A stretch of 64,000 nucleotides of DNA, taken from Verrucomicrobiia bacterium (GTDB lineage Bacteria; Verrucomicrobiota; Verrucomicrobiia; Limisphaerales; JAEYXS01). Below the pieces are notes generated by a model. It searched no databases. It saw only the letters and a list, made by a program, of their open reading frames with translations, and was not told where the DNA came from. This document shows positions 1-64,000 of the stretch, in pieces. A program made the translations under genes and the position numbers. Location: positions 1 to 64,000 of the forward strand of contig DASWYF010000040.1 in assembly GCA_036405135.1 (NCBI GenBank), in the 5' to 3' direction. Numbering within the stretch: position 1 is the stretch's first letter; the number at the start of each line of letters is the position of its first letter.

Positions 1-322
1 ACCAATCCGTCGTCCCGGTCAAACCGGCTCGCCTTCACCTCCCAGTTCATCCCCAAGCCCAATAACTCATGAAACAGTCGCTCTGGTGTCATCTCCTCCT
101 CCTACCAAATCCCCATTCCACTGAAAACAGCGAAGAACCGATTTTTCTCCAAGGCCTCGGGCATTCTTTCCCCCTCTTCGCTTCCTTCGTGATCTTCTGT
201 TAGAAACTTTCTTTCCTTTGTTCGCGTATTTCGCGTCACTCGCGGTCAACTTTCTTTCCTCATCGCTCAATGTTTTCCATCTCCCGCTTGCCCACCATCC
301 CCTACTCCTGTTCAATCCCCCC
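1..322. other. Upstream region without a confirmed gene
   Basis: No complete gene is visible before the M28 peptidase start. In frame 1 from the window edge a short open stretch ends with TGA at 70-72. Its last residues read like FTSQFIPKPNNS, which could be the 3' end of a plus-strand gene cut by the window, but 23 codons are too few to identify it. The rest is C- and T-rich non-coding sequence that includes the short phrase repeat at 181-256. Confidence 0.4.
181..256. repeat. Phrase repeat, TTCGCG triplet type
   Basis: TTCGCG occurs at 221-226 and 230-235, followed by CTCGCGG at 239-245, so three near-copies are spaced 9 bp apart and end in GGTCAA. The CTTCGTGATCTTCTG stretch just before has a similar rhythm. 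The layout parallels the repeats at 9630-9662 and 33201-33234 (three phrases of about 10 bp ending in a GTGG- or GCGG-type block). It lies immediately upstream of a secreted peptidase gene. Confidence 0.5.
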
Positions 323-1681
323 ATGCTACACGCGCGCATTCTCCTCCTCGCCCTGATCACCCTCGCGCTCACATTTACCACCCGCGCCGCTGATCACCCC
401 GATCAAGCCGCTGCGAAAACTCTCCTCACCGCCGCCACCACTTCCACCAACGCCTACGCCCGTCTCGCCTACCTGTGCGATACCTTCGGCCCCCGCTTCA
501 GCGGCTCCACGAATCTCGATCACGCCATCGACTGGATTCTCGCCGAGATGAAGCGCGACGGCTTCTCCAACATCCGTGGCGAACCCGTCACCATTCCTCG
601 TTGGATTCGTGGCAATGAATCATTGGAACTCGTCGGCCCGCGCCGCCAATCCCTGCCCATGCTCGGCCTCGGCGGCAGCATCGCCACCAAGAAAGAAGGC
701 CTCACCGCCCCCGTCTTTGTTGTGAAGAGCTTTGAAGAACTCGCCCAACGCAAAGTCGAAGCCATCGGCAAAATCGTCGTCTTCAATGTCCCTTACGATG
801 ACTACCACAAGACCGTCGCCGTCCGCACGAAAGGCGCCATCGAAGCCGGACGCGCCGGAGCCCTCGCCAGCCTCGTCCGCTCAATCACTCCTGTTTCCCT
901 CCAGACACCCCACACTGGCAACATGGCCTACGATGATGCCGTGCCGAAGATCCCTCACGCCGCCATCACCATTGAAGACGCCGAACTGCTCCAGCGCCTC
1001 CAAGACCGCGGCGAGAAACCCGTCGTGCGCCTGAAGATGGAAGCCACCACGCTCCCCGATGGCCTGTCCCGCAACGTCGTCGCCGAGATTCCCGGCACAG
1101 AGAAGCCAGATGAGATCGTCCTCGTCAGCGGCCACATCGATTCGTGGGACATCGGCCAAGGTGCACAAGACGATGGCGGTGGTTGCATCGCCGCGTGGGA
1201 AGCCGCCCGCCTCATCATGATATCCGGCCTCAAACCCCGCCGCACCATCCGCGTCGTCCTTTGGACCAATGAAGAAAACGGCGTGCGCGGTGCTAAATCC
1301 TACGTCGCCGCTCACACCAACTCCCTCGCCAAACACGTCGCCGCCATCGAAAGCGACAGCGGCATTTACAAGCCCACCGGCTTCGGCCTCACCGGCAGTG
1401 AGAAAGCCATGACCGTATTAAAAGGCATCGCCCCCTTGCTCGAACCCGTTGGCGCAACTCAGATGGAATTCGGCTGCCGCGGCACCGATGTCCTCCAACT
1501 CCTCGTCGGCGGCGTCCCTGCCATGCACCTCGAAGTCGATCGCAAACCCTACTTCAACTACCACCACACCGCCGCCGACACCGTTGACAAAGTATTGCCC
1601 AAAGACCTAAACGACTGCACCGCCGCCCTCGCCATCATGGTCTGGTCCCTCGCCAATTCACCTGAACCTCTCCCCCGCTAA
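323..1681 (+). CDS. Secreted M28-family metallopeptidase (carboxypeptidase Q-like)
   Basis: A 452-aa zinc aminopeptidase/carboxypeptidase of the M28 family, expected to trim peptides outside the cytoplasm. The ATG at 323 was chosen because it opens directly into a signal peptide (MLHARILLLALITLALT, then TRAAD). An upstream ATG at 218 would put 35 unrelated residues before it. Metal and catalytic elements visible in order are SGHIDSWD (His and Asp ligands), QDDGGG (bridging Asp), WTNEENG (catalytic Glu and ligand Glu), ESDSG, and a late YHHTAADT block with a ligand His. A protease-associated-like insert lies between about residues 120 and 240. The gene stands alone. Its family is clear; its substrate is unknown. 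Confidence 0.9.
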   Translation: MLHARILLLALITLALTFTTRAADHPDQAAAKTLLTAATTSTNAYARLAYLCDTFGPRFSGSTNLDHAIDWILAEMKRDGFSNIRGEPVTIPRWIRGNESLELVGPRRQSLPMLGLGGSIATKKEGLTAPVFVVKSFEELAQRKVEAIGKIVVFNVPYDDYHKTVAVRTKGAIEAGRAGALASLVRSITPVSLQTPHTGNMAYDDAVPKIPHAAITIEDAELLQRLQDRGEKPVVRLKMEATTLPDGLSRNVVAEIPGTEKPDEIVLVSGHIDSWDIGQGAQDDGGGCIAAWEAARLIMISGLKPRRTIRVVLWTNEENGVRGAKSYVAAHTNSLAKHVAAIESDSGIYKPTGFGLTGSEKAMTVLKGIAPLLEPVGATQMEFGCRGTDVLQLLVGGVPAMHLEVDRKPYFNYHHTAADTVDKVLPKDLNDCTAALAIMVWSLANSPEPLPR

Positions 1682-2050
1682 AGGTAAAGGAGCGCGGTTT
1701 TTAAGTCGCTTCAACATCCAAACACCAATAGCTCCAATAAACTTTAAGGCGTCCACAGTTCATCCCTCTCCTCTCATAGGCAGGCCGAGCTTCGGCGGAG
1801 AGGGACCGAGGGTGAGGAGTGAGAAAACATAAGCGCATTCAAAGAAAGCCAAAGTCTCTCCTCTCTAAACACCAGTTAGACGTCCCTCACTCCCTTTTCG
1901 TTCACCAAAAAATTCTTTATTTCCTCCCGCGCAACTTTCTCCCGTTTCCGGCGTCTTATCTTCCAGAGCGGGCGAATACCTGCGCTGGGATAAACGTCCT
2001 TTTTGCTGACATCGGTCAACACACACAATACAGTGCGCAGCAACAAAACC
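1682..2050. other. 369-bp intergenic region before the kinase gene
   Basis: No gene is supported. The stretch holds the hairpin repeat at 1764-1815 and a T/C-rich leader. Short open frames run through it (for example from 1819) but resemble no protein. The promoter for the kinase gene must lie here, but no convincing -35/-10 pair was found. Confidence 0.5.
1764..1815. repeat. CCCTCTCC/GGAGAGGG hairpin repeat
   Basis: Nested inverted repeats: CCCTCTCC at 1764-1771 pairs with GGAGAGGG at 1797-1804, and inside it GCCGA pairs with TCGGC around a 3-nt loop (1784-1796). The distal phrase ACCGAGGGTGAGGAG follows. A related element with a perfect 14-bp stem lies at 33138-33180, and a shorter relative at 36801-36835. 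No T-run follows, so a terminator is unlikely. Confidence 0.55.
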
Positions 2051-5000
2051 ATGGCCGAACGCGATGAGTCAACGCCACCGGATTCTCAGAATAATCCGGC
2101 TGCTGGATCATCGTCTTCACCCACACCGCCCCGCACGCCGCATCCCACCATCCAGCTCGACCTCGACAAGATGCGCGAAATCGTCGCCGAAGCTGGGGTG
2201 AAGAGCAATCAGGTCCGCCGCTTCGGTGATTACGAACTCCTCGAAGGCATCGCTCAAGGCGGCATGGGTGCCATCTACAAGGCCCGCCAGCTCAAACTCA
2301 ACCGCACCGTCGCGCTCAAAACGATTCTCGCGGGCATGCTCGCCGGTGAGGACCAGATGAAGCGCTTCCGTGCCGAAGCTGAAGCCGTCGCGAATCTCGA
2401 CCACCCGAACATCGTCCCCATCTACGAGGTCGGCGAGCATGAGGGCCAGTTGTTCTTCAGCATGCGCTACATCGAAGGCGGCAGCCTCGATGACCACATG
2501 AAGCGCTTCGTGCAAGACCCGCACGCTTCAGCTCATTTGATGGCCAAAGTCGCCCGCGCCATCCATTTCGCACACCAGCACGGCATCCTCCATCGCGATC
2601 TCAAGCCAGATAACATTCTCCTCGATGCCCAAGGCGAACCGCACATCACCGACTTCGGCCTCGCCAAGCGCGTCGATGCCGGTGAAAACCTCACCGTCAC
2701 TGGCGAGATCATCGGCACACCGAACTACATGTCCCCCGAGCAAGCCGAGGGCAAAGGCTTCAAGCTCACCACCGCCGTGGATGTCTATGGCCTCGGTGCC
2801 GTGCTCTACCAATTGCTCACCGGCAATCCCCCTTTCCGCGCCGATTCGCCGCTGGAGACCCTCCGCCTCGTCATCGACCGCGAACCGCAACGCCCCTCCA
2901 GCATCAATCGCCGTGTCGACCGCGACCTTGAGACCATCTGCCTCAAGTGCATGGAGAAGGACCCGCAACGCCGTTATGGTTCTGCCGAAGCCGTGGCCGA
3001 GGACATCGAACGCTGGCTGCGCAAGGAACCCATCCGTGCCCGTCCCGCCGGTTATTTTTATCGTGCAGGCAAATGGGCCGTGCGTCGCCCTGCGGTGGCC
3101 CTTCTCGCCATCACCACCTTCTTCGGTTTGTGTACATTGTTCGGCGTTATCCTCATCAACGAGCAACGCCTGCAGAAGGAGCGCGACATCGCGCTCGGAT
3201 TGGAAAAAACCGCAACCCAAGAGCGCCTCAAAGCCGAAGCCCTCGCCGAGCAAAGCCGCCAACGCCTCGTGCGCCTGAACATCGGCGATGGCCTCCGTCT
3301 AATTGATGAAGGCGATGCCTCCGGCGCCTTGCTCAGTTTTGTGGATGCTCTCCGCCTTGATGAAGGCAACAAAGAAAATTCCGAGATCCAGCGTACCCGC
3401 ATCGCCTCCGCCTTGCGCCAATCACCGCGCCTCATCCAGTTTTGGACAGAAGATCAACCCATCGTCGCCTCCGCCGCCAGCGTGAATGGCCGTTTCCTCG
3501 TTACCTTCACCAGCAAACGCGCCCGCCTCTGGGATGTCTCCACCGGCGTCGCCTTGGGCCAGCCCGTTTCGTTACCCGATAATGTCCGCTCCGCCGCCGT
3601 CAGTCCTGATGGCCAGCAACTCGTCCTGCTGAATGACAATCGCACCGCTTTCCTCTGGAACTGGCGTAAGGATCAATCCACTCCGATCAAGCTCGCGCAC
3701 GATTTCCCCGTGAACATCGCCACCTTCAGTGCAGATGGCTCGCTCGTCGCCATCGGGGGTGGACAAAACAAGAACGGCACCGCCCGCGTCTGGAACACCG
3801 CTAACGGCGAAGCCGTCTCCAAGCCCATCCGTATCTCCGACGATGTCGAGTCCATCGCCTTCAGCGCCGATGGCACCAAGCTCGCCGTCGCTTCCCGCGA
3901 TCGTAGCGCCACCGTTTGGAATACGAAAACCGGTAACTCCATCGGCAAGACACTTCGCCACGGCGGCATCGTCCGTCACGTTTCCTTCAGCCCGGATGGT
4001 CTGCGCCTCGTCACCGCCAGTGAAGACCGTACCGCCCGTGTCTGGGATGTGTTGACCGGCGAACCCATCACGCCGCCCATGCAGCACAACGACATCGTGA
4101 CCTACGCCGAGTTCAGTCCGGATGGTTCACGCGTCGCCACCGCGAACAAAGACAACACCGGCCGCGTGTGGGATGCGAATACCGGTGAGCCCGTCACCCC
4201 GCCCCTCGCCCACAGCACTCGCGTGGCTCGCGCCCGTTTCTCGCCCGATGGCCGCCGCGTCCTGACCGTCGCCGAAAAATCCGCCCGCGTCTGGGATGCC
4301 ACCACCGGCAAGCCCATCACCCCACCGCTCGCCCACAGCGCGGAAATCCTCCACGCATTGTTCAATCCCGATGGCCGCAGCGTGATGATTGCCAGCAAGG
4401 ACCGCACGGTGCGCGTTTGGGATACGCCCGCCGCGCAGCAGAACTCGCGTGAACTCCCCATTAAAGGTGAGCTGCGCCAGACCATTTTCTCGAAGGACAA
4501 CCGTCTCATGCTCGCCGTCACGGATAATGCCATGCGCGTCTGGGACGTGATGAGCGGTGAACCCGTTTCGCAATTACTCACCTCCAGTGCCGAGATCCTT
4601 GCCGCTCGTTTCGTGAACAACGACACCGCGATCAACGCCATCAGCAGCGATCAAACCGTACGCTCCTGGGACATCAAAAGCAGCAAGGAGAACCGCAACA
4701 TGCGTCTGCCTTTCTCCGTAAGCTTTGCCGCTTTCAGCCCGGATAACAAAATTCTCTTCACCGCGGACATGGATCGCAAAGGCCAGTTACGCACCATCCC
4801 CACCATTGAACCAACGCAACCACAAGGTGGCGCTGGTAATTTCAAAGGCAAACGCCGCGATGGCACCAATGCTCCACCCTTCGCCGGTGAAATGTCTCCT
4901 CGCATCCAAGGTCAGGGACAAGGCGGCATCCGTCAGATGAATGAGAACGCCAAAGGCATCGAACACAAGAGCCGCATCGCTTACGCGCAATTCAGTGCAG

Positions 5001-5914
5001 ACAGTACCAAGCTCGTGACCGCCAGTTGGGATAACACCGCCCGCGTGTGGGACACCGCCACCGGCCAAGCTCTCACGCCACCACTCGAACACCAAGACCG
5101 CGTCGTCCTCGCCACCTTCAGCCCGGACGGCACCAAGGTCATCACCGCAAGCTGGGACAACACCGCCCGCATCTGGGATGCATCCACCGGCAAGCCCCTC
5201 TCACCTCCGCTCGAACACACTGCCGAACTCACGCTCGCGTCCTTCAGCCCGGATGGCCGCTTCGTCGTGACCGCCAGTGCGGACAATACCGCGCGCATCT
5301 GGAACGCGGCCACCGGCGAACCCGTCACGCCCTTCCTCCAACACAACGGCTGGGTCGTTGCCGCCGCGTTCAGCCCAGACAGCACGCGCGTCGTCACCGC
5401 CAGTTGGGATAACACCGCGCGCATCTGGGATACCTACACCGGCGCGCCTGTCTCCCCGCCGCTCGTCCATCGTGATCGCGTGGATCACGCTTCTTTCACC
5501 CAAGATGGCCGCATCCTCTTCACCGCCAGTGCGGACGGCACCACGCGCCTCTGGGATTTCACGCCGGATGCCCGCCCCATCGATGACATCGCGCCCCTCG
5601 CGCAACTCCTCTCCGGTCGCCGCCTGGATAACACCGGCAGCCTCGTCCCCGTCTCCGCCACCAAGCTCGCCGAGAACTGGGAAACTCTACGTCAGAAATA
5701 TCCGCAACAATTCTCCATCAAGCCTGAAGAGATTGTTGCTTGGCACAGCGAAGAAGCCGACCTCTGCGAACAGACCCAATCCTGGTTCGCCGCCCTCTTC
5801 CACCTGAACTGGCTCGTCGAACAAAACCCAAAAGATAATGAGTTGAAGAAACGTCGTGACAGCGCTCAGGCTAAACTACGCGAAGCGAACAACGTTACCA
5901 CTGCCCTACAGTAA
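2051..5914 (+). CDS. Membrane Ser/Thr protein kinase with C-terminal WD40 propellers
   Basis: A 1287-aa Hanks-type kinase. ATG 2051 (MAERDES) is preferred over the in-frame 2003 start, whose extra 16 residues look like leader. The kinase domain spans about residues 61-330: glycine loop GGMGAIYKA, VALK lysine, HRDLKPDN catalytic loop near 181, DFG near 200, and SPEQ in place of the usual APE. A hydrophobic segment near 345-370 should cross the inner membrane. About 15 WD40 repeats (RVWD/RIWD ends) follow from about 470 to 1175 and would be extracytoplasmic if the topology is kinase-inside. A glycine/proline-rich insert (about 915-965) interrupts the array. The last repeats have an exact 126-nt period, suggesting recent tandem duplication. 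This architecture is common in PVC bacteria. The signal sensed and the substrates are unknown. Confidence 0.93.
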   Translation: MAERDESTPPDSQNNPAAGSSSSPTPPRTPHPTIQLDLDKMREIVAEAGVKSNQVRRFGDYELLEGIAQGGMGAIYKARQLKLNRTVALKTILAGMLAGEDQMKRFRAEAEAVANLDHPNIVPIYEVGEHEGQLFFSMRYIEGGSLDDHMKRFVQDPHASAHLMAKVARAIHFAHQHGILHRDLKPDNILLDAQGEPHITDFGLAKRVDAGENLTVTGEIIGTPNYMSPEQAEGKGFKLTTAVDVYGLGAVLYQLLTGNPPFRADSPLETLRLVIDREPQRPSSINRRVDRDLETICLKCMEKDPQRRYGSAEAVAEDIERWLRKEPIRARPAGYFYRAGKWAVRRPAVALLAITTFFGLCTLFGVILINEQRLQKERDIALGLEKTATQERLKAEALAEQSRQRLVRLNIGDGLRLIDEGDASGALLSFVDALRLDEGNKENSEIQRTRIASALRQSPRLIQFWTEDQPIVASAASVNGRFLVTFTSKRARLWDVSTGVALGQPVSLPDNVRSAAVSPDGQQLVLLNDNRTAFLWNWRKDQSTPIKLAHDFPVNIATFSADGSLVAIGGGQNKNGTARVWNTANGEAVSKPIRISDDVESIAFSADGTKLAVASRDRSATVWNTKTGNSIGKTLRHGGIVRHVSFSPDGLRLVTASEDRTARVWDVLTGEPITPPMQHNDIVTYAEFSPDGSRVATANKDNTGRVWDANTGEPVTPPLAHSTRVARARFSPDGRRVLTVAEKSARVWDATTGKPITPPLAHSAEILHALFNPDGRSVMIASKDRTVRVWDTPAAQQNSRELPIKGELRQTIFSKDNRLMLAVTDNAMRVWDVMSGEPVSQLLTSSAEILAARFVNNDTAINAISSDQTVRSWDIKSSKENRNMRLPFSVSFAAFSPDNKILFTADMDRKGQLRTIPTIEPTQPQGGAGNFKGKRRDGTNAPPFAGEMSPRIQGQGQGGIRQMNENAKGIEHKSRIAYAQFSADSTKLVTASWDNTARVWDTATGQALTPPLEHQDRVVLATFSPDGTKVITASWDNTARIWDASTGKPLSPPLEHTAELTLASFSPDGRFVVTASADNTARIWNAATGEPVTPFLQHNGWVVAAAFSPDSTRVVTASWDNTARIWDTYTGAPVSPPLVHRDRVDHASFTQDGRILFTASADGTTRLWDFTPDARPIDDIAPLAQLLSGRRLDNTGSLVPVSATKLAENWETLRQKYPQQFSIKPEEIVAWHSEEADLCEQTQSWFAALFHLNWLVEQNPKDNELKKRRDSAQAKLREANNVTTALQ

Positions 5915-6231
5915 CGAACATAAAGGCACTCTGCCCGAGTGATACCTTTCGTTCTCTCAAAAGCCACACAAGAAACGTTTTTAAAACCCGTCCCTTACGC
6001 CTTCCCCTCTGAAAGCTTTGCCATGAGTAGTTGATACTTGATCACTTTGCATTTTACCCACCCGTCTTTGCGCTCCACGCATTCTGCAAAGAATTACCTC
6101 CCCATCCAGCCTAGGGCGGAACCTCCCTAATGAATTTTCTTCATCTCGGGAACTCTTTCTCTTTAAACCTCTTACATCAGCATCTGCCGCACCTGTGGGC
6201 ACCCCGCACACTTAGTGCGACACACTCGGGT
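5915..6231. other. 317-bp intergenic region before the DUF6600 gene
   Basis: No gene is supported. An open frame continues upstream of 6232, but its residues look like untranslated leader and not protein. The phrase CTTCCCCTCTGAAA at about 6002-6015 also occurs near 16281, just before another repeat, so this may be a fragment of the same dispersed family. Confidence 0.4.
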
Positions 6232-7659
6232 ATGAAAACATTGCTGAAATGCCTCGTCCTCGGCGTGACGGGGTTGATTTTAGTCGCACCACCGCGCGCC
6301 TCCGCAGATCTCGAGATCTCCGCCTCGGTGCACATCTCCGCTGAAGCCGATTTTTACGAACCGCTCACCCCCCATGGTGCTTGGATCGAAGTTGATTCTC
6401 ACCGCTGCTGGCGTCCTTCAGGGGTCGCGGTCAGTTGGCGTCCTTACACCACCGGTGAATGGGTGTGGACGGATTACGGTTGGTATTGGGTAAGCGATGA
6501 ACCATGGGCATGGGCCACCTACCATTATGGCCGCTGGACCTATCATCCACAGCATCACTGGATATGGGTTCCCGGTCGCGAATGGGCTCCCGCATGGGTG
6601 AGCTGGCGACATGGCGGCGGCCACATCGGCTGGGCCCCGTTGGCTCCCACGATCAGCTTCCGTCATCGCCACTCGATCGGCGGTCCTGATTTCGTCTTCG
6701 TTCGTACGGCCAGTTTCCATCAGCCTGTGCGCCCCAACACCGTCATCGTGAACAACACCACGATCATCAATAACACCACCGTCATCGCGCAATCTCCCAC
6801 CCGTGAAACACGCACAGTTGATGGCTCTCAAAAACAGGTATATGTGAACAAAGGCCCCCAACCCCAGGAAGTGGAAAAAGAAACTGGCCGCAAGACTGAA
6901 CCTGTTCCCATCCAGCAAGTCGCCGCCCGCACAGCTGTGCCCGAAGCAGTGAAAGCCAAAGCTGCCGCTGCACCGGCCAAAGCCGATCAAAACAATACAA
7001 AGTCCAAAGACGCCCCGAACGCGGGGAAGAACGCCCCCCCCACAAAAACCGAGCCAACGAAATCTGATCCAGACAGCAAAGCGGAACCAGCACGCCCGCA
7101 AGAACCCAGGACCTTGCCCGATAAGAAAGGCCCCGGTTCCGTCCCAGTGCCTGCTCCGACCAAAACACCGGAAAACGATCCTGATAAAAACGGCCCAAAC
7201 CGCAAAGGTCCTGCGCCAGAAAAACCAAACACACCGGATCGTTCCGAGCCTAAAGATCCCAAACCGCCGGTAAAGCCGCTGCCTCCGACACCTGAGGTGC
7301 CTAAGCCTGTGCCGCCTCCAGAAACTCCAAAGCCTCCGGGTCCGGAGAAGCCAAAGCCGATCCCTCCTTCAGAAGTCCCAAAACCGAGACCTGCTAAAGA
7401 ACGCCCCTTCGCCCCTCCCGTCGTGGACGAGCTTCCTAAGCCCAAGCCCACACCGGAAACCCCACGCCCCCGCCCGTTCCCGAACGAGCCAGCACCGAAC
7501 AAGCCGAAACCACCTCAAGCGGCTCCGGTAAAGCCCGCACCCGAAGTACAAAAACCTGCGGCTCCACCCAAAGTGAACCCGCAACCCAAGGCTCCGTCTC
7601 AACCGAAACCTCAGAAACCGCCGAAAGACGAAGACAATAAAGGCAAAGGCCGTCCCTGA
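6232..7659 (+). CDS. Secreted DUF6600 protein with long proline-rich tail
   Basis: A 475-aa exported protein. ATG 6232 gives a good signal peptide (MKTLLKCLVLGVTGLILV, ending near ASA). Residues about 40-150 form the aromatic DUF6600 region, with repeated W/Y phrases such as GEWVWTDYGWYWVSDEPW, HYGRWTYHP and GWAPLAP. The second half is low-complexity: a K/A/P/E-rich stretch and then many PxP and PKP repeats, typical of an extended wall- or envelope-spanning linker. The function is unknown; similar proteins are seen in several Gram-negative phyla. A strong hairpin terminator follows at 7690, so the gene is probably monocistronic. Confidence 0.85.
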   Translation: MKTLLKCLVLGVTGLILVAPPRASADLEISASVHISAEADFYEPLTPHGAWIEVDSHRCWRPSGVAVSWRPYTTGEWVWTDYGWYWVSDEPWAWATYHYGRWTYHPQHHWIWVPGREWAPAWVSWRHGGGHIGWAPLAPTISFRHRHSIGGPDFVFVRTASFHQPVRPNTVIVNNTTIINNTTVIAQSPTRETRTVDGSQKQVYVNKGPQPQEVEKETGRKTEPVPIQQVAARTAVPEAVKAKAAAAPAKADQNNTKSKDAPNAGKNAPPTKTEPTKSDPDSKAEPARPQEPRTLPDKKGPGSVPVPAPTKTPENDPDKNGPNRKGPAPEKPNTPDRSEPKDPKPPVKPLPPTPEVPKPVPPPETPKPPGPEKPKPIPPSEVPKPRPAKERPFAPPVVDELPKPKPTPETPRPRPFPNEPAPNKPKPPQAAPVKPAPEVQKPAAPPKVNPQPKAPSQPKPQKPPKDEDNKGKGRP

Positions 7660-7689
7660 TCAGGCATCATAGAACGTTAAAAACAAACG

Positions 7690-7732
7690 CCCGTTCCCTC
7701 TCACCACTGGTAAAGTGAGGGGACGGGTTTTT
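7690..7732. terminator. Intrinsic terminator, possibly bidirectional
   Basis: The inverted repeat CCCGTTCCCTCTCAC / GTGAGGGGACGGG with a loop of about 10 nt is followed by TTTTT on the plus strand, 31 nt after the DUF6600 stop. An A-run just upstream would serve as a T-run on the minus strand, so it could also stop transcripts from the MFS gene, whose stop lies about 215 bp away. Confidence 0.85.
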
Positions 7733-7945
7733 ACGCACGTAATCAATCACGCTCTAAATTCCGCCCAGATGATCAGCGAATCGTCACATTTTTCACTGTG
7801 CCCCCTACGGCTATCCTCCTGCGACACATCCGCCAGGGAAGTCATGTCCTTAGCAAATACCGTAGAAAATCACTATGGTAAACGCCAAAGTAACAGACGT
7901 ATTAGGAGTGTGGGGACATCGCCCTTCGCCCCTCTCATCTCATCC

Positions 7946-9448
7946 TTATTCAGGAAGTGGCTTACCCTTCGTTTCCGGCCCGAACCACACCACGATCACA
8001 CCCACCACATAGATGAGTGCCATCGTCTTCGCTGCCGCCGGGAAACTGCCATCAAAATGCTTCATCAGCGTGGCCGTCTGCAAACCACCCACAGCTGCCA
8101 AAATACGCCCGAAGTTAAATGCAAACCCTTGCCCTGTAGCGCGCACACTCGTCGGATAAAGCTCCGGCAGATACAGCGGGAACCAACCATAAAACGCTGC
8201 CGAAACACTGCCTGCCAAGAACACGGCGAACAGGAACGTGTTCCCATACACCATAGTATCCCGATATAGGAAATAAGCCGCCGCCAATGATGCCGCGCAC
8301 AGGAAGGCATACACCGGCCGACGACCAAAATAATCACACAATACCGCCGCCAGAATCGTACCCACGATCGCCCCCAAGGAACTCCACACCTGTGTCCACT
8401 CCTTGGCAAAACTCGCATTCGGTCCTGCAAGATCGATCGCCCAGCGCGGTGCCCATTGTAACGCACCCCATGTCCCCAGCAGCGCTACACCCGCCAGAGC
8501 CGCACCAAAAACCATCATCTTGATGATATGTGACTTGCCTCCCTCCGTCATTGAGCCCGCCGCCATCGCACGTTCCAAATAGCGTTTCACAGGATAGAGA
8601 TAACCCACCAGGGCGATCGCCAGACCGATTAACGTGACCAATCCAGCGATCCATCCGCCCGGACCTGCCGGTGACCACACATAAATGATGACCAACGCAC
8701 CCACGCACCCGATCAGCACCCCGATCAGATCCTGCGTCGCCCAATGCGAAGTTCCACCCTTCTCCTTCTCTTCCTCCCACTTCTCTGATTCCGGCACGAA
8801 CAACCGGATCATAAAAATCAGCAGTGCCGGGAATGCGCCTGAAATCATCAGAAAGCGCCATGCCGAATTATGCAGCAGATACTCCACCGTCTTCTGCGAA
8901 AGCCCCAAAGACAACATGCCGCTTTGGATGCTTTCGATCATCCCTATCAAGCCCATGCTCAAAAACGCCACCATCAAGAACCCGACATTCGCTGCCGCAC
9001 CGATCAACCCCGCCACGATTGCCCGGGACTTGCCCGGCCAGATCTCGTTCACCAATGCCACACCGAGCGACCACTCACCACCCATGCCCAACGAAGCGAT
9101 GAAACGCAAGGCCGCGATATGCCACGCCTCCGTAGCAAAACCGCACAAACCCGTGAAGATCGCGTAAGTGAAGATGCTCAAAGACATCGCCTTCACCCGG
9201 CCAATGCGATCACCCAACCAGCCGAACAACACGCCGCCCGTCGCCGCACCGATCAGAAAGACAGCGATGATGATGGAGAACCACTTGCCCGCATCCCCCG
9301 CCGCCGCCTCACCGAGAAGCTCCTTCAACGCCGGTTGGCCGATCAATGGGAACAAGCCCATCTCAAACCCATCGAAAAGCCAGCCAAGGATGGCAGCCAG
9401 CAGTGCCATCCATTTACCCGTATTAGATTTAGCGTTCTTAGTAGACAT
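7946..9448 (-). CDS. MFS transporter, sugar/organic-acid H+ symporter type
   Basis: A 500-aa major facilitator with about 12 predicted membrane helices. ATG 9448 (MSTKNAKSN) is chosen because the first helix (WMALLAAILGWLFDGFEMG) follows at once; the longer frame to 9520 adds unrelated residues. Family marks are the GWLGDRIGRVKAM loop between helices 2 and 3, a second DYFGRRPVY copy between 8 and 9, and a PETKGKPLP end as in sugar and aromatic-acid porters. The W-L-FDGFE start resembles NanT/metabolite:H+ symporters. A cytoplasmic loop (SEKWEEEKEKGG) lies in the middle. The substrate cannot be assigned; no catabolic partner is adjacent on the same strand. Confidence 0.88.
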   Translation of the reverse strand: MSTKNAKSNTGKWMALLAAILGWLFDGFEMGLFPLIGQPALKELLGEAAAGDAGKWFSIIIAVFLIGAATGGVLFGWLGDRIGRVKAMSLSIFTYAIFTGLCGFATEAWHIAALRFIASLGMGGEWSLGVALVNEIWPGKSRAIVAGLIGAAANVGFLMVAFLSMGLIGMIESIQSGMLSLGLSQKTVEYLLHNSAWRFLMISGAFPALLIFMIRLFVPESEKWEEEKEKGGTSHWATQDLIGVLIGCVGALVIIYVWSPAGPGGWIAGLVTLIGLAIALVGYLYPVKRYLERAMAAGSMTEGGKSHIIKMMVFGAALAGVALLGTWGALQWAPRWAIDLAGPNASFAKEWTQVWSSLGAIVGTILAAVLCDYFGRRPVYAFLCAASLAAAYFLYRDTMVYGNTFLFAVFLAGSVSAAFYGWFPLYLPELYPTSVRATGQGFAFNFGRILAAVGGLQTATLMKHFDGSFPAAAKTMALIYVVGVIVVWFGPETKGKPLPE

Positions 9449-9629
9449 ACAGCAAAAACTGAAATTCCGGCACAATTCGTCCCTTGGTGAGACGAGACTG
9501 GCAGGCAGACGCACCACCAAACGGATTTATTCGCGCAGGGTCAACGAATTTTTCCCCAAAGCCCACAATTTTCTCTGCTAAGACACCCTAAGGGTGCAAT
9601 CACACAGCATTTTTCTTCTTCCCATACCG

Positions 9630-9662
9630 ATCTGTGTGATTCCGTGTTTAATCAGTGGCTAA
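9630..9662. repeat. Phrase repeat, ATCTGTG/ATTCCGTG type
   Basis: Three phrases of about 10 bp follow one another: ATCTGTGTG, ATTCCGTGTTT and AATCAGTGGCTAAA. The element matches the layout and ending of the cleaner copy at 33201-33234. It lies about 80 bp upstream of sthA. Confidence 0.45.
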
Positions 9663-9740
9663 ATATTTCCTTCTCCCTTGTCTTACTTATCGCTACTATC
9701 CATTTAAACCCCGTTCGGCCAAAAAGCGAAAGCTCCACGC

Positions 9741-11159
9741 ATGGAGACCAAACACTACGACCTCGTGGTCATCGGCTCCGGTCCGGCTGGTGAAAAAGGT
9801 GCCGCCCAGGCGGCCTACTTCGGTAAACGCGTCGCTCTCATCGAGAAGGAGCACGTCCTCGGTGGAGCCGCCGCCAATACCGGCACCCTGCCCTCCAAGA
9901 CGTTACGCGAGACCGCCCTCTACCTCTCCGGTTTCCATCAACGCGGCCTCTACGGCATCAATTTCTCCCTGAAAGATAAAGTCACTGCCCGCGACTTCCT
10001 CTACCGCGAGCAGCAAGTCGTCCAGACCGAACGCGCCCGCATCGCCGAAAATCTCAAGCGCCACAAAGTCGATCTCTACAAAGGCTTCGCCGCCTTCGAA
10101 GACGCCCACACCATCTCCGTCAAACCGGCGCACTCACCAGCAGCTCACATCCGGGGCGACATCATCCTTATCGCCACCGGTTCACACCCGCATCATCCGC
10201 CGCAATTCCCTTTCCACGATGCGCGCGTCTATGACTCCGACACTATCCTGAACCTCCGCGAGATCCCCGCCACCATGCTCATCGCCGGTGGCGGCGTCAT
10301 CGGCTGCGAATACGCCTGCCTCTTCTCCGCCCTTGGCGTGAAGGTTTCTCTCGTCGAAGGCCGCGATCGTCTCCTCGGTTTTCTCGATGCCGAAGTCTCC
10401 CACGCCTTCGCCGCCAGCATGACCACCATGGGCGTGGACCTCCATATGCCCGACTCCATTGAGACCGTACAAGCGGAAGACGAAATCATCGTCACTCTCA
10501 AATCTAGCAAGCGCCTCGCCGTCCAAAGCGTCCTCGCCGCCACTGGTCGCACTGGGAATACGGAAGGCATGAACCTCGAAGGCATCGGCATCCAGCCCAG
10601 CAAACGCGGCACCTTGGATGTGAACGCAAACTATCAAAGCCTGCTTCCCCACATCTACGCCGTCGGCGATGTCATCGGCTTCCCCGCGCTCGCCTCCACC
10701 TCCATGGAGCAAGCCCGCGTTGCCATGGTCCACGCCTTCGATCTCAAATACAAATCCGGCGTCGCGCACATCCTGCCATACGGCATTTACACGATTCCCG
10801 AATGCTCCATGGCCGGTGAAACCGAGGAAACTCTTCAGCAAAAGAACATTCCCTATGTCGTCGGCCGCACCCGTTATGCCCACAATGCCCGCGGCCAGAT
10901 CATCGGTGACAAAGAAGGCTTCCTGAAACTCATATTCGCTGAGGAAGATATGAAACTCCTCGGCGTCCACGTCATCGGCGAGCAAGCCAGTGAATTGATC
11001 CACATCGGCCTCATGGCCCTCCAAACCAAGTCCGGAGCCGATCTCTTTATCCAGACCTGTTTCAATTACCCCACCCTTTCCGAGATGTATAAATACGCGA
11101 CCTACGATGCCCTCGGTCAACGCGCCAAACGCCTCAAAGCTCGCGAACAAGACGCATGA
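9741..11159 (+). CDS. sthA: Soluble NAD(P)+ transhydrogenase (Si-specific)
   Basis: A 472-aa flavoprotein of the pyridine nucleotide-disulfide oxidoreductase family that balances NADPH and NADH in the cytosol. The FAD site GSGPAGEKGA is at residues 11-20. The segment that carries the redox CxxxxC pair in lipoamide dehydrogenases reads GGAAANTGTLPSK here, so both cysteines are absent, as expected for SthA. A central NAD(P) fold (IAGGGVIGCEYA), an AVGDVIGFPALAS FAD contact and a C-terminal dimerization domain follow. The length matches the family (about 465). ATG 9741 gives an aligned N-terminus. The stop overlaps the next gene by ATGA, so the two are probably co-translated. Confidence 0.93.
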   Translation: METKHYDLVVIGSGPAGEKGAAQAAYFGKRVALIEKEHVLGGAAANTGTLPSKTLRETALYLSGFHQRGLYGINFSLKDKVTARDFLYREQQVVQTERARIAENLKRHKVDLYKGFAAFEDAHTISVKPAHSPAAHIRGDIILIATGSHPHHPPQFPFHDARVYDSDTILNLREIPATMLIAGGGVIGCEYACLFSALGVKVSLVEGRDRLLGFLDAEVSHAFAASMTTMGVDLHMPDSIETVQAEDEIIVTLKSSKRLAVQSVLAATGRTGNTEGMNLEGIGIQPSKRGTLDVNANYQSLLPHIYAVGDVIGFPALASTSMEQARVAMVHAFDLKYKSGVAHILPYGIYTIPECSMAGETEETLQQKNIPYVVGRTRYAHNARGQIIGDKEGFLKLIFAEEDMKLLGVHVIGEQASELIHIGLMALQTKSGADLFIQTCFNYPTLSEMYKYATYDALGQRAKRLKAREQDA

Positions 11160-12040
11160 ACACCCGGGACTTTCTCAAAACCTCCGTCCTAGCCGCCGCC
11201 AGCCTGACCACCGGCCAACTCACCGCTGCTGACGCCAAGCCCGAGACGAAGCAGAAGTTACCACCCCTCCGCGCCATGCGTCTCGGCATGGTCACTTACA
11301 ATCTCGGCAAAGACTGGGACGTCCCTACTATTATCAAGAATTGCACTGACACAAAATTCCAAGGCGTCGAACTCCGCACCACGCACAAGCACAGTGTGGA
11401 AGTCTCCTTGAGCAAAGCCGAACGCGGCGACGTCATGCAGCGCTTCCAAGATTCCCCCGTGGAACTTCACAGCCTCGGCAGCGCCTTCGATTACCACACG
11501 CCCGACCAGGCCAAGCTCCGCAAAGACATCGAAGCCACCAAGGAATACATCATCCTCGCTCACGATGTCGGCGCCAAAGGCATCAAAGTCCGTCCGAACG
11601 CCTTCCCCAAAGAAGTCCCCCCCGAAAAGACTTTGGAGCAGATCGGTAAATCCCTCCGCGAACTTGGCGAATTCGCCTCCGGCTATGGTCAGGAGATCCG
11701 CGTGGAAGTTCACGGCAAGGACACTTCCCTGCTTCCGAACATCCGCAAGATGATGGATTTCGCCAACCACCCCCAAGTCGGCGTCTGCTGGAACTCCAAT
11801 GACACGGATCTCGACGGCGATGGCTTCGAAAAGAACTTCGATCTCGTTAAAGACCGCATCAAGCTCGTCCATCTCCGCGACCTATATCTGGATACCTACC
11901 CCTTCCGCCGCCTCTTCCAACGCTTGAACGATATCGAATACGCCGGGTTCTGCCTTGCAGAAATCCCGGAAAGCCCTGACGCTCTAAGGGTGATGCGGTA
12001 TTTTAGGGGACTTTGGCTGGCATATCAGGACGCCTTGTAA
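11156..12040 (+). CDS. Sugar phosphate isomerase/epimerase-like TIM barrel, exported
   Basis: A 294-aa AP_endonuc_2 (xylose isomerase-like) TIM-barrel protein. The N-terminus MNTRDFLKTSVLAAASL is a signal peptide in the style seen on periplasmic PVC proteins; only one Arg precedes the hydrophobic core, so Tat export is not clear. Barrel marks are GVELRTTHKH, VELHSLGSAF, VHGKDT, VCWNSNDTD and LVHLRDLY, the last holding likely metal ligands. Its ATG overlaps the sthA stop by 4 bp. Relatives act on sugars, inositols or 3-keto-glycosides, so a role beside the DUF1080 proteins elsewhere in the window is possible but unproven. The substrate is unknown. Confidence 0.82.
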   Translation: MNTRDFLKTSVLAAASLTTGQLTAADAKPETKQKLPPLRAMRLGMVTYNLGKDWDVPTIIKNCTDTKFQGVELRTTHKHSVEVSLSKAERGDVMQRFQDSPVELHSLGSAFDYHTPDQAKLRKDIEATKEYIILAHDVGAKGIKVRPNAFPKEVPPEKTLEQIGKSLRELGEFASGYGQEIRVEVHGKDTSLLPNIRKMMDFANHPQVGVCWNSNDTDLDGDGFEKNFDLVKDRIKLVHLRDLYLDTYPFRRLFQRLNDIEYAGFCLAEIPESPDALRVMRYFRGLWLAYQDAL

Positions 12041-12133
12041 TATTTTCTAACACAACACATACCCGAACAGTCCATATTACCGGAATGACATGCGTACCGT
12101 GCCGAAAGTTCTCCGTGCAAACACAGTCCTTTG

Positions 12134-12146
12134 TGTTACGGTAACA
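12134..12146. promoter_or_regulatory. 13-bp palindrome upstream of the Prc-type protease
   Basis: TGTTACGGTAACA is a perfect palindrome around a central G and sits 26 bp before the protease ATG. The size suits a dimeric repressor site, but no regulator is adjacent, so its role is speculative. Confidence 0.3.
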
Positions 12147-12172
12147 ACGTTGTCAGCCCAGCTTTTAATAAC

Positions 12173-14389
12173 ATGATGTTTCGCAAACTCTCTGCCATCG
12201 CGGCACTCTTGGCCGTCGTTCTGCTGCCGCTCCGCGGGTTCGCCCTTGTAGAGTGGAAGCCCTTGGAAGCCGGTGCCAATGATAACACGACAGCTATCCT
12301 GACCGCTCGCATGCTGGAGCGCGCCCACTACTCCCAGATGGCCTTCAACGATGAAGTATCATCCAAGTTTCTGGACCACTATCTGGACCGCTGGGATCCG
12401 CAGCACATCTTTTTCTTCAAGACAGATTTGGAAGAATTCGAGAAATGGCGCACCAAGCTGGATGAGATGACCATCAACTCAGGTGACACTTCTCCTGCCT
12501 ACCTTATTTTCAACCGCTTCTATGAACGCCTCCGGCTGCAGCAGACCTTCATCCAAAACCTCCTGGATACTGAGACTTTTGAATTCAACACCGATGATCG
12601 TTATCTCCTGAACCGCAAGGATGCCCCCCGTCCGGCTGACCTGAAGGAAGCAAAGCAGCTCTGGCGCGATCGCGTCCGGTTTGAATACCTCACCGAAAAG
12701 CTAAACAAAAAGACTCACGAAGAGATCGTGAAATCCATCAAGAAACGCTACGACCGCATTTACAAGATGGTGGAAGGCTTTGATGCCGAACAGGTTCTTT
12801 CCGAATACCTCACCGTCTTGGGCACCATTTACGATCCGCACTCGGATTACATGAGCAAGTCCGAGCTGGATAACTTCTCCATCGGCATGCGTCTCTCGCT
12901 GGTCGGCATCGGGGCTCAACTCACCAGTGATGATGGTTATTGCAAGATCATGGAACTCGTTCCCGGTGGTCCTGCAGCCCGCAGCAAAAAGCTCAAACCG
13001 AACGATCGCATCGTAGCTGTCGCCCAAGGTAACGGCGAGGCTATGGATGTGATCGATATGCCGCTCAATAAGATAGTGGAAAAGATCCGCGGCACCAAAG
13101 GCACCGAAGTCAGGCTTACCGTCATTCCGGCTGATGCAGCGGACTCCTCCGTCCGTAACGTCGTCAGCCTGATCCGCGAGGAGATCAAACTGGAAGACCA
13201 GGAAGCCAAAGCCCAGATCATCGAGTTCCCGGATGGCAAAGGGAAAACCAACCGCCTGGGCGTCATCGATCTGCCTTCATTTTATGCGGATTTCAACCTC
13301 GACGACAAGAAACCTGACGGGGAACGAAAGAGCACGACCCGCGATGTCAGCCGACTGCTCACCAAACTGAAAGAGGAAAACATCAGCGGTCTTATCTTGG
13401 ATCTGCGTCGTAATGGTGGCGGCTCTTTGGAAGAAGCCATCAAACTTACTGGCCTCTTCATCCGCCAAGGACCTGTTGTGCAAGTCAAAGATCCTTCCGG
13501 CGAAGTGACTGTGGATAAGGATAACGATCCCAAGGTGGAATACGATGGTCCAATGATTGTTCTTACCAGCCGTTTCAGTGCCTCCGCTTCTGAAATTCTG
13601 GCGGGTGCATTGCAGGACTATGGCCGCTCGTTGATCGTGGGCGATTCCTCCACTCACGGCAAAGGCACCGTGCAAACCTTGATGGAACTCTCACGCTTCC
13701 TGCGGACCCCTGAGTTCAATCCGGGCGCAGTCAAAGTTACCATCCGTAAATTCTATCGCCCAAGCGGTGCTTCCACCCAACGTCGTGGCGTCGTGCCGGA
13801 CATCGTCCTGCCTTCCGTGAATAATCACGCTGAAGTCGGTGAAGGTGCTTTGGAGAACGCCTTGCCTTGGGATACCATTGAGGCCGCTGAATTCCGTCCC
13901 GTCAACCGCGTGGCTCCTTACTTGGAGGATTTGAAGCAGAAATCCACCAGCCGCATTGAAGCCAGCAAAGATTACGCTTACGTGAAGGAAGATATCGAAC
14001 GCTTCGACAAGATCCGTGCGGACAAGACCGTCTCCATGAACGAAGCACAGCGTGTGAAAGAAAAAGAGGATCTCAAGAAGGTCGAGACCGCTCGCAAACA
14101 GGAGCGCAAAGATCGCAAGACACCGCTGCCTACTACTTATAAGATTTCACTCAAGCAAGCCACCCAACCCGGCCTGCCTGCTCCCTTCGATCCGGCCAAA
14201 GCTAAGGAAGAAAAACCTGAACGCGCCAAGCTGGATGATGAAAAGGCTGACGAAGAAGAAGCTGTCGAGATTCCCGATGTAGCCCTGCTTGAAGCTGAAA
14301 ACATTCTTCTGGATTTCGTGAAACTGATCAATGCCCGCACGGCTTTGGCCAATAACGAACCGGAAAAACCAGCTGTTCAGACCAAGTAA
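12173..14389 (+). CDS. prc: Prc-type C-terminal processing peptidase (S41)
   Basis: A 738-aa periplasmic tail-specific protease. ATG 12173 (a second ATG directly follows at 12176) starts a signal peptide, MMFRKLSAIAALLAVVLLP. An N-terminal helical domain leads into a PDZ domain at about 245-340, which in this family gates substrate C-termini, then the S41 core. The catalytic Ser lies in SASASE (469-474) and the Lys is K497 in HGKGTVQ, in Prc and not CtpA spacing. A charged Lys/Glu-rich C-terminal region (about 600-700) matches the DUF3340-type tail of Prc. E. coli Prc processes FtsI and other envelope proteins; the targets here are unknown. The gene ends at a shared terminator facing ppaC. 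Confidence 0.93.
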   Translation: MMFRKLSAIAALLAVVLLPLRGFALVEWKPLEAGANDNTTAILTARMLERAHYSQMAFNDEVSSKFLDHYLDRWDPQHIFFFKTDLEEFEKWRTKLDEMTINSGDTSPAYLIFNRFYERLRLQQTFIQNLLDTETFEFNTDDRYLLNRKDAPRPADLKEAKQLWRDRVRFEYLTEKLNKKTHEEIVKSIKKRYDRIYKMVEGFDAEQVLSEYLTVLGTIYDPHSDYMSKSELDNFSIGMRLSLVGIGAQLTSDDGYCKIMELVPGGPAARSKKLKPNDRIVAVAQGNGEAMDVIDMPLNKIVEKIRGTKGTEVRLTVIPADAADSSVRNVVSLIREEIKLEDQEAKAQIIEFPDGKGKTNRLGVIDLPSFYADFNLDDKKPDGERKSTTRDVSRLLTKLKEENISGLILDLRRNGGGSLEEAIKLTGLFIRQGPVVQVKDPSGEVTVDKDNDPKVEYDGPMIVLTSRFSASASEILAGALQDYGRSLIVGDSSTHGKGTVQTLMELSRFLRTPEFNPGAVKVTIRKFYRPSGASTQRRGVVPDIVLPSVNNHAEVGEGALENALPWDTIEAAEFRPVNRVAPYLEDLKQKSTSRIEASKDYAYVKEDIERFDKIRADKTVSMNEAQRVKEKEDLKKVETARKQERKDRKTPLPTTYKISLKQATQPGLPAPFDPAKAKEEKPERAKLDDEKADEEEAVEIPDVALLEAENILLDFVKLINARTALANNEPEKPAVQTK

Positions 14390-14413
14390 CAGTCCATTCA
14401 ACGGATCAACAAA

Positions 14414-14447
14414 AACCCCGGCACCAACGTGTCGGGGTTCTGCTTTT
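14414..14447. terminator. Bidirectional intrinsic terminator between prc and ppaC
   Basis: AACCCCGGCAC pairs with GTGTCGGGGTT (one mismatch) around a 4-nt loop. The plus strand continues CTGCTTTT, and the A-run on the other side gives TTTTTG on the minus strand. It lies between the two convergent stops, so it should serve both genes. Confidence 0.85.
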
Positions 14448-14476
14448 ACGGGGATGTTAGACGGATCGAACCAATC

Positions 14477-16129
14477 TCAATTCCGTATCCGCAGCAAACA
14501 ACCAGTCAGATACGGCAGCAACTGCTTCTTGCGCGACACCACATCCTTCAACTCATAGATGCCAGGCTGCACTTCAGGATAGTCAATGGTGTCCTTGAAG
14601 CCCTTATCACTCGCCACCATCAGCAATGAGGTTTGGCAGACAACATCCGTGACTAACAGTGCTGCAAAGAGGTACCCGTTTTTAAGCCGGTAACTATCCA
14701 GAGCCGCCACCACTGCATCCTTGCGTTTCCAGAACTGGTCGAAACCGATCTCCTCGATTTGCGCCACCGAAAACTTCTGTCCGTTCTCCACATACTCTTT
14801 GCAATCCGTGGTGATAGCCTGATCCGGAGTCCGCGAGATAAGCACCGAGCCTGAAGCGAACAGCTTTTCGGTGAATTCAGCAGCATTCACTCCGGCGATG
14901 ACTTCCAGTTCCGCCAAGATCTGGGCATCCCGCTCCGTCGTCGTCGGTGAGGTTAGATTCAGCGTGTCCGACACCAAGCCCGCCAACAATAACCCGGCGA
15001 CCTGCGTTGGCATCTCCACCTGATAGCGGAAGAAGCAATCAGCCACGATCGTACTCGTGGAACCCACTGGCTCATTGCGGAAAAGGATCGGCTGCTGTGT
15101 TGTGAACGTGCCGATACGATGATGATCCACCACTTCAATGATATCCACCTGATCTGCTCCCATCACCGCCTGAGAAAGCTCATTGTGATCCACGAGAATG
15201 AGCTGTCTCTCCACCTTCTTTAGGAAGTCAGATTTGGAGAGGATACCCACTACCTCATTTTCATCATTCACCACCGGGAATGCCAGGAAGCTCGACTCTG
15301 CCGCCAGCTTCTGGATGCCCAGCAACGGTTCATCTTCCCGGAACGTCAGGAAATGCTCGTGCGACATGTGCGTCACATTGATGGCCGCACGGCAAAGCAT
15401 CGCCGTTGTCGCCGAATCATGCGGAGATACGATGATGCTCACTCCATTCTCCTTGGCCTTAGCCAAGATTTCCGGAGCCACTGGCAAACCGCCCGTGACA
15501 ATCATCACCTTTACCTTCTCGCGGATCGCCAGTTCTTGCACATCCTGACGATCACCCACCACCACCAAGATTCGCTCCGGCTTATAATTGGGAAGACGTT
15601 GTGCAAAAGCCTCCAGGCTCATCGCACCGATCATCAGCACGAGATCCTCTTCCTTGTCCGCATCCTCCACATGGAGCATGCGACCATTGACCGTCCGGGC
15701 CAGATTGCGCAAAGAAGCCAGCACTCGTCGTGAATCAAAAACACGATTCGGTGCCGGGAAGAAAAATTTGCTCATTTTGAAGACGGACACCAAGCCTTTG
15801 CAGCTCCGATCTTCATTCAGGATAGGCAGCACACGGATGTTACGGTCATCCATCATCCCCAGTGCTTCCGCCACGGTCGTGCGTGAGGAAACGCTGACCA
15901 CGTTGGATTGCATCACGTCACGGACCTTGGGTGAGACATCCGCCACGAACTTGGGTGCCGGCACACCGAAGGATTTCAGCACGAAATTGATGCGGTCATT
16001 CAGATCCCCGCATCGTGCCGGAACCACCTGTCGCATGCCCGTCCGCCGCTTGAACTCGGCGTATCCGATTGCCGAGCAGATGGCGTCCGTGTCCGGATTG
16101 CGATGCCCTATCACCAAAACTTCACTCAT
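14477..16129 (-). CDS. ppaC: Family II inorganic pyrophosphatase with CBS and DRTGG domains
   Basis: A 550-aa Mn/Co-dependent DHH-superfamily pyrophosphatase that hydrolyses PPi in the cytosol. ATG 16129 (MSEVLVIGHRNPDTD) aligns with the family start; the longer frame adds 23 unrelated residues. Metal-site motifs are GHRNPDTD, LVDHNE and VVDHHR, and the C-terminal DHHA2 domain carries the substrate-binding SRKKQ near the end. An insert of about 240 residues between the first motifs and DHN carries a first CBS repeat (VRDVMQSNVVSV), a DRTGG-like domain (DLVLMIGAMSLEAF, KVMIVTGG) and a second CBS repeat (FLAFPVVNDENEVVGILSKS). CBS-type family II enzymes are regulated by adenine nucleotides, which is expected here. 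The minus-strand gene shares a terminator with prc. Confidence 0.93.
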   Translation of the reverse strand: MSEVLVIGHRNPDTDAICSAIGYAEFKRRTGMRQVVPARCGDLNDRINFVLKSFGVPAPKFVADVSPKVRDVMQSNVVSVSSRTTVAEALGMMDDRNIRVLPILNEDRSCKGLVSVFKMSKFFFPAPNRVFDSRRVLASLRNLARTVNGRMLHVEDADKEEDLVLMIGAMSLEAFAQRLPNYKPERILVVVGDRQDVQELAIREKVKVMIVTGGLPVAPEILAKAKENGVSIIVSPHDSATTAMLCRAAINVTHMSHEHFLTFREDEPLLGIQKLAAESSFLAFPVVNDENEVVGILSKSDFLKKVERQLILVDHNELSQAVMGADQVDIIEVVDHHRIGTFTTQQPILFRNEPVGSTSTIVADCFFRYQVEMPTQVAGLLLAGLVSDTLNLTSPTTTERDAQILAELEVIAGVNAAEFTEKLFASGSVLISRTPDQAITTDCKEYVENGQKFSVAQIEEIGFDQFWKRKDAVVAALDSYRLKNGYLFAALLVTDVVCQTSLLMVASDKGFKDTIDYPEVQPGIYELKDVVSRKKQLLPYLTGCLLRIRN

Positions 16130-16290
16130 TGGAAAAATCCCTTCGGTTGCCCGGAAGGTAACTGGCGCCAGTATCCACCGCAAGTCATCCCCTGTCAAAA
16201 GTCGCTGGCAGTAACTATCCTTATGACTAGGAACACTCCATATGCTGAACCACTTGTGTTACCCATGTCCTGCCTGCGCCCTTCCCCTCT

Positions 16291-16320
16291 GAAAACTGAA
16301 CACTGAAAAACTTAAAACTC
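16291..16320. repeat. Phrase repeat, GAAAACTGAACACTGAAAA type
   Basis: GAAAACTGAACACTGAAAAACTTAAAACTC is nearly the same phrase as at 33940-33970 (GAAAGCTGAACACTGAAAACT) and related to 33691-33720. It sits about 70 bp upstream of the likely parA start, in the divergent gap with ppaC. Confidence 0.55.
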
Positions 16321-16389
16321 CTTTTGTCATTTTAAGCTTCTGCCTTGAAGTTCTTGCACTCGCTCCTCGCCCTCTCTTTAATCCAACGC

Positions 16390-17166
16390 GTGCCTGCAAA
16401 GATCATAGCTGTGGCCAATCAGAAGGGCGGCGTCGGCAAGACCACGACGTCCGTCAATCTCTCCGCCTGCCTTGCCGCCAGTGGTAAGCGCGTATTGCTC
16501 GTAGATATCGACCCCCAAGCTAATGCCACTAGCGGCCTCGGCTTTGAAAAGATCGAAGGCGCCAGCCTCTATCGCCCCGTCCTTGGCGAAGGCACGTTGG
16601 AAGAAAAGATCCAGCAGACTGCTTTCGAGAATCTCGACCTGATCCCCAGCGAAGTGGATCTCTGTGGCGTGGATATCGAACTCGCCCGTATGGATGGTCA
16701 CCTGCTGCGCCTTAAATCCATCGCCGAAGCCATCCGCGCCAGTGACCGCTATCAGGCCATCATCCTCGATTGCCCGCCTTCCTTGGGCATCATGACCCTG
16801 AACGCTTTCTCTGCAGCCGATTACCTGCTCGTGCCGCTCCAATGCGAATACTACGCGCTCGAGGGCATCTCGATGATCACTCGCCTGCACAACCAGTTGC
16901 GCGATGGCGGCATCAATCCTAACCTCGAACTGCTCGGCGTCGTCATGACCATGTTCGATGGTCGCACGAATCTTTCCAATCAAGTGGTCACAGAAGTGCG
17001 CCAGCATTTCGGTGACAAAGTTTTCGACACCGTCATACCTCGCGCCACCCGTCTGGCGGAAGCCCCCAGCTTCGGCAAGCCGATCATCCACTATGACAAA
17101 TATAGTGCCGGTGCCGCCGCCTATGAGGTTTTGTCCGAGGAAGTCGCCAAACGGCTTGGCATTTAA
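16390..17166 (+). CDS. parA: ParA-family partitioning ATPase
   Basis: A 258-aa deviant Walker-A ATPase of the ParA/Soj type, which binds DNA non-specifically and positions chromosomal or other cargo. GTG 16390 is chosen because PAKIIAVANQKGGVGKTTT starts there, as in ParA proteins; the open frame runs back to a TTG at 16345 with 15 residues that do not fit. Motifs: KGGVGKTTTS (Walker A), DIDPQANATSGL, ILDCPPSLG and the LQCEYYALEG region. No parB follows; a PQQ-like gene on the same strand comes 93 bp later, so this is an orphan or its partner lies elsewhere. Confidence 0.9.
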   Translation: MPAKIIAVANQKGGVGKTTTSVNLSACLAASGKRVLLVDIDPQANATSGLGFEKIEGASLYRPVLGEGTLEEKIQQTAFENLDLIPSEVDLCGVDIELARMDGHLLRLKSIAEAIRASDRYQAIILDCPPSLGIMTLNAFSAADYLLVPLQCEYYALEGISMITRLHNQLRDGGINPNLELLGVVMTMFDGRTNLSNQVVTEVRQHFGDKVFDTVIPRATRLAEAPSFGKPIIHYDKYSAGAAAYEVLSEEVAKRLGI

Positions 17167-17259
17167 CCGCATTACATTTCGGCCTGAGTTTTCCACTTGG
17201 TATTGCGAATGTTTAGCAGATAGAATTCGTCTATTATTTACCAAATCCGATAACCGAAC

Positions 17260-18564
17260 ATGAAACACACCAATCCATTCCAATCTTGGACGCTCGGGCT
17301 GGCTTCATTGCTGACCTGCGCGACACTCGTTCAGGCAGCCGACTGGCCTCAATACCGCGGCCCCAGTGCTGATGGCATCTCCACCGAGAAGCTCGTGAGC
17401 AAGACGTGGCCTGCCAATGGTCCCAAGGTTTTGTGGAAGCGTCCTTTGACGGATGGTTTCAGTTCTTTCGCTGTCTCCGGCGGAAAAGCATTCACCATCG
17501 TCGGCAAGAATGAAGGTGGTGTGATTCAGGAAACCGTTGCCGCATTGGATGTGAACACTGGCAATGCGCTGTGGGCTGTCCCCATCGGCATCGCCAAGTA
17601 TGGTCATGATGGCGGCAACGCTGGCACCGCTGATAACAAAGGCGGAGACGGCCCTCGCACCACCCCCACGGTGGACGGCAAAAACGTTTACGCTCTCTCT
17701 GCCGATCTTGTACTCGTCTGCTTCGATGCCGATAAAGGCACCAAGAAGTGGCAGCGCGACATCATGAAGGAGCATGCCGGTGTCAATATCACTTGGAAGA
17801 ATGCAGCGTCTCCCGTGATCGATGGTGATTTGATCTTTGTAGCCGGTGGTGGCCCGGGACAAGCGCTCCTCGCCTTCAACAAGAACGACGGCAAAACCGT
17901 CTGGAAGACTCAGGACGACAAGATGACGCACTCGACTCCCGTCGTACGTGACATCCATGGTGTCCGCCAGGTGATTTTCTTCACCCAGAAGGGCTTGGTT
18001 TCCTGCGATGTTAAAAACGGTTCCGTGCTTTGGCGCTGGGATTATAAATTCAACGTCTCCACGGCCATTTCGCCCGTTGTTTCCGGAGACATCGTTTACG
18101 TGTCAGCCGGTTACGGCGTGGGTGCTGGTGCTTGCAAAGTCAGCAAGAACGGTTCCGCATTCAGCGCCGCTGAACTCTGGCGCAAGAACAACGAACTGCC
18201 GAACCATTGGAGTACGCCTGTTCTGAAGGACGGCTACCTCTACGGCATGTTCCAGTTCAAAGAATACGGCACCGGCCCGCTCAAGTGCGTGGAACTCGCC
18301 ACTGGCAAAGAGATGTGGAGCAAGGCCGGTTTCGGCCCCGGTAACGTTCTGCTCGTTGATGGACATCTCTTGGTCTTGGGTGACGCTGGTCAACTCGTCC
18401 TCGTCGAAGCCTCTCCGAAAGCTTACACCGAAGTGGCGAATGCCAAAGTGATCTCTGGCAAATGCTGGAGCACCCCTGCTCTGGCAGACGGCAAAGTCTA
18501 CCTGCGCAGCACCAAAGAAGGCGTCTGCGTAGACATCGGCAGTAAAGTCGCCTCCGCGAAGTAA
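17260..18564 (+). CDS. Secreted PQQ-like beta-propeller protein
   Basis: A 434-aa exported propeller. The signal peptide MKHTNPFQSWTLGLASLLT is followed by the DWPQYRGPSADG opening that marks PVC PQQ-like repeat proteins. Propeller blades show the usual AxD..tG.xxW pattern (VAALDVNTGNALW, LVCFDADKGTKKW, LLAFNKNDGKTVW, CVELATGKEMW). These proteins resemble BamB and quinoprotein propellers, but the PQQ-binding residues cannot be confirmed by eye, so an enzymatic role should not be assumed. An intrinsic terminator lies 20 bp after the stop. Confidence 0.88.
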   Translation: MKHTNPFQSWTLGLASLLTCATLVQAADWPQYRGPSADGISTEKLVSKTWPANGPKVLWKRPLTDGFSSFAVSGGKAFTIVGKNEGGVIQETVAALDVNTGNALWAVPIGIAKYGHDGGNAGTADNKGGDGPRTTPTVDGKNVYALSADLVLVCFDADKGTKKWQRDIMKEHAGVNITWKNAASPVIDGDLIFVAGGGPGQALLAFNKNDGKTVWKTQDDKMTHSTPVVRDIHGVRQVIFFTQKGLVSCDVKNGSVLWRWDYKFNVSTAISPVVSGDIVYVSAGYGVGAGACKVSKNGSAFSAAELWRKNNELPNHWSTPVLKDGYLYGMFQFKEYGTGPLKCVELATGKEMWSKAGFGPGNVLLVDGHLLVLGDAGQLVLVEASPKAYTEVANAKVISGKCWSTPALADGKVYLRSTKEGVCVDIGSKVASAK

Positions 18565-18583
18565 TCTGTTTTCATCAGCAATC

Positions 18584-18612
18584 AAAGGCGGACCGCAAGG
18601 TCCGCCTTTTTC
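18584..18612. terminator. Intrinsic terminator after the PQQ-like gene
   Basis: AAAGGCGGACC pairs perfectly with GGTCCGCCTTT around a GCAA tetraloop and runs into TTTTT. It faces the minus-strand AraC gene 60 bp away, and the AAA on the left flank would give it weak activity in that direction too. Confidence 0.9.
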
Positions 18613-18616
18613 ATTT

Positions 18617-18665
18617 GGAGCGCGGGTTGTCCCAACCAGCAGGAAGCTGCTGAGCCAGCCTCTCC
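18617..18665. repeat. Possible GGAGCGCGGGTT intergenic repeat
   Basis: After the terminator lies GGAGCGCGGGTTGTCCCAACC, whose GGTTG...CAACC arms can pair, then GCAGGAAGCTGC, which forms a small hairpin. It looks like one more member of the short intergenic elements in this genome, but no second copy is in the window. Confidence 0.3.
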
Positions 18666-18672
18666 AACTCCC

Positions 18673-19551
18673 TCACCCCCTGCTCTGCCTCAAAAACTTC
18701 TCCGGCGACAAACCATACACCGTCTTAAACGCCCGCGAAAAATTATACGGATCCGAAAATCCTAATTCCTCCGCCACCTCCTTCACCAATCGATTTCCTT
18801 CCAGCAACTGATTCGCCGCATGATTCATCTTCAGCCGCATCAAATACTGATACGGACTGCAATAATGAAACCTCTGAAACAACCGGCATGCATACGCCTC
18901 ATTCACATGCACCGAATCTGTCGCCTCAGTCAGCTTTCGAATCGCAAGAAAGTTCTCCTCCAGATGCCGCTTAAGTTTCTGGAATGTGTTCAACGCCCTC
19001 GTATCCGCATCACCCGAAGGCAAAGCCGATTCTGCCAGACGATAAAGCAACGCCTCCACCAAAGCCGCACAAACCTCATGTGCATGCTTGCGCCCGCCGA
19101 TTCCGTTTCGTTGCAGCAGTTCAAACAATTCTAACACTTCCGGCACATCTGCCACCATGACTGGCCGCTTTTGTCCAAGCGCTCCCAGCTCGATCTGCTT
19201 CTTCGCCATCGTCCCCGCGAAATCGACATAATACTTCAGCATCGGCTGTGCCGTTGAGGTGGTGATGCGATGTTTGATCCCCGGTGCGTAATGAAAAGCC
19301 GTCCCCGGCTTAAGTTCAAACTCTCTCCCATCCAACCAAACCATCCCCTCTCCCTCCGCGACAAACTCCACACAGTGAAATCGGAAATCCTCCCGCTGCA
19401 CTACATAATCCGGCAGACACCGTTCTCTCCCGCCACACACCGCCACCAGCTTCGCCGTCCTGCTCGGATTCAGGTCCAAGAAATACCGCTGGGCGTCTGT
19501 TACCTGATTGGAAACAAAATCTGGCTTCAACAGCTTCTGCCGTTTGCTCAT
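18673..19551 (-). CDS. AraC-family transcriptional regulator
   Basis: A 292-aa regulator with an N-terminal cupin-like sugar-sensing half (blocks such as FELKPGTAFHYAPG) and a C-terminal double helix-turn-helix. The second helix pair reads EVAEELGFSDPYNFSRAFK and is followed by the GLSPEKFLRQ end typical of the family. ATG 19551 (MSKRQ) is preferred to the TTG at 19560. It is divergent from the aldo/keto reductase gene, with 122 bp between the two starts. That gap holds a pair of direct repeats 21 bp apart, so the protein probably controls the sugar-oxidation genes to its right and perhaps itself. The effector is unknown; a sugar of that pathway is the obvious guess. Confidence 0.9.
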   Translation of the reverse strand: MSKRQKLLKPDFVSNQVTDAQRYFLDLNPSRTAKLVAVCGGRERCLPDYVVQREDFRFHCVEFVAEGEGMVWLDGREFELKPGTAFHYAPGIKHRITTSTAQPMLKYYVDFAGTMAKKQIELGALGQKRPVMVADVPEVLELFELLQRNGIGGRKHAHEVCAALVEALLYRLAESALPSGDADTRALNTFQKLKRHLEENFLAIRKLTEATDSVHVNEAYACRLFQRFHYCSPYQYLMRLKMNHAANQLLEGNRLVKEVAEELGFSDPYNFSRAFKTVYGLSPEKFLRQSRG

Positions 19552-19586
19552 GCAGAGCAAAATATCAGATTACCTTACACCAATGA

Positions 19587-19614
19587 AGTCAATTTGTGAC
19601 ATGCAGCAGTCAAT
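19587..19614. promoter_or_regulatory. Putative AraC-type operator (two direct repeats)
   Basis: AGTCAAT occurs at 19587-19593 and again at 19608-19614, in the same orientation with exactly 21 bp (two helical turns) from start to start. This is the geometry AraC-family dimers use to bind direct half-sites. The pair lies between the divergent regulator and aldo/keto reductase genes. Confidence 0.5.
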
Positions 19615-19673
19615 AAGCGCCATTTCTGATTCCGCTATTCTCGACTAGCTTGTCGCCAATAATTTTGACGCAC

Positions 19674-20606
19674 ATGCAAACACGCACCCTTGGTAAAACC
19701 GGCCTGAACCTTCCCATCCTCAGCTTCGGTGCTTCTTCGCTCGGTCAGGAGTTCCGGAGCGTCTCCATGGATGAAGCGCTTAAATCCGTGCGCGTGGCCT
19801 TGGACTGCGGACTGAACTTCATCGACACATCTCCCTTCTACGGTCGCGGCATGAGCGAGGTGTTGCTCGGCGTCGCCTTGCGTGGCGTCCCTCGCGATAG
19901 CTACACCCTTTGCACCAAACTGGGTCGTTACGATCTCCAGCACTTCGATTTCAGTGCCAAACGCGTTGCTGAAAGCGTCGACGTCTCCCTCCATCGTCTC
20001 GGCACCGACCACCTTGACATCATCCTGTGCCATGACATCGAGTTCGTAGAGATGCAACAAATCGTCGATGAAACCATCCCCGCGCTCCGCAAGATCCAGC
20101 AACAAGGCAAGGTGAAGCACATCGGCTTCAGCGGCTATCCGCAAAAGATTTTCAAATTCATCTGCGATCAAACTGATGTGGATTGCGCTCTCAGCTACAA
20201 TCAATACACCCTTCAAAACACCCGCTTCGCCGATGAATCCATTCCTTATCTGAAAGCTAAAGGCGTGGGTATCATGAACGCCGGTCCTTTTAGCGCTCGC
20301 TTGCTGACGAATGCACCGCTGCCCAAATGGCTCAAAGAACCCGAAGAAGTGAAAGCCGCCGCCCGAAAAGCTGCTGAGGTCTGCGCCCAGAAAGGCTCTG
20401 ACATCGCCAAGCTCGCCTTGCAATTCTCTCTGGCCAATCCCGATATCACCACCACCGTCGCCGGCAGTGCCAACCCCGAGAACATCCGCAACTGGGCGAA
20501 GTGGGCTGCTGAACCCATTGACGAGGAATTGCTCGCCGAAGTATTGAAGATTTTTGCTCCCGTCAAAAATATCGGCCACACAGAAGGCTTGCTGAAAAAC
20601 AACTAG
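19674..20606 (+). CDS. Aldo/keto reductase, L-galactose/L-fucose dehydrogenase type
   Basis: A 310-aa NAD(P)-dependent TIM-barrel oxidoreductase. ATG 19674 (MQTRTLGKTGL) fits the family start. The catalytic tetrad is visible: Asp and Tyr in DTSPFYGRG, Lys in LCTKLG and His in LCHDIEF. The length and the pattern GRGMSEVLLG, CALSYNQYTLQ and GVGIMNAGPFSARLL resemble plant L-galactose dehydrogenase and D-threo-aldose (L-fucose) 1-dehydrogenase, which oxidise the sugar C1 to a lactone. A fuconolactonase-type hydrolase three genes on supports this. It is the first gene after the AraC operator and probably heads the operon; 18 bp separate it from the next gene. Sugar specificity is inferred from context. 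Confidence 0.85.
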   Translation: MQTRTLGKTGLNLPILSFGASSLGQEFRSVSMDEALKSVRVALDCGLNFIDTSPFYGRGMSEVLLGVALRGVPRDSYTLCTKLGRYDLQHFDFSAKRVAESVDVSLHRLGTDHLDIILCHDIEFVEMQQIVDETIPALRKIQQQGKVKHIGFSGYPQKIFKFICDQTDVDCALSYNQYTLQNTRFADESIPYLKAKGVGIMNAGPFSARLLTNAPLPKWLKEPEEVKAAARKAAEVCAQKGSDIAKLALQFSLANPDITTTVAGSANPENIRNWAKWAAEPIDEELLAEVLKIFAPVKNIGHTEGLLKNN

Positions 20607-20624
20607 CCGACGCAAAATCCCCTC

Positions 20625-23600
20625 ATGCATCTGCGTTTCCTCCTTGTCCTGGCGCTCGCCGTTTTTACCGGCAATTCGCTTTGTGCCGCTGCGCCTGTTC
20701 CCTTGTTCGATGGCAAGACCTTCAACGGCTGGGAAGGCGAAACGAACAAGGTCTGGCGTGTGCAGGATGGCACCATCGTGGGTGGTACACTGAATGGCAA
20801 CCCGCAGAACGAGTTCTTAACCACGAAGAAAACTTACCGCAATTTCAACCTCACGCTGGAATACAAGTTGGTCGGCACCGAAGGTTTCGTGAATGGCGGC
20901 GTCCAGTTCCGCAGCAAACGTATCCCTGCTCCACCGAATGAGATGTCCGGTTACCAAGCCGACATCGGTGCCACCCATACCGGCTCTCTCTACGATGAGT
21001 CTCGCCGCAAAAAGATGCTCTATGTGGCGGATAAAGAGCTGATTTTAAAACTGGAAAAGACTAACGATTGGAACACCTATCAGATCATCGCCGAAGGCCA
21101 ACGTGTCCGCATACTGCTCAATGGGCGACAAACCGCAGATTACACCGAACGCGAGTCCGGCATCGAGCAAGATGGCGTCATTGCCCTGCAAATCCACGGT
21201 AACTGCAAAGCGGAGATTGCCTTCCGTAATATCAACATTGAAACCCTCCCCGACGCGCTTGTTCCGTCCGAGCCCGAAATTCTTGGCCGTTTTGGTGAAG
21301 GTCAGCCCGGCGCACCAATGCCCGGGTGGACCAATGGCAAGTTCGAACTCGGCACCAACGAAACCATCGTTTTCATCGGACAGGAAAATTTCGTCCGAGA
21401 GCAGAAAGCTGCCGAGTTGGAATCCCTGCTCGCTGCTGGTTTCAACACCAAGGCTCCTCGCTTTCGTTTCATGTCTTGGGAGGGCGACACCGTTTACGAA
21501 CAGTGGCGTGACCTAAACTTCGGCTCATGGGCCGCCCAACTCAATGCCGCCGGAGCCACCACCGTGATTGTGCAGTATGGGCAGATGGAATCACTCGATG
21601 GCACCAATCGCCTGACCGAATTCACCATCGCCTACCACCGCCTGCTCGACCAGTTCAACGCGCGTACCAAGCGCCTTGTCCTCGTCTCGCCCATGCCATT
21701 CGAGAAGCCCCTTGCTTCGCATGCACCTGATATCTCTCTGCGTAATGCTGACGTGAATGCATACGCCGCCGCCATCCAAGCCATCGCCAAGCAACGCGGC
21801 GCAGTTTATGTAGATCTCAACACTGCTCTATCTAAGCGTCCTAATAAAGCTGAGCGCCTGACTGAGGACGGCATTCATCTCACTCCCGACGGTCTGAGAA
21901 TTGTCGCACAAGTGATGGCGGCGGAACTCGGCTCCTTGACCGGACGGCAAAGCGTTCCACCAAGCCTGCGCGAAGCCATCATCGAGAAGAACCAGCTTTG
22001 GTTCGATGTCTGGCGTCCAGCCAACTGGTCCTTTGTATATGGCGATCGCGTTTCGCAGATGTTCGGCAAAGCGGGCGGCAACTCGCCTTCTCTGCGCGAA
22101 ACCTTTGAGCGCTATCGCCCACTCATCGCCAATGCTGACAGCCGTATACACGCTTTAGCTCGTGGCGAAAAAGCTCCTCCTCTAGTTGTTCCCAAACCTG
22201 CTGCACCTGCTGAGATCCCCGTCCTCTCCGCTGACGCACAGAAAGCCACATTCACGGTGGCTGATGGTTATGAGGTGAATTTGTTCGCTTCCGAAATTGA
22301 AGGCATTGCCAAGCCCACACAGTTCACCTGGGATGAACGTGGTCGCCTCTACGTCGCTTGCTCACCGACGTACCCGCAAACGTATGCCGCTGCCAAGCCC
22401 GCTGACTACATCGTCGTGTTGGAGGACACCGATGGCGATGGCAAGGCCGACAAGTCATGGCGCTTCGCTGAAGGCCTTACGATGATTCAAGGTTTGGAAA
22501 CTGGCCCCGGTGGCCTCTACGTCTGCGACTTTGATCAAATCCTTTTCCTGAAGGATACCAATAACGACGGCAAAGCCGATGAGCGTAAAGTGCTCTTCTC
22601 TGGCTTCGGCATTGGGGATACACATCAGCTGGTGAACTCCATTAGTCACGGTCCCGATGGCACGCTCTGGTTCACGCAAGGTTTGCACGCCTTCTCACGC
22701 GTAGAGACGCCGTGGGGCCTCACCAAGCTCGATAAAGCCGGTGTTTGGCGCTTCCATCCGAAACGTCTGCAACTGCAAGGCTTCTTCAACGGCGGCAAAG
22801 CCGGTCACAACTGCTGGGGTGTTGCCTTTGATGATTTCAATCAGCTCTTCCACAAAACCGGCGATCGTCCGGTTGGCTACTGGTCCGTGCCTGGTCTTAC
22901 AAAGAATGCAGCGCCGGACGAGTATCATGGTGTGGGTAATCTTTTTGATACATCACCCAAGACGACCTCGCTCGACATCATCGGCACGAAGGCATTGCCG
23001 GAAGACATCCAAGGCTGCGCAGTCATCGGCGGCTACTTTGGTAGCGTCGTGGAATTGCATCGCTTTGAGGACAGTGGCTCGGGATTTAAAACCACTCAGT
23101 TGCCCAAGCTGATGAAGTCATCGGACACTTCATTCCGCCCTGTTGATGTGAGTGTTGGTCCAGATGGCGCCATCTATCTTGCAGATTGGTTCAATCCTGT
23201 TATCGGCCATTATCAAGCCAGCTATGCTGATCCTCGTCGTGATAAAACGCATGGCCGTATCTGGCGCATCACTGCTAAGGGACGCCCGACAGTGAAACAA
23301 CCAAACCTCGCCGCGATGAAGGCTGAGGAACTCGTGGCGCAACTCGCTTCTCCCGAACGCTGGACTCGTTATCAAGCCAAGCGATTGCTCTTCTACACAC
23401 CCACCGCTGAAACACTTCGCGCAGTTGATAACTGGGTTGCCAAACTTACTCCTGCTACTCCCGGTTATGAACGTTTGCTGCTCGAAGCCATCGGCATCTA
23501 CGAGGCTCATGAAACGACGCAACGCGAACTGCTCGGTAAACTTCTCGCCGCCAAAGACCCGCGCGTGCGCGCCTATGGCACACGCGTGATTGGCAATTGG

Positions 23601-24266
23601 GCCACGAAATTACCCAATGCTGAAGCTCTGTTGAACGACCGCATCCGTGACGAAAATGCACGTGTTCGCCTAGAAGCAGTTGTTGCCGCCAGCTACGTCA
23701 CCAATGCCGCAGCCGCAGAGATCATCACCAAGGCTCTCGATACACCACGCGATCGCTTCTTGGATTACGCCTTGGCCCAAAGCGCTCGCTCGCTCAAACC
23801 CGTTTGGGAACCTGCTCTTGCCGCCAATCAGCTCAAACTGGATGCGCCGCATCGTGAGTATCTATTAAAACTCTCCACTGCTGTTGCTGCGCCTTCGCCG
23901 GGTCGCATCATTTATGAGATGGCCTGCCTGCCCTGCCATCAACCGGATGGCAAAGGTTTGGCCGGTGTCTATCCATCCCTTGTCAGCAGCGATTGGCTGA
24001 AGGGCGATACATCCCGACTTATCAAAGTGGTGCTGCACGGCCTCGAAGGACCGATCACGCTGAATGGCCAGCCGTTCGTGATGCAGAATCCGATCCCTAT
24101 GCCTTCCATGGCCGGCCTCGAAGATCAGCAGATTGCAGACGTATTGACCTACATCCGTACGGAGTTCAATCAATCGCAGCAGGCAGTCACTGCTGCTGAA
24201 GTCAAAGCCGTTCGCGCTGCCACCACAGGTCGTGAAACACCTTGGAAGGCGGAAGAGCTCAAATAA
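20625..24266 (+). CDS. Secreted DUF1080 / SGNH-like / PVC-type dehydrogenase / cytochrome c fusion
   Basis: A 1213-aa exported multidomain protein; MHLRFLLVLALAVFTG is the signal peptide. Domains in order: DUF1080 (3-keto-disaccharide hydrolase-like, about 26-208, LFDGKTFNGWEG...), an SGNH-hydrolase-like domain (about 215-445), a PVC-type membrane-bound dehydrogenase propeller (about 545-905, with DTDGDGKAD and DTNNDGKADE calcium-like loops), HEAT-like helices (about 930-1070), and a cytochrome c domain with CLPCH at 1101-1105 and a possible Met ligand in PMPSM. In the SGNH part the first block reads FIGQEN, with no GDS serine, although the late DGIHLT block is kept, so it may not hydrolyse. 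Fused, these suggest oxidation of a carbohydrate with electrons passed to heme, possibly together with glycoside cleavage. Its place in the putative sugar operon fits this. Confidence 0.88.
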   Translation: MHLRFLLVLALAVFTGNSLCAAAPVPLFDGKTFNGWEGETNKVWRVQDGTIVGGTLNGNPQNEFLTTKKTYRNFNLTLEYKLVGTEGFVNGGVQFRSKRIPAPPNEMSGYQADIGATHTGSLYDESRRKKMLYVADKELILKLEKTNDWNTYQIIAEGQRVRILLNGRQTADYTERESGIEQDGVIALQIHGNCKAEIAFRNINIETLPDALVPSEPEILGRFGEGQPGAPMPGWTNGKFELGTNETIVFIGQENFVREQKAAELESLLAAGFNTKAPRFRFMSWEGDTVYEQWRDLNFGSWAAQLNAAGATTVIVQYGQMESLDGTNRLTEFTIAYHRLLDQFNARTKRLVLVSPMPFEKPLASHAPDISLRNADVNAYAAAIQAIAKQRGAVYVDLNTALSKRPNKAERLTEDGIHLTPDGLRIVAQVMAAELGSLTGRQSVPPSLREAIIEKNQLWFDVWRPANWSFVYGDRVSQMFGKAGGNSPSLRETFERYRPLIANADSRIHALARGEKAPPLVVPKPAAPAEIPVLSADAQKATFTVADGYEVNLFASEIEGIAKPTQFTWDERGRLYVACSPTYPQTYAAAKPADYIVVLEDTDGDGKADKSWRFAEGLTMIQGLETGPGGLYVCDFDQILFLKDTNNDGKADERKVLFSGFGIGDTHQLVNSISHGPDGTLWFTQGLHAFSRVETPWGLTKLDKAGVWRFHPKRLQLQGFFNGGKAGHNCWGVAFDDFNQLFHKTGDRPVGYWSVPGLTKNAAPDEYHGVGNLFDTSPKTTSLDIIGTKALPEDIQGCAVIGGYFGSVVELHRFEDSGSGFKTTQLPKLMKSSDTSFRPVDVSVGPDGAIYLADWFNPVIGHYQASYADPRRDKTHGRIWRITAKGRPTVKQPNLAAMKAEELVAQLASPERWTRYQAKRLLFYTPTAETLRAVDNWVAKLTPATPGYERLLLEAIGIYEAHETTQRELLGKLLAAKDPRVRAYGTRVIGNWATKLPNAEALLNDRIRDENARVRLEAVVAASYVTNAAAAEIITKALDTPRDRFLDYALAQSARSLKPVWEPALAANQLKLDAPHREYLLKLSTAVAAPSPGRIIYEMACLPCHQPDGKGLAGVYPSLVSSDWLKGDTSRLIKVVLHGLEGPITLNGQPFVMQNPIPMPSMAGLEDQQIADVLTYIRTEFNQSQQAVTAAEVKAVRAATTGRETPWKAEELK

Positions 24267-24288
24267 CTTAGCCGAATTTCCGGATACC

Positions 24289-25314
24289 ATGAAAGCCATC
24301 CAACTCGAGAAGCCTCTTTCCTTCCGTCACATCGAAATCCCTGAAGCGCCTCAGCCCGCTGCGGGTGAAGTGCTCGTGCGCATTCATCGCGTAGGCATTT
24401 GTGGCACCGATCTATCCGGTTACCTCGGCAAGATGCCTTTCTTCAGCTACCCGCGCATTCCCGGTCATGAACTAGGCGTGGAAGTCATCGCGATCGGCGA
24501 TGGAGTCACGAATGTTAAAATTGGTGATCGCTGTTCCGTGGAGCCGTATATCAATTGCGGCCAATGCTATTCCTGCCGCCGTGGCCATACGAATTGCTGC
24601 GAGAGCAACAAGACGTTGGGCGTGATGTGCGACGGCGGCCTGACTGAGCGCATGATTCTTCCCGCACGAAAGCTCCATGTCTCGCGTAAGCTCACTTTCG
24701 ATCAATTGGCATTGGTAGAGACACTCGCCATCGGCTGCCATGCAGTGAATCGTGGTAATCCCAAGGCGGGCGAGCACGTTCTGGTCATCGGTGCTGGCCC
24801 GATTGGTTTGAGTGCCATCGAATTCGCCAAGCTCTCCGGTGCCAAGACCATAGTCATGGACATGAACGAGCAACGCCTCGCTTTTGTCCGCGAGAAGATG
24901 GGCGTGCCGGATACGATTCTGACCAAGAATGATGGTGAAGAATTGAAACGCCTTGCTGAACTTACCAATGGACAACTTGCGGATGTGGTGGTCGATGCCA
25001 CAGGCAGCAATAATTCCATGGCTCATGCGCTGAACTACTGCGCTTTCCTTGGCCGACTTGTTTACGTGGGCATTACGCAGCAGGAAATATCTTTCCTCCA
25101 TGCACCTGCCCTGCATCGCCGCGAACTGACCATTCTCGCGAGCCGCAATGCACTGCCGGGTGATTTCACTCGTATCATCAAGTTGATTGAAGATGGCCAG
25201 ATCAATACGAACACTTGGATCACACACAACTCATCCTTCGAAGGCATGATTGATGCATTCCCAAGCTGGGTGAAACCTGAAACAGGTGTGATCAAAGCTA
25301 TTGTCGCCGTATAA
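24289..25314 (+). CDS. Zinc-dependent medium-chain dehydrogenase (sorbitol/threonine dehydrogenase-like)
   Basis: A 341-aa MDR-family NAD(P)-dependent alcohol dehydrogenase. ATG 24289 (MKAIQLEKPL) is chosen over 24232, which would read into the previous gene's end. Catalytic zinc ligands are Cys in GICGTD and His/Glu in PGHELGVE; the four structural zinc cysteines lie in CGQCYSCRRGHTNC. The nucleotide fold shows VIGAGPIGLSAIEFAK. It sits 22 bp after the PVC-dehydrogenase fusion and 11 bp before the amidohydrolase. In an L-fucose type oxidative route it could oxidise the 2-keto-3-deoxy acid or a related polyol intermediate, but this is inference; no dehydratase is in the window. Confidence 0.88.
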   Translation: MKAIQLEKPLSFRHIEIPEAPQPAAGEVLVRIHRVGICGTDLSGYLGKMPFFSYPRIPGHELGVEVIAIGDGVTNVKIGDRCSVEPYINCGQCYSCRRGHTNCCESNKTLGVMCDGGLTERMILPARKLHVSRKLTFDQLALVETLAIGCHAVNRGNPKAGEHVLVIGAGPIGLSAIEFAKLSGAKTIVMDMNEQRLAFVREKMGVPDTILTKNDGEELKRLAELTNGQLADVVVDATGSNNSMAHALNYCAFLGRLVYVGITQQEISFLHAPALHRRELTILASRNALPGDFTRIIKLIEDGQINTNTWITHNSSFEGMIDAFPSWVKPETGVIKAIVAV

Positions 25315-25325
25315 CACTCACGTCT

Positions 25326-26153
25326 ATGCGTTTGGATAGCCATCAGCATTTTTGGAACTACAGCAGCGAGCAGTATCCATGGATCCAGCCGTCGTGGCCA
25401 ATTAAGCGCACATTCTTACCAAACGATTTGGCACCACTGCTTGCGCAAGCCAACCTCGATGGCTGTATCGCCGTGCAAGCACGTCAGACGCTGGAAGAAT
25501 CTCGTTGGTTGCTGGAGCTCGCTGACCAGTCTCCCGTCATCAAAGGTGTCGTTGGCTGGGTGGATCTGCGTTCAGACAAAGTTGAGGAACAGCTCGCACA
25601 ATTTGCCAAGCATCCGAAATTCGTTGGAGTCCGTCATGTCGTACAGGATGAACCGGATGATGATTTCATGCTGCGACCGGAATTTCTTCGCGGCCTCAGC
25701 AAGTTAAAGCAGTTCAACTTGCGCTACGATATCCTCATCTATCCGAAACAATTGCCTGCGGCTATCAAGCTGACTCAACAATTCCCCGAGCAACCTTTCG
25801 TGCTGGATCACATCGCCAAGCCGCACATCAAGGACGGCAGCCTGTCACCATGGCGTGAACAGATACAGGAACTGGCGAAAGCACCGAACTTGATGTGCAA
25901 AGTCTCCGGCATGATCACGGAAGCCAAGTGGCAAGGCTGGCGCTATGACCACTTTGTTCCCTATATGGACGTGGTGGCAGAAGCTTTCGGAACAAATCGC
26001 TTGATGTATGGTTCCGATTGGCCGGTCTGCTTGCTTGCGGGTTCTTATCCGCAAGTTTACAGCATGGCGCAGAAGTATTTCTCCCGGGAAAGCGAAGCCA
26101 ATCAAGCCAGGGTGTTCGGAGGCAATGCGGCAAAATTCTATCTGACGCGATGA
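25326..26153 (+). CDS. Amidohydrolase, L-fucono-1,5-lactonase type (COG3618)
   Basis: A 275-aa TIM-barrel metallohydrolase. The start MRLDSHQHFW puts the metal-binding HxH (H6, H8) in its usual place. Further marks are the QARQTLEESRWLL strand, VRHVVQDEPDD, FVLDHIAKPHI and the terminal GSDWPVCLLAG with its catalytic Asp. COG3618 members hydrolyse sugar lactones such as L-fuconolactone, L-galactono- and L-rhamnonolactone. This suits a lactone made by the aldo/keto reductase at 19674. The stop overlaps the next start by ATGA. Confidence 0.85.
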   Translation: MRLDSHQHFWNYSSEQYPWIQPSWPIKRTFLPNDLAPLLAQANLDGCIAVQARQTLEESRWLLELADQSPVIKGVVGWVDLRSDKVEEQLAQFAKHPKFVGVRHVVQDEPDDDFMLRPEFLRGLSKLKQFNLRYDILIYPKQLPAAIKLTQQFPEQPFVLDHIAKPHIKDGSLSPWREQIQELAKAPNLMCKVSGMITEAKWQGWRYDHFVPYMDVVAEAFGTNRLMYGSDWPVCLLAGSYPQVYSMAQKYFSRESEANQARVFGGNAAKFYLTR

Positions 26154-26710
26154 CAACCGTATCGCAATCAAAACGGATTGCGGTACGCCTGGACTTGGCT
26201 CAAGCCAACTTAGCCAGCATTGGCACCTTGGTCACAGGCAGCATCATCGCCATCTGGTTAGCCAAGGATCAGGCGGATTACATTCCGTTCCGCTGGTTTC
26301 ACATCTTGTTCTTCGCGGTGGGAATTCCCGTCTTGGTATTGATCCATGAAGCCGTTCACGCTCTGGCTGGAATGTTCTTTGGCAAACTCAAGCTTGAGTC
26401 CTTTAAGTTCGGCGTCTTCTGGCACTGCCTGATGCCCTACTGCCACTGCCTTGAACCCGTCTCGGTGCGGACTTATCGGCGGGTGCTCATCATGCCATTG
26501 CTGCTCACCGTGCCTTTGTTCGTTTGGTTTCTCTCCCATCATCCGGCTGTTTGGTCCGCGATACTGACAGCCTTTTCATTGTCCGGTTGCATGGGTGATC
26601 TCCTGATCTTCCATAAGCTTAACGGTATGAAACAGGACAGCCTCGTGCTGGATAGCCCAGACGAAGCCGGTTGCGATGTGATCGTAAGCGATAAAGCGCA
26701 GGCCGCTTAG
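26150..26710 (+). CDS. DUF3267 membrane protein, putative zincin
   Basis: A 186-aa integral membrane protein of the DUF3267 type. ATG 26150 overlaps the amidohydrolase stop (ATGA), so it is co-translated with the sugar genes. It has about four hydrophobic segments, and the HEAVH zinc motif is at residues 66-70 next to a helix, as in membrane-embedded metalloproteases. A later C-H pair (WHCLMPYCHC) could also bind metal. Its function is not known; its place as last gene of the sugar operon may be only positional. It is convergent with mcsB and the two ends overlap by 4 bp. Confidence 0.75.
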   Translation: MTTVSQSKRIAVRLDLAQANLASIGTLVTGSIIAIWLAKDQADYIPFRWFHILFFAVGIPVLVLIHEAVHALAGMFFGKLKLESFKFGVFWHCLMPYCHCLEPVSVRTYRRVLIMPLLLTVPLFVWFLSHHPAVWSAILTAFSLSGCMGDLLIFHKLNGMKQDSLVLDSPDEAGCDVIVSDKAQAA

Positions 26711-27831
26711 TCGGCCTTGCTATCGGCAGGCGGTGCGGGAGGAGCGACAGGCCGGCTCACCTTGGCCAAGCGTTCGCGCAACATGTCAGCACGCAACACA
26801 TCGCGCTCTTCCGCACCTAACTTCTCAGTGGATGGCTTATCCGTCACCAAGCTCTGCAAATGCCCCGGCTGCGTCATGATGAAAAGCTCATCGACCAGCG
26901 GACGTTCCAGATTCGGAAAGAGCTGCAGATCCACACCCAGATGCATGAGCGAGAGAAGATTCATAGTCTCTTTCGAGGAGATACTGTGAGAGTTCGCCAG
27001 CACGCCGTAGGCGCGACCGATCTGGTTCAGCACCACCTTGGGTTTGTCTTCCATCAACTTCGTGCGGGCGTTCTCCTCATGCTCGATGATCTGGAAAAGC
27101 ACCTTCGTCAGACGCTCCACGATCTCCGGCTCGGATTGTCCCAACGTCATCTGATTCGACACTTGGAACACGTTACCATCAGCACTCGTGCCTTCACCGT
27201 GCAGACCGCGAACCGCCAAGCCCAACTTGCTGACCGCCTGGATGATCTGATTGATCTGATCCGCGAGCACGAGGCCCGGCAGATGCAACATGGCACTTAC
27301 GCGAATGCCCGTGCCGAGATTCGTCGGGCAGGCCGTAAGGTAACCAAGCTTCGGCGTGAAAGCATAATCCAGCTTCGTCTCCAAGAATGAATCCGCACGA
27401 TCAATATCCTCCCACGCTTCTTTGATCTGGAATCCGGGGCGCAACGCCTGCATGCGCATGTGATCCTCTTCATTGATCATCACACACACGGACTCTTCCT
27501 TATTCACCACCAGACCGCTGCCCGCATTCTTGGCCGCATGTTCACGGCTGATGAGATGCCGCTCCATGAGGATCTGCTTGTCCAGCGAACTGAGCTGATC
27601 CATGGAAGCCGCATAATGTTTCTTCATCTGCGGCAGGCTTTCGACTGCCGGCTGAATGGTCTCCAATGCCTTCACACGTTCAGGCTTCTTGGCCCAACCG
27701 GGAAATGCGAGACCACGAACATTACGAGCCAGTCGCACACGGCTCGATACAACGATCTTGTCGTTCGGCCCCTTGCGCTTGCTTGCTTCGGTGAGCGGCA
27801 GGAGAAACTGGTGGATGCTGTCTTGGCTCAT
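26707..27831 (-). CDS. mcsB: Protein arginine kinase McsB
   Basis: A 374-aa ATP:guanido phosphotransferase-like kinase that phosphorylates protein arginines. It begins near VVSSRVRLARNVRG (ATP-binding, as in arginine kinases) and has CPTNLGTG at 168-175, whose Cys (C168) matches the family's conserved active-site Cys. A phosphoarginine-sensing RDxxRA motif is present as RDVLRA at 343-348. The length is close to Bacillus McsB, with a proline-rich tail added. Its start overlaps the mcsA stop by ATGA. In Firmicutes McsB marks proteins for ClpC/ClpP and inactivates CtsR; neither ctsR nor clpC is in this window. Confidence 0.95.
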   Translation of the reverse strand: MSQDSIHQFLLPLTEASKRKGPNDKIVVSSRVRLARNVRGLAFPGWAKKPERVKALETIQPAVESLPQMKKHYAASMDQLSSLDKQILMERHLISREHAAKNAGSGLVVNKEESVCVMINEEDHMRMQALRPGFQIKEAWEDIDRADSFLETKLDYAFTPKLGYLTACPTNLGTGIRVSAMLHLPGLVLADQINQIIQAVSKLGLAVRGLHGEGTSADGNVFQVSNQMTLGQSEPEIVERLTKVLFQIIEHEENARTKLMEDKPKVVLNQIGRAYGVLANSHSISSKETMNLLSLMHLGVDLQLFPNLERPLVDELFIMTQPGHLQSLVTDKPSTEKLGAEERDVLRADMLRERLAKVSRPVAPPAPPADSKAD

Positions 27832-28337
27832 ACGGACTCCAATTGCTCCAGACGTTTCTTGGTTTCTTTGATCTCGTCACGCAACTGCGCTGCGCGCTCG
27901 AAGTCTTCCTCGGTGATAGCCTTATCAAGTTCCTTCTGCATCTTCTTCAGCTTCTCGGAGACATCGCGTGTCTGGGCGATCGCCTTCGGAACCTTGCCCT
28001 TATGCTGCACGCCCTTGTGCATGGACTTGAGCATGCTATCGAGCCCTTCAGCAAAGGTCTGGTAACAATCTGCACAACCGAAACGGCCGTTCTTCTTGAA
28101 GTCAGCTTGCGTGAAGCCGCATTGCGGGCACTTGATGTCCGCACCGCCGCCCGCCTGCTCCAGTTCTTGAGCGCTGCCCAAGCCAAGAAGAAGGTCGGCC
28201 AGCGAGAAGGTGCTCGGGTCACTGACACCCTTTTCCTTCGAGCAGGCTTCGCACAAGTCCACCTTCTGCATCTTGTCCCCTACGATCTGGGTCAGATGCA
28301 CGGTCGCTTCGTTTTGCTTACAGATGTTACAGAGCAT
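27828..28337 (-). CDS. mcsA: McsA-like activator of McsB (UvrB/UvrC-motif protein)
   Basis: A 169-aa zinc-binding partner of McsB. Two zinc-finger-like regions are visible: CNIC with CEAC near the N-terminus (residues 3-32), and CPQC with CADC in the middle. The C-terminal third is a UVR (UvrB/UvrC) coiled motif, LQ(K)ELDKAITEEDFERAAQLRDEI. This order matches Firmicute McsA (about 185 aa). The stop overlaps the mcsB start by 4 bp, so the two are translationally coupled, and ilvE lies only 6 bp upstream. Confidence 0.93.
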   Translation of the reverse strand: MLCNICKQNEATVHLTQIVGDKMQKVDLCEACSKEKGVSDPSTFSLADLLLGLGSAQELEQAGGGADIKCPQCGFTQADFKKNGRFGCADCYQTFAEGLDSMLKSMHKGVQHKGKVPKAIAQTRDVSEKLKKMQKELDKAITEEDFERAAQLRDEIKETKKRLEQLESV

Positions 28338-28343
28338 ATTCGG

Positions 28344-29219
28344 CTACTTCTTGAATATGGGCTCACCTGACACTTTCGTCAAAGCATGGTAGCGCTCCAC
28401 CAATTGCTTTGTGACAGGTCCCGGTGTGCCTTCGCCGATCACGCGTCCATCCACCTTCACCACCGGGATGAGTTCCGCGCCAGTGCCCGTGAGGAAGACC
28501 TCGTCAGCGTTGAATACATCATACCGCGTCAGGTTCGGCTCAGACACGGTCAGGCCCATTTCCTTCGCCAATTCCATCACCACGCCACGCGTGATGCCGT
28601 AGAGCGCGCCAGCGGACAGCGGCGGCGTCAGCAGATTGTTCCCCTTCACGAGGAAGATATTATCGCCTGTACACTCTGCCACATATCCCTCAGCATTCAA
28701 CATGATGGCCTCTTCCACGCCGCCATTGTTGGCTTCGATCTTGGCCAGGATGTTGTTCAGATAGTTCAAGGACTTGATCGCCGGGTTCACCGCGCTGTGC
28801 AGATTACGCGTCGTGGGCACCGTGATGATGTCCAAGCCCTTCTGATAAAACTCCGGCGGGTAAAGCTGGATCTTATCCGCGATGATGATAATGACCGGCT
28901 TCTTGCAACGCTTCGGGTTCAGCCCCAAACCGCCCGGACCACGAGTCACCACGAGGCGGATGTAACCATCACGCAACTTATTCGCGCGGCAGGTATCCAC
29001 GACGGCCTTCATCATCTCGGCGTGAGAGATGGGGATGTCCAGCAAGATGGCCTTGGCCGAATAATACAGACGGTCAATGTGTTCCTTCAGCTTGAATACG
29101 CGGCCATGATAGGCACGGATGCCCTCGAAAATGCCATCGCCATAGAGCAGGCCGTGATCAAACACGGACACAGTCGCGTTCTTCTCGCTGTAGTACTTGC
29201 CGTCGATATATATTTTCAT
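28344..29219 (-). CDS. ilvE: Branched-chain amino acid aminotransferase
   Basis: A 291-aa fold-type IV PLP enzyme of the last step in Val, Leu and Ile synthesis, cytoplasmic. Marks: VFDHGLLYGDGIFEGIR near residue 20, RLVVTRGPGG, the PLP-lysine region AIKSLNYLNN, EAIMLNAEGYVAECTGDNIF, and a late GTGAELIPV block. Length and start are normal for bacterial IlvE. It is the first gene before mcsA-mcsB on the minus strand and probably shares their transcript, which would be an odd pairing of amino-acid synthesis with protein quality control. A D-amino-acid aminotransferase is less likely given the block pattern. Confidence 0.92.
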   Translation of the reverse strand: MKIYIDGKYYSEKNATVSVFDHGLLYGDGIFEGIRAYHGRVFKLKEHIDRLYYSAKAILLDIPISHAEMMKAVVDTCRANKLRDGYIRLVVTRGPGGLGLNPKRCKKPVIIIIADKIQLYPPEFYQKGLDIITVPTTRNLHSAVNPAIKSLNYLNNILAKIEANNGGVEEAIMLNAEGYVAECTGDNIFLVKGNNLLTPPLSAGALYGITRGVVMELAKEMGLTVSEPNLTRYDVFNADEVFLTGTGAELIPVVKVDGRVIGEGTPGPVTKQLVERYHALTKVSGEPIFKK

Positions 29220-29309
29220 GTCAAAAACGAACTGACGTTAAGGGAAATTTTCATGGATGCGCAACAGGAATTGGAAGAAAGAAAACCCTCCCTCTCCGTT
29301 GCCAATCTC

Positions 29310-30002
29310 CTATTGGACAACGATTTGACCATCTACCAACCGCACCACACGCTCCGCTCGTTCGGCTACTTTGTCATCATGAGTGGCGATGACCATCGTG
29401 GTGCCCTGCTCTTTTTGCAATTCACGGAGCAAATCCATGATCTCGCCGCCGGTCTTAGAATCCAGATTGCCCGTAGGTTCATCCGCCAACAGAAGCGTGG
29501 GTTGATTCATCAAAGCCCGCGCAATCGCCACCCGCTGCTGTTCGCCACCGGAAAGCTCCGTAGGTCGATGATCCAAACGATGCGCCAACCCCACTCGTGT
29601 CAACACGGCCCGACCACGCTTCTCTGCTTCATCGGCTGACATGCGCATGAGCCGCCCCGGCACGCAAACATTCTCCAACGCATCCAGCTCCGGGAGCAAA
29701 TGGTAAGATTGAAAAATGAATCCCATCCGCTTACCCCGCAAATTCGCCAGCGAACTGCCGGACATCTTCGTCAGTTCTAGATTTTCAAAGTGGATGTCAC
29801 CTGCATCAGCCTGGTCCAGCCCGCCCAGCAAATGCAAGAGCGTGCTCTTACCGGCGCCGGAAGCACCTTGCAGCGCCACGAACTCGCCACGTTGAACTGT
29901 CAGCGAGACGCCTTTCAACACCTCGATCTGCCGTTTGCCGATCTGATAGCTCTTCCGCACATTTACGGCGGAGAGCAACTGCTGTGGCGTGGCGTTACTC
30001 AT
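29310..30002 (-). CDS. lolD: Lipoprotein-releasing ABC transporter ATPase
   Basis: A 230-aa ABC ATPase: GASGAGKSTLLHLLGG (Walker A), LSGGEQQRVAIARAL (signature), LLADEPTGNLDSKTG (Walker B) and a late ATHD switch. Size and sequence fit LolD/MacB-type ATPases. Its start overlaps the permease gene end by 8 bp, supporting a LolC/E-LolD complex that extracts lipoproteins from the inner membrane for outer-membrane delivery. FtsE or MacB ATPases are alternatives, but the neighbour is a LolC-type permease. Confidence 0.92.
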   Translation of the reverse strand: MSNATPQQLLSAVNVRKSYQIGKRQIEVLKGVSLTVQRGEFVALQGASGAGKSTLLHLLGGLDQADAGDIHFENLELTKMSGSSLANLRGKRMGFIFQSYHLLPELDALENVCVPGRLMRMSADEAEKRGRAVLTRVGLAHRLDHRPTELSGGEQQRVAIARALMNQPTLLLADEPTGNLDSKTGGEIMDLLRELQKEQGTTMVIATHDDKVAERAERVVRLVDGQIVVQ

Positions 30003-31263
30003 GGCGCAAGGCCTCCACAGGTTTCATTCTTGCCGCGATGTATGCCGGAATAACCCCCGCCCCTAGAGAGATCAACAAGGAACCAAAACCGATGATCACC
30101 AAGTCACTCGGGATGATAAGCACGGGCAAGTTGTAGAGTTGATAGATACCGGCATCTAACAAGTTTGAACCCGTGATCTTGTTCATCAGCCCCAAGAATT
30201 CATTCCGCCAATGCAGAGCCGTGAATCCGAGTGCAAATCCGGTCCCCACACCGAGCGCACCCACAAAAGTGCTCTGAATCAGAAACAGGCTCATGATCTG
30301 GCTTCTGGAAGCACCCAAAGCTTTTAAGATGCCGATCTCATGAGTCTTCTGCACCACAAAGGTGATGAGTGAACACGTGATGCAGAACGATGCGACGATC
30401 ACGATGAAGAACAGCAAGAAGCGGATCATGTTCTTCTCTACGACTAACGCAGAAAAAAGCGTCTCGTTCTCCTCCATCCATGTCACCACGCCATAGTTGG
30501 AACCCAATTCAGCCATCAATTCATCCTGGGCAGCACGTGCATCGAGTGGATCTTTCAACTTGATCATCAGGCCATGGATGCTGTCCTTCAGTGCATACAG
30601 GTCCTGAGCATTCTCCAAAGACGAGACGATGAATTGTGAGTTGAAGTCTGCAAAACCCACATCGAAAATCCCTTTGATCTCATAGTCTTCCGGCAGGGGC
30701 AGCTCATCGCCTTCCTTCCTCTTTTCAAATGCATCCTGCAAAACCACCGGCGAGTAGACCGCCAGCCTGTCACCTACATCCAATTGCAAGGTGCGCGCGA
30801 GATCGATGCCGATCACCAGTCCGTACCCGCTAAAATCATAGCTTCCACGCACGATGCTGTTGGAAAGCACGCTGACTGAAGTCTCCATCTGCGGATCGAT
30901 GCCCCGCAGATAAGGCGCATCAATGGCCTGCTTGCCGCTTTGTCGTTCCGTCCGGATCATCACCTTGCCCATCACAAAAGGCGCGACCCCGGCGATGTGC
31001 GGATTCTTCTCCACCTTGCTCCGCACCAGCGCCCAATCTTCCATCGTGTCCTCATATTTGAACACCTTGAGATGCGCACTGAAGCCGATGATCTTCTCGT
31101 GCCACTCCTTGTCGAACCCGCTCATCACACTGATGACGATGATGAGGATGGCCACACCGAGCGTGATGCCTATCGTCGAAAGCAGCGTGATCGCCGACAC
31201 ATACGTCCGCTTGGGACGCAGGTAGCGCAACGCCAGCATTAACTCAAAGGGCAGTCGTGACAC
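29995..31263 (-). CDS. lolC: Lipoprotein-releasing permease LolC/LolE
   Basis: A 422-aa inner-membrane permease. The N-terminal LMLALRYLRPKRTYVSAITLLS segment and first helix are typical of LolC/E. A long periplasmic MacB-like domain (about 45-265) follows, and then three C-terminal helices with the FtsX fold (FFIVIVASFCITCSLITF, HEIGILKALGASRSQIMSLF). Only one permease gene is present, so the complex may be a homodimer or its partner is elsewhere. It overlaps lolD downstream by 8 bp. Confidence 0.92.
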   Translation of the reverse strand: MSRLPFELMLALRYLRPKRTYVSAITLLSTIGITLGVAILIIVISVMSGFDKEWHEKIIGFSAHLKVFKYEDTMEDWALVRSKVEKNPHIAGVAPFVMGKVMIRTERQSGKQAIDAPYLRGIDPQMETSVSVLSNSIVRGSYDFSGYGLVIGIDLARTLQLDVGDRLAVYSPVVLQDAFEKRKEGDELPLPEDYEIKGIFDVGFADFNSQFIVSSLENAQDLYALKDSIHGLMIKLKDPLDARAAQDELMAELGSNYGVVTWMEENETLFSALVVEKNMIRFLLFFIVIVASFCITCSLITFVVQKTHEIGILKALGASRSQIMSLFLIQSTFVGALGVGTGFALGFTALHWRNEFLGLMNKITGSNLLDAGIYQLYNLPVLIIPSDLVIIGFGSLLISLGAGVIPAYIAARMKPVEALRHE

Positions 31264-31320
31264 GCGGGCAACCTAGTAGCCAGTTGCAAAAAAGCAAAAA
31301 GAAATCCGCAAACCATCCAA

Positions 31321-32715
31321 TCATTCTGGATCACCAAAAGCTCCCAAGAATAACGGCTCTTTGGTGGAAAGCTCTCGACTTCGCTGATGAGGCACATACT
31401 CGTGCGCCAGCACCTGATCACTCTTTGACCACGCTGCGCCCCCTTTCAGCAAAAGTGAACCAGCCTTCAATCGATAATTCTCCCGTGTGAGATTTGCAAA
31501 GCCCGGATTATTTCCGGTCATGCAAGTTTCCTGGCCGCTCAGGTCGCCCTTCAGCAACCCACGCGCAGGAACCCACCCTGTCTTGAACCAGCAATTTTGC
31601 AACTTCGCAGTCCCCCTACCATCCAAAATCGCCAGGTTATTTCCGCTACCGGCCACATACACGATGTTGTTGCGGCAATCGACTGTCTCTTCGCCTGAGG
31701 AAAGACGGAATAGCATCGTGGGACTTGTGCGACTGGAAACCACGGTGTTGTTGTAGAAGCGGAGCGTGCCTTGCCGATACCATGCCGTCTTCCCGCTATC
31801 TCCACCATAATGAACGATCTGGCTGTTTCCATCCCCTTCGCGCTCGATCAAAATGTTTCCATACACCCACGTTTCACGATATGCCGGATCATTGCGCAGA
31901 ATTTCGCTATCTGAAGCATCCACGAGATCCAATTGGCGATTGCCACCCTCCAGCCAGTTGTGCCTTACGACCAATCCAGCCGACCGGTCTTTCAGATTGT
32001 TCCCCAAGCAACCCGCCCGTAACGGACCAAATCGATTGAATTGAAATGTCAGACCTTGCGCCGCTGTGTAACTGTTGTGCTCATAGATGCTGCCTTCGAT
32101 ACCGTTGTAGTAGATGTAGCTTTTCTCGAGCACGATATTCTTGCACTGATGACTGGTGAAGAACCCATTGCCGCTATCATGCATGGTGCAGTTGCGGATG
32201 GTGATGTATTCGCCCTTCTCAATGAAAATGGGCGAAGCCTTCTTCTCGTAAACGGCTTTACCTTCCCTTCCGGTGAATTCATAGGGTGGACGGGCGCTGC
32301 GTATCTCTAGATTCTCAACCACGATATATTGCGGCGTGGTGTCTTTAGGTATGTTCGCTCCACCGATCTTGATGACCGATCTGCCTTCACTCCAGAAATT
32401 CAGATCCTTGCGCGTCGTGGCATTCCGACCATCAATGATCGGCAACTTGCCATATTCATTCGGCACTCCTTGCACCGTGATTGGCTTGTCTTTCTCCCCC
32501 TGACGGCAGATCACCCACTTGTTCCGATACGGCTCTGGACGCCAGTAAATCTTCACCATATCACCGGGCATCAAGGATTCCCACGGCACCGCATCTGGAT
32601 CGGCCAAGGTTTTGCCGGGACCCACTTCATAGACGGCGGCTTTGACCGCATTGAAACCGAACAGATGAATCGTAAAAACGAACAACACTGCCCACGATGA
32701 TGTCTTGGGACTCAC
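31321..32715 (-). CDS. Secreted right-handed parallel beta-helix protein
   Basis: A 464-aa exported protein. GTG 32715 is preferred because the signal peptide then starts near VSPKTSSWAVLFVFTI; an ATG at 32799 would add 28 residues before it. The mature part opens with an AVYEVGPGKTLADPDAVPW segment like many beta-helix glycan-binding or lyase proteins. It contains short turns typical of right-handed parallel beta-helices (YIVVENLEI, YITIRNCTMHDSGNGFF, NIVLEKSYIYYNG). Such proteins bind or cleave polysaccharides, but no catalytic residue could be identified, so lyase activity is not claimed. Upstream lies a 1.2-kb gene-free stretch. Confidence 0.8.
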   Translation of the reverse strand: MSPKTSSWAVLFVFTIHLFGFNAVKAAVYEVGPGKTLADPDAVPWESLMPGDMVKIYWRPEPYRNKWVICRQGEKDKPITVQGVPNEYGKLPIIDGRNATTRKDLNFWSEGRSVIKIGGANIPKDTTPQYIVVENLEIRSARPPYEFTGREGKAVYEKKASPIFIEKGEYITIRNCTMHDSGNGFFTSHQCKNIVLEKSYIYYNGIEGSIYEHNSYTAAQGLTFQFNRFGPLRAGCLGNNLKDRSAGLVVRHNWLEGGNRQLDLVDASDSEILRNDPAYRETWVYGNILIEREGDGNSQIVHYGGDSGKTAWYRQGTLRFYNNTVVSSRTSPTMLFRLSSGEETVDCRNNIVYVAGSGNNLAILDGRGTAKLQNCWFKTGWVPARGLLKGDLSGQETCMTGNNPGFANLTRENYRLKAGSLLLKGGAAWSKSDQVLAHEYVPHQRSRELSTKEPLFLGAFGDPE

Positions 32716-33137
32716 ACTCGAAATGTGCGCCACGCGACATCGAATGCCAAGTGCAACCTGCCAGCAGATCAACCGGACGCATCCTGACACTATCCCCATG
32801 TACTGCCGGAATCCTGCCGGCAGTTTCAGTCGCCGCTGCGGCTCTTGCCCGTCTCCCTCTTGATGACAATGTCAGGGTGCGCCCCGGCTAGCCGGTTTCA
32901 CCCCGGACCAATCAACGTCCGAAAGTGACCCCGGCTACCACGGGCTCACCATTTCTTCATTCACTCTTCTTAATTCTTCATTCCCCGAAGTCGCCTTCCC
33001 GCCCGATCCGATCAATGTGACACTCCCCGATAGCATCCTGTCCTGCGGCACTGTAGCCACCAGTCCACACCAATCAGATCGAAACCCTCGCCAGCCACTT
33101 CACGTTAACCTATCAAAACGAACAAAGACTCACATTT

Positions 33138-33180
33138 CCCTCTCCTCCATTCGGAATGGAGGAGAGGGTCAGGGAGAGGA
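33138..33180. repeat. CCCTCTCCTCC hairpin repeat
   Basis: A perfect 14-bp stem: CCCTCTCCTCCATT (33138-33151), a CGG loop, then AATGGAGGAGAGGG (33155-33168), followed by TCAGGGAGAGGAG. It shares the CCCTCTCC/GGAGAGGG core and the trailing GAGGAG phrase with 1764-1815. No T-run follows, so a terminator role is doubtful. Confidence 0.7.
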
Positions 33181-33200
33181 GGCGCTTAACACCTCTTTTC

Positions 33201-33234
33201 CCATCTGTGTTTATCTGTGTCCATCTGTGGTTAA
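33201..33234. repeat. Phrase repeat, ATCTGTG x3 with 10-bp period
   Basis: Three consecutive 10-bp units, CCATCTGTGT, TTATCTGTGT and CCATCTGTGG, then TTAA. The ATCTGTG core recurs at exact 10-bp spacing, about one DNA helical turn, so a bound protein would see the same face three times. It is related to the copies at 181-256 and 9630-9662. Confidence 0.7.
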
Positions 33235-33488
33235 ACAGAGAACCTATGTCAAAGAGCAATGAAACCACCCGACCCCTGTGCCATACCGACTTCTCCCCCT
33301 CTACGATTGAGAGTTCAAATTCAGCGAGCGCTTGAAACCCGGCTGGTTCCGCAGTGAGTACGATAGTCAGACTAAACTTCAGTCCGACTTCAGGATTCCC
33401 CGGTCCCATTCTCGACCGGCGTCCCTTTCCCCCTCCAGCTTACGAGCCCCAATCCACACGCCCGATACACCCACAGATCCTGAAACAT

Positions 33489-33516
33489 GGTAGGGCGAGG
33501 CTCCCGACGAGCCCTG
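33489..33516. repeat. GGTAGGGC palindromic repeat
   Basis: GGTAGGGCGAGGCTCCCGACGAGCCC. GGGC(G/C)AGGCTC and GACGAGCCC form an imperfect hairpin. It resembles GGTAGGGCCCGCTG...CAGCGGGCC at 56087-56115 (same GGTAGGGC opening, different stem). Confidence 0.45.
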
Positions 33517-33690
33517 ACTATTTCACACAACTGCCCCACCGAACTTCAGAGCAGAGACTTCGAAGCTAAAAGCGCTTTTCGCACTTCCCACTTCTCACCT
33601 CGCCCCTTTCCTGACGGTTCCATAAGGAATTGCCAAAACGATTCCATCGAACCATTCAGCGGGGATTTTTGGCTCTTTCCTTGTTCCCAA

Positions 33691-33720
33691 TTCAAAACTT
33701 AAAACTGAGAACTTAAAATT
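33691..33720. repeat. Phrase repeat, AAAACTTAAAACTGAGAACTTAAAA type
   Basis: TTCAAAACTTAAAACTGAGAACTTAAAATT, a run of AACTT/AACTG phrases related to 16291-16320 and to the arms at 49013-49158. It lies in the 1.2-kb gene-free stretch before lptD's stop. Confidence 0.5.
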
Positions 33721-33939
33721 ACCTCAAGCCCTTCCTTTACCAACAACGAGTTGTCAGCAATCCCACTATCCACCACCCCAACCACTCAAACCACCGAAAT
33801 CTATTATCCCACAGCGACATTTCTCCCAACCCGTTCAATAAGAGGAAAATCCAATCAAACATTTCCCTCTTTTCCCCGTTTTTACCCGGCCAGCAATTCT
33901 CCGGTTTTAAACTAAGTTAAAACTTTGCACCGTTCGCGC

Positions 33940-33970
33940 TGAAAGCTGAACACTGAAAACTGGGCACTTA
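33940..33970. repeat. Phrase repeat, GAAAGCTGAACACTGAAAACT type
   Basis: TGAAAGCTGAACACTGAAAACTGGGCACTTA. Of all copies in the window it is the closest to 16291-16320. It ends 10 bp from the lptD stop codon, so it could affect the 3' end of that transcript. Confidence 0.5.
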
Positions 33971-33979
33971 TTCTCTTTA

Positions 33980-36169
33980 TCAACCACCGATCAGATAAGA
34001 AGGCGACACATCATCACTGCCCAGACCAAACCGAGGAAATGCCTTTAGCGAGAACGTGACCGCGATCGTATAATCATCCTCCTGCCCGAAGCGGCCTTGG
34101 CGCACCCGGAACGTGAGCGCCGTCGTCCAGCTCCGCATATCGCGATACAGCGTGTAATATTGCTCTTCGAGCTGGCCATCACGCGCCTCGAAATGATGCG
34201 AGATACGCGCCGCCCAGTTCTCGTTCAAACGATAGTAGAGCACGCTGCTCAGCAGATTGTGACCACTGTTCGGCCCGAACAAAACCGGATCATCACGCAA
34301 GTAGCGGTGCCCCAAGCTCAAACTCCAGCGGCTGCCGGGCTTGAACGTCGCCGTGTGATACGCCTGCCGGAACCAGCCGTTATCCAGCGAGTAGCGCAAT
34401 TCAGAATTTAACACCAGCCAGTTGCGCGGCTTGAGATCCAAGTCAGAAAACAGATCGGCAAACGTCCCCTGCCCGTTGCGCGGATTCAAACGCCAGTCGG
34501 TATACAGCGCCCAGTTCACGAGATTCTCCAATTGTCCTTCGCGCTTGGTCTGCAGTTTGTTCCGCCAGCCAAAGCGGAAAACATTTTGCGCATCGATTGA
34601 ATCCACAGAATTGAAATCCGGGAAATCGATCGGCGTCAGTTCAAAGCTCGGTTGCAGATAGTCGAACTGCGGAAGCTCACGCGGTTCGGCATTAGGCGTG
34701 GGCACGTACACATAGTTGATCGATGGCTCCATGATGTGACGCAAACCATCCACTTGGAAAAACTTGTTCTGCGATTCCTTCCACAAGCGGGAAACTTTGA
34801 AGGACACCTCCGCCCCCGTATTGAACACGCCACGGTTCTCCTCTTCCAAAGTAGAACCAAAACCATCCGTCTCGCTATAGTGGGTGAAGCGACCGCCCGC
34901 ACGAGGCGTGAAATTCAACCAGCCGAAATAAGTCTGCGGCAGGGTGATTTGGTGATACGTGTCCGCGCGGGAGGCCTGGAACTCGTTGAAGAGATTATGT
35001 CCGAACTGACGGCGGTAATATCCCGCCGTGCTCTCCGTCTCATAATACAAAGGCAGATCGCCAAGTTGCTGGCGCATTCCCGCCAGTTTGATCTCCGGCA
35101 GGCGCTCGACCGTATCAAAGAAATCATTCACCTGCGGCTGGGCATAAGCGCTGAGGCTGAAGTTACGCCAGAAGTAACCCGTCTCCAGGAACGTGATCGG
35201 CTGGATGTTCTTCTCGTATTCTTCCTCGAAGAAATCGCGGATCATGAACTCATCGCTCTGATAACGGACACTCGCCTGGGCAAAGAAATTGGTCCGCAGG
35301 TTGAGCTGATGATTGAAAGAGATGCGGTCGCGGAAATCGCTCAGCGGCTGGTTGATGGCATTGAGGCGGGCATCCTCGTCACGGGTCGCGTAATATTTGA
35401 ATTCACCGATACCGAACTTGCCGAGGTTATACTTGAAATCAGGTCCGCCACCCACGCCGCGTTTCTGGCGATAATCGACGTGGACTGAACCATCCAGATT
35501 CGTGTTACCATACCAGTTGTAAGTCGTCAGCATGTACGGACCATAGAGACTGCGGTAACCCGGAGTGAGCACGATGTTGTTCGGATGCCGGTCCAGATGC
35601 CGTTTGTAGTACGGCCAGTAAAACACCGGCACGTCTCCGAGATAAACTGTCGCGCTTTTCGCCTCGATATATTTGCCCGGAACGATCGTGAGCGACTTGG
35701 CCTTGATCTTGTATCCCGGATCTTCGACGTCGTCTGTGGTCAGCGTTCCGTAGTAGGCCGTGTAAACTTCATTCGTGCCATCACCTGCGAGAGAGAATCC
35801 GCTCGCGTAAAACGGATTGTAACCTGTGCGAAATTCCTCCGCCTTCAACTGCTTGGTGAGGAAGTTGTATTCCAGCTTCTCACCACGCCACATGGCACCT
35901 TCATGCTCCAGCACCACTGCCCCCTCAGCCGTAGCCCACCCGGTTTTCTGATTGAGGGAAAGACGGTTGGCCGTGAGGATCGTAGGCCCACGTTTCACCC
36001 GTCCGCCCTTTTCGGTGGACGCGATGCCGTTGGCGAGATCATAGCTGAACTCGCCTTTGTCCGTCAGTGATTCAAATTCCCAATTAGTCGTGGCGGATTC
36101 AGCGGCATAGCCCACTTGGACCATGCCCAATGCCAAAACCGTCAAAACCAGCCACAGGAGCTTTCTCAT
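33980..36169 (-). CDS. lptD: LPS-assembly outer-membrane protein LptD
   Basis: A 729-aa outer-membrane protein. MRKLLWLVLTVLALG is the signal peptide. An N-terminal OstA/LptA-like beta-jellyroll (about 40-180, with LTANRLSLNQKTGWATAEGAV and GYKIKAKSLTIVPG) takes LPS from the Lpt bridge. A 500-residue region follows of alternating strands with aromatic ends, as in the 26-stranded barrel. The conserved PVFYWPYYKRH and a long tail of W/Y-rich barrel strands are present. Its presence means the organism builds LPS-like lipid in an outer membrane. The gene is solitary here, with no surA or lptE beside it. Confidence 0.9.
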   Translation of the reverse strand: MRKLLWLVLTVLALGMVQVGYAAESATTNWEFESLTDKGEFSYDLANGIASTEKGGRVKRGPTILTANRLSLNQKTGWATAEGAVVLEHEGAMWRGEKLEYNFLTKQLKAEEFRTGYNPFYASGFSLAGDGTNEVYTAYYGTLTTDDVEDPGYKIKAKSLTIVPGKYIEAKSATVYLGDVPVFYWPYYKRHLDRHPNNIVLTPGYRSLYGPYMLTTYNWYGNTNLDGSVHVDYRQKRGVGGGPDFKYNLGKFGIGEFKYYATRDEDARLNAINQPLSDFRDRISFNHQLNLRTNFFAQASVRYQSDEFMIRDFFEEEYEKNIQPITFLETGYFWRNFSLSAYAQPQVNDFFDTVERLPEIKLAGMRQQLGDLPLYYETESTAGYYRRQFGHNLFNEFQASRADTYHQITLPQTYFGWLNFTPRAGGRFTHYSETDGFGSTLEEENRGVFNTGAEVSFKVSRLWKESQNKFFQVDGLRHIMEPSINYVYVPTPNAEPRELPQFDYLQPSFELTPIDFPDFNSVDSIDAQNVFRFGWRNKLQTKREGQLENLVNWALYTDWRLNPRNGQGTFADLFSDLDLKPRNWLVLNSELRYSLDNGWFRQAYHTATFKPGSRWSLSLGHRYLRDDPVLFGPNSGHNLLSSVLYYRLNENWAARISHHFEARDGQLEEQYYTLYRDMRSWTTALTFRVRQGRFGQEDDYTIAVTFSLKAFPRFGLGSDDVSPSYLIGG

Positions 36170-36356
36170 TCAGGCCGGGAGGCTAAACAAAACTGCGGCC
36201 TGATGCCAAGGGCATTTACCGGGACAAAAAGACCTGCCTTTTGCCGGTTGACCGGAAATGTCGTGAAAGGCACTTTAAGTGTAGCCGGGATGGAGCGAGC
36301 AAAATATGAGAGCAGTCTCCCCATGCACTCGTAATACCTTTGGAAAGAGACAGGAT

Positions 36357-36758
36357 ATGTCCTTGGATAAAAACCGTCTTGATGAGTTGGATCAGTTCAA
36401 ATCCACTCGCGACCTCTATCGGCTGAACGGACAACTTCAACGCTTCGCGGTTAAGACATTTTTCGGCCTGATGTTGGGCTTTTGGATTACAGACAACTTA
36501 GCTCCAGACTTGATCCCGGAAAAACTCGAGATTTTCAAAATCCAGATATTGGTCTGTTCGATGATCGGAATCGCAATCATAGGTATTGTACCCTGGTTAC
36601 GAGATCCCTCAGGAACTTGGAAACGCGCAACATCTGAACCAGGCGATTATCAAGGAATCTGCAACCGCTGCGCTGCATTCATGCCTCTAGTTGCTTTAGG
36701 AGTGGTCGTCATAAGCATACTTCTTTGGCTGATGATGATGTATGGAGGTTTGATTTGA
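36357..36758 (+). CDS. Small membrane protein of unknown function
   Basis: A 133-aa protein. ATG 36357 (MSLDKNRLDELDQF) is chosen because a purine-rich GGAAAGAGACAGG lies just upstream; the ORF reads back to 36306 without a domain. An N-terminal charged part is followed by about three hydrophobic segments (FFGLMLGFWI, LVCSMIGIAIIGIVPWL, FMPLVALGVVVISILLWLMMM). A CNRC pair lies before the last helix. No family was recognised. It sits alone, divergent from lptD, in sequence somewhat richer in A/T than its neighbours, which could hint at recent gain. Confidence 0.55.
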   Translation: MSLDKNRLDELDQFKSTRDLYRLNGQLQRFAVKTFFGLMLGFWITDNLAPDLIPEKLEIFKIQILVCSMIGIAIIGIVPWLRDPSGTWKRATSEPGDYQGICNRCAAFMPLVALGVVVISILLWLMMMYGGLI

Positions 36759-36800
36759 ATGCGCGCAGCGTCAAAACTGTTAGTAAGATAACACCGCATC

Positions 36801-36835
36801 TCTCTCGCCCCTCGGAGGGGTGAAGGGTGCCCCCT
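36801..36835. repeat. Short CCCCTC/GAGGGG hairpin repeat
   Basis: CGCCCCTCGGAGGGGTGAAGGGTGCCCC: CCCCTC pairs with GAGGGG around a tiny loop, with a second GGGTG phrase after it. It is probably a shorter relative of the CCCTCTCC-type hairpin at 1764-1815 and 33138-33180. Confidence 0.4.
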
Positions 36836-36951
36836 TTTGCTCTTTTAGCTCTTCTTCTGCTCTGTCGTGACCCGTGCCTCAAGATGCTCCCCAATTGCAT
36901 AAACCGCTGATGTAACATTGCCACCGCCCATATTTGCATTACCCTCCCGGC

Positions 36952-38994
36952 ATGACCCATAGCGTGTTCCGTTTCGGCGGGCTGGTAGCACTTACGACCA
37001 GCACATTGCTCGGCATCAGTTCTTTCACTGCCTCCGCCCAGTTGGCAGAAAAAGATCAAAGGTATCAGGCACCCAAAACCCTGAACACGCTCCGCACCTT
37101 CATCGATGTGAAGTCCCGTGCCGACTGGCAGAAAGAATCAGCCGAGATCCGTACCCATATTCTCGTCAGCTGCGGACTCTATCCCCTGCCCCCGAAAACG
37201 CCGCTGAACGCCAAAGTCACCGACAGCCGCGAGATGGATGGCTACATCCTCGAAAAGGTCAGCATCGAGACGTATCCGGGCTTCTTTCTCGCTGGAAATC
37301 TTTTTCGACCGTTGAACCAAGGAAAAGGCCCTTTCCCCGCCGTGCTAAATCCTCACGGTCATTGGACACAAGGACGCCTGGCTGACGAGGAACTCGGCAG
37401 CATCCAGGCACGATGCATCACGCAGGCGCGGATGGGCATGGTCGCTTTTGCCTACGACATGGTCGGGTATTGCGACACCATGCAGTTCAGCACCGCCAAG
37501 GGCGACATGGGCAAGCATCGCGTCTATGGCATGAAGCCCGAGGATCAGCTCTGGGGCATCAGCATGATGGGCTTGCAACTCTGGAACAGCATCCGCGTCG
37601 TGGACTTCCTCAGCGCCTTGCCTGATGTCGATCCTAAGCGAATCGGTTGCACCGGTGAATCCGGCGGCGGCACCCAGACGTTCATGCTCACCGCCGTGGA
37701 TGACCGCGTGAAAGTCTCCGCCCCCTGCGTGATGGTCTCTCACTCCATGCAAGGCGGCTGCACCTGCGAGAATGCTCCCGGCCTGCGCGTGGATTATTCC
37801 AACATGGAGATTGCTGCCAGTGCCGCTCCACGTCCGCAACTACTCGTCGCCGCCACCGGTGACTGGACCAAGAAAACGATGGAGGTAGAAGGCCCCGCCG
37901 TCGAATCCGTTTACAAACTGCTCAGTGCGGACAAGTCCATCCGCTACGTCATCTTCGATTACCCTCACAACTACAACCTCACCAGCCGCCAGGCCGTTTA
38001 CCCCTGGCTCGGCCAACACCTGCTAAAGAAACCAGACACGAATTCCTACATCGAGAAACCTTACCAGAAACTCGGCACCAATGACCTGCTCCTCTGGGCA
38101 GAAGGCAAAGGACCAACCAATGCCCTGAGCTATGTGAACTTCCTCGAAGAGTTGCGAGAGATCGCCAAGACCACTCTCGCCAACTATGCAGGCGGAAAAT
38201 CAGGCGTGTATCAGAAAGCCTACGAACCGGTCTGGAAACACAGCCTGCAATTGGACCTCTGCGACACCAAGGACATCGTGAGTGAAGAAGGCCACGCCCC
38301 CGGCCTCGGTAAAAAGATGCTCATCGGTCGCAGTGGCGAAGGCGATCGCGTTCCCGTTCTTGTCTTCACACCCCATACCAAAGCCAGTGGCAAGGTCGCT
38401 GTGCTCGCCTCTCCCAATGGCCCACGCAATCTCGCGGACACCCAAGGCCGCCCAAGTGGCTTGGCAGCAGCCCTGTTGCAACGCGGCTTCACCGTGGTGA
38501 TTCCCGAACTGTTTCAAACTGGCGGCCTCTATCAGCGTGACCTCGCCGAGAAACGCAATTACTTCACCAACTTCTTCACCACCTACAACCGGACAGATGC
38601 TCAAGAACGCGCCCAAGACCTCGTGACCACCATCGCCTATGCGCGTTCCCTCGGAAAAAAAGTGACCCTCTGCGGACTGGATCGCGCCGGCCTCTGGGCC
38701 ATGATGGCCGCTCCCGCCGCAGATGCCGTCGTGCTCGATGCCCAATCCTTCAACTCCCAGAATGAACACCTGCTGCTCGCCGACGACCTCTTCTCCCCCA
38801 ATCTGCAACGCCTCGGCGGTCTCGATGGCATCATCGCCCTCGCCGCCCCCAATCCCGTCCTCATCCACAACACCGGCGGCCAGTTCAACACCAAGACCAC
38901 CGAACTCGTCTACGGCCCCGGTGCAAAATCACTGCGCATCGAGCGCAACCGCTTCGATGACTTGGCACTGCTGACATGGATTTCCGAACAATAA
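36952..38994 (+). CDS. Secreted tandem alpha/beta hydrolase, acetylxylan esterase-like
   Basis: A 680-aa exported esterase-like protein. ATG 36952 (MTHSVFRFGG) opens a signal peptide ending near SAQ; the TTG at 36934 is less likely. The first domain (about 70-360) holds the nucleophile elbow G-E-S-G-G (Ser237) and later FDYPHNYNLTSRQAVYPWLGQH, which supplies a likely His. A second alpha/beta domain (about 450-680) keeps the fold, but its elbow reads C-G-L-D-R-A-G (574-580) with Asp where Ser is expected, so it may be inactive. PVC esterases of this kind deacetylate plant polysaccharides. It is followed 14 bp later by a sulfatase, a pairing that suggests attack on acetylated, sulfated polysaccharide. 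Confidence 0.85.
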   Translation: MTHSVFRFGGLVALTTSTLLGISSFTASAQLAEKDQRYQAPKTLNTLRTFIDVKSRADWQKESAEIRTHILVSCGLYPLPPKTPLNAKVTDSREMDGYILEKVSIETYPGFFLAGNLFRPLNQGKGPFPAVLNPHGHWTQGRLADEELGSIQARCITQARMGMVAFAYDMVGYCDTMQFSTAKGDMGKHRVYGMKPEDQLWGISMMGLQLWNSIRVVDFLSALPDVDPKRIGCTGESGGGTQTFMLTAVDDRVKVSAPCVMVSHSMQGGCTCENAPGLRVDYSNMEIAASAAPRPQLLVAATGDWTKKTMEVEGPAVESVYKLLSADKSIRYVIFDYPHNYNLTSRQAVYPWLGQHLLKKPDTNSYIEKPYQKLGTNDLLLWAEGKGPTNALSYVNFLEELREIAKTTLANYAGGKSGVYQKAYEPVWKHSLQLDLCDTKDIVSEEGHAPGLGKKMLIGRSGEGDRVPVLVFTPHTKASGKVAVLASPNGPRNLADTQGRPSGLAAALLQRGFTVVIPELFQTGGLYQRDLAEKRNYFTNFFTTYNRTDAQERAQDLVTTIAYARSLGKKVTLCGLDRAGLWAMMAAPAADAVVLDAQSFNSQNEHLLLADDLFSPNLQRLGGLDGIIALAAPNPVLIHNTGGQFNTKTTELVYGPGAKSLRIERNRFDDLALLTWISEQ

Positions 38995-39008
38995 TTGGGA
39001 GGATGCCG

Positions 39009-40493
39009 ATGCGCTTGGTATCAAGATGGACTCTGCTCCTGTGGGGAATTTGTGCCGGAATAATAACGGCGCAAGCAGCCCAGACTGAGAAAGCATCACG
39101 TCCTAACTTGGTATTGATCATCGCTGATGACTTGGCGTGGAATGATGTCGGCTGCTACGGTCATCCGACCATTCGCACACCAAATCTCGATCGCCTGGCA
39201 CGTGAAGGGATGAAATTCACACGCGGATTCGTCACGGCCGCCTCATGCAGCCCGAGCCGGGCCAGCATGCTCACCGGTCGTTACCCTCATAACACAGATG
39301 CGGAGGAGTTGCATTGGTCTGTGCCGAAGGAACAGATCACGTTTGTTGAGGAGTTGCGGAAAGCAGGTTACTGGACTGCCGCCGCTGGCAAATGGCATTT
39401 GGGATCGGCGATGAAAGAGCGCTTCGATCTGGTCAAGGAAGCAGACCCTTCAGGCTTTCAATTGCCAACTGGCGCGAGCGCCAAATCTGCTACAGTCATC
39501 AAAGCCAAAGGCGACCAAAGCGGCTGCGCAGATTGGGTGCCCACCTTGCAAGCCCGCCCGAAAGAAAAACCTTTCTTTCTCTGGCTGGCCGCACTCGACC
39601 CTCATCGTGACTATGAAGAGAACATCTCAGACAAGCCTTACCGCCCTGAAGATGTCATCGTGCCGCCCTATCTGCCAGATGTGGCCGAAGTGAGAAAAGA
39701 CTTCACTCAGTATTACGACGAGATCACCCGGTTGGATGGATTTGTCGGACAAGTGCTCGCAGAATTGGACCGTCAAGGCGTGGCAGACAATACACTCATC
39801 CTGTTCCTTTCCGACAACGGCCGTCCCTTCCCACGTGACAAGACGACTCTCTACGATGGCGGAATCAAAACCCCATGGCTCATCCGCTGGCCCAATGGAG
39901 TGAAGCCCGGTAACACCTGCGAACGATTGGTGAGCAGCGTGGACATCGCCCCAACTTTCCTTGCGCTGGCAGGTGTTAAACCTGGAGAAACTGTCCAAGG
40001 CAAAGATTTCAGCGCTTTACTGAAAATACCCAACACCCGATTCCGCGAGTTCATCTATGCGGAAGATAATTGGCATGACTACGCGGATCGCGCCCGTGCT
40101 GTGCGTTCCGAGAGATTTAAGTATATCCGCAATGACTATCCAGAATTGCCGAACACACCACCCGCTGACGGCGTCCGCAGCTTGACCTATCAAGCGATGC
40201 AGCGATTGCGCGACAAAGGTTTTCTGACCTCAGACAAAATGACCTGCTTCACACCAAGGGCAGCCGAAGAGTTCTATGATCTGACGAACGATCCAAATGA
40301 ACTGCGCAATCTCGCCTCCGACCCTCGTTACACTAGCAAGTTGCGACAACATCGCAGCGCCTTGAATGCATGGACCAAAGAAACGAACGATGTCATGCCC
40401 GCAAAACGTTCACCGGATGAATTCGATCGCGAGACAGGATTGCCATTACCCAACCGGGTCCGCCCCCGTCCCGGCAAAGACACTTTGAAATAA
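39009..40493 (+). CDS. Type I sulfatase
   Basis: A 494-aa sulfatase of the alkaline phosphatase superfamily. ATG 39009 is chosen because GGGAGG lies 6 nt upstream, a rare clear ribosome site here; ATGs at 38976 and 39003 exist. The signal peptide is MRLVSRWTLLLWGICAG. The formylglycine motif CSPSR is at 80-84 (Cys80), and IIADDLAWNDVG and LSDNG carry metal ligands. Maturation needs a formylglycine-generating enzyme, not seen here. It sits directly after the esterase and overlaps none of it from this start. The substrate glycan is unknown. The end of the gene has a basic tail. Confidence 0.93.
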   Translation: MRLVSRWTLLLWGICAGIITAQAAQTEKASRPNLVLIIADDLAWNDVGCYGHPTIRTPNLDRLAREGMKFTRGFVTAASCSPSRASMLTGRYPHNTDAEELHWSVPKEQITFVEELRKAGYWTAAAGKWHLGSAMKERFDLVKEADPSGFQLPTGASAKSATVIKAKGDQSGCADWVPTLQARPKEKPFFLWLAALDPHRDYEENISDKPYRPEDVIVPPYLPDVAEVRKDFTQYYDEITRLDGFVGQVLAELDRQGVADNTLILFLSDNGRPFPRDKTTLYDGGIKTPWLIRWPNGVKPGNTCERLVSSVDIAPTFLALAGVKPGETVQGKDFSALLKIPNTRFREFIYAEDNWHDYADRARAVRSERFKYIRNDYPELPNTPPADGVRSLTYQAMQRLRDKGFLTSDKMTCFTPRAAEEFYDLTNDPNELRNLASDPRYTSKLRQHRSALNAWTKETNDVMPAKRSPDEFDRETGLPLPNRVRPRPGKDTLK

Positions 40494-40541
40494 CTTCTCC
40501 TCCCGCTTGTCCCCAAGCCACGCAACGTTTAGAACAACCGC

Positions 40542-42119
40542 GTGACTCAAAAGCCGACATCGACAATCGCCCCGCCTGCGGCCCCCAGTGCAGGGCTGCG
40601 CCGCTACCTTTTCTTCACGGCAGCGATGACCGGTGCCATCATCCTCATCGTGGAGATCTTGGGTGCCAAGATGCTTGCACCCTATCTGGGCACCTCGCAC
40701 TTTGTCTGGACCGCCCAGATCGGCGTCACCTTGCTCTCCCTTGCCACCGGCTACTGGTTCGGCGGCTGGATGGTCGAGCGCTCGCAGAATCTCAAGAACC
40801 TCTATTCCTGCATCCTCGGCGCGGCAGTCTATCTGAGCGGAACCATCCTCTTCACCGAAGACGTGGCCTATGCCTGCCTCAAGTTCAAACTCGCCACCGG
40901 CTCCATCCTCGCATCGGCCTTCCTGTTCTTCGTACCGTTGACGCTTCTCGCCGCAGTCGGCCCATTTCTCATTCGTGCTTTGAGCCAATCTGTGCAAGGC
41001 GTCGGCGGGCTCGCCGGACGCCTCTCCGCGGTAAGCACCTTCGGCAGCGTCGCAGGCACCGTCTTGATCGGCTATGTCCTTATCCCCCTGCTCCCGAACT
41101 CAGTGACCATGCTCGCTTCCGCCGTCGTGCTCATCATGCTGTCACTCACTTATTTTTTTGTGTGGGGCAGAAAAACCAGTGCGCCCGTCCTGCCCGTAGT
41201 TGCCGCAGTTCTAGCCATCGGCTTTGGATCACTGGGCGTTCATGCTGACAACCGCCGTGAGTTCCATGGCATGGAAGAATTGCTGCGTAAGAATTCTGAT
41301 TTCGGCCAGTTGCAAGTCATGAGCGACAAAAATCTTGGCAATCTCTATTACCTGAATGATTTCCTCACGCAGAACACCTACGACCCGAAAGAAAAGAAAA
41401 GCATCTCTCTCTTCACTTACATGCTGCACGGACTCGCCCAAATCTACCGCGATCCATTAAAAGATGTCCTGTGCATCGGCCTGGGTGTCGGAGTTGTTCC
41501 TATGGAGTTCGTACGCGACGGCTGCAATGTCGATGTCGTGGAGATCAATCCTGACGTCGTGCCCTTGGGACAGCAGTATTTCGATCTTGAGCCGCAAAAG
41601 ATGGCCCTCACCATCGGTGACGGTCGCCAGTTCCTCAACGCCACCTCCAAGACCTACGACGCCGTCATCCTCGACGCTTTCCTCGGCGACTCCTCTCCCT
41701 CTCATCTGATGACCCGTGAAGCCTTTGCTTCCATCAAAAACCGCCTGAATCCAAACGGCGTCCTCGTCATCAACAGCTTCGGCGACTTCGCCCCCGGAAA
41801 AGATTTCTTCGTAGCCTCGCTCGACAAGACGTTGAAGGCGGTCTTCAAGAGTGTGAAAATCCATCACTCAGGCCACGGCAACATCTTCTTTGTAGCCTCC
41901 GACGCCCAAGAGTTGCAGCGTGTCCGCGAACCAGATCTGGCTCGCGTTCACGAATGGAAGAAGAGCGAAGCAGAATACGCCTACGGCAATGACCGCGATG
42001 TGCCCAACCCAGATCGTGGCATTGTCCTGACAGACAATTACAATCCCGTAGAATTCCACGACGCCGTCAACCGCGAGAACCTGCGCCGCAGTCTCGCGTT
42101 AAGCATGAAACGGAAGTAG
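40542..42119 (+). CDS. Membrane-anchored spermidine synthase-like protein
   Basis: A 525-aa fused protein starting at GTG 40542. The first 225 residues hold about six to seven membrane helices (MTGAIILIVEILGAKMLAPYLGTSHFVWTAQ...) in the style of the MFS-like anchor of fused spermidine synthases. The C-terminal half is a Rossmann methyltransferase-fold domain with the nucleotide-binding block CIGLGVGVVPMEF, EINPDVV, VGDGRQFLN-type and LDAFLGDSSP. This family is often annotated as fused MFS/spermidine synthase, but polyamine activity is unproven. It follows the sulfatase on the same strand by 48 bp and is convergent with the metallo-hydrolase. Confidence 0.82.
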   Translation: MTQKPTSTIAPPAAPSAGLRRYLFFTAAMTGAIILIVEILGAKMLAPYLGTSHFVWTAQIGVTLLSLATGYWFGGWMVERSQNLKNLYSCILGAAVYLSGTILFTEDVAYACLKFKLATGSILASAFLFFVPLTLLAAVGPFLIRALSQSVQGVGGLAGRLSAVSTFGSVAGTVLIGYVLIPLLPNSVTMLASAVVLIMLSLTYFFVWGRKTSAPVLPVVAAVLAIGFGSLGVHADNRREFHGMEELLRKNSDFGQLQVMSDKNLGNLYYLNDFLTQNTYDPKEKKSISLFTYMLHGLAQIYRDPLKDVLCIGLGVGVVPMEFVRDGCNVDVVEINPDVVPLGQQYFDLEPQKMALTIGDGRQFLNATSKTYDAVILDAFLGDSSPSHLMTREAFASIKNRLNPNGVLVINSFGDFAPGKDFFVASLDKTLKAVFKSVKIHHSGHGNIFFVASDAQELQRVREPDLARVHEWKKSEAEYAYGNDRDVPNPDRGIVLTDNYNPVEFHDAVNRENLRRSLALSMKRK

Positions 42120-42132
42120 AAACCGCTTCCAA

Positions 42133-42954
42133 TCAGAAGAAGGGATTATGCGCCTTCTCCTGCGCAACGGTGGTCAGTGGCCCATGCCCCGGGCACAACA
42201 ACGTATCCGCTGGCAAACTCAAAATCTGCTCCCGCACCTTTTGCCTCGCCAAGTCCAGCAACTGTCTCGCCCCGCCCATTGAACCCGCAAAAATAGCGTC
42301 ACCCACAATGGCCACATACGGTGCATCCTCCGGCCAGTTGCCGATGATATACGTCACGCCATCCTCACAATGACCCGGCGTCTCACGATGATTCACACGC
42401 AAGCTGCCAATCTGCACGCACTCACTCGGCTTGTTGCGCTGTTCCACCGGCGCATTCTTCGAACCGCACCGCACCCGCACCTTCGGATACTTCTCCCGAA
42501 TGGCCCCTAAAACCTCTACATGATCCCAGTGCGAATGCGTGATAAAAATGTAACGCAGCGCCAGTTGCTCTTCCTCGATGATCTTAAAAATCGCCTCCGC
42601 ATCCGTCCCCGTATCAAACAGCGCAGCATCGCGTGTCACCTCATCCCAAACCAGATAGCAATGCACCTTCATGCTCTTGGCCGGCGAAGTGATCTGCCGT
42701 ATCTCACGCCATGTGGATGTATCCACCGCTTCCGGTTTCCACCCTTTGGCAATACCTTCCAGCTTGCTCGCATCGATTTGCAGAAGTTTTCCCAAAGCAG
42801 CGTAATTCGGAGCCTTTCCGCACTGCCCTGAATCCTCGATCTGGGCATATTCCGCCAAGGTAAGCCCAGCAGCCTGGGCCAAAGCTTCAGGAGCAGTCCC
42901 GGTAAAGCTGCGCGCCTTCGCCAGCACATCTCCCGCATGATCTTCCAATTGCAT
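42133..42954 (-). CDS. HTH plus metallo-beta-lactamase-fold hydrolase fusion
   Basis: A 273-aa protein with an XRE/Cro-like helix-turn-helix at residues 10-68 (AQAAGLTLAEYAQIEDSG) and a metallo-beta-lactamase domain from about 80. The metal motif HSHWDH is present, followed by GHCEDG, VGDAIFAGSM and a late CPGHGPLTT, as in glyoxalase II-like hydrolases. The HTH suggests DNA or RNA binding or a structural role, and a fused regulator-enzyme is unusual. No operon partner exists on this strand. The catalytic domain is clear; the substrate is unknown. Confidence 0.85.
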   Translation of the reverse strand: MQLEDHAGDVLAKARSFTGTAPEALAQAAGLTLAEYAQIEDSGQCGKAPNYAALGKLLQIDASKLEGIAKGWKPEAVDTSTWREIRQITSPAKSMKVHCYLVWDEVTRDAALFDTGTDAEAIFKIIEEEQLALRYIFITHSHWDHVEVLGAIREKYPKVRVRCGSKNAPVEQRNKPSECVQIGSLRVNHRETPGHCEDGVTYIIGNWPEDAPYVAIVGDAIFAGSMGGARQLLDLARQKVREQILSLPADTLLCPGHGPLTTVAQEKAHNPFF

Positions 42955-43077
42955 GCGGTCAGGATAGTGTCGCTCGCCTGAAGCGTCCAGCCAGTGATTG
43001 CAACGAGAACGTTACACGCCTATCTTGGCTTCCCGATTTCTTGAACACATCGCATCCCATTAGCATCCAATAACCGT

Positions 43078-44145
43078 ATGATTCGCATACTCCTTCTCTT
43101 GTGCCTTTCCATCGCCTGTTCGCGAGTCTCTGCGGCCACCTCGCATGTCTACGTCTCGGCGGGCACTGACAATCGCATCATCCTTTATCATCTCGATACC
43201 AAGACGGGTAAACTGACCGAGAAAGGCAATGTCGCAACCGAAGGCGGACCGGGCGCGTTAGCATTTCATCCGGATGGTAAGCATCTCTACGCCGCCCTGC
43301 GCACGATCAAGTCCGTCGCCACCTATGAGATCAATCCGGCTGATGGCTCTCTCAAGCTGAAAGCCATCACCCCAGTGGTTAACAATCCCGTCTATCTGGC
43401 GATTGACCGCACCGGCAGCCATCTCCTCATGGCCTCCTACAACGGTGACCAGGCAGCCACTTATCGCTTGAACGAAGACCGCACCGTCACGAATGCGCCT
43501 TCCACCATCATCGCCACCGGCAAGAACCCGCACTCCATCCTCACCGATCCCTCGAACAAGTTTGTTTACATACCTAACTGTGGCAGTGATCAAGTGCAGC
43601 AGTATTCCTTCGATGCCAAAACTGGTGCCTTGTCACCGCTGCGTCTGGCCGCGGTGACCACGCCCGCGAACGAAGGTCCACGTCACTTCACGTTCCACCC
43701 GAGCAAGCCCTGGGTCTTGGTGGTAAATGAAAAAGCCAGCACTGTGACCAGCTACGAATACTCTACCGAACACGGCAGCATGAAGGTGTTGGATCGCCAG
43801 CCCACCCTGCCCTCTGATTTCAGCGGAAAGAACACTACGGCAGACATCCATGTGACTCCGGACGGGAAATTTGTTTACGCCTCCAACCGCGGTCATGACA
43901 GCCTCGCCGCTTATGCCATAGATCAAACAAACGGGAAACTGAAACCATTGGGACAAACTCCAACGGAGAAGACGCCGCGTGAATTCGATATCGATCCCGG
44001 TGGTGATTTCCTGATCGCTGCAGGACAGGCATCCCATCAACTGGCTACCTACCGCATTGATCGTGACAGCGGTGCTTTGAAGCCTCTCAACTTTTATCTC
44101 ACGGGCAAAGGACCGGCCTGGGTGCTGATCCGGGAAGCAAAATAA
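43078..44145 (+). CDS. Secreted lactonase-family beta-propeller (6-phosphogluconolactonase type)
   Basis: A 355-aa propeller of the Pgl/lactonase family (PF10282). The signal peptide MIRILLLLCLSIACSRVSA fits export, so cytosolic 6-phosphogluconolactonase activity is unlikely despite the family name. Blade ends are regular: HVYVSAGTDNRI, GALAFHPDGKHLYAAL, FVYIPNCGSDQV, HFTFHPSKPWVLVVNE, FVYASNRGHDSL, EFDIDPGGDFLIAAG. Relatives also include muconate lactonizing and cell-wall-associated forms. It precedes a TPR gene by 52 bp on the same strand. Confidence 0.87.
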   Translation: MIRILLLLCLSIACSRVSAATSHVYVSAGTDNRIILYHLDTKTGKLTEKGNVATEGGPGALAFHPDGKHLYAALRTIKSVATYEINPADGSLKLKAITPVVNNPVYLAIDRTGSHLLMASYNGDQAATYRLNEDRTVTNAPSTIIATGKNPHSILTDPSNKFVYIPNCGSDQVQQYSFDAKTGALSPLRLAAVTTPANEGPRHFTFHPSKPWVLVVNEKASTVTSYEYSTEHGSMKVLDRQPTLPSDFSGKNTTADIHVTPDGKFVYASNRGHDSLAAYAIDQTNGKLKPLGQTPTEKTPREFDIDPGGDFLIAAGQASHQLATYRIDRDSGALKPLNFYLTGKGPAWVLIREAK

Positions 44146-44197
44146 ACAGCTTGATTGGCGATTGTGAAACTACATCCAACCATGCTACAATAACCTT

Positions 44198-45178
44198 GTG
44201 AGTCAGTTAATCGTAGGTCTTTTAAGCGCGCTGATGTCCACCAATCAACCGGTGGCGGTCAGCAATTTCGTCACGCAGACCACAGGCATCTCCGTGGAAA
44301 AAGCGGTAGATGCCAATGATCCGGCAGAGAAGGCATACCGGCAACTGTTGGAACTGGACGAAAGCACGACCGAGGAGATCGACAAGTGGATCCGGGACGC
44401 CCAGGCGATGAATGAAAAAGCCGGGGCGACAGCGCCCAACGTCACCCTCAACGCAAAAATCAGGGAGCGGCTCCTTGCCGTCAAAACGGCCTACGACAAA
44501 TTTCTCGAGAAGAACCCCAAACATGTGAAAGGCTGGCTGGCCTACGGCTCTTTCCTGAATGAGATCGGTGAAGAAACTGATGCAGCAGGCAAATGGGAAA
44601 AAGCGCGCGAACTGGATCCCACGAATCCCGCACCCTGGAACAATCTGGCCAACTACTACGGCCACAAAAGCCCCGTGAAGAAGGCGTTCGAGTATTATGC
44701 CAAGGCGATCGAACTGAATCCGAACGAGCCGGTCTATTATCACAATTTCGGCACCACCGTTTACCTCTTCCGCAAGGATGCGAAAGAATACTACGGCATC
44801 GAAGAGAACGAGGTCTTCACCAAGGCATTGGAGCTTTATCAGAAATCACTCAAACTCGACCCAGATAATTTCCTCCTCGCCCAAGACATCGCGCAGACCT
44901 ATTACGGCATCAAACCGCCACGTCATGATGAAGCGGTCAAGGCCTGGGAGTATACGCTGAGCAAGGCCCGGGATGACTTCGAGCGTCAGGGTGTACAGAT
45001 CCATCTGGCACGGTTTAAGATCAATGCCAGCAAGTTCGATGAGGCACGCACTCATCTCTCCCTGGTCAATCATCCCAATTACACTGACTTGAAGGAACGG
45101 GTGCGAGCCACGCTGGAGCGCAAGGAAAAGGAAGCTAAGGATGGCAAGTCAACCGCCTCTCCTGAGACTTCTCAATAA
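44198..45178 (+). CDS. TPR-repeat protein
   Basis: A 326-aa protein starting at GTG 44198, with a possible weak signal or membrane-entry segment at the N-terminus. Tetratricopeptide repeats are visible in the middle, each about 34 residues with the W/L/G/Y...A/Y/A pattern: NPKHVKGWLAYGSFLNEIG, DPTNPAPWNNLANYYG, NPNEPVYYHNFGTTVYLF and a fourth around DNFLLAQDIAQTYYG. The C-terminus is rich in Lys and Glu. TPRs bind other proteins; the partner is unknown. Confidence 0.78.
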   Translation: MSQLIVGLLSALMSTNQPVAVSNFVTQTTGISVEKAVDANDPAEKAYRQLLELDESTTEEIDKWIRDAQAMNEKAGATAPNVTLNAKIRERLLAVKTAYDKFLEKNPKHVKGWLAYGSFLNEIGEETDAAGKWEKARELDPTNPAPWNNLANYYGHKSPVKKAFEYYAKAIELNPNEPVYYHNFGTTVYLFRKDAKEYYGIEENEVFTKALELYQKSLKLDPDNFLLAQDIAQTYYGIKPPRHDEAVKAWEYTLSKARDDFERQGVQIHLARFKINASKFDEARTHLSLVNHPNYTDLKERVRATLERKEKEAKDGKSTASPETSQ

Positions 45179-45294
45179 ACGCCAAGTCCGTTCATTCCGA
45201 GCGGGCTGATTCACATACTGATTCCTTTGGCGGGCTCTTCAGCAAACATCGTTGCAGCAAGCCCGAGACTCTGTTTCGATTCGGCATCAAAATC

Positions 45295-46500
45295 TTGATC
45301 ATCGGCGGTGGACCAGCGGGCTTGCGCGCAGCAGAAGTTGCAGCGGCGGAAGGCGCATCCGTATCCCTCTTCGAAGCCAAGCCATCCGTCGGCCGCAAAC
45401 TGCTTGTAGCCGGCCGCGGCGGCTTGAATCTCACTCATGCAGAACCGGCAGAACGCTTCCAGACCCGCTACTCGGGAGTTGATCAACCGCAAGATTTCTG
45501 GCCTGAGCTATTGGAGGAATTCAGTCCGGCAGACTTGCGGCAATGGGCGGCAGAATTAGGGATCGAAACTTTTGCTGCAAAGACCGGGCGCGTCTATCCG
45601 CGTGAACTAAAGGCCGCTCCATTGCTGCGGCGCTGGGTCGAGAGATTGCGTGCTGCAGGAGTAGTTTTCTCGTTGCGCCACCGTTGGACAAGTCTGCAGG
45701 CAGGCACGGATTGGCAGGTTGATTTTCAGACCCCGGACGGTCAACGAACTTATCATGCGGATGCGGTCATCCTCGCACTGGGAGGAGGCTCGTGGCCGGA
45801 GACCGGTTCTGACGGCGGCTGGGTTGCCGGGCTCGAACAAATGGGTGTATCCGTCGCTCCTTTAGTCTCATCAAATTGCGGCTGGGAACTTCCCTGGTCT
45901 CCCGCATTACTGGCATTGGCTGAAGGCAAGCCGCTCAAAAACATCACGGCCCGGGTGGGCGAGCTGACCGCCAAAGGCGAACTGATGGTGACTCGCTACG
46001 GACTTGAAGGCGGGATCATCTATCAACTCGGCCCGGCGCTACGGGCGATGAAACAGCCGGCTATCGTGATCGATTTCAAACCGGCCCACACCGTAGACCA
46101 ACTCATCCGAAAACTTGGCACCTGCCATCGCAATTTCCTCAACGAGGCGCGTTCCCGATGGTCTTTGAGCGATGGCGCCTTTGCCATTTTGGAAGACCTT
46201 TCCCAGCGCGAACCATTCACCTCCGCCGAATCACTCGCAGCCACTGCGAAGGCTTGCTCATTGCCACTCACCGGACCGCGTCCTCTGCCGGAAGCGATCT
46301 CCTCCGCAGGTGGCGTCCGCTGGAGTGAACTGGATGCCACGCTCATGATACGTCGCTTACCGGGAGTATTCGTGGCGGGCGAGATGATCGACTGGGACGC
46401 GCCGACCGGCGGCTACCTGATGCAAGGTTGCTTCGCCACCGGCACGCGGGCCGCTCGCAGTGCCATAAAGTGGCTTCGACGGAGCAGCGTAGCCGGATGA
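45295..46500 (+). CDS. BaiN/HI0933-type flavoprotein (NAD(P)/FAD-dependent oxidoreductase)
   Basis: A 401-aa flavoprotein of the HI0933-like family. The FAD Rossmann motif IIGGGPAGLRAAEVAAAEG starts at the very beginning. No ATG lies upstream in frame, so a TTG at 45295 is used, though the true start could be slightly earlier. Other marks: GRKLLVAGRGGLNLTHAE, ILALGGGSWPETGSDG, and the terminal GEMIDWDAPTGGYLMQGCFATG. Family members act on varied substrates (some reduce bile-acid intermediates), so the reaction is unknown. It ends 40 bp before the VF530-type gene and probably shares its transcript. Confidence 0.87.
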   Translation: MIIGGGPAGLRAAEVAAAEGASVSLFEAKPSVGRKLLVAGRGGLNLTHAEPAERFQTRYSGVDQPQDFWPELLEEFSPADLRQWAAELGIETFAAKTGRVYPRELKAAPLLRRWVERLRAAGVVFSLRHRWTSLQAGTDWQVDFQTPDGQRTYHADAVILALGGGSWPETGSDGGWVAGLEQMGVSVAPLVSSNCGWELPWSPALLALAEGKPLKNITARVGELTAKGELMVTRYGLEGGIIYQLGPALRAMKQPAIVIDFKPAHTVDQLIRKLGTCHRNFLNEARSRWSLSDGAFAILEDLSQREPFTSAESLAATAKACSLPLTGPRPLPEAISSAGGVRWSELDATLMIRRLPGVFVAGEMIDWDAPTGGYLMQGCFATGTRAARSAIKWLRRSSVAG

Positions 46501-46539
46501 ACGTTGACAGCACTCATCCTCGTTGTTTGGCTCATCGTC

Positions 46540-46773
46540 ATGAGTGACCCGCAATCCGCCCCGACGAACCATCCACGCGACCCCCTTCACGGGATCACTT
46601 TGGAACACATCGTCACCCAACTTGCCGAACGTCACGGGTGGGATGAGATGGCGCGGCGCATTCCGATCCGGTGTTTCAAGTTTAATCCCAGTGTGAAATC
46701 CAGCCTCACCTTCTTGCGCAAAACGCCTTGGGCCCGTGCCAAAGTGGAATCATGGTTCATCTCCGAACTGTGA
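46540..46773 (+). CDS. VF530-family (DUF2132) small protein
   Basis: A 77-aa protein of the VF530 type, proposed to bind DNA. The ATG at 46540 (MSDPQSAPTN) is chosen over the in-frame 46504 start, which would add an odd hydrophobic leader. Family marks: DPLHGITLEHIVTQLAERHGWDEM and FNPSVKSSLTFLRKTPWARAKVE. It follows the flavoprotein by 40 bp on the same strand and is convergent with the tRNA gene. Confidence 0.85.
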   Translation: MSDPQSAPTNHPRDPLHGITLEHIVTQLAERHGWDEMARRIPIRCFKFNPSVKSSLTFLRKTPWARAKVESWFISEL

Positions 46774-46805
46774 GATTTGGTGGATTACCACGGAACTGGA
46801 AGAGA

Positions 46806-46882
46806 TGGTCGGGACGGTGAGATTTGAACTCACGACCTTCTGAACCCCATTCAGACGCGCTACCAAGCTACGCTACGTCCCG
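46806..46882 (-). tRNA. tRNA-Pro (anticodon GGG)
   Basis: A full cloverleaf on the minus strand: acceptor CGGGACG pairs with CGTCCCG, the D-arm has AGCTTGGTAG, the anticodon stem TCTGA/TCAGA is perfect around loop ATGGGGT, whose central GGG reads proline CCC/CCU codons, and the T-arm carries GGTTCAAATC-like TTCAAAT. The CCA end is encoded in the gene. Total 77 nt. A promoter-like pair lies upstream at 46922-46949. Confidence 0.97.
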
Positions 46883-46921
46883 GCCATTTTCTCTCAGGTC
46901 AAAAACCTGCGAGGTGGCGAA

Positions 46922-46949
46922 ATAGTAGGTCGTGATTTCCTGATTTCAA
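46922..46949 (-). promoter_or_regulatory. Putative sigma70-type promoter for tRNA-Pro
   Basis: On the minus strand TTGAAA (46949-46944) and TACTAT (46927-46922) are 16 bp apart, close to the -35/-10 consensus. The -10 box ends about 40 nt before the tRNA, and an AT-rich segment (TTTTGAAAAAGC) precedes the -35 box as an UP-like element. Confidence 0.5.
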
Positions 46950-46977
46950 CAGCTTTTTCAAAATACTTGGAGCCGGT

Positions 46978-47406
46978 TTAAAGCAGGTTTCCGACGGCTG
47001 CCTGGATTTTCCTCGGCCCATCACCGCCTAGTCGCTGGTCCACGGCTTCCAAACGCCGTATCAAATCCACCACTTCTTTGCGCGCATACGGCCCCCCGGC
47101 GGCATCACAAAAGTGTGTCCGGCAGCCAAAAGGCCGGTCCGCGTAGATCATGCATTTGCCGGTTTCCGCCTTTAGCAGCGGGCATGAACCATCTTTTGGT
47201 TCGGGCAATTCCTTTCGCCCGGTTGCCTTGAATGCCCGGGCTGCCAGCAGCGCTTCCCCTTTGGTGAGCATGGGCGTCAGGCCTGTCAGTTTGAACTGGC
47301 AGCATTCAGTGCGCACAGTGCACTGGCGCTCGATCGGCCGTTTGGCCAGTTCGGCATACACTGCCCGCACTTCGGCCACGGCGGCCTGCATCTCTTCTTT
47401 GCGCAT
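46978..47406 (-). CDS. YkgJ-type cysteine-cluster protein
   Basis: A 142-aa cytoplasmic protein of the YkgJ (zinc or iron-chelating) family. Seven to eight cysteines in the usual layout: RTECCQFKLTGLTP early, CPLLKAETGKCMIYADRPFGCRTHFCD later. They probably bind Zn or an Fe-S site. The N-terminus MRKEEMQAAVAEVRAVYAEL forms a helix. The gene is close behind the GH5-like gene on the same strand (43 bp). The function is unknown. Confidence 0.85.
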   Translation of the reverse strand: MRKEEMQAAVAEVRAVYAELAKRPIERQCTVRTECCQFKLTGLTPMLTKGEALLAARAFKATGRKELPEPKDGSCPLLKAETGKCMIYADRPFGCRTHFCDAAGGPYARKEVVDLIRRLEAVDQRLGGDGPRKIQAAVGNLL

Positions 47407-47449
47407 AAGCGACGATACATTTCAGCCACAGCCGCCACCTCTTGCCAGT

Positions 47450-48571
47450 TCAATTTTTGCCCACCATCTCCGGCGTCAGTTTTAGGAACAGTTTCTGCCA
47501 CCCCCGATAAACACCCTGCGGCATCGTCATCTTGCCCGCCTTTTCCAAACCATCTATCTCCTCAATGGTCGCCCCGTCATAATGCCCCACCCAGCCGCAC
47601 GCATGCTCCCGCGAAGCCAATAAAAACATCTCCAACTCCGCCACCGTGCAACTCAGCGGAAACGTCTCCTCGATCACGATCGGCTTGCCGATATCGAACT
47701 GCTTCAAGCACTCCATCTCCTCGCCCGGCTTCTTACTGTCCGGATAGATGTGCACACTGATGAAATCCAACTCAGGCCCGACCGTTCCCGGCAGGAAACC
47801 CGACATATGCTTCCAATCCCGCGACCACGGCAACAACCCCACCGTGATCAACGTCTTTTTATCCTGCTTGCGGATGCCTGCCGACAACTGCCTGATCCAA
47901 GCCGCCGCGATGTCCTCACGTTTCCGACCCGCCGGATCCAGCGCGATGTATTGCAGGAAATCAAACCCGCCAAAGAGCGAACCAGACGACCACTTGCCCG
48001 CCTCCCGCTTGCCGCCCGGTGACAATGGCTCATTGATCAAGTTATAGCAGAATATCGCGTCACTCCCCTTGCCCGCCTGCGCGATGATGCTCCAGAACTT
48101 CGCCTGTGCCTCCCATCTCTCTTTCTCGTCCATCGCATCATACCACTTCGGCACATCCGTCGGCCGGTAACACGCCAGCCCCGTCACATCCAGATAGATG
48201 CCCACCTCCTCCGCCAGCTTCACCATCCGTTGATACTGCCTGATCGCCTTCGCATTCGGCTTCTCCGGCGACTCCATGAACTTCCCATACTGCAAGTGCA
48301 CCCGCACCACATTTGCCCCCAACGCCTTCATCTCGCGAAAATCCCCGGCGAACGTCTCCCACTCCTTATCCCAAAAATCCTCCATCAACCGATGATTGTT
48401 CCCATAATTCATTCCCCACGGCTTGAACGGTTGCTTCGACTTTGCCGTGATGAATCCCCGCCCCTCCGGCGACACCACGATGCGCTCCAATACTTCAGCT
48501 TTTGTCGCAGCCCGGGCGTGGACCGTAAACCAAGTCATCAATAGTGATAGAATCAGAACAAGATGCTTCAT
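47450..48571 (-). CDS. Secreted GH5-like glycoside hydrolase
   Basis: A 373-aa exported TIM-barrel hydrolase. ATG 48571 (MKHLVLILSLL) opens a signal peptide; the longer frame to 48622 adds residues with no role. The clan GH-A acid/base Glu lies in YNLINEPLSPGG. A nucleophile Glu is likely in VIEETFPLSC, and VRVHLQYGKF and HIYPDS add substrate-side residues. The pattern matches GH5-type beta-mannanase or glucanase relatives, but no subfamily could be set by eye. It is followed on the same strand by the YkgJ-type gene. Confidence 0.8.
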   Translation of the reverse strand: MKHLVLILSLLMTWFTVHARAATKAEVLERIVVSPEGRGFITAKSKQPFKPWGMNYGNNHRLMEDFWDKEWETFAGDFREMKALGANVVRVHLQYGKFMESPEKPNAKAIRQYQRMVKLAEEVGIYLDVTGLACYRPTDVPKWYDAMDEKERWEAQAKFWSIIAQAGKGSDAIFCYNLINEPLSPGGKREAGKWSSGSLFGGFDFLQYIALDPAGRKREDIAAAWIRQLSAGIRKQDKKTLITVGLLPWSRDWKHMSGFLPGTVGPELDFISVHIYPDSKKPGEEMECLKQFDIGKPIVIEETFPLSCTVAELEMFLLASREHACGWVGHYDGATIEEIDGLEKAGKMTMPQGVYRGWQKLFLKLTPEMVGKN

Positions 48572-48628
48572 GGATGTGCAGATGCTACAGCATCCAAGAA
48601 ACTTGAGAAGACTACAGTGCAAGCAACA

Positions 48629-48940
48629 TCAGGAACGTCGCTGCTGGAATTCTTCAATATACCCCTTCATCTTCCCATCGATCAAAAACGTCGCCACCGG
48701 GATCAGCGACGCCACGAACACCAACGCCCCTCGCCCCATCGGCCACCGCGCCACCCACATCGTCTGCGCCAGCGACACACAAAAGATCACAAATAACAGC
48801 CCATGAACGGAACCCACCACCCGCACCGCCATCGGCATATCCGCCGCATACTTCAACGGCATCGCGATCCCCAACAAAACCAGATACGACACCGCCTCCA
48901 CCAAGGCGATCTTCCGCAAAAATGAAACCGGATTCTTCAT
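48629..48940 (-). CDS. DUF3817 membrane protein
   Basis: A 103-aa integral membrane protein with about three hydrophobic segments. ATG 48940 (MKNPVSFLRKIALVEAVSYLVLLG) fits the DUF3817 start; the ORF extends to 48958. Marks: VGSVHGLLFVIFCVSL and a basic-rich loop. Function is unknown; similar proteins occur widely. It is upstream of the GH5-like gene on the same strand by 57 bp. Confidence 0.8.
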   Translation of the reverse strand: MKNPVSFLRKIALVEAVSYLVLLGIAMPLKYAADMPMAVRVVGSVHGLLFVIFCVSLAQTMWVARWPMGRGALVFVASLIPVATFLIDGKMKGYIEEFQQRRS

Positions 48941-49012
48941 ACGTGAAACAAAAAACAACCACCCCTCAGACCATACAGAGGCCCTCCCCGTTCACAATAA
49001 AATGACAGGCCC

Positions 49013-49158
49013 AAGCTCAAAGTTCAAAACTCAAAACTCAAAGAAAATTCCCATACAAAAGTTTTATGGTTTCAGAGAAAGATCCGAATCCAAATCCAAA
49101 GCATTGGAGCTGAAAAATTGGAACTTCTTTTGAACTTTGAGTTTTGCGCTTTGAACTT
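49013..49158. repeat. Imperfect 42-nt inverted repeat of AACTCAAA phrases
   Basis: Left arm 49013-49054 (AAGCTCAAAGTTCAAAACTC...) and right arm 49117-49158 (reverse complement AAGTTCAAAGCGCAAAACTC...) match at 33 of 42 positions, with a 62-nt gap. It could fold into a long hairpin in RNA or be a small mobile or MITE-like remnant. It fills the gap between the DUF3817 gene and dacB, both on the minus strand. The phrase composition links it to the AACTT-type repeats at 16291, 33691 and 33940. Confidence 0.7.
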
Positions 49159-49168
49159 TTTCTCTGCC

Positions 49169-50719
49169 CTAATTCATCTCAAACACCACTTCGCATATGC
49201 GGCCCAACGCCTCCCCCTCCCGGCTGCTCTTCTCCCCCTCCCGCAGATGCGTCATGTTCACGAACACCGCAAACGCCAGTTTCCGCCCCTTCTGCGTCGT
49301 CATATACCCCGCTAATGCCTTGCTCGTCAGCAACCCCGTACCGTTCAGAGAATTATCCACCACATACGTTCCCGTCTTTGCCATCACCTTCCCCGCCGCC
49401 GCATGATTCTTAGAGATTGCCGCCAGCGTACCATCCTTCCCCAAGACCGGCAACGCCGCCTCAAACTCCGCAAAATCTTTCCGTGTGCTCATATAACGCA
49501 GCAACTGCACCGTTGCCTTCGGCGTCACCAGATCCGCCCGCGAACCGCCCGCTGCGCCACCGAACGAGATTGCATCCGCCTCCACCCCCGCCTTCAGCAA
49601 AAACTTCCGCTGCCACTGCAACCCCTCATTCACTGTTCGCTGCCCCTGCTGCACCGCCACCAAAAGTGGCAGCATCCCCGCATGCTGATTATGACTCACT
49701 TTCAAGATAAGCTTCGCATTCTCCCGGAACGGCGGCGAAACCAAGGTCGCCACCGGCGCCAACTTTGCCACCGCCTCACTCGGCGGCAATGCACTCAGAT
49801 TATTCGTCGCCAAAGGCGAAGCCATCACCATGACACCCGCCGCCTGCAGCGCCTCCACGAACAGCATCCGCGCGTAAGCCGCCGGATCAGCCACATCCGC
49901 AATCCGCACCAGCGGCGCATTCGTCGCCGGAATCTGCCCGCGCAATGAATAATATCCACCTCCCTCGCTGCGTACGGTGATGACAGGTTTCCCTTCCGCA
50001 ATTGTCTCCACCTGCGCATCCACCTGGATGCCCATCGAATGCGGCCGCCACGTCACCTTGGCCTTCTCGCCCTCCTTCCCCGGTGCGATGATAAAATCCA
50101 CCACGTTATCATTCACCACGATCGGCGTGAGCAGACTCGGCCCGCTCCCCGACCCCTCCGCCTTGTCAAACAAACGGTCATCCACCACCACATCCCCGCT
50201 CACCCGCTTGATACCGGCCTTCGCGATCTGCCGCGCCAATTCCTTCAATCCCGCCAAGGGGTCTTGCGGCGTCAACTCATTCGCCGGTGTCCAGTTCGAA
50301 TAGATATGATCCACGTCCTTGAACGCGATGCGTCCCTGCTCATCCGTGCGCCCGCCCATCGTCGGATCACCACTCGCCACCAGGATCAGATCCCCCTTCA
50401 AAACCCCATCCCCCTCCACCTCGCCCCGACGACGGACATGTGTCTTGAACTGATGTCCTTCGCCCAAATACTCCCACGCCGAAGCCGTGGAAAACACCTT
50501 GGTCACCGACGCCGGACCAAAGAGCTTTTCCGCATTCACCTCATACACCGTCTCCCCCGTGGCCACATCGGCAAAGAGGATACCCCAATGCGCGTGCCGG
50601 TACTCCGGTCGGTCGAGCACCGCCTTGACGCCTTCCGGCAGGGCTTGGGCAGCCGGTAAAATGGATTCCGTGGCGAACAACAGGCCAAGGCACAGCACCG
50701 CAAGGTAACGCTGGATCAT
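49169..50719 (-). CDS. dacB: D-Ala-D-Ala carboxypeptidase/endopeptidase (PBP4)
   Basis: A 516-aa S13-family penicillin-binding protein. MIQRYLAVLCLGLLF is the signal peptide. Active-site motifs: SVTK at 71-74, SHN in KVSHNQHAGML, and KTG in AKTGTYV. The long insert between SxxK and SxN is normal for DacB. It trims peptidoglycan crosslinks in the periplasm. The mature protein starts near ALPEGVKAVL. The gene is divergent from the thioredoxin/PDZ gene and has the inverted repeat at its 3' end. Confidence 0.94.
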   Translation of the reverse strand: MIQRYLAVLCLGLLFATESILPAAQALPEGVKAVLDRPEYRHAHWGILFADVATGETVYEVNAEKLFGPASVTKVFSTASAWEYLGEGHQFKTHVRRRGEVEGDGVLKGDLILVASGDPTMGGRTDEQGRIAFKDVDHIYSNWTPANELTPQDPLAGLKELARQIAKAGIKRVSGDVVVDDRLFDKAEGSGSGPSLLTPIVVNDNVVDFIIAPGKEGEKAKVTWRPHSMGIQVDAQVETIAEGKPVITVRSEGGGYYSLRGQIPATNAPLVRIADVADPAAYARMLFVEALQAAGVMVMASPLATNNLSALPPSEAVAKLAPVATLVSPPFRENAKLILKVSHNQHAGMLPLLVAVQQGQRTVNEGLQWQRKFLLKAGVEADAISFGGAAGGSRADLVTPKATVQLLRYMSTRKDFAEFEAALPVLGKDGTLAAISKNHAAAGKVMAKTGTYVVDNSLNGTGLLTSKALAGYMTTQKGRKLAFAVFVNMTHLREGEKSSREGEALGRICEVVFEMN

Positions 50720-50884
50720 AAGCTGAATGGGTTGCCGATGGGTCTGGTTTTTAGAACGCGCTCCAGACTACTTGCCCATCACCGCCAGACAAACACTTTC
50801 GCCGATGCTTCAGGCACAAAAATCCATGCTTTAGGGCCATTCGGGAGATTTACAGCCGTCTGCAATTCTGCCATACCTTCCGCC

Positions 50885-52210
50885 ATGAAACTCCTGCACG
50901 TTGCATTGCCTTTGCTCGTCGCTGCCTGCCTTTCCACCGCCCATGCCGAAACCGTCAAAGACCGCGAAGGCGCGGTCCGCAACGACAAGGCCACCATGGA
51001 GAACGACGCGCTCTGGATCTACAACGATTTCGAGAAAGGCTTCGCCGAGGCCAAAAAGACCGGCAAACCCCTGCTCGTCGTGCTCCGTTGCGTCCCCTGC
51101 CTCTCCTGCATGGGCCTCGATGCCGAAGTGTTGCAATCCGCCGAATTAAAACCGCTCCTCGGCCAGTTCGTCTGCGTGCGCGTCATCAATGCCAATGCGC
51201 TGGACCTCGCCCGCTTCCAATTCGACTACGATCTCTCCTTCTCCACCCTCTTCTTCAATGCCGACGGCACCGTCTATGGTCGTTACGGCTCCTGGACGCA
51301 CCAGAAAAACCCGCAGGAAAAAGCCACCATCGGTTACCAGCGCGCTCTCGAAGCCGCCTTGGAGATCCATAAAGGTTATCCTGCCAACAAGGCTTCCCTC
51401 GCGGGCAAACAAGGCGCTCCTACCCCGTTCAAGACCCCCGTGGAGATGCCTGCGCTCATGCAGAAATACACCCTGGACCTGAACTGGAACGGCAAGGTCG
51501 TCGGCAGTTGTGTGCATTGCCATCAGATCGGCGATTCCTACCGCCTCTACTATCGCGATAAAAAACAACCCCTGCCCACCAACCTCATCTACCCGATGCC
51601 CCAGACGGAAACGGTCGGCCTCACCATCGCCCCGGACAGCACCGCCAAAGTCGAAGCTGTCATCGCCGGTTCCTACGCCGCGAAAGCCGGTTTCAAGGCG
51701 GGTGATGAAATCGTTTCACTGGCCGGCCAGCCGCTCATCTCCATCGCGGACTTCAGTTGGGCACTGCATCGCGCACCTGATGCGGGCAACATCACTGCCG
51801 TGGTCAAACGAGGCGGCGCGGAACAATCCCTCACTCTCACCTTGCCCGTCGACTGGCGTCGCAAGACCGACATCGCCCGTCGTGTCGGCACCTGGCCCAT
51901 GCGCGGCATGGCCACCGGTGGCATGGTCCTGGAAGATCTGGCCGATGCGGATCGCACCTCCCGCGGTCTGCCCAAGACCGGCATGGCACTTCGCGTCAAG
52001 AGTGTGGGCAAGTTCGGCAAACACGCCGCCGCCAAAAACAACGGTTTCCAGCCGGAAGACGTCATCCTCCAGATCGCCGGCATCACCACCCGCCTGACGG
52101 AAGGCGAATTGATCGGCTACCTCCTGCAACGGCATACGGAAGGCCAGAAAGTCAAAGCCACCGTATTGCGTGGCGCGCAAAGAGTGGAACTGAACCTGCC
52201 CATGCAGTAA
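50885..52210 (+). CDS. Secreted thioredoxin-like / heme c / PDZ protein
   Basis: A 441-aa exported protein; ATG 50885 (MKLLHVALPLLVAACL) begins the signal peptide, while the ORF could run back to 50732. After it comes a thioredoxin-like domain with CVPCLSC at 69-75 (more cysteines than a plain CxxC). A single heme-binding CVHCH is at 209-213, followed by two PDZ-like domains (about 235-320 with AGFKAGDEIVSLAGQPL, and about 345-435 with NNGFQPEDVILQIAG). This reads as a redox protein that binds protein tails or partners. It shares no operon with dacB, which is divergent. The precise role is unknown. Confidence 0.83.
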   Translation: MKLLHVALPLLVAACLSTAHAETVKDREGAVRNDKATMENDALWIYNDFEKGFAEAKKTGKPLLVVLRCVPCLSCMGLDAEVLQSAELKPLLGQFVCVRVINANALDLARFQFDYDLSFSTLFFNADGTVYGRYGSWTHQKNPQEKATIGYQRALEAALEIHKGYPANKASLAGKQGAPTPFKTPVEMPALMQKYTLDLNWNGKVVGSCVHCHQIGDSYRLYYRDKKQPLPTNLIYPMPQTETVGLTIAPDSTAKVEAVIAGSYAAKAGFKAGDEIVSLAGQPLISIADFSWALHRAPDAGNITAVVKRGGAEQSLTLTLPVDWRRKTDIARRVGTWPMRGMATGGMVLEDLADADRTSRGLPKTGMALRVKSVGKFGKHAAAKNNGFQPEDVILQIAGITTRLTEGELIGYLLQRHTEGQKVKATVLRGAQRVELNLPMQ

Positions 52211-52213
52211 GCC

Positions 52214-53962
52214 TCACTCCTCCGCGATCAGCTCACCATACGCCCGCGGCCCAAAGTACTCGTATCCTTTGGATTCCAAGGCCGTGCCCATCAGCATGGC
52301 ATGGATGAACCCGTTCCACTCCACCTGGCGGGTGTGCAGAACCGCCTTCTCGGGATTCTCCCGCAGGATAAATTTCACCCGGCCATCCAATGCCGTGTGC
52401 CGCTGCCAGTTCGCCGTCAACTCCTTCTCGAACGACAGACTCGTCCCCAAATCCTTGAGCATCGCGTGGCTCCGCCCCCAAGTGCCGCCAGACTCACTCA
52501 CGAATGTCTTGCCGTTCAACAAAGCGATGCTGTCGTGATATGCCAGCACGCAGAGATAGCGTCGGGTGCCACCCTTCAGCCACGCCGTGAGTTTGCCCGC
52601 ATGGTCTTGTGCGGCGTTATAGGCGTAATTACTGTCCAGAAACGCGATCCGCTCCACCTCATCCGGGATGCGTTCAAGGCCGTTCAGGTAGCCAAACATG
52701 AAACTTCCACCCCCGCTATGACCAGTCAGCACCAATCGCGCCTTCGGATATCGCGCCTGCACCGACTCCACAAAGCCACGAATGCGTTTGTTATCTGGAT
52801 CGTTTTTCCTCCGCCACGTCGGCCATGATTTATCGGCATTCTCGAAGTAAGCGATGACCCAATTCACATTGGTCTCCTGCGCCCGCAACCACCGCATCTG
52901 CGCACCAATGTGCTGGATATCGAAATGCCAGTCATCCCCCGGCTTCAGTTTGCGCCCGATGGTCTGTTCGATGGTGTTGCCGTTGGGCAGCGCGTAGAAG
53001 ATCAGTCGCACGGGTTTATTCGTAGCCAGAAGAGCCGGTGAATTGATCACCACTCGAACACCAGGATCGAAGGTGATCGTCTCATTTTTCTCAGCGACAG
53101 CAGTCTGCGGGGCGGAAACCTCTTTTACTTTCGCCAACACTTCATAGCGGGTCGTCTTGAACACTCCTTCATCACTGAGCAAAGCGGCCAAACCAGCATC
53201 TGCCAGCACGCTTTCCGCCATAGTCTTCACGCCATCCAAGAGCATCGTGCGTTGCACGAAACGGATGCCGTGGCTGTAGTCAATCCACACATCCGCATGG
53301 CCGAGGTAAAGCGGCTGGATGGGTTTGCCGACCGCTTGGTGCCAACCGTAAATGGCCACCTTGCCCGGAGACGCCGCCAATCGCGGGGTGATGACCACAT
53401 CTTTCTTATGACCGGCCACGAGTGAACCCAAAGGGTACTGGACCATGAGCTTGAGCCGTTGTGAGCGCACGGTTTCATTGTACTGTTGAAAGACCGGCAC
53501 CGTGGTCATCGCTTCACTGGGAGCTATCGACGTGGGCACCAGTTTGAGCGGGGCGGCAGTGTAGATGTCATTCACCATCTGGCGCGTGGGTAACATCCAG
53601 CCAAATTCATCAGCCAGTGTCTGCGCCAACTGCGGTGAGATGGGCGCGAGGAAATAATCCGCGTCACTCCCGAGAGCGAGGTAATCCGGGGCGACCTGAT
53701 AGGCCACGCGCCGCTCCTGACCGCCCAACTGTTTCACGATCTCCACCGTCGCAAAGCGCCGCCAATAATCCGGCACATTGCCAAGCTGTACCTGGGCTTC
53801 AATGAATTGCTCGCGCGCAGCGAGGTCCAGCCCTTCGATGCGTGACACGATCTCACTGCCTTTAAGCGCATCCGCCGCGCGCGGTGGCAAGGTGAATTCA
53901 GCCGTCCAGCCAGTCAGCAGACCGGAGAGGAACAGCCAACAGACATGCCAGCAAAAATTCAT
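52214..53962 (-). CDS. Secreted two-part protein with C-terminal alpha/beta hydrolase
   Basis: A 582-aa exported protein; MNFCWHVCWLFLSGLLTG is the signal peptide. The N-terminal 250 residues were not recognised; they include IYGWHQAVGKPIQPLYLGHADVWID, a pattern with conserved H, D and W that could be enzymatic. The C-terminal part (about 300-560) looks like an alpha/beta hydrolase: LVLTGHSGGGSF is the nucleophile elbow, FLDSNYAYN gives a possible acid, and a late GRSHAMLKD a possible His. The stop lies 3 bp from the thioredoxin/PDZ gene's stop (convergent). The substrate is unknown. Confidence 0.7.
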   Translation of the reverse strand: MNFCWHVCWLFLSGLLTGWTAEFTLPPRAADALKGSEIVSRIEGLDLAAREQFIEAQVQLGNVPDYWRRFATVEIVKQLGGQERRVAYQVAPDYLALGSDADYFLAPISPQLAQTLADEFGWMLPTRQMVNDIYTAAPLKLVPTSIAPSEAMTTVPVFQQYNETVRSQRLKLMVQYPLGSLVAGHKKDVVITPRLAASPGKVAIYGWHQAVGKPIQPLYLGHADVWIDYSHGIRFVQRTMLLDGVKTMAESVLADAGLAALLSDEGVFKTTRYEVLAKVKEVSAPQTAVAEKNETITFDPGVRVVINSPALLATNKPVRLIFYALPNGNTIEQTIGRKLKPGDDWHFDIQHIGAQMRWLRAQETNVNWVIAYFENADKSWPTWRRKNDPDNKRIRGFVESVQARYPKARLVLTGHSGGGSFMFGYLNGLERIPDEVERIAFLDSNYAYNAAQDHAGKLTAWLKGGTRRYLCVLAYHDSIALLNGKTFVSESGGTWGRSHAMLKDLGTSLSFEKELTANWQRHTALDGRVKFILRENPEKAVLHTRQVEWNGFIHAMLMGTALESKGYEYFGPRAYGELIAEE

Positions 53963-53969
53963 AACGCCA

Positions 53970-55277
53970 TCAAAGCTTCGGATCTTTCTCCAGATTGGCG
54001 CGCAACGTCTCGGCGGACACTTCCCCTTCCCACCGGCTGATCACCACCGTCGCCACTCCGTTGCCGATGAGATTCGTGATCGCCCGGCATTCGCTCATGA
54101 AACGGTCAATGCCAACCAATAGTCCTAGCGAGGCGATGGGTATGGTGGGCACGACTGCGAGTGTCGCGGCCAGCGTCACAAAGCCCGCTCCCGTCACACC
54201 ACTGGCACCCTTGGAAGAAACCATCGCGACCAGCAGCAAGGCGATCTGCTGTTTCAGATCCAAGGGTGTGTTCGTAGCTTGCGCCAGAAACACGGCGGCC
54301 ATGGACATATAGATGTTTGTGCCGTCAAGGTTGAAGCTGTAACCCGTGGGAATGACGAGGCCGACGGTAGATTTGGAACAACCGAGTTTCTGCATCTTCT
54401 GCAGCATCCCCGGGAGTGCGGTCTCCGAAGAACTGGTGCCCAGGACCAAGAGCAACTCTTCTTTGATATACGTGAGAAACTTGAATACGGAAAACCCCGC
54501 CATCGCTGCGATGCCACCCAGCACGACCACCACAAAAACGCCCGCCGTAGCGTAAAAACCGATCATCAACTCGATCAGATTGCCCAATGATTTGACGCCA
54601 TGCTGCCCCACAGTATACGCCATCGCTCCGAAGGCGCCGATCGGCGCAGCTTTCACCACGATGCGCATGACACCAAAAAATACATGGGAAGCCGTCTCGA
54701 TCGCGTTTAATACGGGTATCCGTTTTTCACCCATGGCACCAATCGCGAAAGCGACCAGGCCGGACACCAGCAAGACTTGCAGGAGATCTCCTTTCGCAAA
54801 CGCATCCACCATCGTGTTCGGGATGATGTTCAGCAGGAATTTCACCGTAGTCTGGTCTTCCGCGCGATGGACGTAGTCTTGTGTCTTGGAGGCATCCAAC
54901 GTCTTGGGGTCCACGTTGAAACCTGCACCAGGTTGCAAAACATTGACCACTACCAGACCGATCACCAAAGCCAATGTCGAAACCACCTCAAAATACAAAA
55001 GCGTCTTGAAACCCACACGCCCAAGTTTCTTCATATCGGTCATGGAAGCGATGCCATGGACGACGGTGCAGAAGATGATGGGAGCGATCATCATCTTGAT
55101 GAGTTTGATGAAGCCAAGCCCGAGGGGTTCTAGTTTCTTACCGAAATCAGGCCAGAAATGGCCGATCACAATGCCCAGCGCGACCGCGATCAGCACTTGG
55201 ACGTACAGGACTTTATACCAAGGCTTCTTTTCCGGAATAATGGCCGGCTCGGCGGCCGGGGAAGTAGTCGTGCTCAA
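53970..55277 (-). CDS. dctA: Dicarboxylate/amino acid:cation symporter (DctA/GltP family)
   Basis: A 435-aa DAACS symporter with about 8 membrane helices and two re-entrant loops. Family marks: the serine-rich [11 protein letters not shown] loop, [33 protein letters not shown] and the terminal [26 protein letters not shown]. It should import C4-dicarboxylates or Glu/Asp with H+ or Na+. DctA is favoured by the terminal block, but GltP cannot be excluded. It lies 7 bp downstream of the alpha/beta hydrolase gene's start on the same strand order, so the two may be co-transcribed from a promoter in the 230-bp gap at 55278-55507. Confidence 0.85.
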
Positions 55278-55507
55278 GCGTGTATATCAAATGGCTAATT
55301 TCAAAAAGCCTAATGAGGTCAACCAGACATGACAATGCTTTGCGTGAAATTTGTGGGTCTTCTTAATTCTCTCTTTGTCACGGCAGGGACATCCGAAGAT
55401 GGCCCACCGTTTTCAACCGTGGTTTAATAGCCTGGAAGTTTCCCAGACTCGGAGGGACGAAAGAAGCTAAACGCTTTGCCAGCTCGCAACAGAGTTCGTA
55501 ACTGTTC

Positions 55508-56053
55508 CTAAATCAATTCTGACAACTCTACCGAAGGGCTTGTCTGCTCATTAAATTCCTTAAGACAAGCTTGCAACTGCGCCTTGGTGTAGCGCCTCCG
55601 GATATCCTCCATCGCCTTGGTCGCCAGTTGGTCACAGCGTTCGTTCTCTGCGTGACCGGCGTGACCTTTGACCCAGTGCCAGCTCACCTTGTGACGGGCC
55701 ACGGCTTCATCCAGCATCCGCCACAGATCGGCATTCTTCACCGGCTCTTTCGTCTTCGTCTTCCAACCGTTGCGCTTCCAGCCATGCATCCACGCCGTCA
55801 CGCCATTCTTCACATATTGGGAATCCGTGTGAAACTCCACCTCACAGGGCCGGTTCAAGGCATTCAACGCTTCGATGGCTCCCGTCAACTCCATGCGATT
55901 GTTCGTCGTGGCCGGCACGCCCCCGCTCACTTCACGCGTATGTTTGCCCCATACCAGCACCGCCGCCCAACCACCCGGCCCCGGATTACCCTGACAGCCG
56001 CCATCGGAATGGATGACGACCTTTTGCAGTTCAGTATTGGAACCTAAAAACAC
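55508..56053 (-). CDS. rnhA: Ribonuclease HI
   Basis: A 181-aa RNase HI that cleaves RNA in RNA-DNA hybrids. The start is GTG at 56053 ([20 protein letters not shown]). The four catalytic acids are in place: Asp in [11 protein letters not shown], Glu in [12 protein letters not shown], Asp in FHTDSQYV and Asp in ERCDQLAT, plus a metal-coordinating His in GHAGHAENE. An extra C-terminal segment of about 30 residues follows the core. It is a stand-alone gene; the palindromic repeat at 56087 lies just upstream of its start. Confidence 0.94.
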
Positions 56054-56086
56054 AGTGATTGGTTAAGTGCGTGAATCCGTTAAAAC

Positions 56087-56115
56087 GGTAGGGCCCGCTG
56101 TCCCCAGCGGGCCGC
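56087..56115. repeat. GGTAGGGCCCGCTG palindromic repeat
   Basis: GGTAGGGCCCGCTGTCCCCAGCGGGCCGC: GGCCCGCT pairs with AGCGGGCC around a short loop. The GGTAGGGC opening is shared with the element at 33489-33516. It sits in the gap between rnhA's start and the DUF1080 stop. Confidence 0.5.
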
Positions 56116-56169
56116 TGCCATAACATACTGACATCCCAAAGAACTTCGAAGGACGAATGCAATCAAAGC

Positions 56170-56955
56170 TTAGAAATTCGTATCCGCATCCTTCAGATCC
56201 AGTTCCTTGATCCACGCATTTCTATACCGCACATCATGGCCCTCCGCTTGCAGCTTCAATCCCTGCGGCGTGTCCGTGATCCCCTTGCCCCCGTCATTGC
56301 CGCCATCCACGCCCGAGTTCGCTCCGCCCCAGACTTTCTGGATCTGCACGTTGTCATGCACTTTCTTGCCGTTAAAATACATCGTCACCATCGCCTTCTC
56401 CACCAGCTTGCCATCCTTGAAACGGGCAGCACGGAACACGATGTCATAGGAGTTCCACTTGCCAAGTCCGGCGAAGCTGTCATACGGCGAATCCGTCTCA
56501 TTGATCACTGCGCCCATGCCATGCTTGGTCTTGTCGCCTTCTTGGATCTGGATCTCATAACGATTCTGCAGATACACGCCGCTGTTGCCTTTAGGATTCA
56601 CCACGAGGAATTCGATGTGCAGACGGAAATCGCGATACGCCTTCTTCGTCAGGATATCTGCCGCACCATACTTGCCACCAGCGGCAGCAGGGTCATCCGT
56701 CATCACCACCGTACCCTTGTCCACCGGATCATCCACGATCTTCCATTTGATGGGCAGCGAAGAACCAAACCGCGGCCCTTCCCAATACGTCCACTTCTCA
56801 TCCAACATCTTGCGTGAGCCATCGATGATGACTTCCGCACCTTCAATCGGCTTCGCACCGAGGCCGATGTTCTTATCGGCGGCAACCGCGCCGGATTGGA
56901 AAGTAAGCATCGCCGCCAGCAGCGGCACAAAGGAAAGGGCTTTCAGGCTTTTCAT
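56170..56955 (-). CDS. Secreted DUF1080 protein (3-keto-disaccharide hydrolase-like)
   Basis: A 261-aa exported single-domain DUF1080 protein. ATG 56955 (MKSLKALSFVPLLAAMLT) begins the signal peptide; the ORF to 56994 adds unrelated residues. Domain marks: WKIVDDPVDKGTVVMTDD, KKAYRDFRLHIEFLV, GNSGVYLQNRYEIQIQEG and WNSYDIVFRAARF. Family members are lectin-like and some cleave 3-keto-glycosides. It is divergent from a GH5-type enzyme across 106 bp, so the two may share control and act on one glycan. The active residues cannot be set by eye. Confidence 0.88.
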   Translation of the reverse strand: MKSLKALSFVPLLAAMLTFQSGAVAADKNIGLGAKPIEGAEVIIDGSRKMLDEKWTYWEGPRFGSSLPIKWKIVDDPVDKGTVVMTDDPAAAGGKYGAADILTKKAYRDFRLHIEFLVVNPKGNSGVYLQNRYEIQIQEGDKTKHGMGAVINETDSPYDSFAGLGKWNSYDIVFRAARFKDGKLVEKAMVTMYFNGKKVHDNVQIQKVWGGANSGVDGGNDGGKGITDTPQGLKLQAEGHDVRYRNAWIKELDLKDADTNF

Positions 56956-57061
56956 CGTGTGAATGATGGCAGGATGATGCCACGTGCTGTTCATTCAAGC
57001 AACATCCAAGCTTGCACTGCCGCCAATGCCTGCCAACACTTTCATTATCCACACTAAAGCG

Positions 57062-58657
57062 ATGAAAGCGATTTTCACGGCGTTGTTCGCCCTCATGATG
57101 ATGGGCAGCCAGCTCAAGGCAGCTGACTCCACCACGTCCCTGCTCTCCAACGGCAATTTCGAATCCGACCGTAAATCCAAAGGCTGGCCTGATGACTGGC
57201 CGCAATCCAAGGAAGCCACTTGGGAGGTGGAAGATGGCAATCACTTCCTGCGCCTGAAAGTGGGCGAACCGCTCAAGCTCGTCATGGTCTATCGCCCGGT
57301 CAATTTGAAGCCCGAGCACAAGCGCCTGCAACTGACCTTCCGTGCCCGTTACACCGATGTGAAACGCGGCAAGGATTCCTGGCACGATGCCCGCATCCTG
57401 CTCGATTTCAAGGATGCCGCCGGCAAGAAGATGAAATCCACCGCCAAGGCCCCTTACTTCAACGGCACCTCGAAAGACTGGCGCGATGTGAAAGTAGAGT
57501 TGGATGTGCCCGAAGGTGCGAAGATGCTGGAATTCATGCCCTCACTCTTCCAAGCCCAGAGCGGTGTCTTTGACTTGGATGACATCCAGATCATCCCCAT
57601 CGCCACAGTTGCCGCCACCACGGCGGTGGCACCTGCACTCGCTCCAGTTAAGGTGCAAGGCGGCAGCAAACCGCCCGAGCCATTGAAAGTCGTGGGCAAT
57701 CAGGTGCAGACCGTCAGCGGCAAGGTCATCCAGCTTCAGGGCGTGAACGTGCCCAGCCTCGAATGGTCCACGCGCGGTGAGAACGTGCTGCGCTCCATCA
57801 CCGTGGCCCTCGACGACTGGAAGGCCAATGTCATCCGCCTGCCCGTCAAAGCCGATCGCTGGTTCGGCAAAGGCAGCGATCAAAAAGACGAGGGCAAAGC
57901 CTACCGTGAACTCGTGGATCAAGCCATCGAAGCCGCCGAGACACGCTCGGCATATCTCATCCTCGACCTGCACCATTACCGCGCGCCAAAGGAAGAATGC
58001 CTCGCCTTCTGGCGTGATGCCGCGGTCAGATACAAGAATCGTCCCACGGTTCTCTTCGGCCTCCTGAATGAACCACACGGCATCTCCTGGGAAATCTGGA
58101 AGAATGGCGGGGTGGTGGAAGAAAAAGCCAAATCGGCCGCACCCACTGAGAACAATGAGAAGCATACCACCTTCACTTCACCAGGCATGCAGAAACTCGT
58201 TGATGCCATTCGTGAAACAGGTGCGAATAACGTCCTGCTCGCGGGCGGGCTCGATTGGGCTTACGACCTCTCCGGCATCTTGAAAGGTTTCGCCCTCACC
58301 GATAAATCCGGCCACGGCATCATCTACGACACCCACGTCTACCCGTGGAAATCCGGCTGGCAGGAGAAGTTCCTCAACGTGGCTGAAAAACATCCCGTCT
58401 TGCTGGGTGAGGTCGGTTGCGACAGCAAGCCCATGTCTTTCATCCCGCCGGAGCAACACAAGGATCCTTATGCCTGGGCGCCAAACATGCTCGCGTGCAT
58501 ACAGGAGCACAAGCTGCACTGGACGGCCTGGAGTTTTCATCCAAGCGCCACCCCACGAGTCATCCAGGACTGGGATTACAACCCCACACCATTTTGGGGT
58601 GCTTTCGTGCGTTCCGCCTTGAATGGCGGCGCTTTCAAAGGGACCAAGAAGTATTGA
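57062..58657 (+). CDS. Secreted GH5 cellulase-like enzyme with N-terminal carbohydrate-binding-like domain
   Basis: A 531-aa exported hydrolase. ATG 57062 (MKAIFTALFALMMMG) opens the signal peptide; the upstream ATG at 56984 is less likely. Residues about 25-180 form a jelly-roll-like domain (SNGNFESDRKSKGWPDDW...), typical of carbohydrate-binding modules, then a linker rich in Ala, Val and Pro. The GH5 barrel holds LDLHHYRAP, GLLNEPHG (acid/base Glu) and PVLLGEVGC (nucleophile Glu). A WKSGW pair and a WTAWSFHP block line the cleft. It is divergent from the DUF1080 gene. The glycan target (cellulose, mannan or mixed-linkage glucan) cannot be set. Confidence 0.87.
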   Translation: MKAIFTALFALMMMGSQLKAADSTTSLLSNGNFESDRKSKGWPDDWPQSKEATWEVEDGNHFLRLKVGEPLKLVMVYRPVNLKPEHKRLQLTFRARYTDVKRGKDSWHDARILLDFKDAAGKKMKSTAKAPYFNGTSKDWRDVKVELDVPEGAKMLEFMPSLFQAQSGVFDLDDIQIIPIATVAATTAVAPALAPVKVQGGSKPPEPLKVVGNQVQTVSGKVIQLQGVNVPSLEWSTRGENVLRSITVALDDWKANVIRLPVKADRWFGKGSDQKDEGKAYRELVDQAIEAAETRSAYLILDLHHYRAPKEECLAFWRDAAVRYKNRPTVLFGLLNEPHGISWEIWKNGGVVEEKAKSAAPTENNEKHTTFTSPGMQKLVDAIRETGANNVLLAGGLDWAYDLSGILKGFALTDKSGHGIIYDTHVYPWKSGWQEKFLNVAEKHPVLLGEVGCDSKPMSFIPPEQHKDPYAWAPNMLACIQEHKLHWTAWSFHPSATPRVIQDWDYNPTPFWGAFVRSALNGGAFKGTKKY

Positions 58658-58773
58658 AGCAGCATACAGACTTGACGGTATAAGAATAGAAGGACATGTT
58701 TTCCCTCAAGGAAGGTCCGCGAAGTTTTCCTGGATATCTCCCAAATCAAAGGAACTAAGACATCAAGAGAATC

Positions 58774-59172
58774 ATGACCCTCAAGAATCTGCTGCTAATC
58801 CTCTTACTAAGCCTTTCCACCGCCCTGCTGTGCGGGTGTGCCAGCGTCAGTAAAACGGAGATCGAGCAAGCGCGTTTCGACCCGGTGCCGGCCAACATCG
58901 AGACGTTGATCAAGCAGGACATGGGCACCCGCCTGAACGACCCGTATTCCGCCGTGTATGAATTCGGCACCCCTCGACGTGGGTTCTCTCAAGATGGTTT
59001 CGCCGTGGGCGGCAAGAAGCGGCTTGGCTACATCATTCCCATACAGGTGAATGCCAAAAACCTGTACGGTGCGTATGTAGGGTATGCGGATGAGTATTAT
59101 CTATGGACGGAAGGTCAACTGTTCTTCATCTCTGGACTCAAGAAGAGCGGCATGGCCAAGTATATAGAGTGA
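58774..59172 (+). CDS. Small lipoprotein of unknown function
   Basis: A 132-aa lipoprotein. The signal MTLKNLLLILLLSLSTALLCGC ends in an LCGC lipobox; the following Ala-Ser would favour outer-membrane sorting if the E. coli +2 rule holds here. The mature part is acidic and aromatic at the end (GYADEYYLWTEGQLFFISG). No family was recognised. It follows the GH5-type gene by 116 bp on the same strand and may or may not share its transcript. Confidence 0.75.
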   Translation: MTLKNLLLILLLSLSTALLCGCASVSKTEIEQARFDPVPANIETLIKQDMGTRLNDPYSAVYEFGTPRRGFSQDGFAVGGKKRLGYIIPIQVNAKNLYGAYVGYADEYYLWTEGQLFFISGLKKSGMAKYIE

Positions 59173-59245
59173 TGAAGGGCCGGGGGGAATTAGCTCGTAA
59201 GTTTCGCGTCTATGGCTAAGCATAGACCGCAAAGAAATCATATAG

Positions 59246-59551
59246 ATGGCACTTAAATTAAAACAAAGTCAGGTCTGGAAACTCGGCAACAGCTACCTCC
59301 GCATCGTCAAGCTGGAGCGCCTGTCCGTGGAATACAAGGACATGCCCTCCCCCAAGACTCATCTGGGAACACACCACAAACTGACCAAGAAAGAATTCTG
59401 CCGGTTGATCAAGGATGCCGTGTTGCTGAATGATAAAGGTGTCCCGCCCATCGCACCGAGAGAGAAACCGACAGCCGATCGACCAAAAACGTTGCCGACC
59501 GCTTTGCGGAAAAACCACCTGCCGACCGGATCGACGCGCAATCAGGGATAA
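59246..59551 (+). CDS. Small hypothetical protein, basic
   Basis: A 101-aa basic protein starting with MALKLKQSQVWKLGNSYLRIVKLE and continuing with THHKLTKKEFCRLIKDA. The first 60 residues look like a compact fold (strands then a helix), followed by a disordered tail rich in Pro, Arg and Thr. No family could be assigned. Before it, at about 59208-59227, GTCTATG...CATAGAC can form a hairpin that could affect its translation. Coding status is likely but unproven. Confidence 0.55.
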   Translation: MALKLKQSQVWKLGNSYLRIVKLERLSVEYKDMPSPKTHLGTHHKLTKKEFCRLIKDAVLLNDKGVPPIAPREKPTADRPKTLPTALRKNHLPTGSTRNQG

Positions 59552-59631
59552 TCCGCAGGCAAATAGGATGTCGTAGAAAATTCTTGTCCTAGATTCGGCG
59601 CAGTTACCATCCGTGCAAGGAGGGACTGGGC

Positions 59632-59754
59632 ATGACCGTCAATCAAGGCAGAATCACCATCTCATGGCCCGGCAAAGCCAGCGGGTTCGCACTGGAACAC
59701 ACCACCAGTGATCAGTCTGACATGAAGTTCTACCGTCTCCGTAGAACCCCCTGA
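59632..59754 (+). pseudogene. Remnant of a secreted protein's C-terminal domain
   Basis: A 40-codon frame from ATG 59632 reads ITISWPGKASGFALEHTT...MKFYRLRRTP. This is the start and end of a domain common at the C-terminus of PVC secreted proteins (a VxISW beginning and an FFRLR/FYRLR end), with the middle missing. An AGGAGG lies 8 nt before the ATG, so it might still be translated, but a deletion remnant is the simpler reading. The intact relative in the window is the C-terminus of the gene at 60743. Confidence 0.45.
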
Positions 59755-59765
59755 CCATTCTCATC

Positions 59766-60689
59766 TCACGGTTGTGCGTTTTCTTTGAAAAATTTCACTA
59801 TGAGCTCAGGCCCCTTGTCCGGAAACTTGTGTCCACCGTCGTGTAGGTAAACGACGACGGGGGCACCTATTTTGGAAAGATATTGCGTGGCTCCATTTTC
59901 ATCCTTCCACGGCTTGCCATCTCCGCATTGGTTGAATTCGCGCAAGCGGTCAATCGTGGACTTCTGCCAGGCGAACTTTACCAAGGGGTCATTCTCCGCA
60001 CCCAAATGCAAGAAGGGTTGTGGCTTGGGTGCCATATTGGCTACGGCACTAGCAGATTTCTCAACTGCAGAGGCTTTGTCAGCTGGATTGGAACGTGCAG
60101 CTTCGTCCTTGGGAACTGAGTAGGCCGTTGATTTTTGATCCAGACTCAATTCACGCCCAATGGCACTCGCCGCGGCAGCAGATGGAGCATAGGCCGCGAA
60201 GTGTTCACCGCGCGTAGCCCAGAGAAGATAGGTGAAACCGCCGCCATTGGAATGTCCCGTGGAATACATCCGTTTCCCATCCACCTTGTAATCCTTCTTC
60301 AGGCTCGTAAGCATGGCATCAAAGAATTTCAGGTCACGATCCCCTTGGGCTCCAGCCCCATGCTGCCAACCCGGTTTCTTTCCTTCAGGATCGGTCAGAC
60401 GTCCCGGCGTGTTCAACCCTTGCGGATATACCACGATAGCCTCAGGCCAAAGCGTGTGAATGCGAAATGTGCGGACAGTATTCTGCATGCTGCCAGCGTG
60501 ACCGTGGAACACAAACACCACCGGCGCAGTATTCGTTTTCGCCCTTTCAGGCACATACACCAGCGCTTCACGCACCACCTCATCCACCTTCCATTCACGT
60601 CGCACCAAGTCTTCTGCTGCCGACCCCCTTTGATGAACCAGCAACACCAGCAACAGCAATGTCAGGAAACTGCGGCGCGATATCTTCAT
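59766..60689 (-). CDS. PHB depolymerase-like secreted esterase
   Basis: A 307-aa exported alpha/beta hydrolase of the LpqC/feruloyl-esterase type. MKISRRSFLTLLLLVLLV is a signal peptide with a twin-arginine (RR) start, so Tat export is possible. Marks: VFVFHGHAGSMQNT (oxyanion region), GHSNGGG nucleophile elbow, and a late YLHDGGHKFPD with the catalytic His. It may act on feruloylated plant polymers or storage polyesters; context favours the former. The stop is 12 bp from the remnant at 59632-59754. Confidence 0.85.
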   Translation of the reverse strand: MKISRRSFLTLLLLVLLVHQRGSAAEDLVRREWKVDEVVREALVYVPERAKTNTAPVVFVFHGHAGSMQNTVRTFRIHTLWPEAIVVYPQGLNTPGRLTDPEGKKPGWQHGAGAQGDRDLKFFDAMLTSLKKDYKVDGKRMYSTGHSNGGGFTYLLWATRGEHFAAYAPSAAAASAIGRELSLDQKSTAYSVPKDEAARSNPADKASAVEKSASAVANMAPKPQPFLHLGAENDPLVKFAWQKSTIDRLREFNQCGDGKPWKDENGATQYLSKIGAPVVVYLHDGGHKFPDKGPELIVKFFKENAQP

Positions 60690-60742
60690 ACGTCTTAATG
60701 ACGTCTGGATCCGTCCTCCGGTTTCAAGAATCCTTGGCCGGC

Positions 60743-63700
60743 CTACGGCAACGGAACCGTCCGGTAGAACCGCTTCTGCGAACCAGCGCTGCCAGAATCA
60801 TACACCTTGATCTCACCTGTAGAATTCATATTCGTCGCAAAGGGTATCCAGGTTGACAGATTCGTGGAGTACTCGCTCCGGTATTGCATCCCCACCTGCC
60901 CTTCCACCGTCAGTTCCCACATGCCGTTCTGCATCTGATTCAAACTCACGGTTGGCACATTCTGCGAACCAAGTTGCACATTTGTGAACGTGGACGTGTT
61001 GAGCACCGAATTGTTATGGCTCGTCAACGCCATCCCCACATACGCTGTGGATTCCATCGTGATGTCTGTGAACCCTGTGCTGAACCATTCCACGCCATCA
61101 AGCGATACATACCCCGTGAAACGGTTCCCCACCCGCTCCAGCTTCAACCAGCATGGTGCCGTGACTTGCTGCCCCGCCACCGCACTCGATGCGCCACCGT
61201 TGCTCACGCGTGTCTGAAACGCCGCTCCATTCAACGGTCTCAGCAGCATCAGAGCGTGCGCCGAATTCGCTGCAAGTGACCTGCGAAACATCAATCCCGC
61301 CTTCGCCCACGTGTCCGTGTTCTCCACCCCGCTTAGACGCGCAATGATCACACCATCACCCGTCCATGTCCGGTAAACGAAGTGAAACGCGTCGTTCGGA
61401 TCACTGATATCCGCCCCTGATCCGCTCACGATGAATGTGCCCTCACTATATCCTGCCTCACCTCCCAACCCCACACTGCCTATGTCCGAACTCATCCATG
61501 GTGACGGCACCTCGGGCAGTGATTGCCCGCTGATCTCCGCTGTGTTTGAGTAAGGCGATTGCCCCACTCCACTGAATGCCGCCACCCGATATGCATAAGT
61601 TGGCCCCACCGCCAGATCGCTGTTCACAAACGTCGTGACATTCGGTCCCACAGTTCCGATGTTCAGGAATGGCCCTTCATTCTGGGAACGCTCGATATGA
61701 AAGCCTGTCTCATCATTCGAGTTGTCGTGCCATGCCAGTTGCACCCGCGTGCTCGTGATCGGCGTTGCCGTCAGCGCATTGGGTGCCATCGGCAGATCAC
61801 ACTCAGGATACAGATACACCTCATCCCATGCGGTAAGCCCCTGCGGGTCTGTCACCGTCAACCGGATGCGGTAGTAGTACGCATTTCCATCACACCCGAT
61901 CGGTGAGATCACCGTCGAGGCCGAGGCACTCGTCATCACTGGCTCCGGGTGGTAATGCTCATTATGATGCAGGAACACCTGCCACGCATACGTGAGACTT
62001 CCCGCTGCCGTCTGCCCGTCACTCACTGCCGCCGTCAGATTGTAAGATGTCGACTGCGTCATCGAATAGCTTCCGCCATCATTCGGACTCGTTATATTCA
62101 CTATGGGCGGCGTGTTATTCACAGAGATCAAAACCGTTGTTTGCGACGTCGCGCCATTGTTATCCGTAACCGTCAGCGTCACCACGTAACTCTTTGGTGA
62201 ACTATTCGGTGCCGTGAATGTATGGGTCGGATTTGCTGCTGCAGACGTCGGCGTGCCATCACCGAAATTCCAGTGATACGTCAGCGCATGGCCTTCTGGA
62301 TCGATAGAATCAACACTGCTAAACACCACCGTTAATGGTCCGGAACCGTAATACTTGTTTGCCGATGCTTCCGCCACCGGCGGCCTGTTTCCTTCGCCTA
62401 TGTAGGTCACTTTTGCTATCGTCGAACCATTTACCACATAGTAAAGACTTCCGTCCTTGGGATTTGTCGCCAGGCTGAATATATTCTCTTCGCCTGTGAT
62501 GAAATCCTGCACTGCCGTAGGCCGGTCATTCGCATCGAACACTATGCTCTTCACCCAGCCTTCACCGTAGTCTGCCATCATGTAAGTGTTCGCATAAGGT
62601 GGTGGAAACTCCGTACCCGTATACCATACCCCGCCGATGGCACAGTTTCCTTTGAACGTGCTGCCCGCCACCGGCGAACCGGCCGCTCCTACCGTGACCA
62701 CCGTCGCAGTACCCGCTCCATTATAAGTGCCCGTTCGCGCCGGACCATTTCCATTGCGCCCCCAATCCAGCACCGGCCGCGTGTGCTCGAACTTCGGGAT
62801 CGATGGCGGAATCTGCTGCGAAATATTGCACGGATTCGGAAATGAAACCGGCTGCGTCGTATCTTGCTTCAGCAGATCCACGAATTGGAAATACGGGGAA
62901 CAACTTCCACCCGATAATGGATTCGGAGCCTTCAGATTCTGTATCCCGGACTCATGATAATCCGTCATCGCCTCCATTCCCTCGTAAAGCGGCCAGCCGA
63001 AATTCACACCGCCGCTCCTCGCCACATCCAGCTCCTCCCAATTGTCCCAACCTACATCACCAATATAGATCACACCCGGATTTGCATCCGCTGGTTCATG
63101 ACTCCCGGTGCCAGGTCTCAACGAGATGCGAAACGGATTTCTCAATCCCAACGCCCATACGCGCGATCTTGCGGAACGCGGCGAGGCCGCATTGAAATAA
63201 GGATTCCCCACCATCCCGTTGCCTGTCACCGGATCGATCCGCAGCACCTTGCCAGCTAGAGAATCCACCATCTGCGAGCGGAACGAATCCACATTCTCCT
63301 CCGGCGTAATGATCCCATCCGCCACCGCTTGGGACACATATGCCGAGGTGTTCAATGCTCCTGGTGCCCCGCCCGTCGTACCGGCCGCATCTCCACAAGA
63401 GACCAGCAAACTCCCATCCACACCGAACGCCAGCGAACCCACCGCGTGTGTCACGTCCAAGATCGGCAATCCCGTTGTGATACTTTCGCCGATCAAGACC
63501 AACCGGCTGTTCGGATCTGCCGTACGATAACCATCGCTGGACCGTGCCGTGTAACGGGTGACTCGTCCGATTGTAGCCCGGAAATATTGGCTCGCTGTCG
63601 GCACATAATTCGCCGTTCCATATTGCGCGACATGATGAAAATCTGCCACGTATAGCAGATAGAAATATCCATTGTTCAGAAAGTTTGGATGCAGCACCAC

Positions 63701-63994
63701 ACTCATCAAACCGTGATCCCGCCAGTTCCCCACCTCATCACTAATATCCAACAACGGCGTGGACAGCTTCACTCCATTCTCCACCACCCAGACCTTTCCC
63801 GCCTTCTCCCAGACAAACATGCGCCCATTCGCATCAAACGTTAGCCCGATCGCATCCGTCCACGTACCACCAACGGTCTGTTTCGTGAAACCCGAAGGCA
63901 GATTGGCTCCGGCACATTGGCTCAGATTCGACATCGCACACAACAGTCCCGCCACCAGGACCGTCACACAACCAGCAAAGCGGCAGCCTGACAT
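60743..63994 (-). CDS. Secreted multidomain protein: PQQ-dependent sugar dehydrogenase-like, PKD and Fn3
   Basis: A 1083-aa exported protein, complete; the start is ATG 63994, near the window edge. The first 500 residues form a propeller like soluble glucose/aldose sugar dehydrogenases (GLTFDANGRMFVWEKAGKVWVV, HGLMSVVLHPNFLNNGYFYLLYV, WALGLRNPFRISLRPGTG, GDVGWDNWEELDV). A PKD domain (GDGTPTSAAANPTHTF), an Ig-like part, an Fn3 domain (VQLAWHDNSNDETGFHIER), a DUF1349/LamG-like domain (TWAKAGLMFRRSLAANSAH) and a C-terminal domain (WELTVEGQVGMQYRSEYS...FYRTVPLP) follow. Possible role: oxidation of extracellular sugar bound through the C-terminal modules. PQQ ligands were not verified. It may be co-transcribed with the PHB depolymerase-like gene 53 bp downstream. 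Confidence 0.85.
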   Translation of the reverse strand: MSGCRFAGCVTVLVAGLLCAMSNLSQCAGANLPSGFTKQTVGGTWTDAIGLTFDANGRMFVWEKAGKVWVVENGVKLSTPLLDISDEVGNWRDHGLMSVVLHPNFLNNGYFYLLYVADFHHVAQYGTANYVPTASQYFRATIGRVTRYTARSSDGYRTADPNSRLVLIGESITTGLPILDVTHAVGSLAFGVDGSLLVSCGDAAGTTGGAPGALNTSAYVSQAVADGIITPEENVDSFRSQMVDSLAGKVLRIDPVTGNGMVGNPYFNAASPRSARSRVWALGLRNPFRISLRPGTGSHEPADANPGVIYIGDVGWDNWEELDVARSGGVNFGWPLYEGMEAMTDYHESGIQNLKAPNPLSGGSCSPYFQFVDLLKQDTTQPVSFPNPCNISQQIPPSIPKFEHTRPVLDWGRNGNGPARTGTYNGAGTATVVTVGAAGSPVAGSTFKGNCAIGGVWYTGTEFPPPYANTYMMADYGEGWVKSIVFDANDRPTAVQDFITGEENIFSLATNPKDGSLYYVVNGSTIAKVTYIGEGNRPPVAEASANKYYGSGPLTVVFSSVDSIDPEGHALTYHWNFGDGTPTSAAANPTHTFTAPNSSPKSYVVTLTVTDNNGATSQTTVLISVNNTPPIVNITSPNDGGSYSMTQSTSYNLTAAVSDGQTAAGSLTYAWQVFLHHNEHYHPEPVMTSASASTVISPIGCDGNAYYYRIRLTVTDPQGLTAWDEVYLYPECDLPMAPNALTATPITSTRVQLAWHDNSNDETGFHIERSQNEGPFLNIGTVGPNVTTFVNSDLAVGPTYAYRVAAFSGVGQSPYSNTAEISGQSLPEVPSPWMSSDIGSVGLGGEAGYSEGTFIVSGSGADISDPNDAFHFVYRTWTGDGVIIARLSGVENTDTWAKAGLMFRRSLAANSAHALMLLRPLNGAAFQTRVSNGGASSAVAGQQVTAPCWLKLERVGNRFTGYVSLDGVEWFSTGFTDITMESTAYVGMALTSHNNSVLNTSTFTNVQLGSQNVPTVSLNQMQNGMWELTVEGQVGMQYRSEYSTNLSTWIPFATNMNSTGEIKVYDSGSAGSQKRFYRTVPLP

Positions 63995-64000
63995 GTGCGT

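Follow-up and report, generated by a model that had tools for sequence, protein, structure and literature searches.

The fusion gene and its neighbours

The window, a 64,000-nucleotide stretch of a Verrucomicrobiia genome (contig DASWYF010000040.1), contains a long open frame that starts at an ATG (20625..24266, + strand) and encodes a protein of 1213 residues, conserved over its full length in relatives. An earlier note, made from the sequence alone, described one secreted protein composed of four parts. The single-frame fusion holds, but the number of parts is five, as a HEAT segment had not been listed. A signal peptide is followed in order by a DUF1080 domain (residues 25-205), an SGNH-like domain (222-505), a six-bladed propeller (538-890), HEAT-like helices (891-1082) and a monoheme class I cytochrome c domain. 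Pfam gives five domain matches, all above curated cut-offs, in order along the protein. The signal peptide (residues about 1-22, MHLRFLLVLALAVFTGNSLCAA; 20625..20690, +) is read from the hydrophobic N-terminus, and the protein is probably exported to the periplasm. The motifs FIGQEN, DGIHLT (415-420) and CLPCH (1101-1105) all lie where they had been reported.

The gene is flanked by possible sugar-metabolism genes. An aldo/keto reductase (19674..20606, +) ends 18 bp upstream and is kept in both congeners at 91-94% identity, and a divergent AraC-type regulator (18673..19560, -) also adjoins the fusion in one congener. A zinc alcohol dehydrogenase (24289..25314, +) begins 22 bp downstream; it is kept in a congener at 92%, and in another genome (G009) a copy at 83% lies 5.5 kb from the fusion. 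Beyond it is an amidohydrolase resembling L-fucono-1,5-lactonase (25326..26153, +; 284 bits, below the NCBI cut-off of 400; 86% in a congener). Within this genus, these four genes hint that the sugar is of the L-fucose or L-galactose type. A conserved operon was rejected as a clue to function: all four are kept in the genus only, and across 30 loci from other families no common neighbour was found besides the fusion itself.

Conservation of the fusion

Full-length relatives with the same architecture share 86, 68 and 64% identity with the protein, and relatives from several families of the class have 53-69%. A scan of GTDB genomes found the fusion in Verrucomicrobiota and in Cyclobacterium, a member of the Bacteroidota, and at 66 of the 80 named loci all five parts follow one another in this order within a single frame. 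Taken together, this conservation is well beyond chance. The earlier note had considered that separate genes might have been joined by a sequencing error. Some relatives do carry the SGNH part as a separate upstream gene, as an assembly or sequencing artefact would lead one to expect. However, the identical join recurs at those 66 loci, isolates of Verrucomicrobium, Brevifollis and Cyclobacterium included, and together with the full-length relatives this refutes the artefact reading, to which we attach practically no probability.

In all 11 split loci, the SGNH gene immediately precedes the dehydrogenase gene, both lying on one strand. This joined-or-adjacent pattern suggests that the SGNH domain is a regular partner of the PVC dehydrogenase family. 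The DUF1080 domain is missing from about six orthologues and is thus not essential to the core.

An SGNH-like domain without its nucleophile

Both profile and model support the SGNH-fold domain, which spans residues 222-505 (21288..22139, +), including a C-terminal WRPANWSFVYGDR extension. Lipase_GDSL_2 (PF13472) matches residues 266-425 with 45.9 bits against a cut-off of 32.9; the match begins only at profile position 24, so that block I goes unrecognised. As a control, the 16 further SGNH proteins of the same genome were compared: 15 match this profile from position 1-2, and in most a GDS or GGS block I can be recognised, whereas the five PVC-linked SGNH proteins match only from position 20-58. 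Structure prediction, proposed earlier as a check, returned the expected SGNH alpha/beta/alpha fold: the AlphaFold model of residues 219-527 has a pLDDT of 91.9 and matches GDSL esterases with Z up to 19.7, the best ten structural matches having rmsd values of 2.6-3.7 Å over 182-268 residues. The fold (Z 18-20) and the block V DxxH are held in common with SGNH/GDSL hydrolases (PF13472; BT4096 7br2, Axe2, LAE5), but the block I Ser and the block III Asn are absent here, and the WRPANWSFVYGDR extension is additional.

Block I reads G252-Q253-E254-N255 (21378..21389, +; model and orthologue alignment), within FIGQENFVREQ. In the model, a strand at 247-252 is followed by a helix from 254, and E254 is assigned to the nucleophile position from the alignment and from secondary structure, namely the end of strand 1 and the first turn of helix 1. 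The missing serine nucleophile of the earlier note is borne out, since E254 opens the first helix and Ser occupies this column in none of 80 orthologues. Among orthologues of the same architecture, the position is Glu, Thr, Ala, Asn or Asp. Ser is found in 2 of 58 other family members, or 2 of 138 over the whole PVC-dehydrogenase-linked SGNH clade; the loss belongs to that clade and is not peculiar to this protein.

The loss of catalytic residues also goes deeper than had been stated. In block III (G319-Q320-M321-E322; 21579..21590, +), the orthologue alignment places Met where the oxyanion Asn would be; Asn is found in 0 of 80 orthologues, and G319, Q320 and E322 are invariant. Block II Gly287 (21483..21485, +) is Ala in 44 of the 80. 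The preserved DGIHLT end is confirmed by the same alignment: block V, D415-G-I-H418 (21867..21878, +), is kept here, with H418 in 80/80 orthologues and position 415 either Asp (53) or Asn (27). The His aside, the four classical positions of catalysis and the oxyanion hole all drift, and one further full-length relative at 53% identity (L075) has lost the whole DxxH motif. By comparison, Q253, N255, D288, Q320, E322 and H418 are invariant in 81/81 sequences.

The domain had been called non-catalytic or altered. From sequence and model, the pocket looks like a repurposed, non-hydrolytic one, with drifting catalytic positions among invariant neighbours, and the first half of that description is favoured. 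There is precedent in CtCE2, where an SGNH site serves as a non-catalytic carbohydrate-binding site (PMC2661963). The second half would have the domain still catalytic through Glu254 or the His/Asp pair by a changed mechanism, as an altered esterase, lyase or transferase. The invariant His418 and the ever-present D/N415 in the 80 named orthologues are consistent with this, as are the invariant Q253, Q320 and E322, which show that the pocket is strongly constrained. SASA/CE6 esterases, moreover, build an inverted oxyanion hole from the block I Gln and a QGE motif (PMC9487903), and GQEN resembles their Gln-Ser-Asn block I with the Ser exchanged. However, residue 254 varies within one architecture, DxxH is wholly lost in L075, and none of 29 members has a listed SASA match at E<=1; altered catalysis is accordingly considered very unlikely. 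Membership in SASA/CE6 itself was rejected: those acetylesterases have a GQSN block I with its Ser and a QGE block III, and GQEN and GQME merely resemble these, with the Ser absent and no profile match.

The DUF1080 domain

The 3-keto-glycoside-type domain described in the earlier note is well supported, with PF06439 (DUF1080/3keto-disac_hyd) matching residues 25-205 (20697..21239, +) at 131.5 bits against a cut-off of 26.8. Its nearest solved structure is the uncharacterised BT3469 (4jqt; E 2e-25, Foldseek E 4e-12), and its relatives are 3-keto-glycoside eliminase/hydratases by the PDB titles of 8rr2, 9fbe and 8tda. Domain family, fold and export are held in common with DUF1080 3-keto-glycoside hydrolases, eliminases and hydratases such as BT2157 and AL2, as is a functional tie to dehydrogenase-cytochrome systems; DUF1080 enzymes work together with the cytochrome-linked LacABC (PMC9007349). 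The domain here is shorter than in those enzymes, and is fused to a putative dehydrogenase and heme.

It may be that this domain is a carbohydrate-binding module only, in which case the protein would be a sugar dehydrogenase that carries two binding domains and cleaves no glycosidic bond. The domain is short (about 187 residues), the orthologues that lack it manage without it, and DUF1080 and CBM66 annotations are known to overlap (PMC5673643). Among the DUF1080-like Foldseek matches listed, the highest target-normalised TM scores belong to CBM66 chains, at 0.71-0.78 versus 0.50-0.55 for the characterised 3-keto enzymes. However, 54 positions, including NEF, Q.D and LYDESRR, are at least 98% conserved (71 rows), which is more than a plain binding fold requires, and BT3469, the closest solved sequence, is a DUF1080 protein. 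A binding-only role is therefore tentative and somewhat unlikely.

The propeller and the heme domain

A PVC dehydrogenase propeller had been proposed from the sequence, and both relevant profiles score above their cut-offs in the six-bladed propeller (residues 538-890; 22236..23294, +), with structural matches in agreement: DUF7133 matches residues 540-885 with 233.2 bits (cut-off 27), and TIGR02604, the PVC-type heme-binding CxxCH protein model, gives 223.1 bits (cut-off 122.2). The best structural matches are PQQ sugar, glucose and aldose dehydrogenases and AA12, with Z values of 28.0, 26.8, 26.3, 26.0, 25.6 and 25.3; the top value is against the PQQ-dependent sugar dehydrogenase 3a9g (VIA-align, rmsd 3.0 Å, 288 residues). 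The six-bladed propeller is thus common to the PQQ sugar dehydrogenases (sGDH, Asd, AA12 pyranose dehydrogenase), the last of which also bears a cytochrome. However, sequence similarity is too weak for membership. The PQQ-site residues align weakly, and 2g8s is the one structure that the profile reaches, at E 0.018, over the R-D-GPDG-Y blade. No PqqE above cut-off was found in the host genome, which is 98% complete, so PQQ would need to be scavenged or the cofactor would be something else. Gluconate_2-dh3, the LacC-like partner, is found only once in the genome and away from the fusion, and there is thus no linked LacABC system.

The lack of a PqqE above cut-off would also suit a propeller that is lactonase- or esterase-like or purely structural, with the cytochrome serving another partner. 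The DFPase, SMP30/gluconolactonase and RPA3624 lactonase propellers reach Z of about 24, and the family's "dehydrogenase" name is based on similarity. The PQQ sugar dehydrogenases nevertheless lead these by 2-4 Z units, and the standard TIGR02604 layout is a propeller-cytochrome fusion that parallels PQQ dehydrogenase-cytochrome proteins. A non-dehydrogenase propeller is decidedly unlikely, and an oxidising domain is preferred.

The HEAT-like segment (residues 891-1082; 23295..23870, +) is all-helical in the full-length model, and HEAT_2 (PF13646) matches residues 969-1053 at 28.1 bits, just over the cut-off of 27.7. The CLPCH cytochrome of the earlier note is a class I cytochrome c domain (residues 1093-1179; 23901..24161, +; PF00034, 36.0 bits against 21.3), with the CxxCH heme site at C1101-H1105 (23925-23939, +) and the conserved M1159 (24099-24101, +) as candidate distal ligand. 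C1101, C1104, H1105 and M1159 are at least 98% conserved (72 rows). The nearest solved structure is the cytochrome domain of a three-domain Cu nitrite reductase (E 8e-19). The TIGR02603 heme domain matches only below threshold.

Proposed function

In the reading we prefer, which we hold at about even confidence as a whole, the protein would be a periplasmic carbohydrate oxidoreductase that passes electrons to its own heme, with the DUF1080 and non-hydrolytic SGNH domains handling substrate. The six-bladed propeller would be the oxidising domain, its electrons moving to the C-terminal class I c-type heme and on to the respiratory chain, and the HEAT segment would link the two. The N-terminal DUF1080 domain could bind sugar or process keto-sugars. 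The SGNH pocket may have been kept and retuned (Q253, N255, D288, Q320, E322, H418) to bind or position substrate or to hold the propeller, its catalytic residues being released to drift. The architecture, its conservation, the fold, the lost nucleophile and oxyanion Asn, and the intact heme motif with its Met ligand are read from sequence or model, and export, sugar oxidation, the electron path and the role of the pocket are what we infer in this explanation.

The first suggestion, that glycan cleavage is linked to oxidation and the transfer of electrons, is plausible judging from the parts. The parts behind this idea include a PQQ-sugar-dehydrogenase-like propeller (Z 28) and a class I cytochrome c with a Met ligand. 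A stronger form, a self-contained oxidative glycosidase, is unlikely: the propeller would oxidise a glycoside, at C3 for instance, the resulting keto-glycoside would be cleaved by the DUF1080 domain through elimination/hydration, the attached heme would carry off the electrons, and a repurposed SGNH pocket would hold the sugar between these two sites. If true, this single chain would do the work that the LacABC/DUF1080 pathway divides among separate proteins, a dehydrogenase, a cytochrome and a hydrolase.

A literature search found no experiment on any member of the fusion family, and nothing on DUF7133 or on SGNH combined with a PVC heme protein. TIGR02604/DUF7133 proteins are akin to the "Planctomycete-specific cytochromes", and the function of these PSCyt genes, which are related to the propeller-cytochrome proteins, is still to be found (PMC5615132). 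The fusion connects one group of the propeller-cytochromes of Verrucomicrobia and Planctomycetes with a domain active on sugars and with an esterase fold that has been systematically inactivated. A single soluble protein can thus serve to test substrate, electron transfer and what the pseudo-SGNH domain does. The propeller and C-terminal c-type heme are common to PVC-type CxxCH proteins, of which there are dozens of paralogues per genome; here, the DUF1080 and pseudo-SGNH domains stand in front, and the cytochrome is of class I with a Met ligand.

Architecture and distribution of the fusion

The fusion is encoded at window 20625-24266 (+) in one frame of 1213 residues with a signal-peptide-like N-terminus, and is presumably exported. 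Curated profiles, each matching over its cut-off, place five domains along it, every one of a known kind: DUF1080/3keto-disac_hyd (residues 25-205), a GDSL/SGNH domain (residues 266-425 by Pfam, 222-505 against relatives), the DUF7133/TIGR02604 propeller (540-885), HEAT repeats (969-1053) and cytochrome c (1093-1179). What the earlier note called a four-part fusion is a single multidomain protein, as it said, but the order of profile matches gives five parts; its FIGQEN, DGIHLT and CLPCH motifs are found as quoted. A full-length model (pLDDT 88.8, pTM 0.78) contains a six-bladed propeller.

End-to-end matches at 86, 68 and 64% identity occur both within the genus and beyond its family, with more full-length matches (53-69% identity) in 384 genomes drawn from the class. 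When the SGNH part was searched against GTDB genomes, 80 loci were returned, 66 of which encode DUF1080, SGNH, propeller, HEAT repeats and cytochrome in the same order in a single open frame. The DUF1080 match is absent in six, and eight are incomplete, several being truncated at contig ends. The fusion gene is real and conserved; its origin from separate genes through a sequencing error, which the earlier note had raised, is excluded by the same end-to-end join in relatives and in the 66 loci.

The 80 loci include some from sequenced isolates, among them Verrucomicrobium spp., Brevifollis gellanilyticus and, from the Bacteroidota, three Cyclobacterium. Because the last carry the complete five-part protein (L181, L187 and L188), horizontal transfer from Verrucomicrobiota to Cyclobacterium is suggested. 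At L102:6998-10608 (-), a locus of genome G392, DUF1080 (query residues 4-132) and the remainder form two separate matches, suggesting a frameshift or broken gene. Public MAG titles at three loci (L112, L113 and L118) look wrong, naming Proteobacteria, Akkermansia muciniphila and Klebsiella pneumoniae for contigs that carry the Verrucomicrobial protein.

The SGNH domain

In an AlphaFold model of residues 219-527 from 59 relatives (mean pLDDT 91.9), the SGNH domain resembles BT4096 (Z 19.7, 268 residues) and other esterases (4q9a, Z 19.3; LAE5, Z 18.4; Axe2, Z 18). Strand 1 of the model (247-252) ends at Gly252 and helix 1 begins at Glu254, the position matching the serine of SGNH hydrolases at the start of helix 1 (PMC9487903). 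The lack of a block I serine nucleophile, observed previously, is confirmed and extends to the 80 orthologues, in which position 254 is Glu in 64, Thr in 12, Ala in two, Asn in one, Asp in one and Ser in none. The oxyanion Asn of block III is also lost, its site being occupied by Met321 in the fusion and by Met, Val, Thr, Ile or Leu, never Asn, in the orthologues. Gly287 (block II) is replaced by Ala in 44 of the 80 and Asp415 (block V) by Asn in 27; of these five positions, His418 alone does not vary. Q253, N255, D288, Q320, E322, G416 and H418 are identical in all 81 rows (orthologues plus the fusion). On sequence grounds, the domain appears to be a pseudo-hydrolase, and because the catalytic positions vary while the surrounding pocket is invariant, a binding or positioning role would be expected rather than decay. 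The DxxH motif is gone in L075, another full-length relative (53% identical).

GQEN and GQME (residues 253-255 and 319-322; 21381-21389 and 21579-21590) resemble the SASA/CE6 acetylesterase motifs GQSN and QGE, from which they differ by exchange of the Ser and the Gly. Since no SASA profile match is listed at E<=1 for any of 29 PVC-linked SGNH family members, the likeness may represent convergence or a distant tie.

Nucleophile loss is a family trait, not one peculiar to the window's protein: Ser occupies the site in 2 of 138 members (the 80 orthologues and 58 others of the PVC-dehydrogenase-linked SGNH clade). Five of the 21 SGNH matches in the same genome are linked to PVC dehydrogenases; their Pfam matches start only at profile position 20-58, and block I reads GQEN, GNSL, GDTF, GGGL and GNTF. 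Of the 16 others, 15 are matched from position 1-2 onwards, and in most of them GDS or GGS can be recognised. In all 11 split loci, a separate SGNH gene immediately precedes the dehydrogenase gene in the same orientation. That the two parts are fused in some places and adjacent in others argues strongly for a joint function. Beyond the SGNH core, the WRPANWSFVYGDR extension (residues 463-475; 22011-22049) is nearly invariant in fused and separate forms, and probably provides the propeller with a docking surface.

Sugar-related domains and a possible mechanism

The DUF1080 part falls in a family whose members include hydrolases, eliminases and hydratases of 3-keto-glycosides (PDB titles 8rr2, 9fbe, 8tda and 8v31; PMC9007349), and the closest solved structure is that of the uncharacterised BT3469. 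Conservation is at least 98% at 54 DUF1080 positions. Catalysis in the fusion is not assured, because CBM66, a carbohydrate-binding module, has the top target TM scores among the DUF1080-like Foldseek matches listed. Another DUF1080 protein, standing alone (100.9 bits), is encoded at window 56170-56994 (-); genome-wide, DUF1080 matches over the cut-off number about 28, and those to TIGR02604 number 30.

In structure, the propeller is most similar to PQQ-dependent sugar dehydrogenases and to AA12 enzymes (Z 25-28), with DFPase- and SMP30-like propellers scoring 2-4 Z units lower. PQQ is only a candidate as its cofactor, because sequence similarity to these enzymes is marginal (2g8s, E 0.018) and no PqqE in the genome reaches the cut-off. 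For the C-terminal domain, the closest match is the cytochrome domain found in three-domain nitrite reductases (E 8e-19); with CxxCH and a conserved Met1159, it is a class I cytochrome c with a single haem.

The earlier note's interpretation is partly supported; its proposal that glycan cleavage is coupled to oxidation and electron transfer is plausible from the domains present. The propeller would oxidise a sugar, electrons would pass intramolecularly from it to the haem, and DUF1080 would act on, or bind, the (keto-)sugar. The pseudo-SGNH domain would serve as a substrate-holding or docking pocket by analogy with CtCE2, in which an active SGNH site doubles as a carbohydrate-binding site (PMC2661963), whereas that of the fusion lacks the nucleophile. 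In the literature searched, there was no description of this conserved fusion or of its systematically inactivated SGNH pocket.

Gene neighbourhood

The fusion lies in a tight run (window 18673-26153) of a divergent AraC regulator, an aldo/keto reductase, the fusion, a Zn-ADH and an L-fuconolactonase-like amidohydrolase (284 bits against a cut-off of 400). The aldo/keto reductase and the genes after it are spaced by 18, 22 and 11 bp, and the run forms a putative operon. These neighbours suggest that the substrate is a sugar of the L-fucose or L-galactose type. In one congener every gene of the run except AraC is retained, with a wider gap before Zn-ADH; in the other, the upstream genes are present and the contig stops within the fusion. 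The run is conserved only within the genus and neighbours vary elsewhere, so context is only a hint. In G009, a genome of another family, 5.5 kb separate the fusion from an 83% identical Zn-ADH, and the genes between them encode a LamG protein and a sulfatase; a metallo-beta-lactamase-fold protein is also encoded at this locus (L108:1533-8074), and together these neighbours hint at sulfated glycans.
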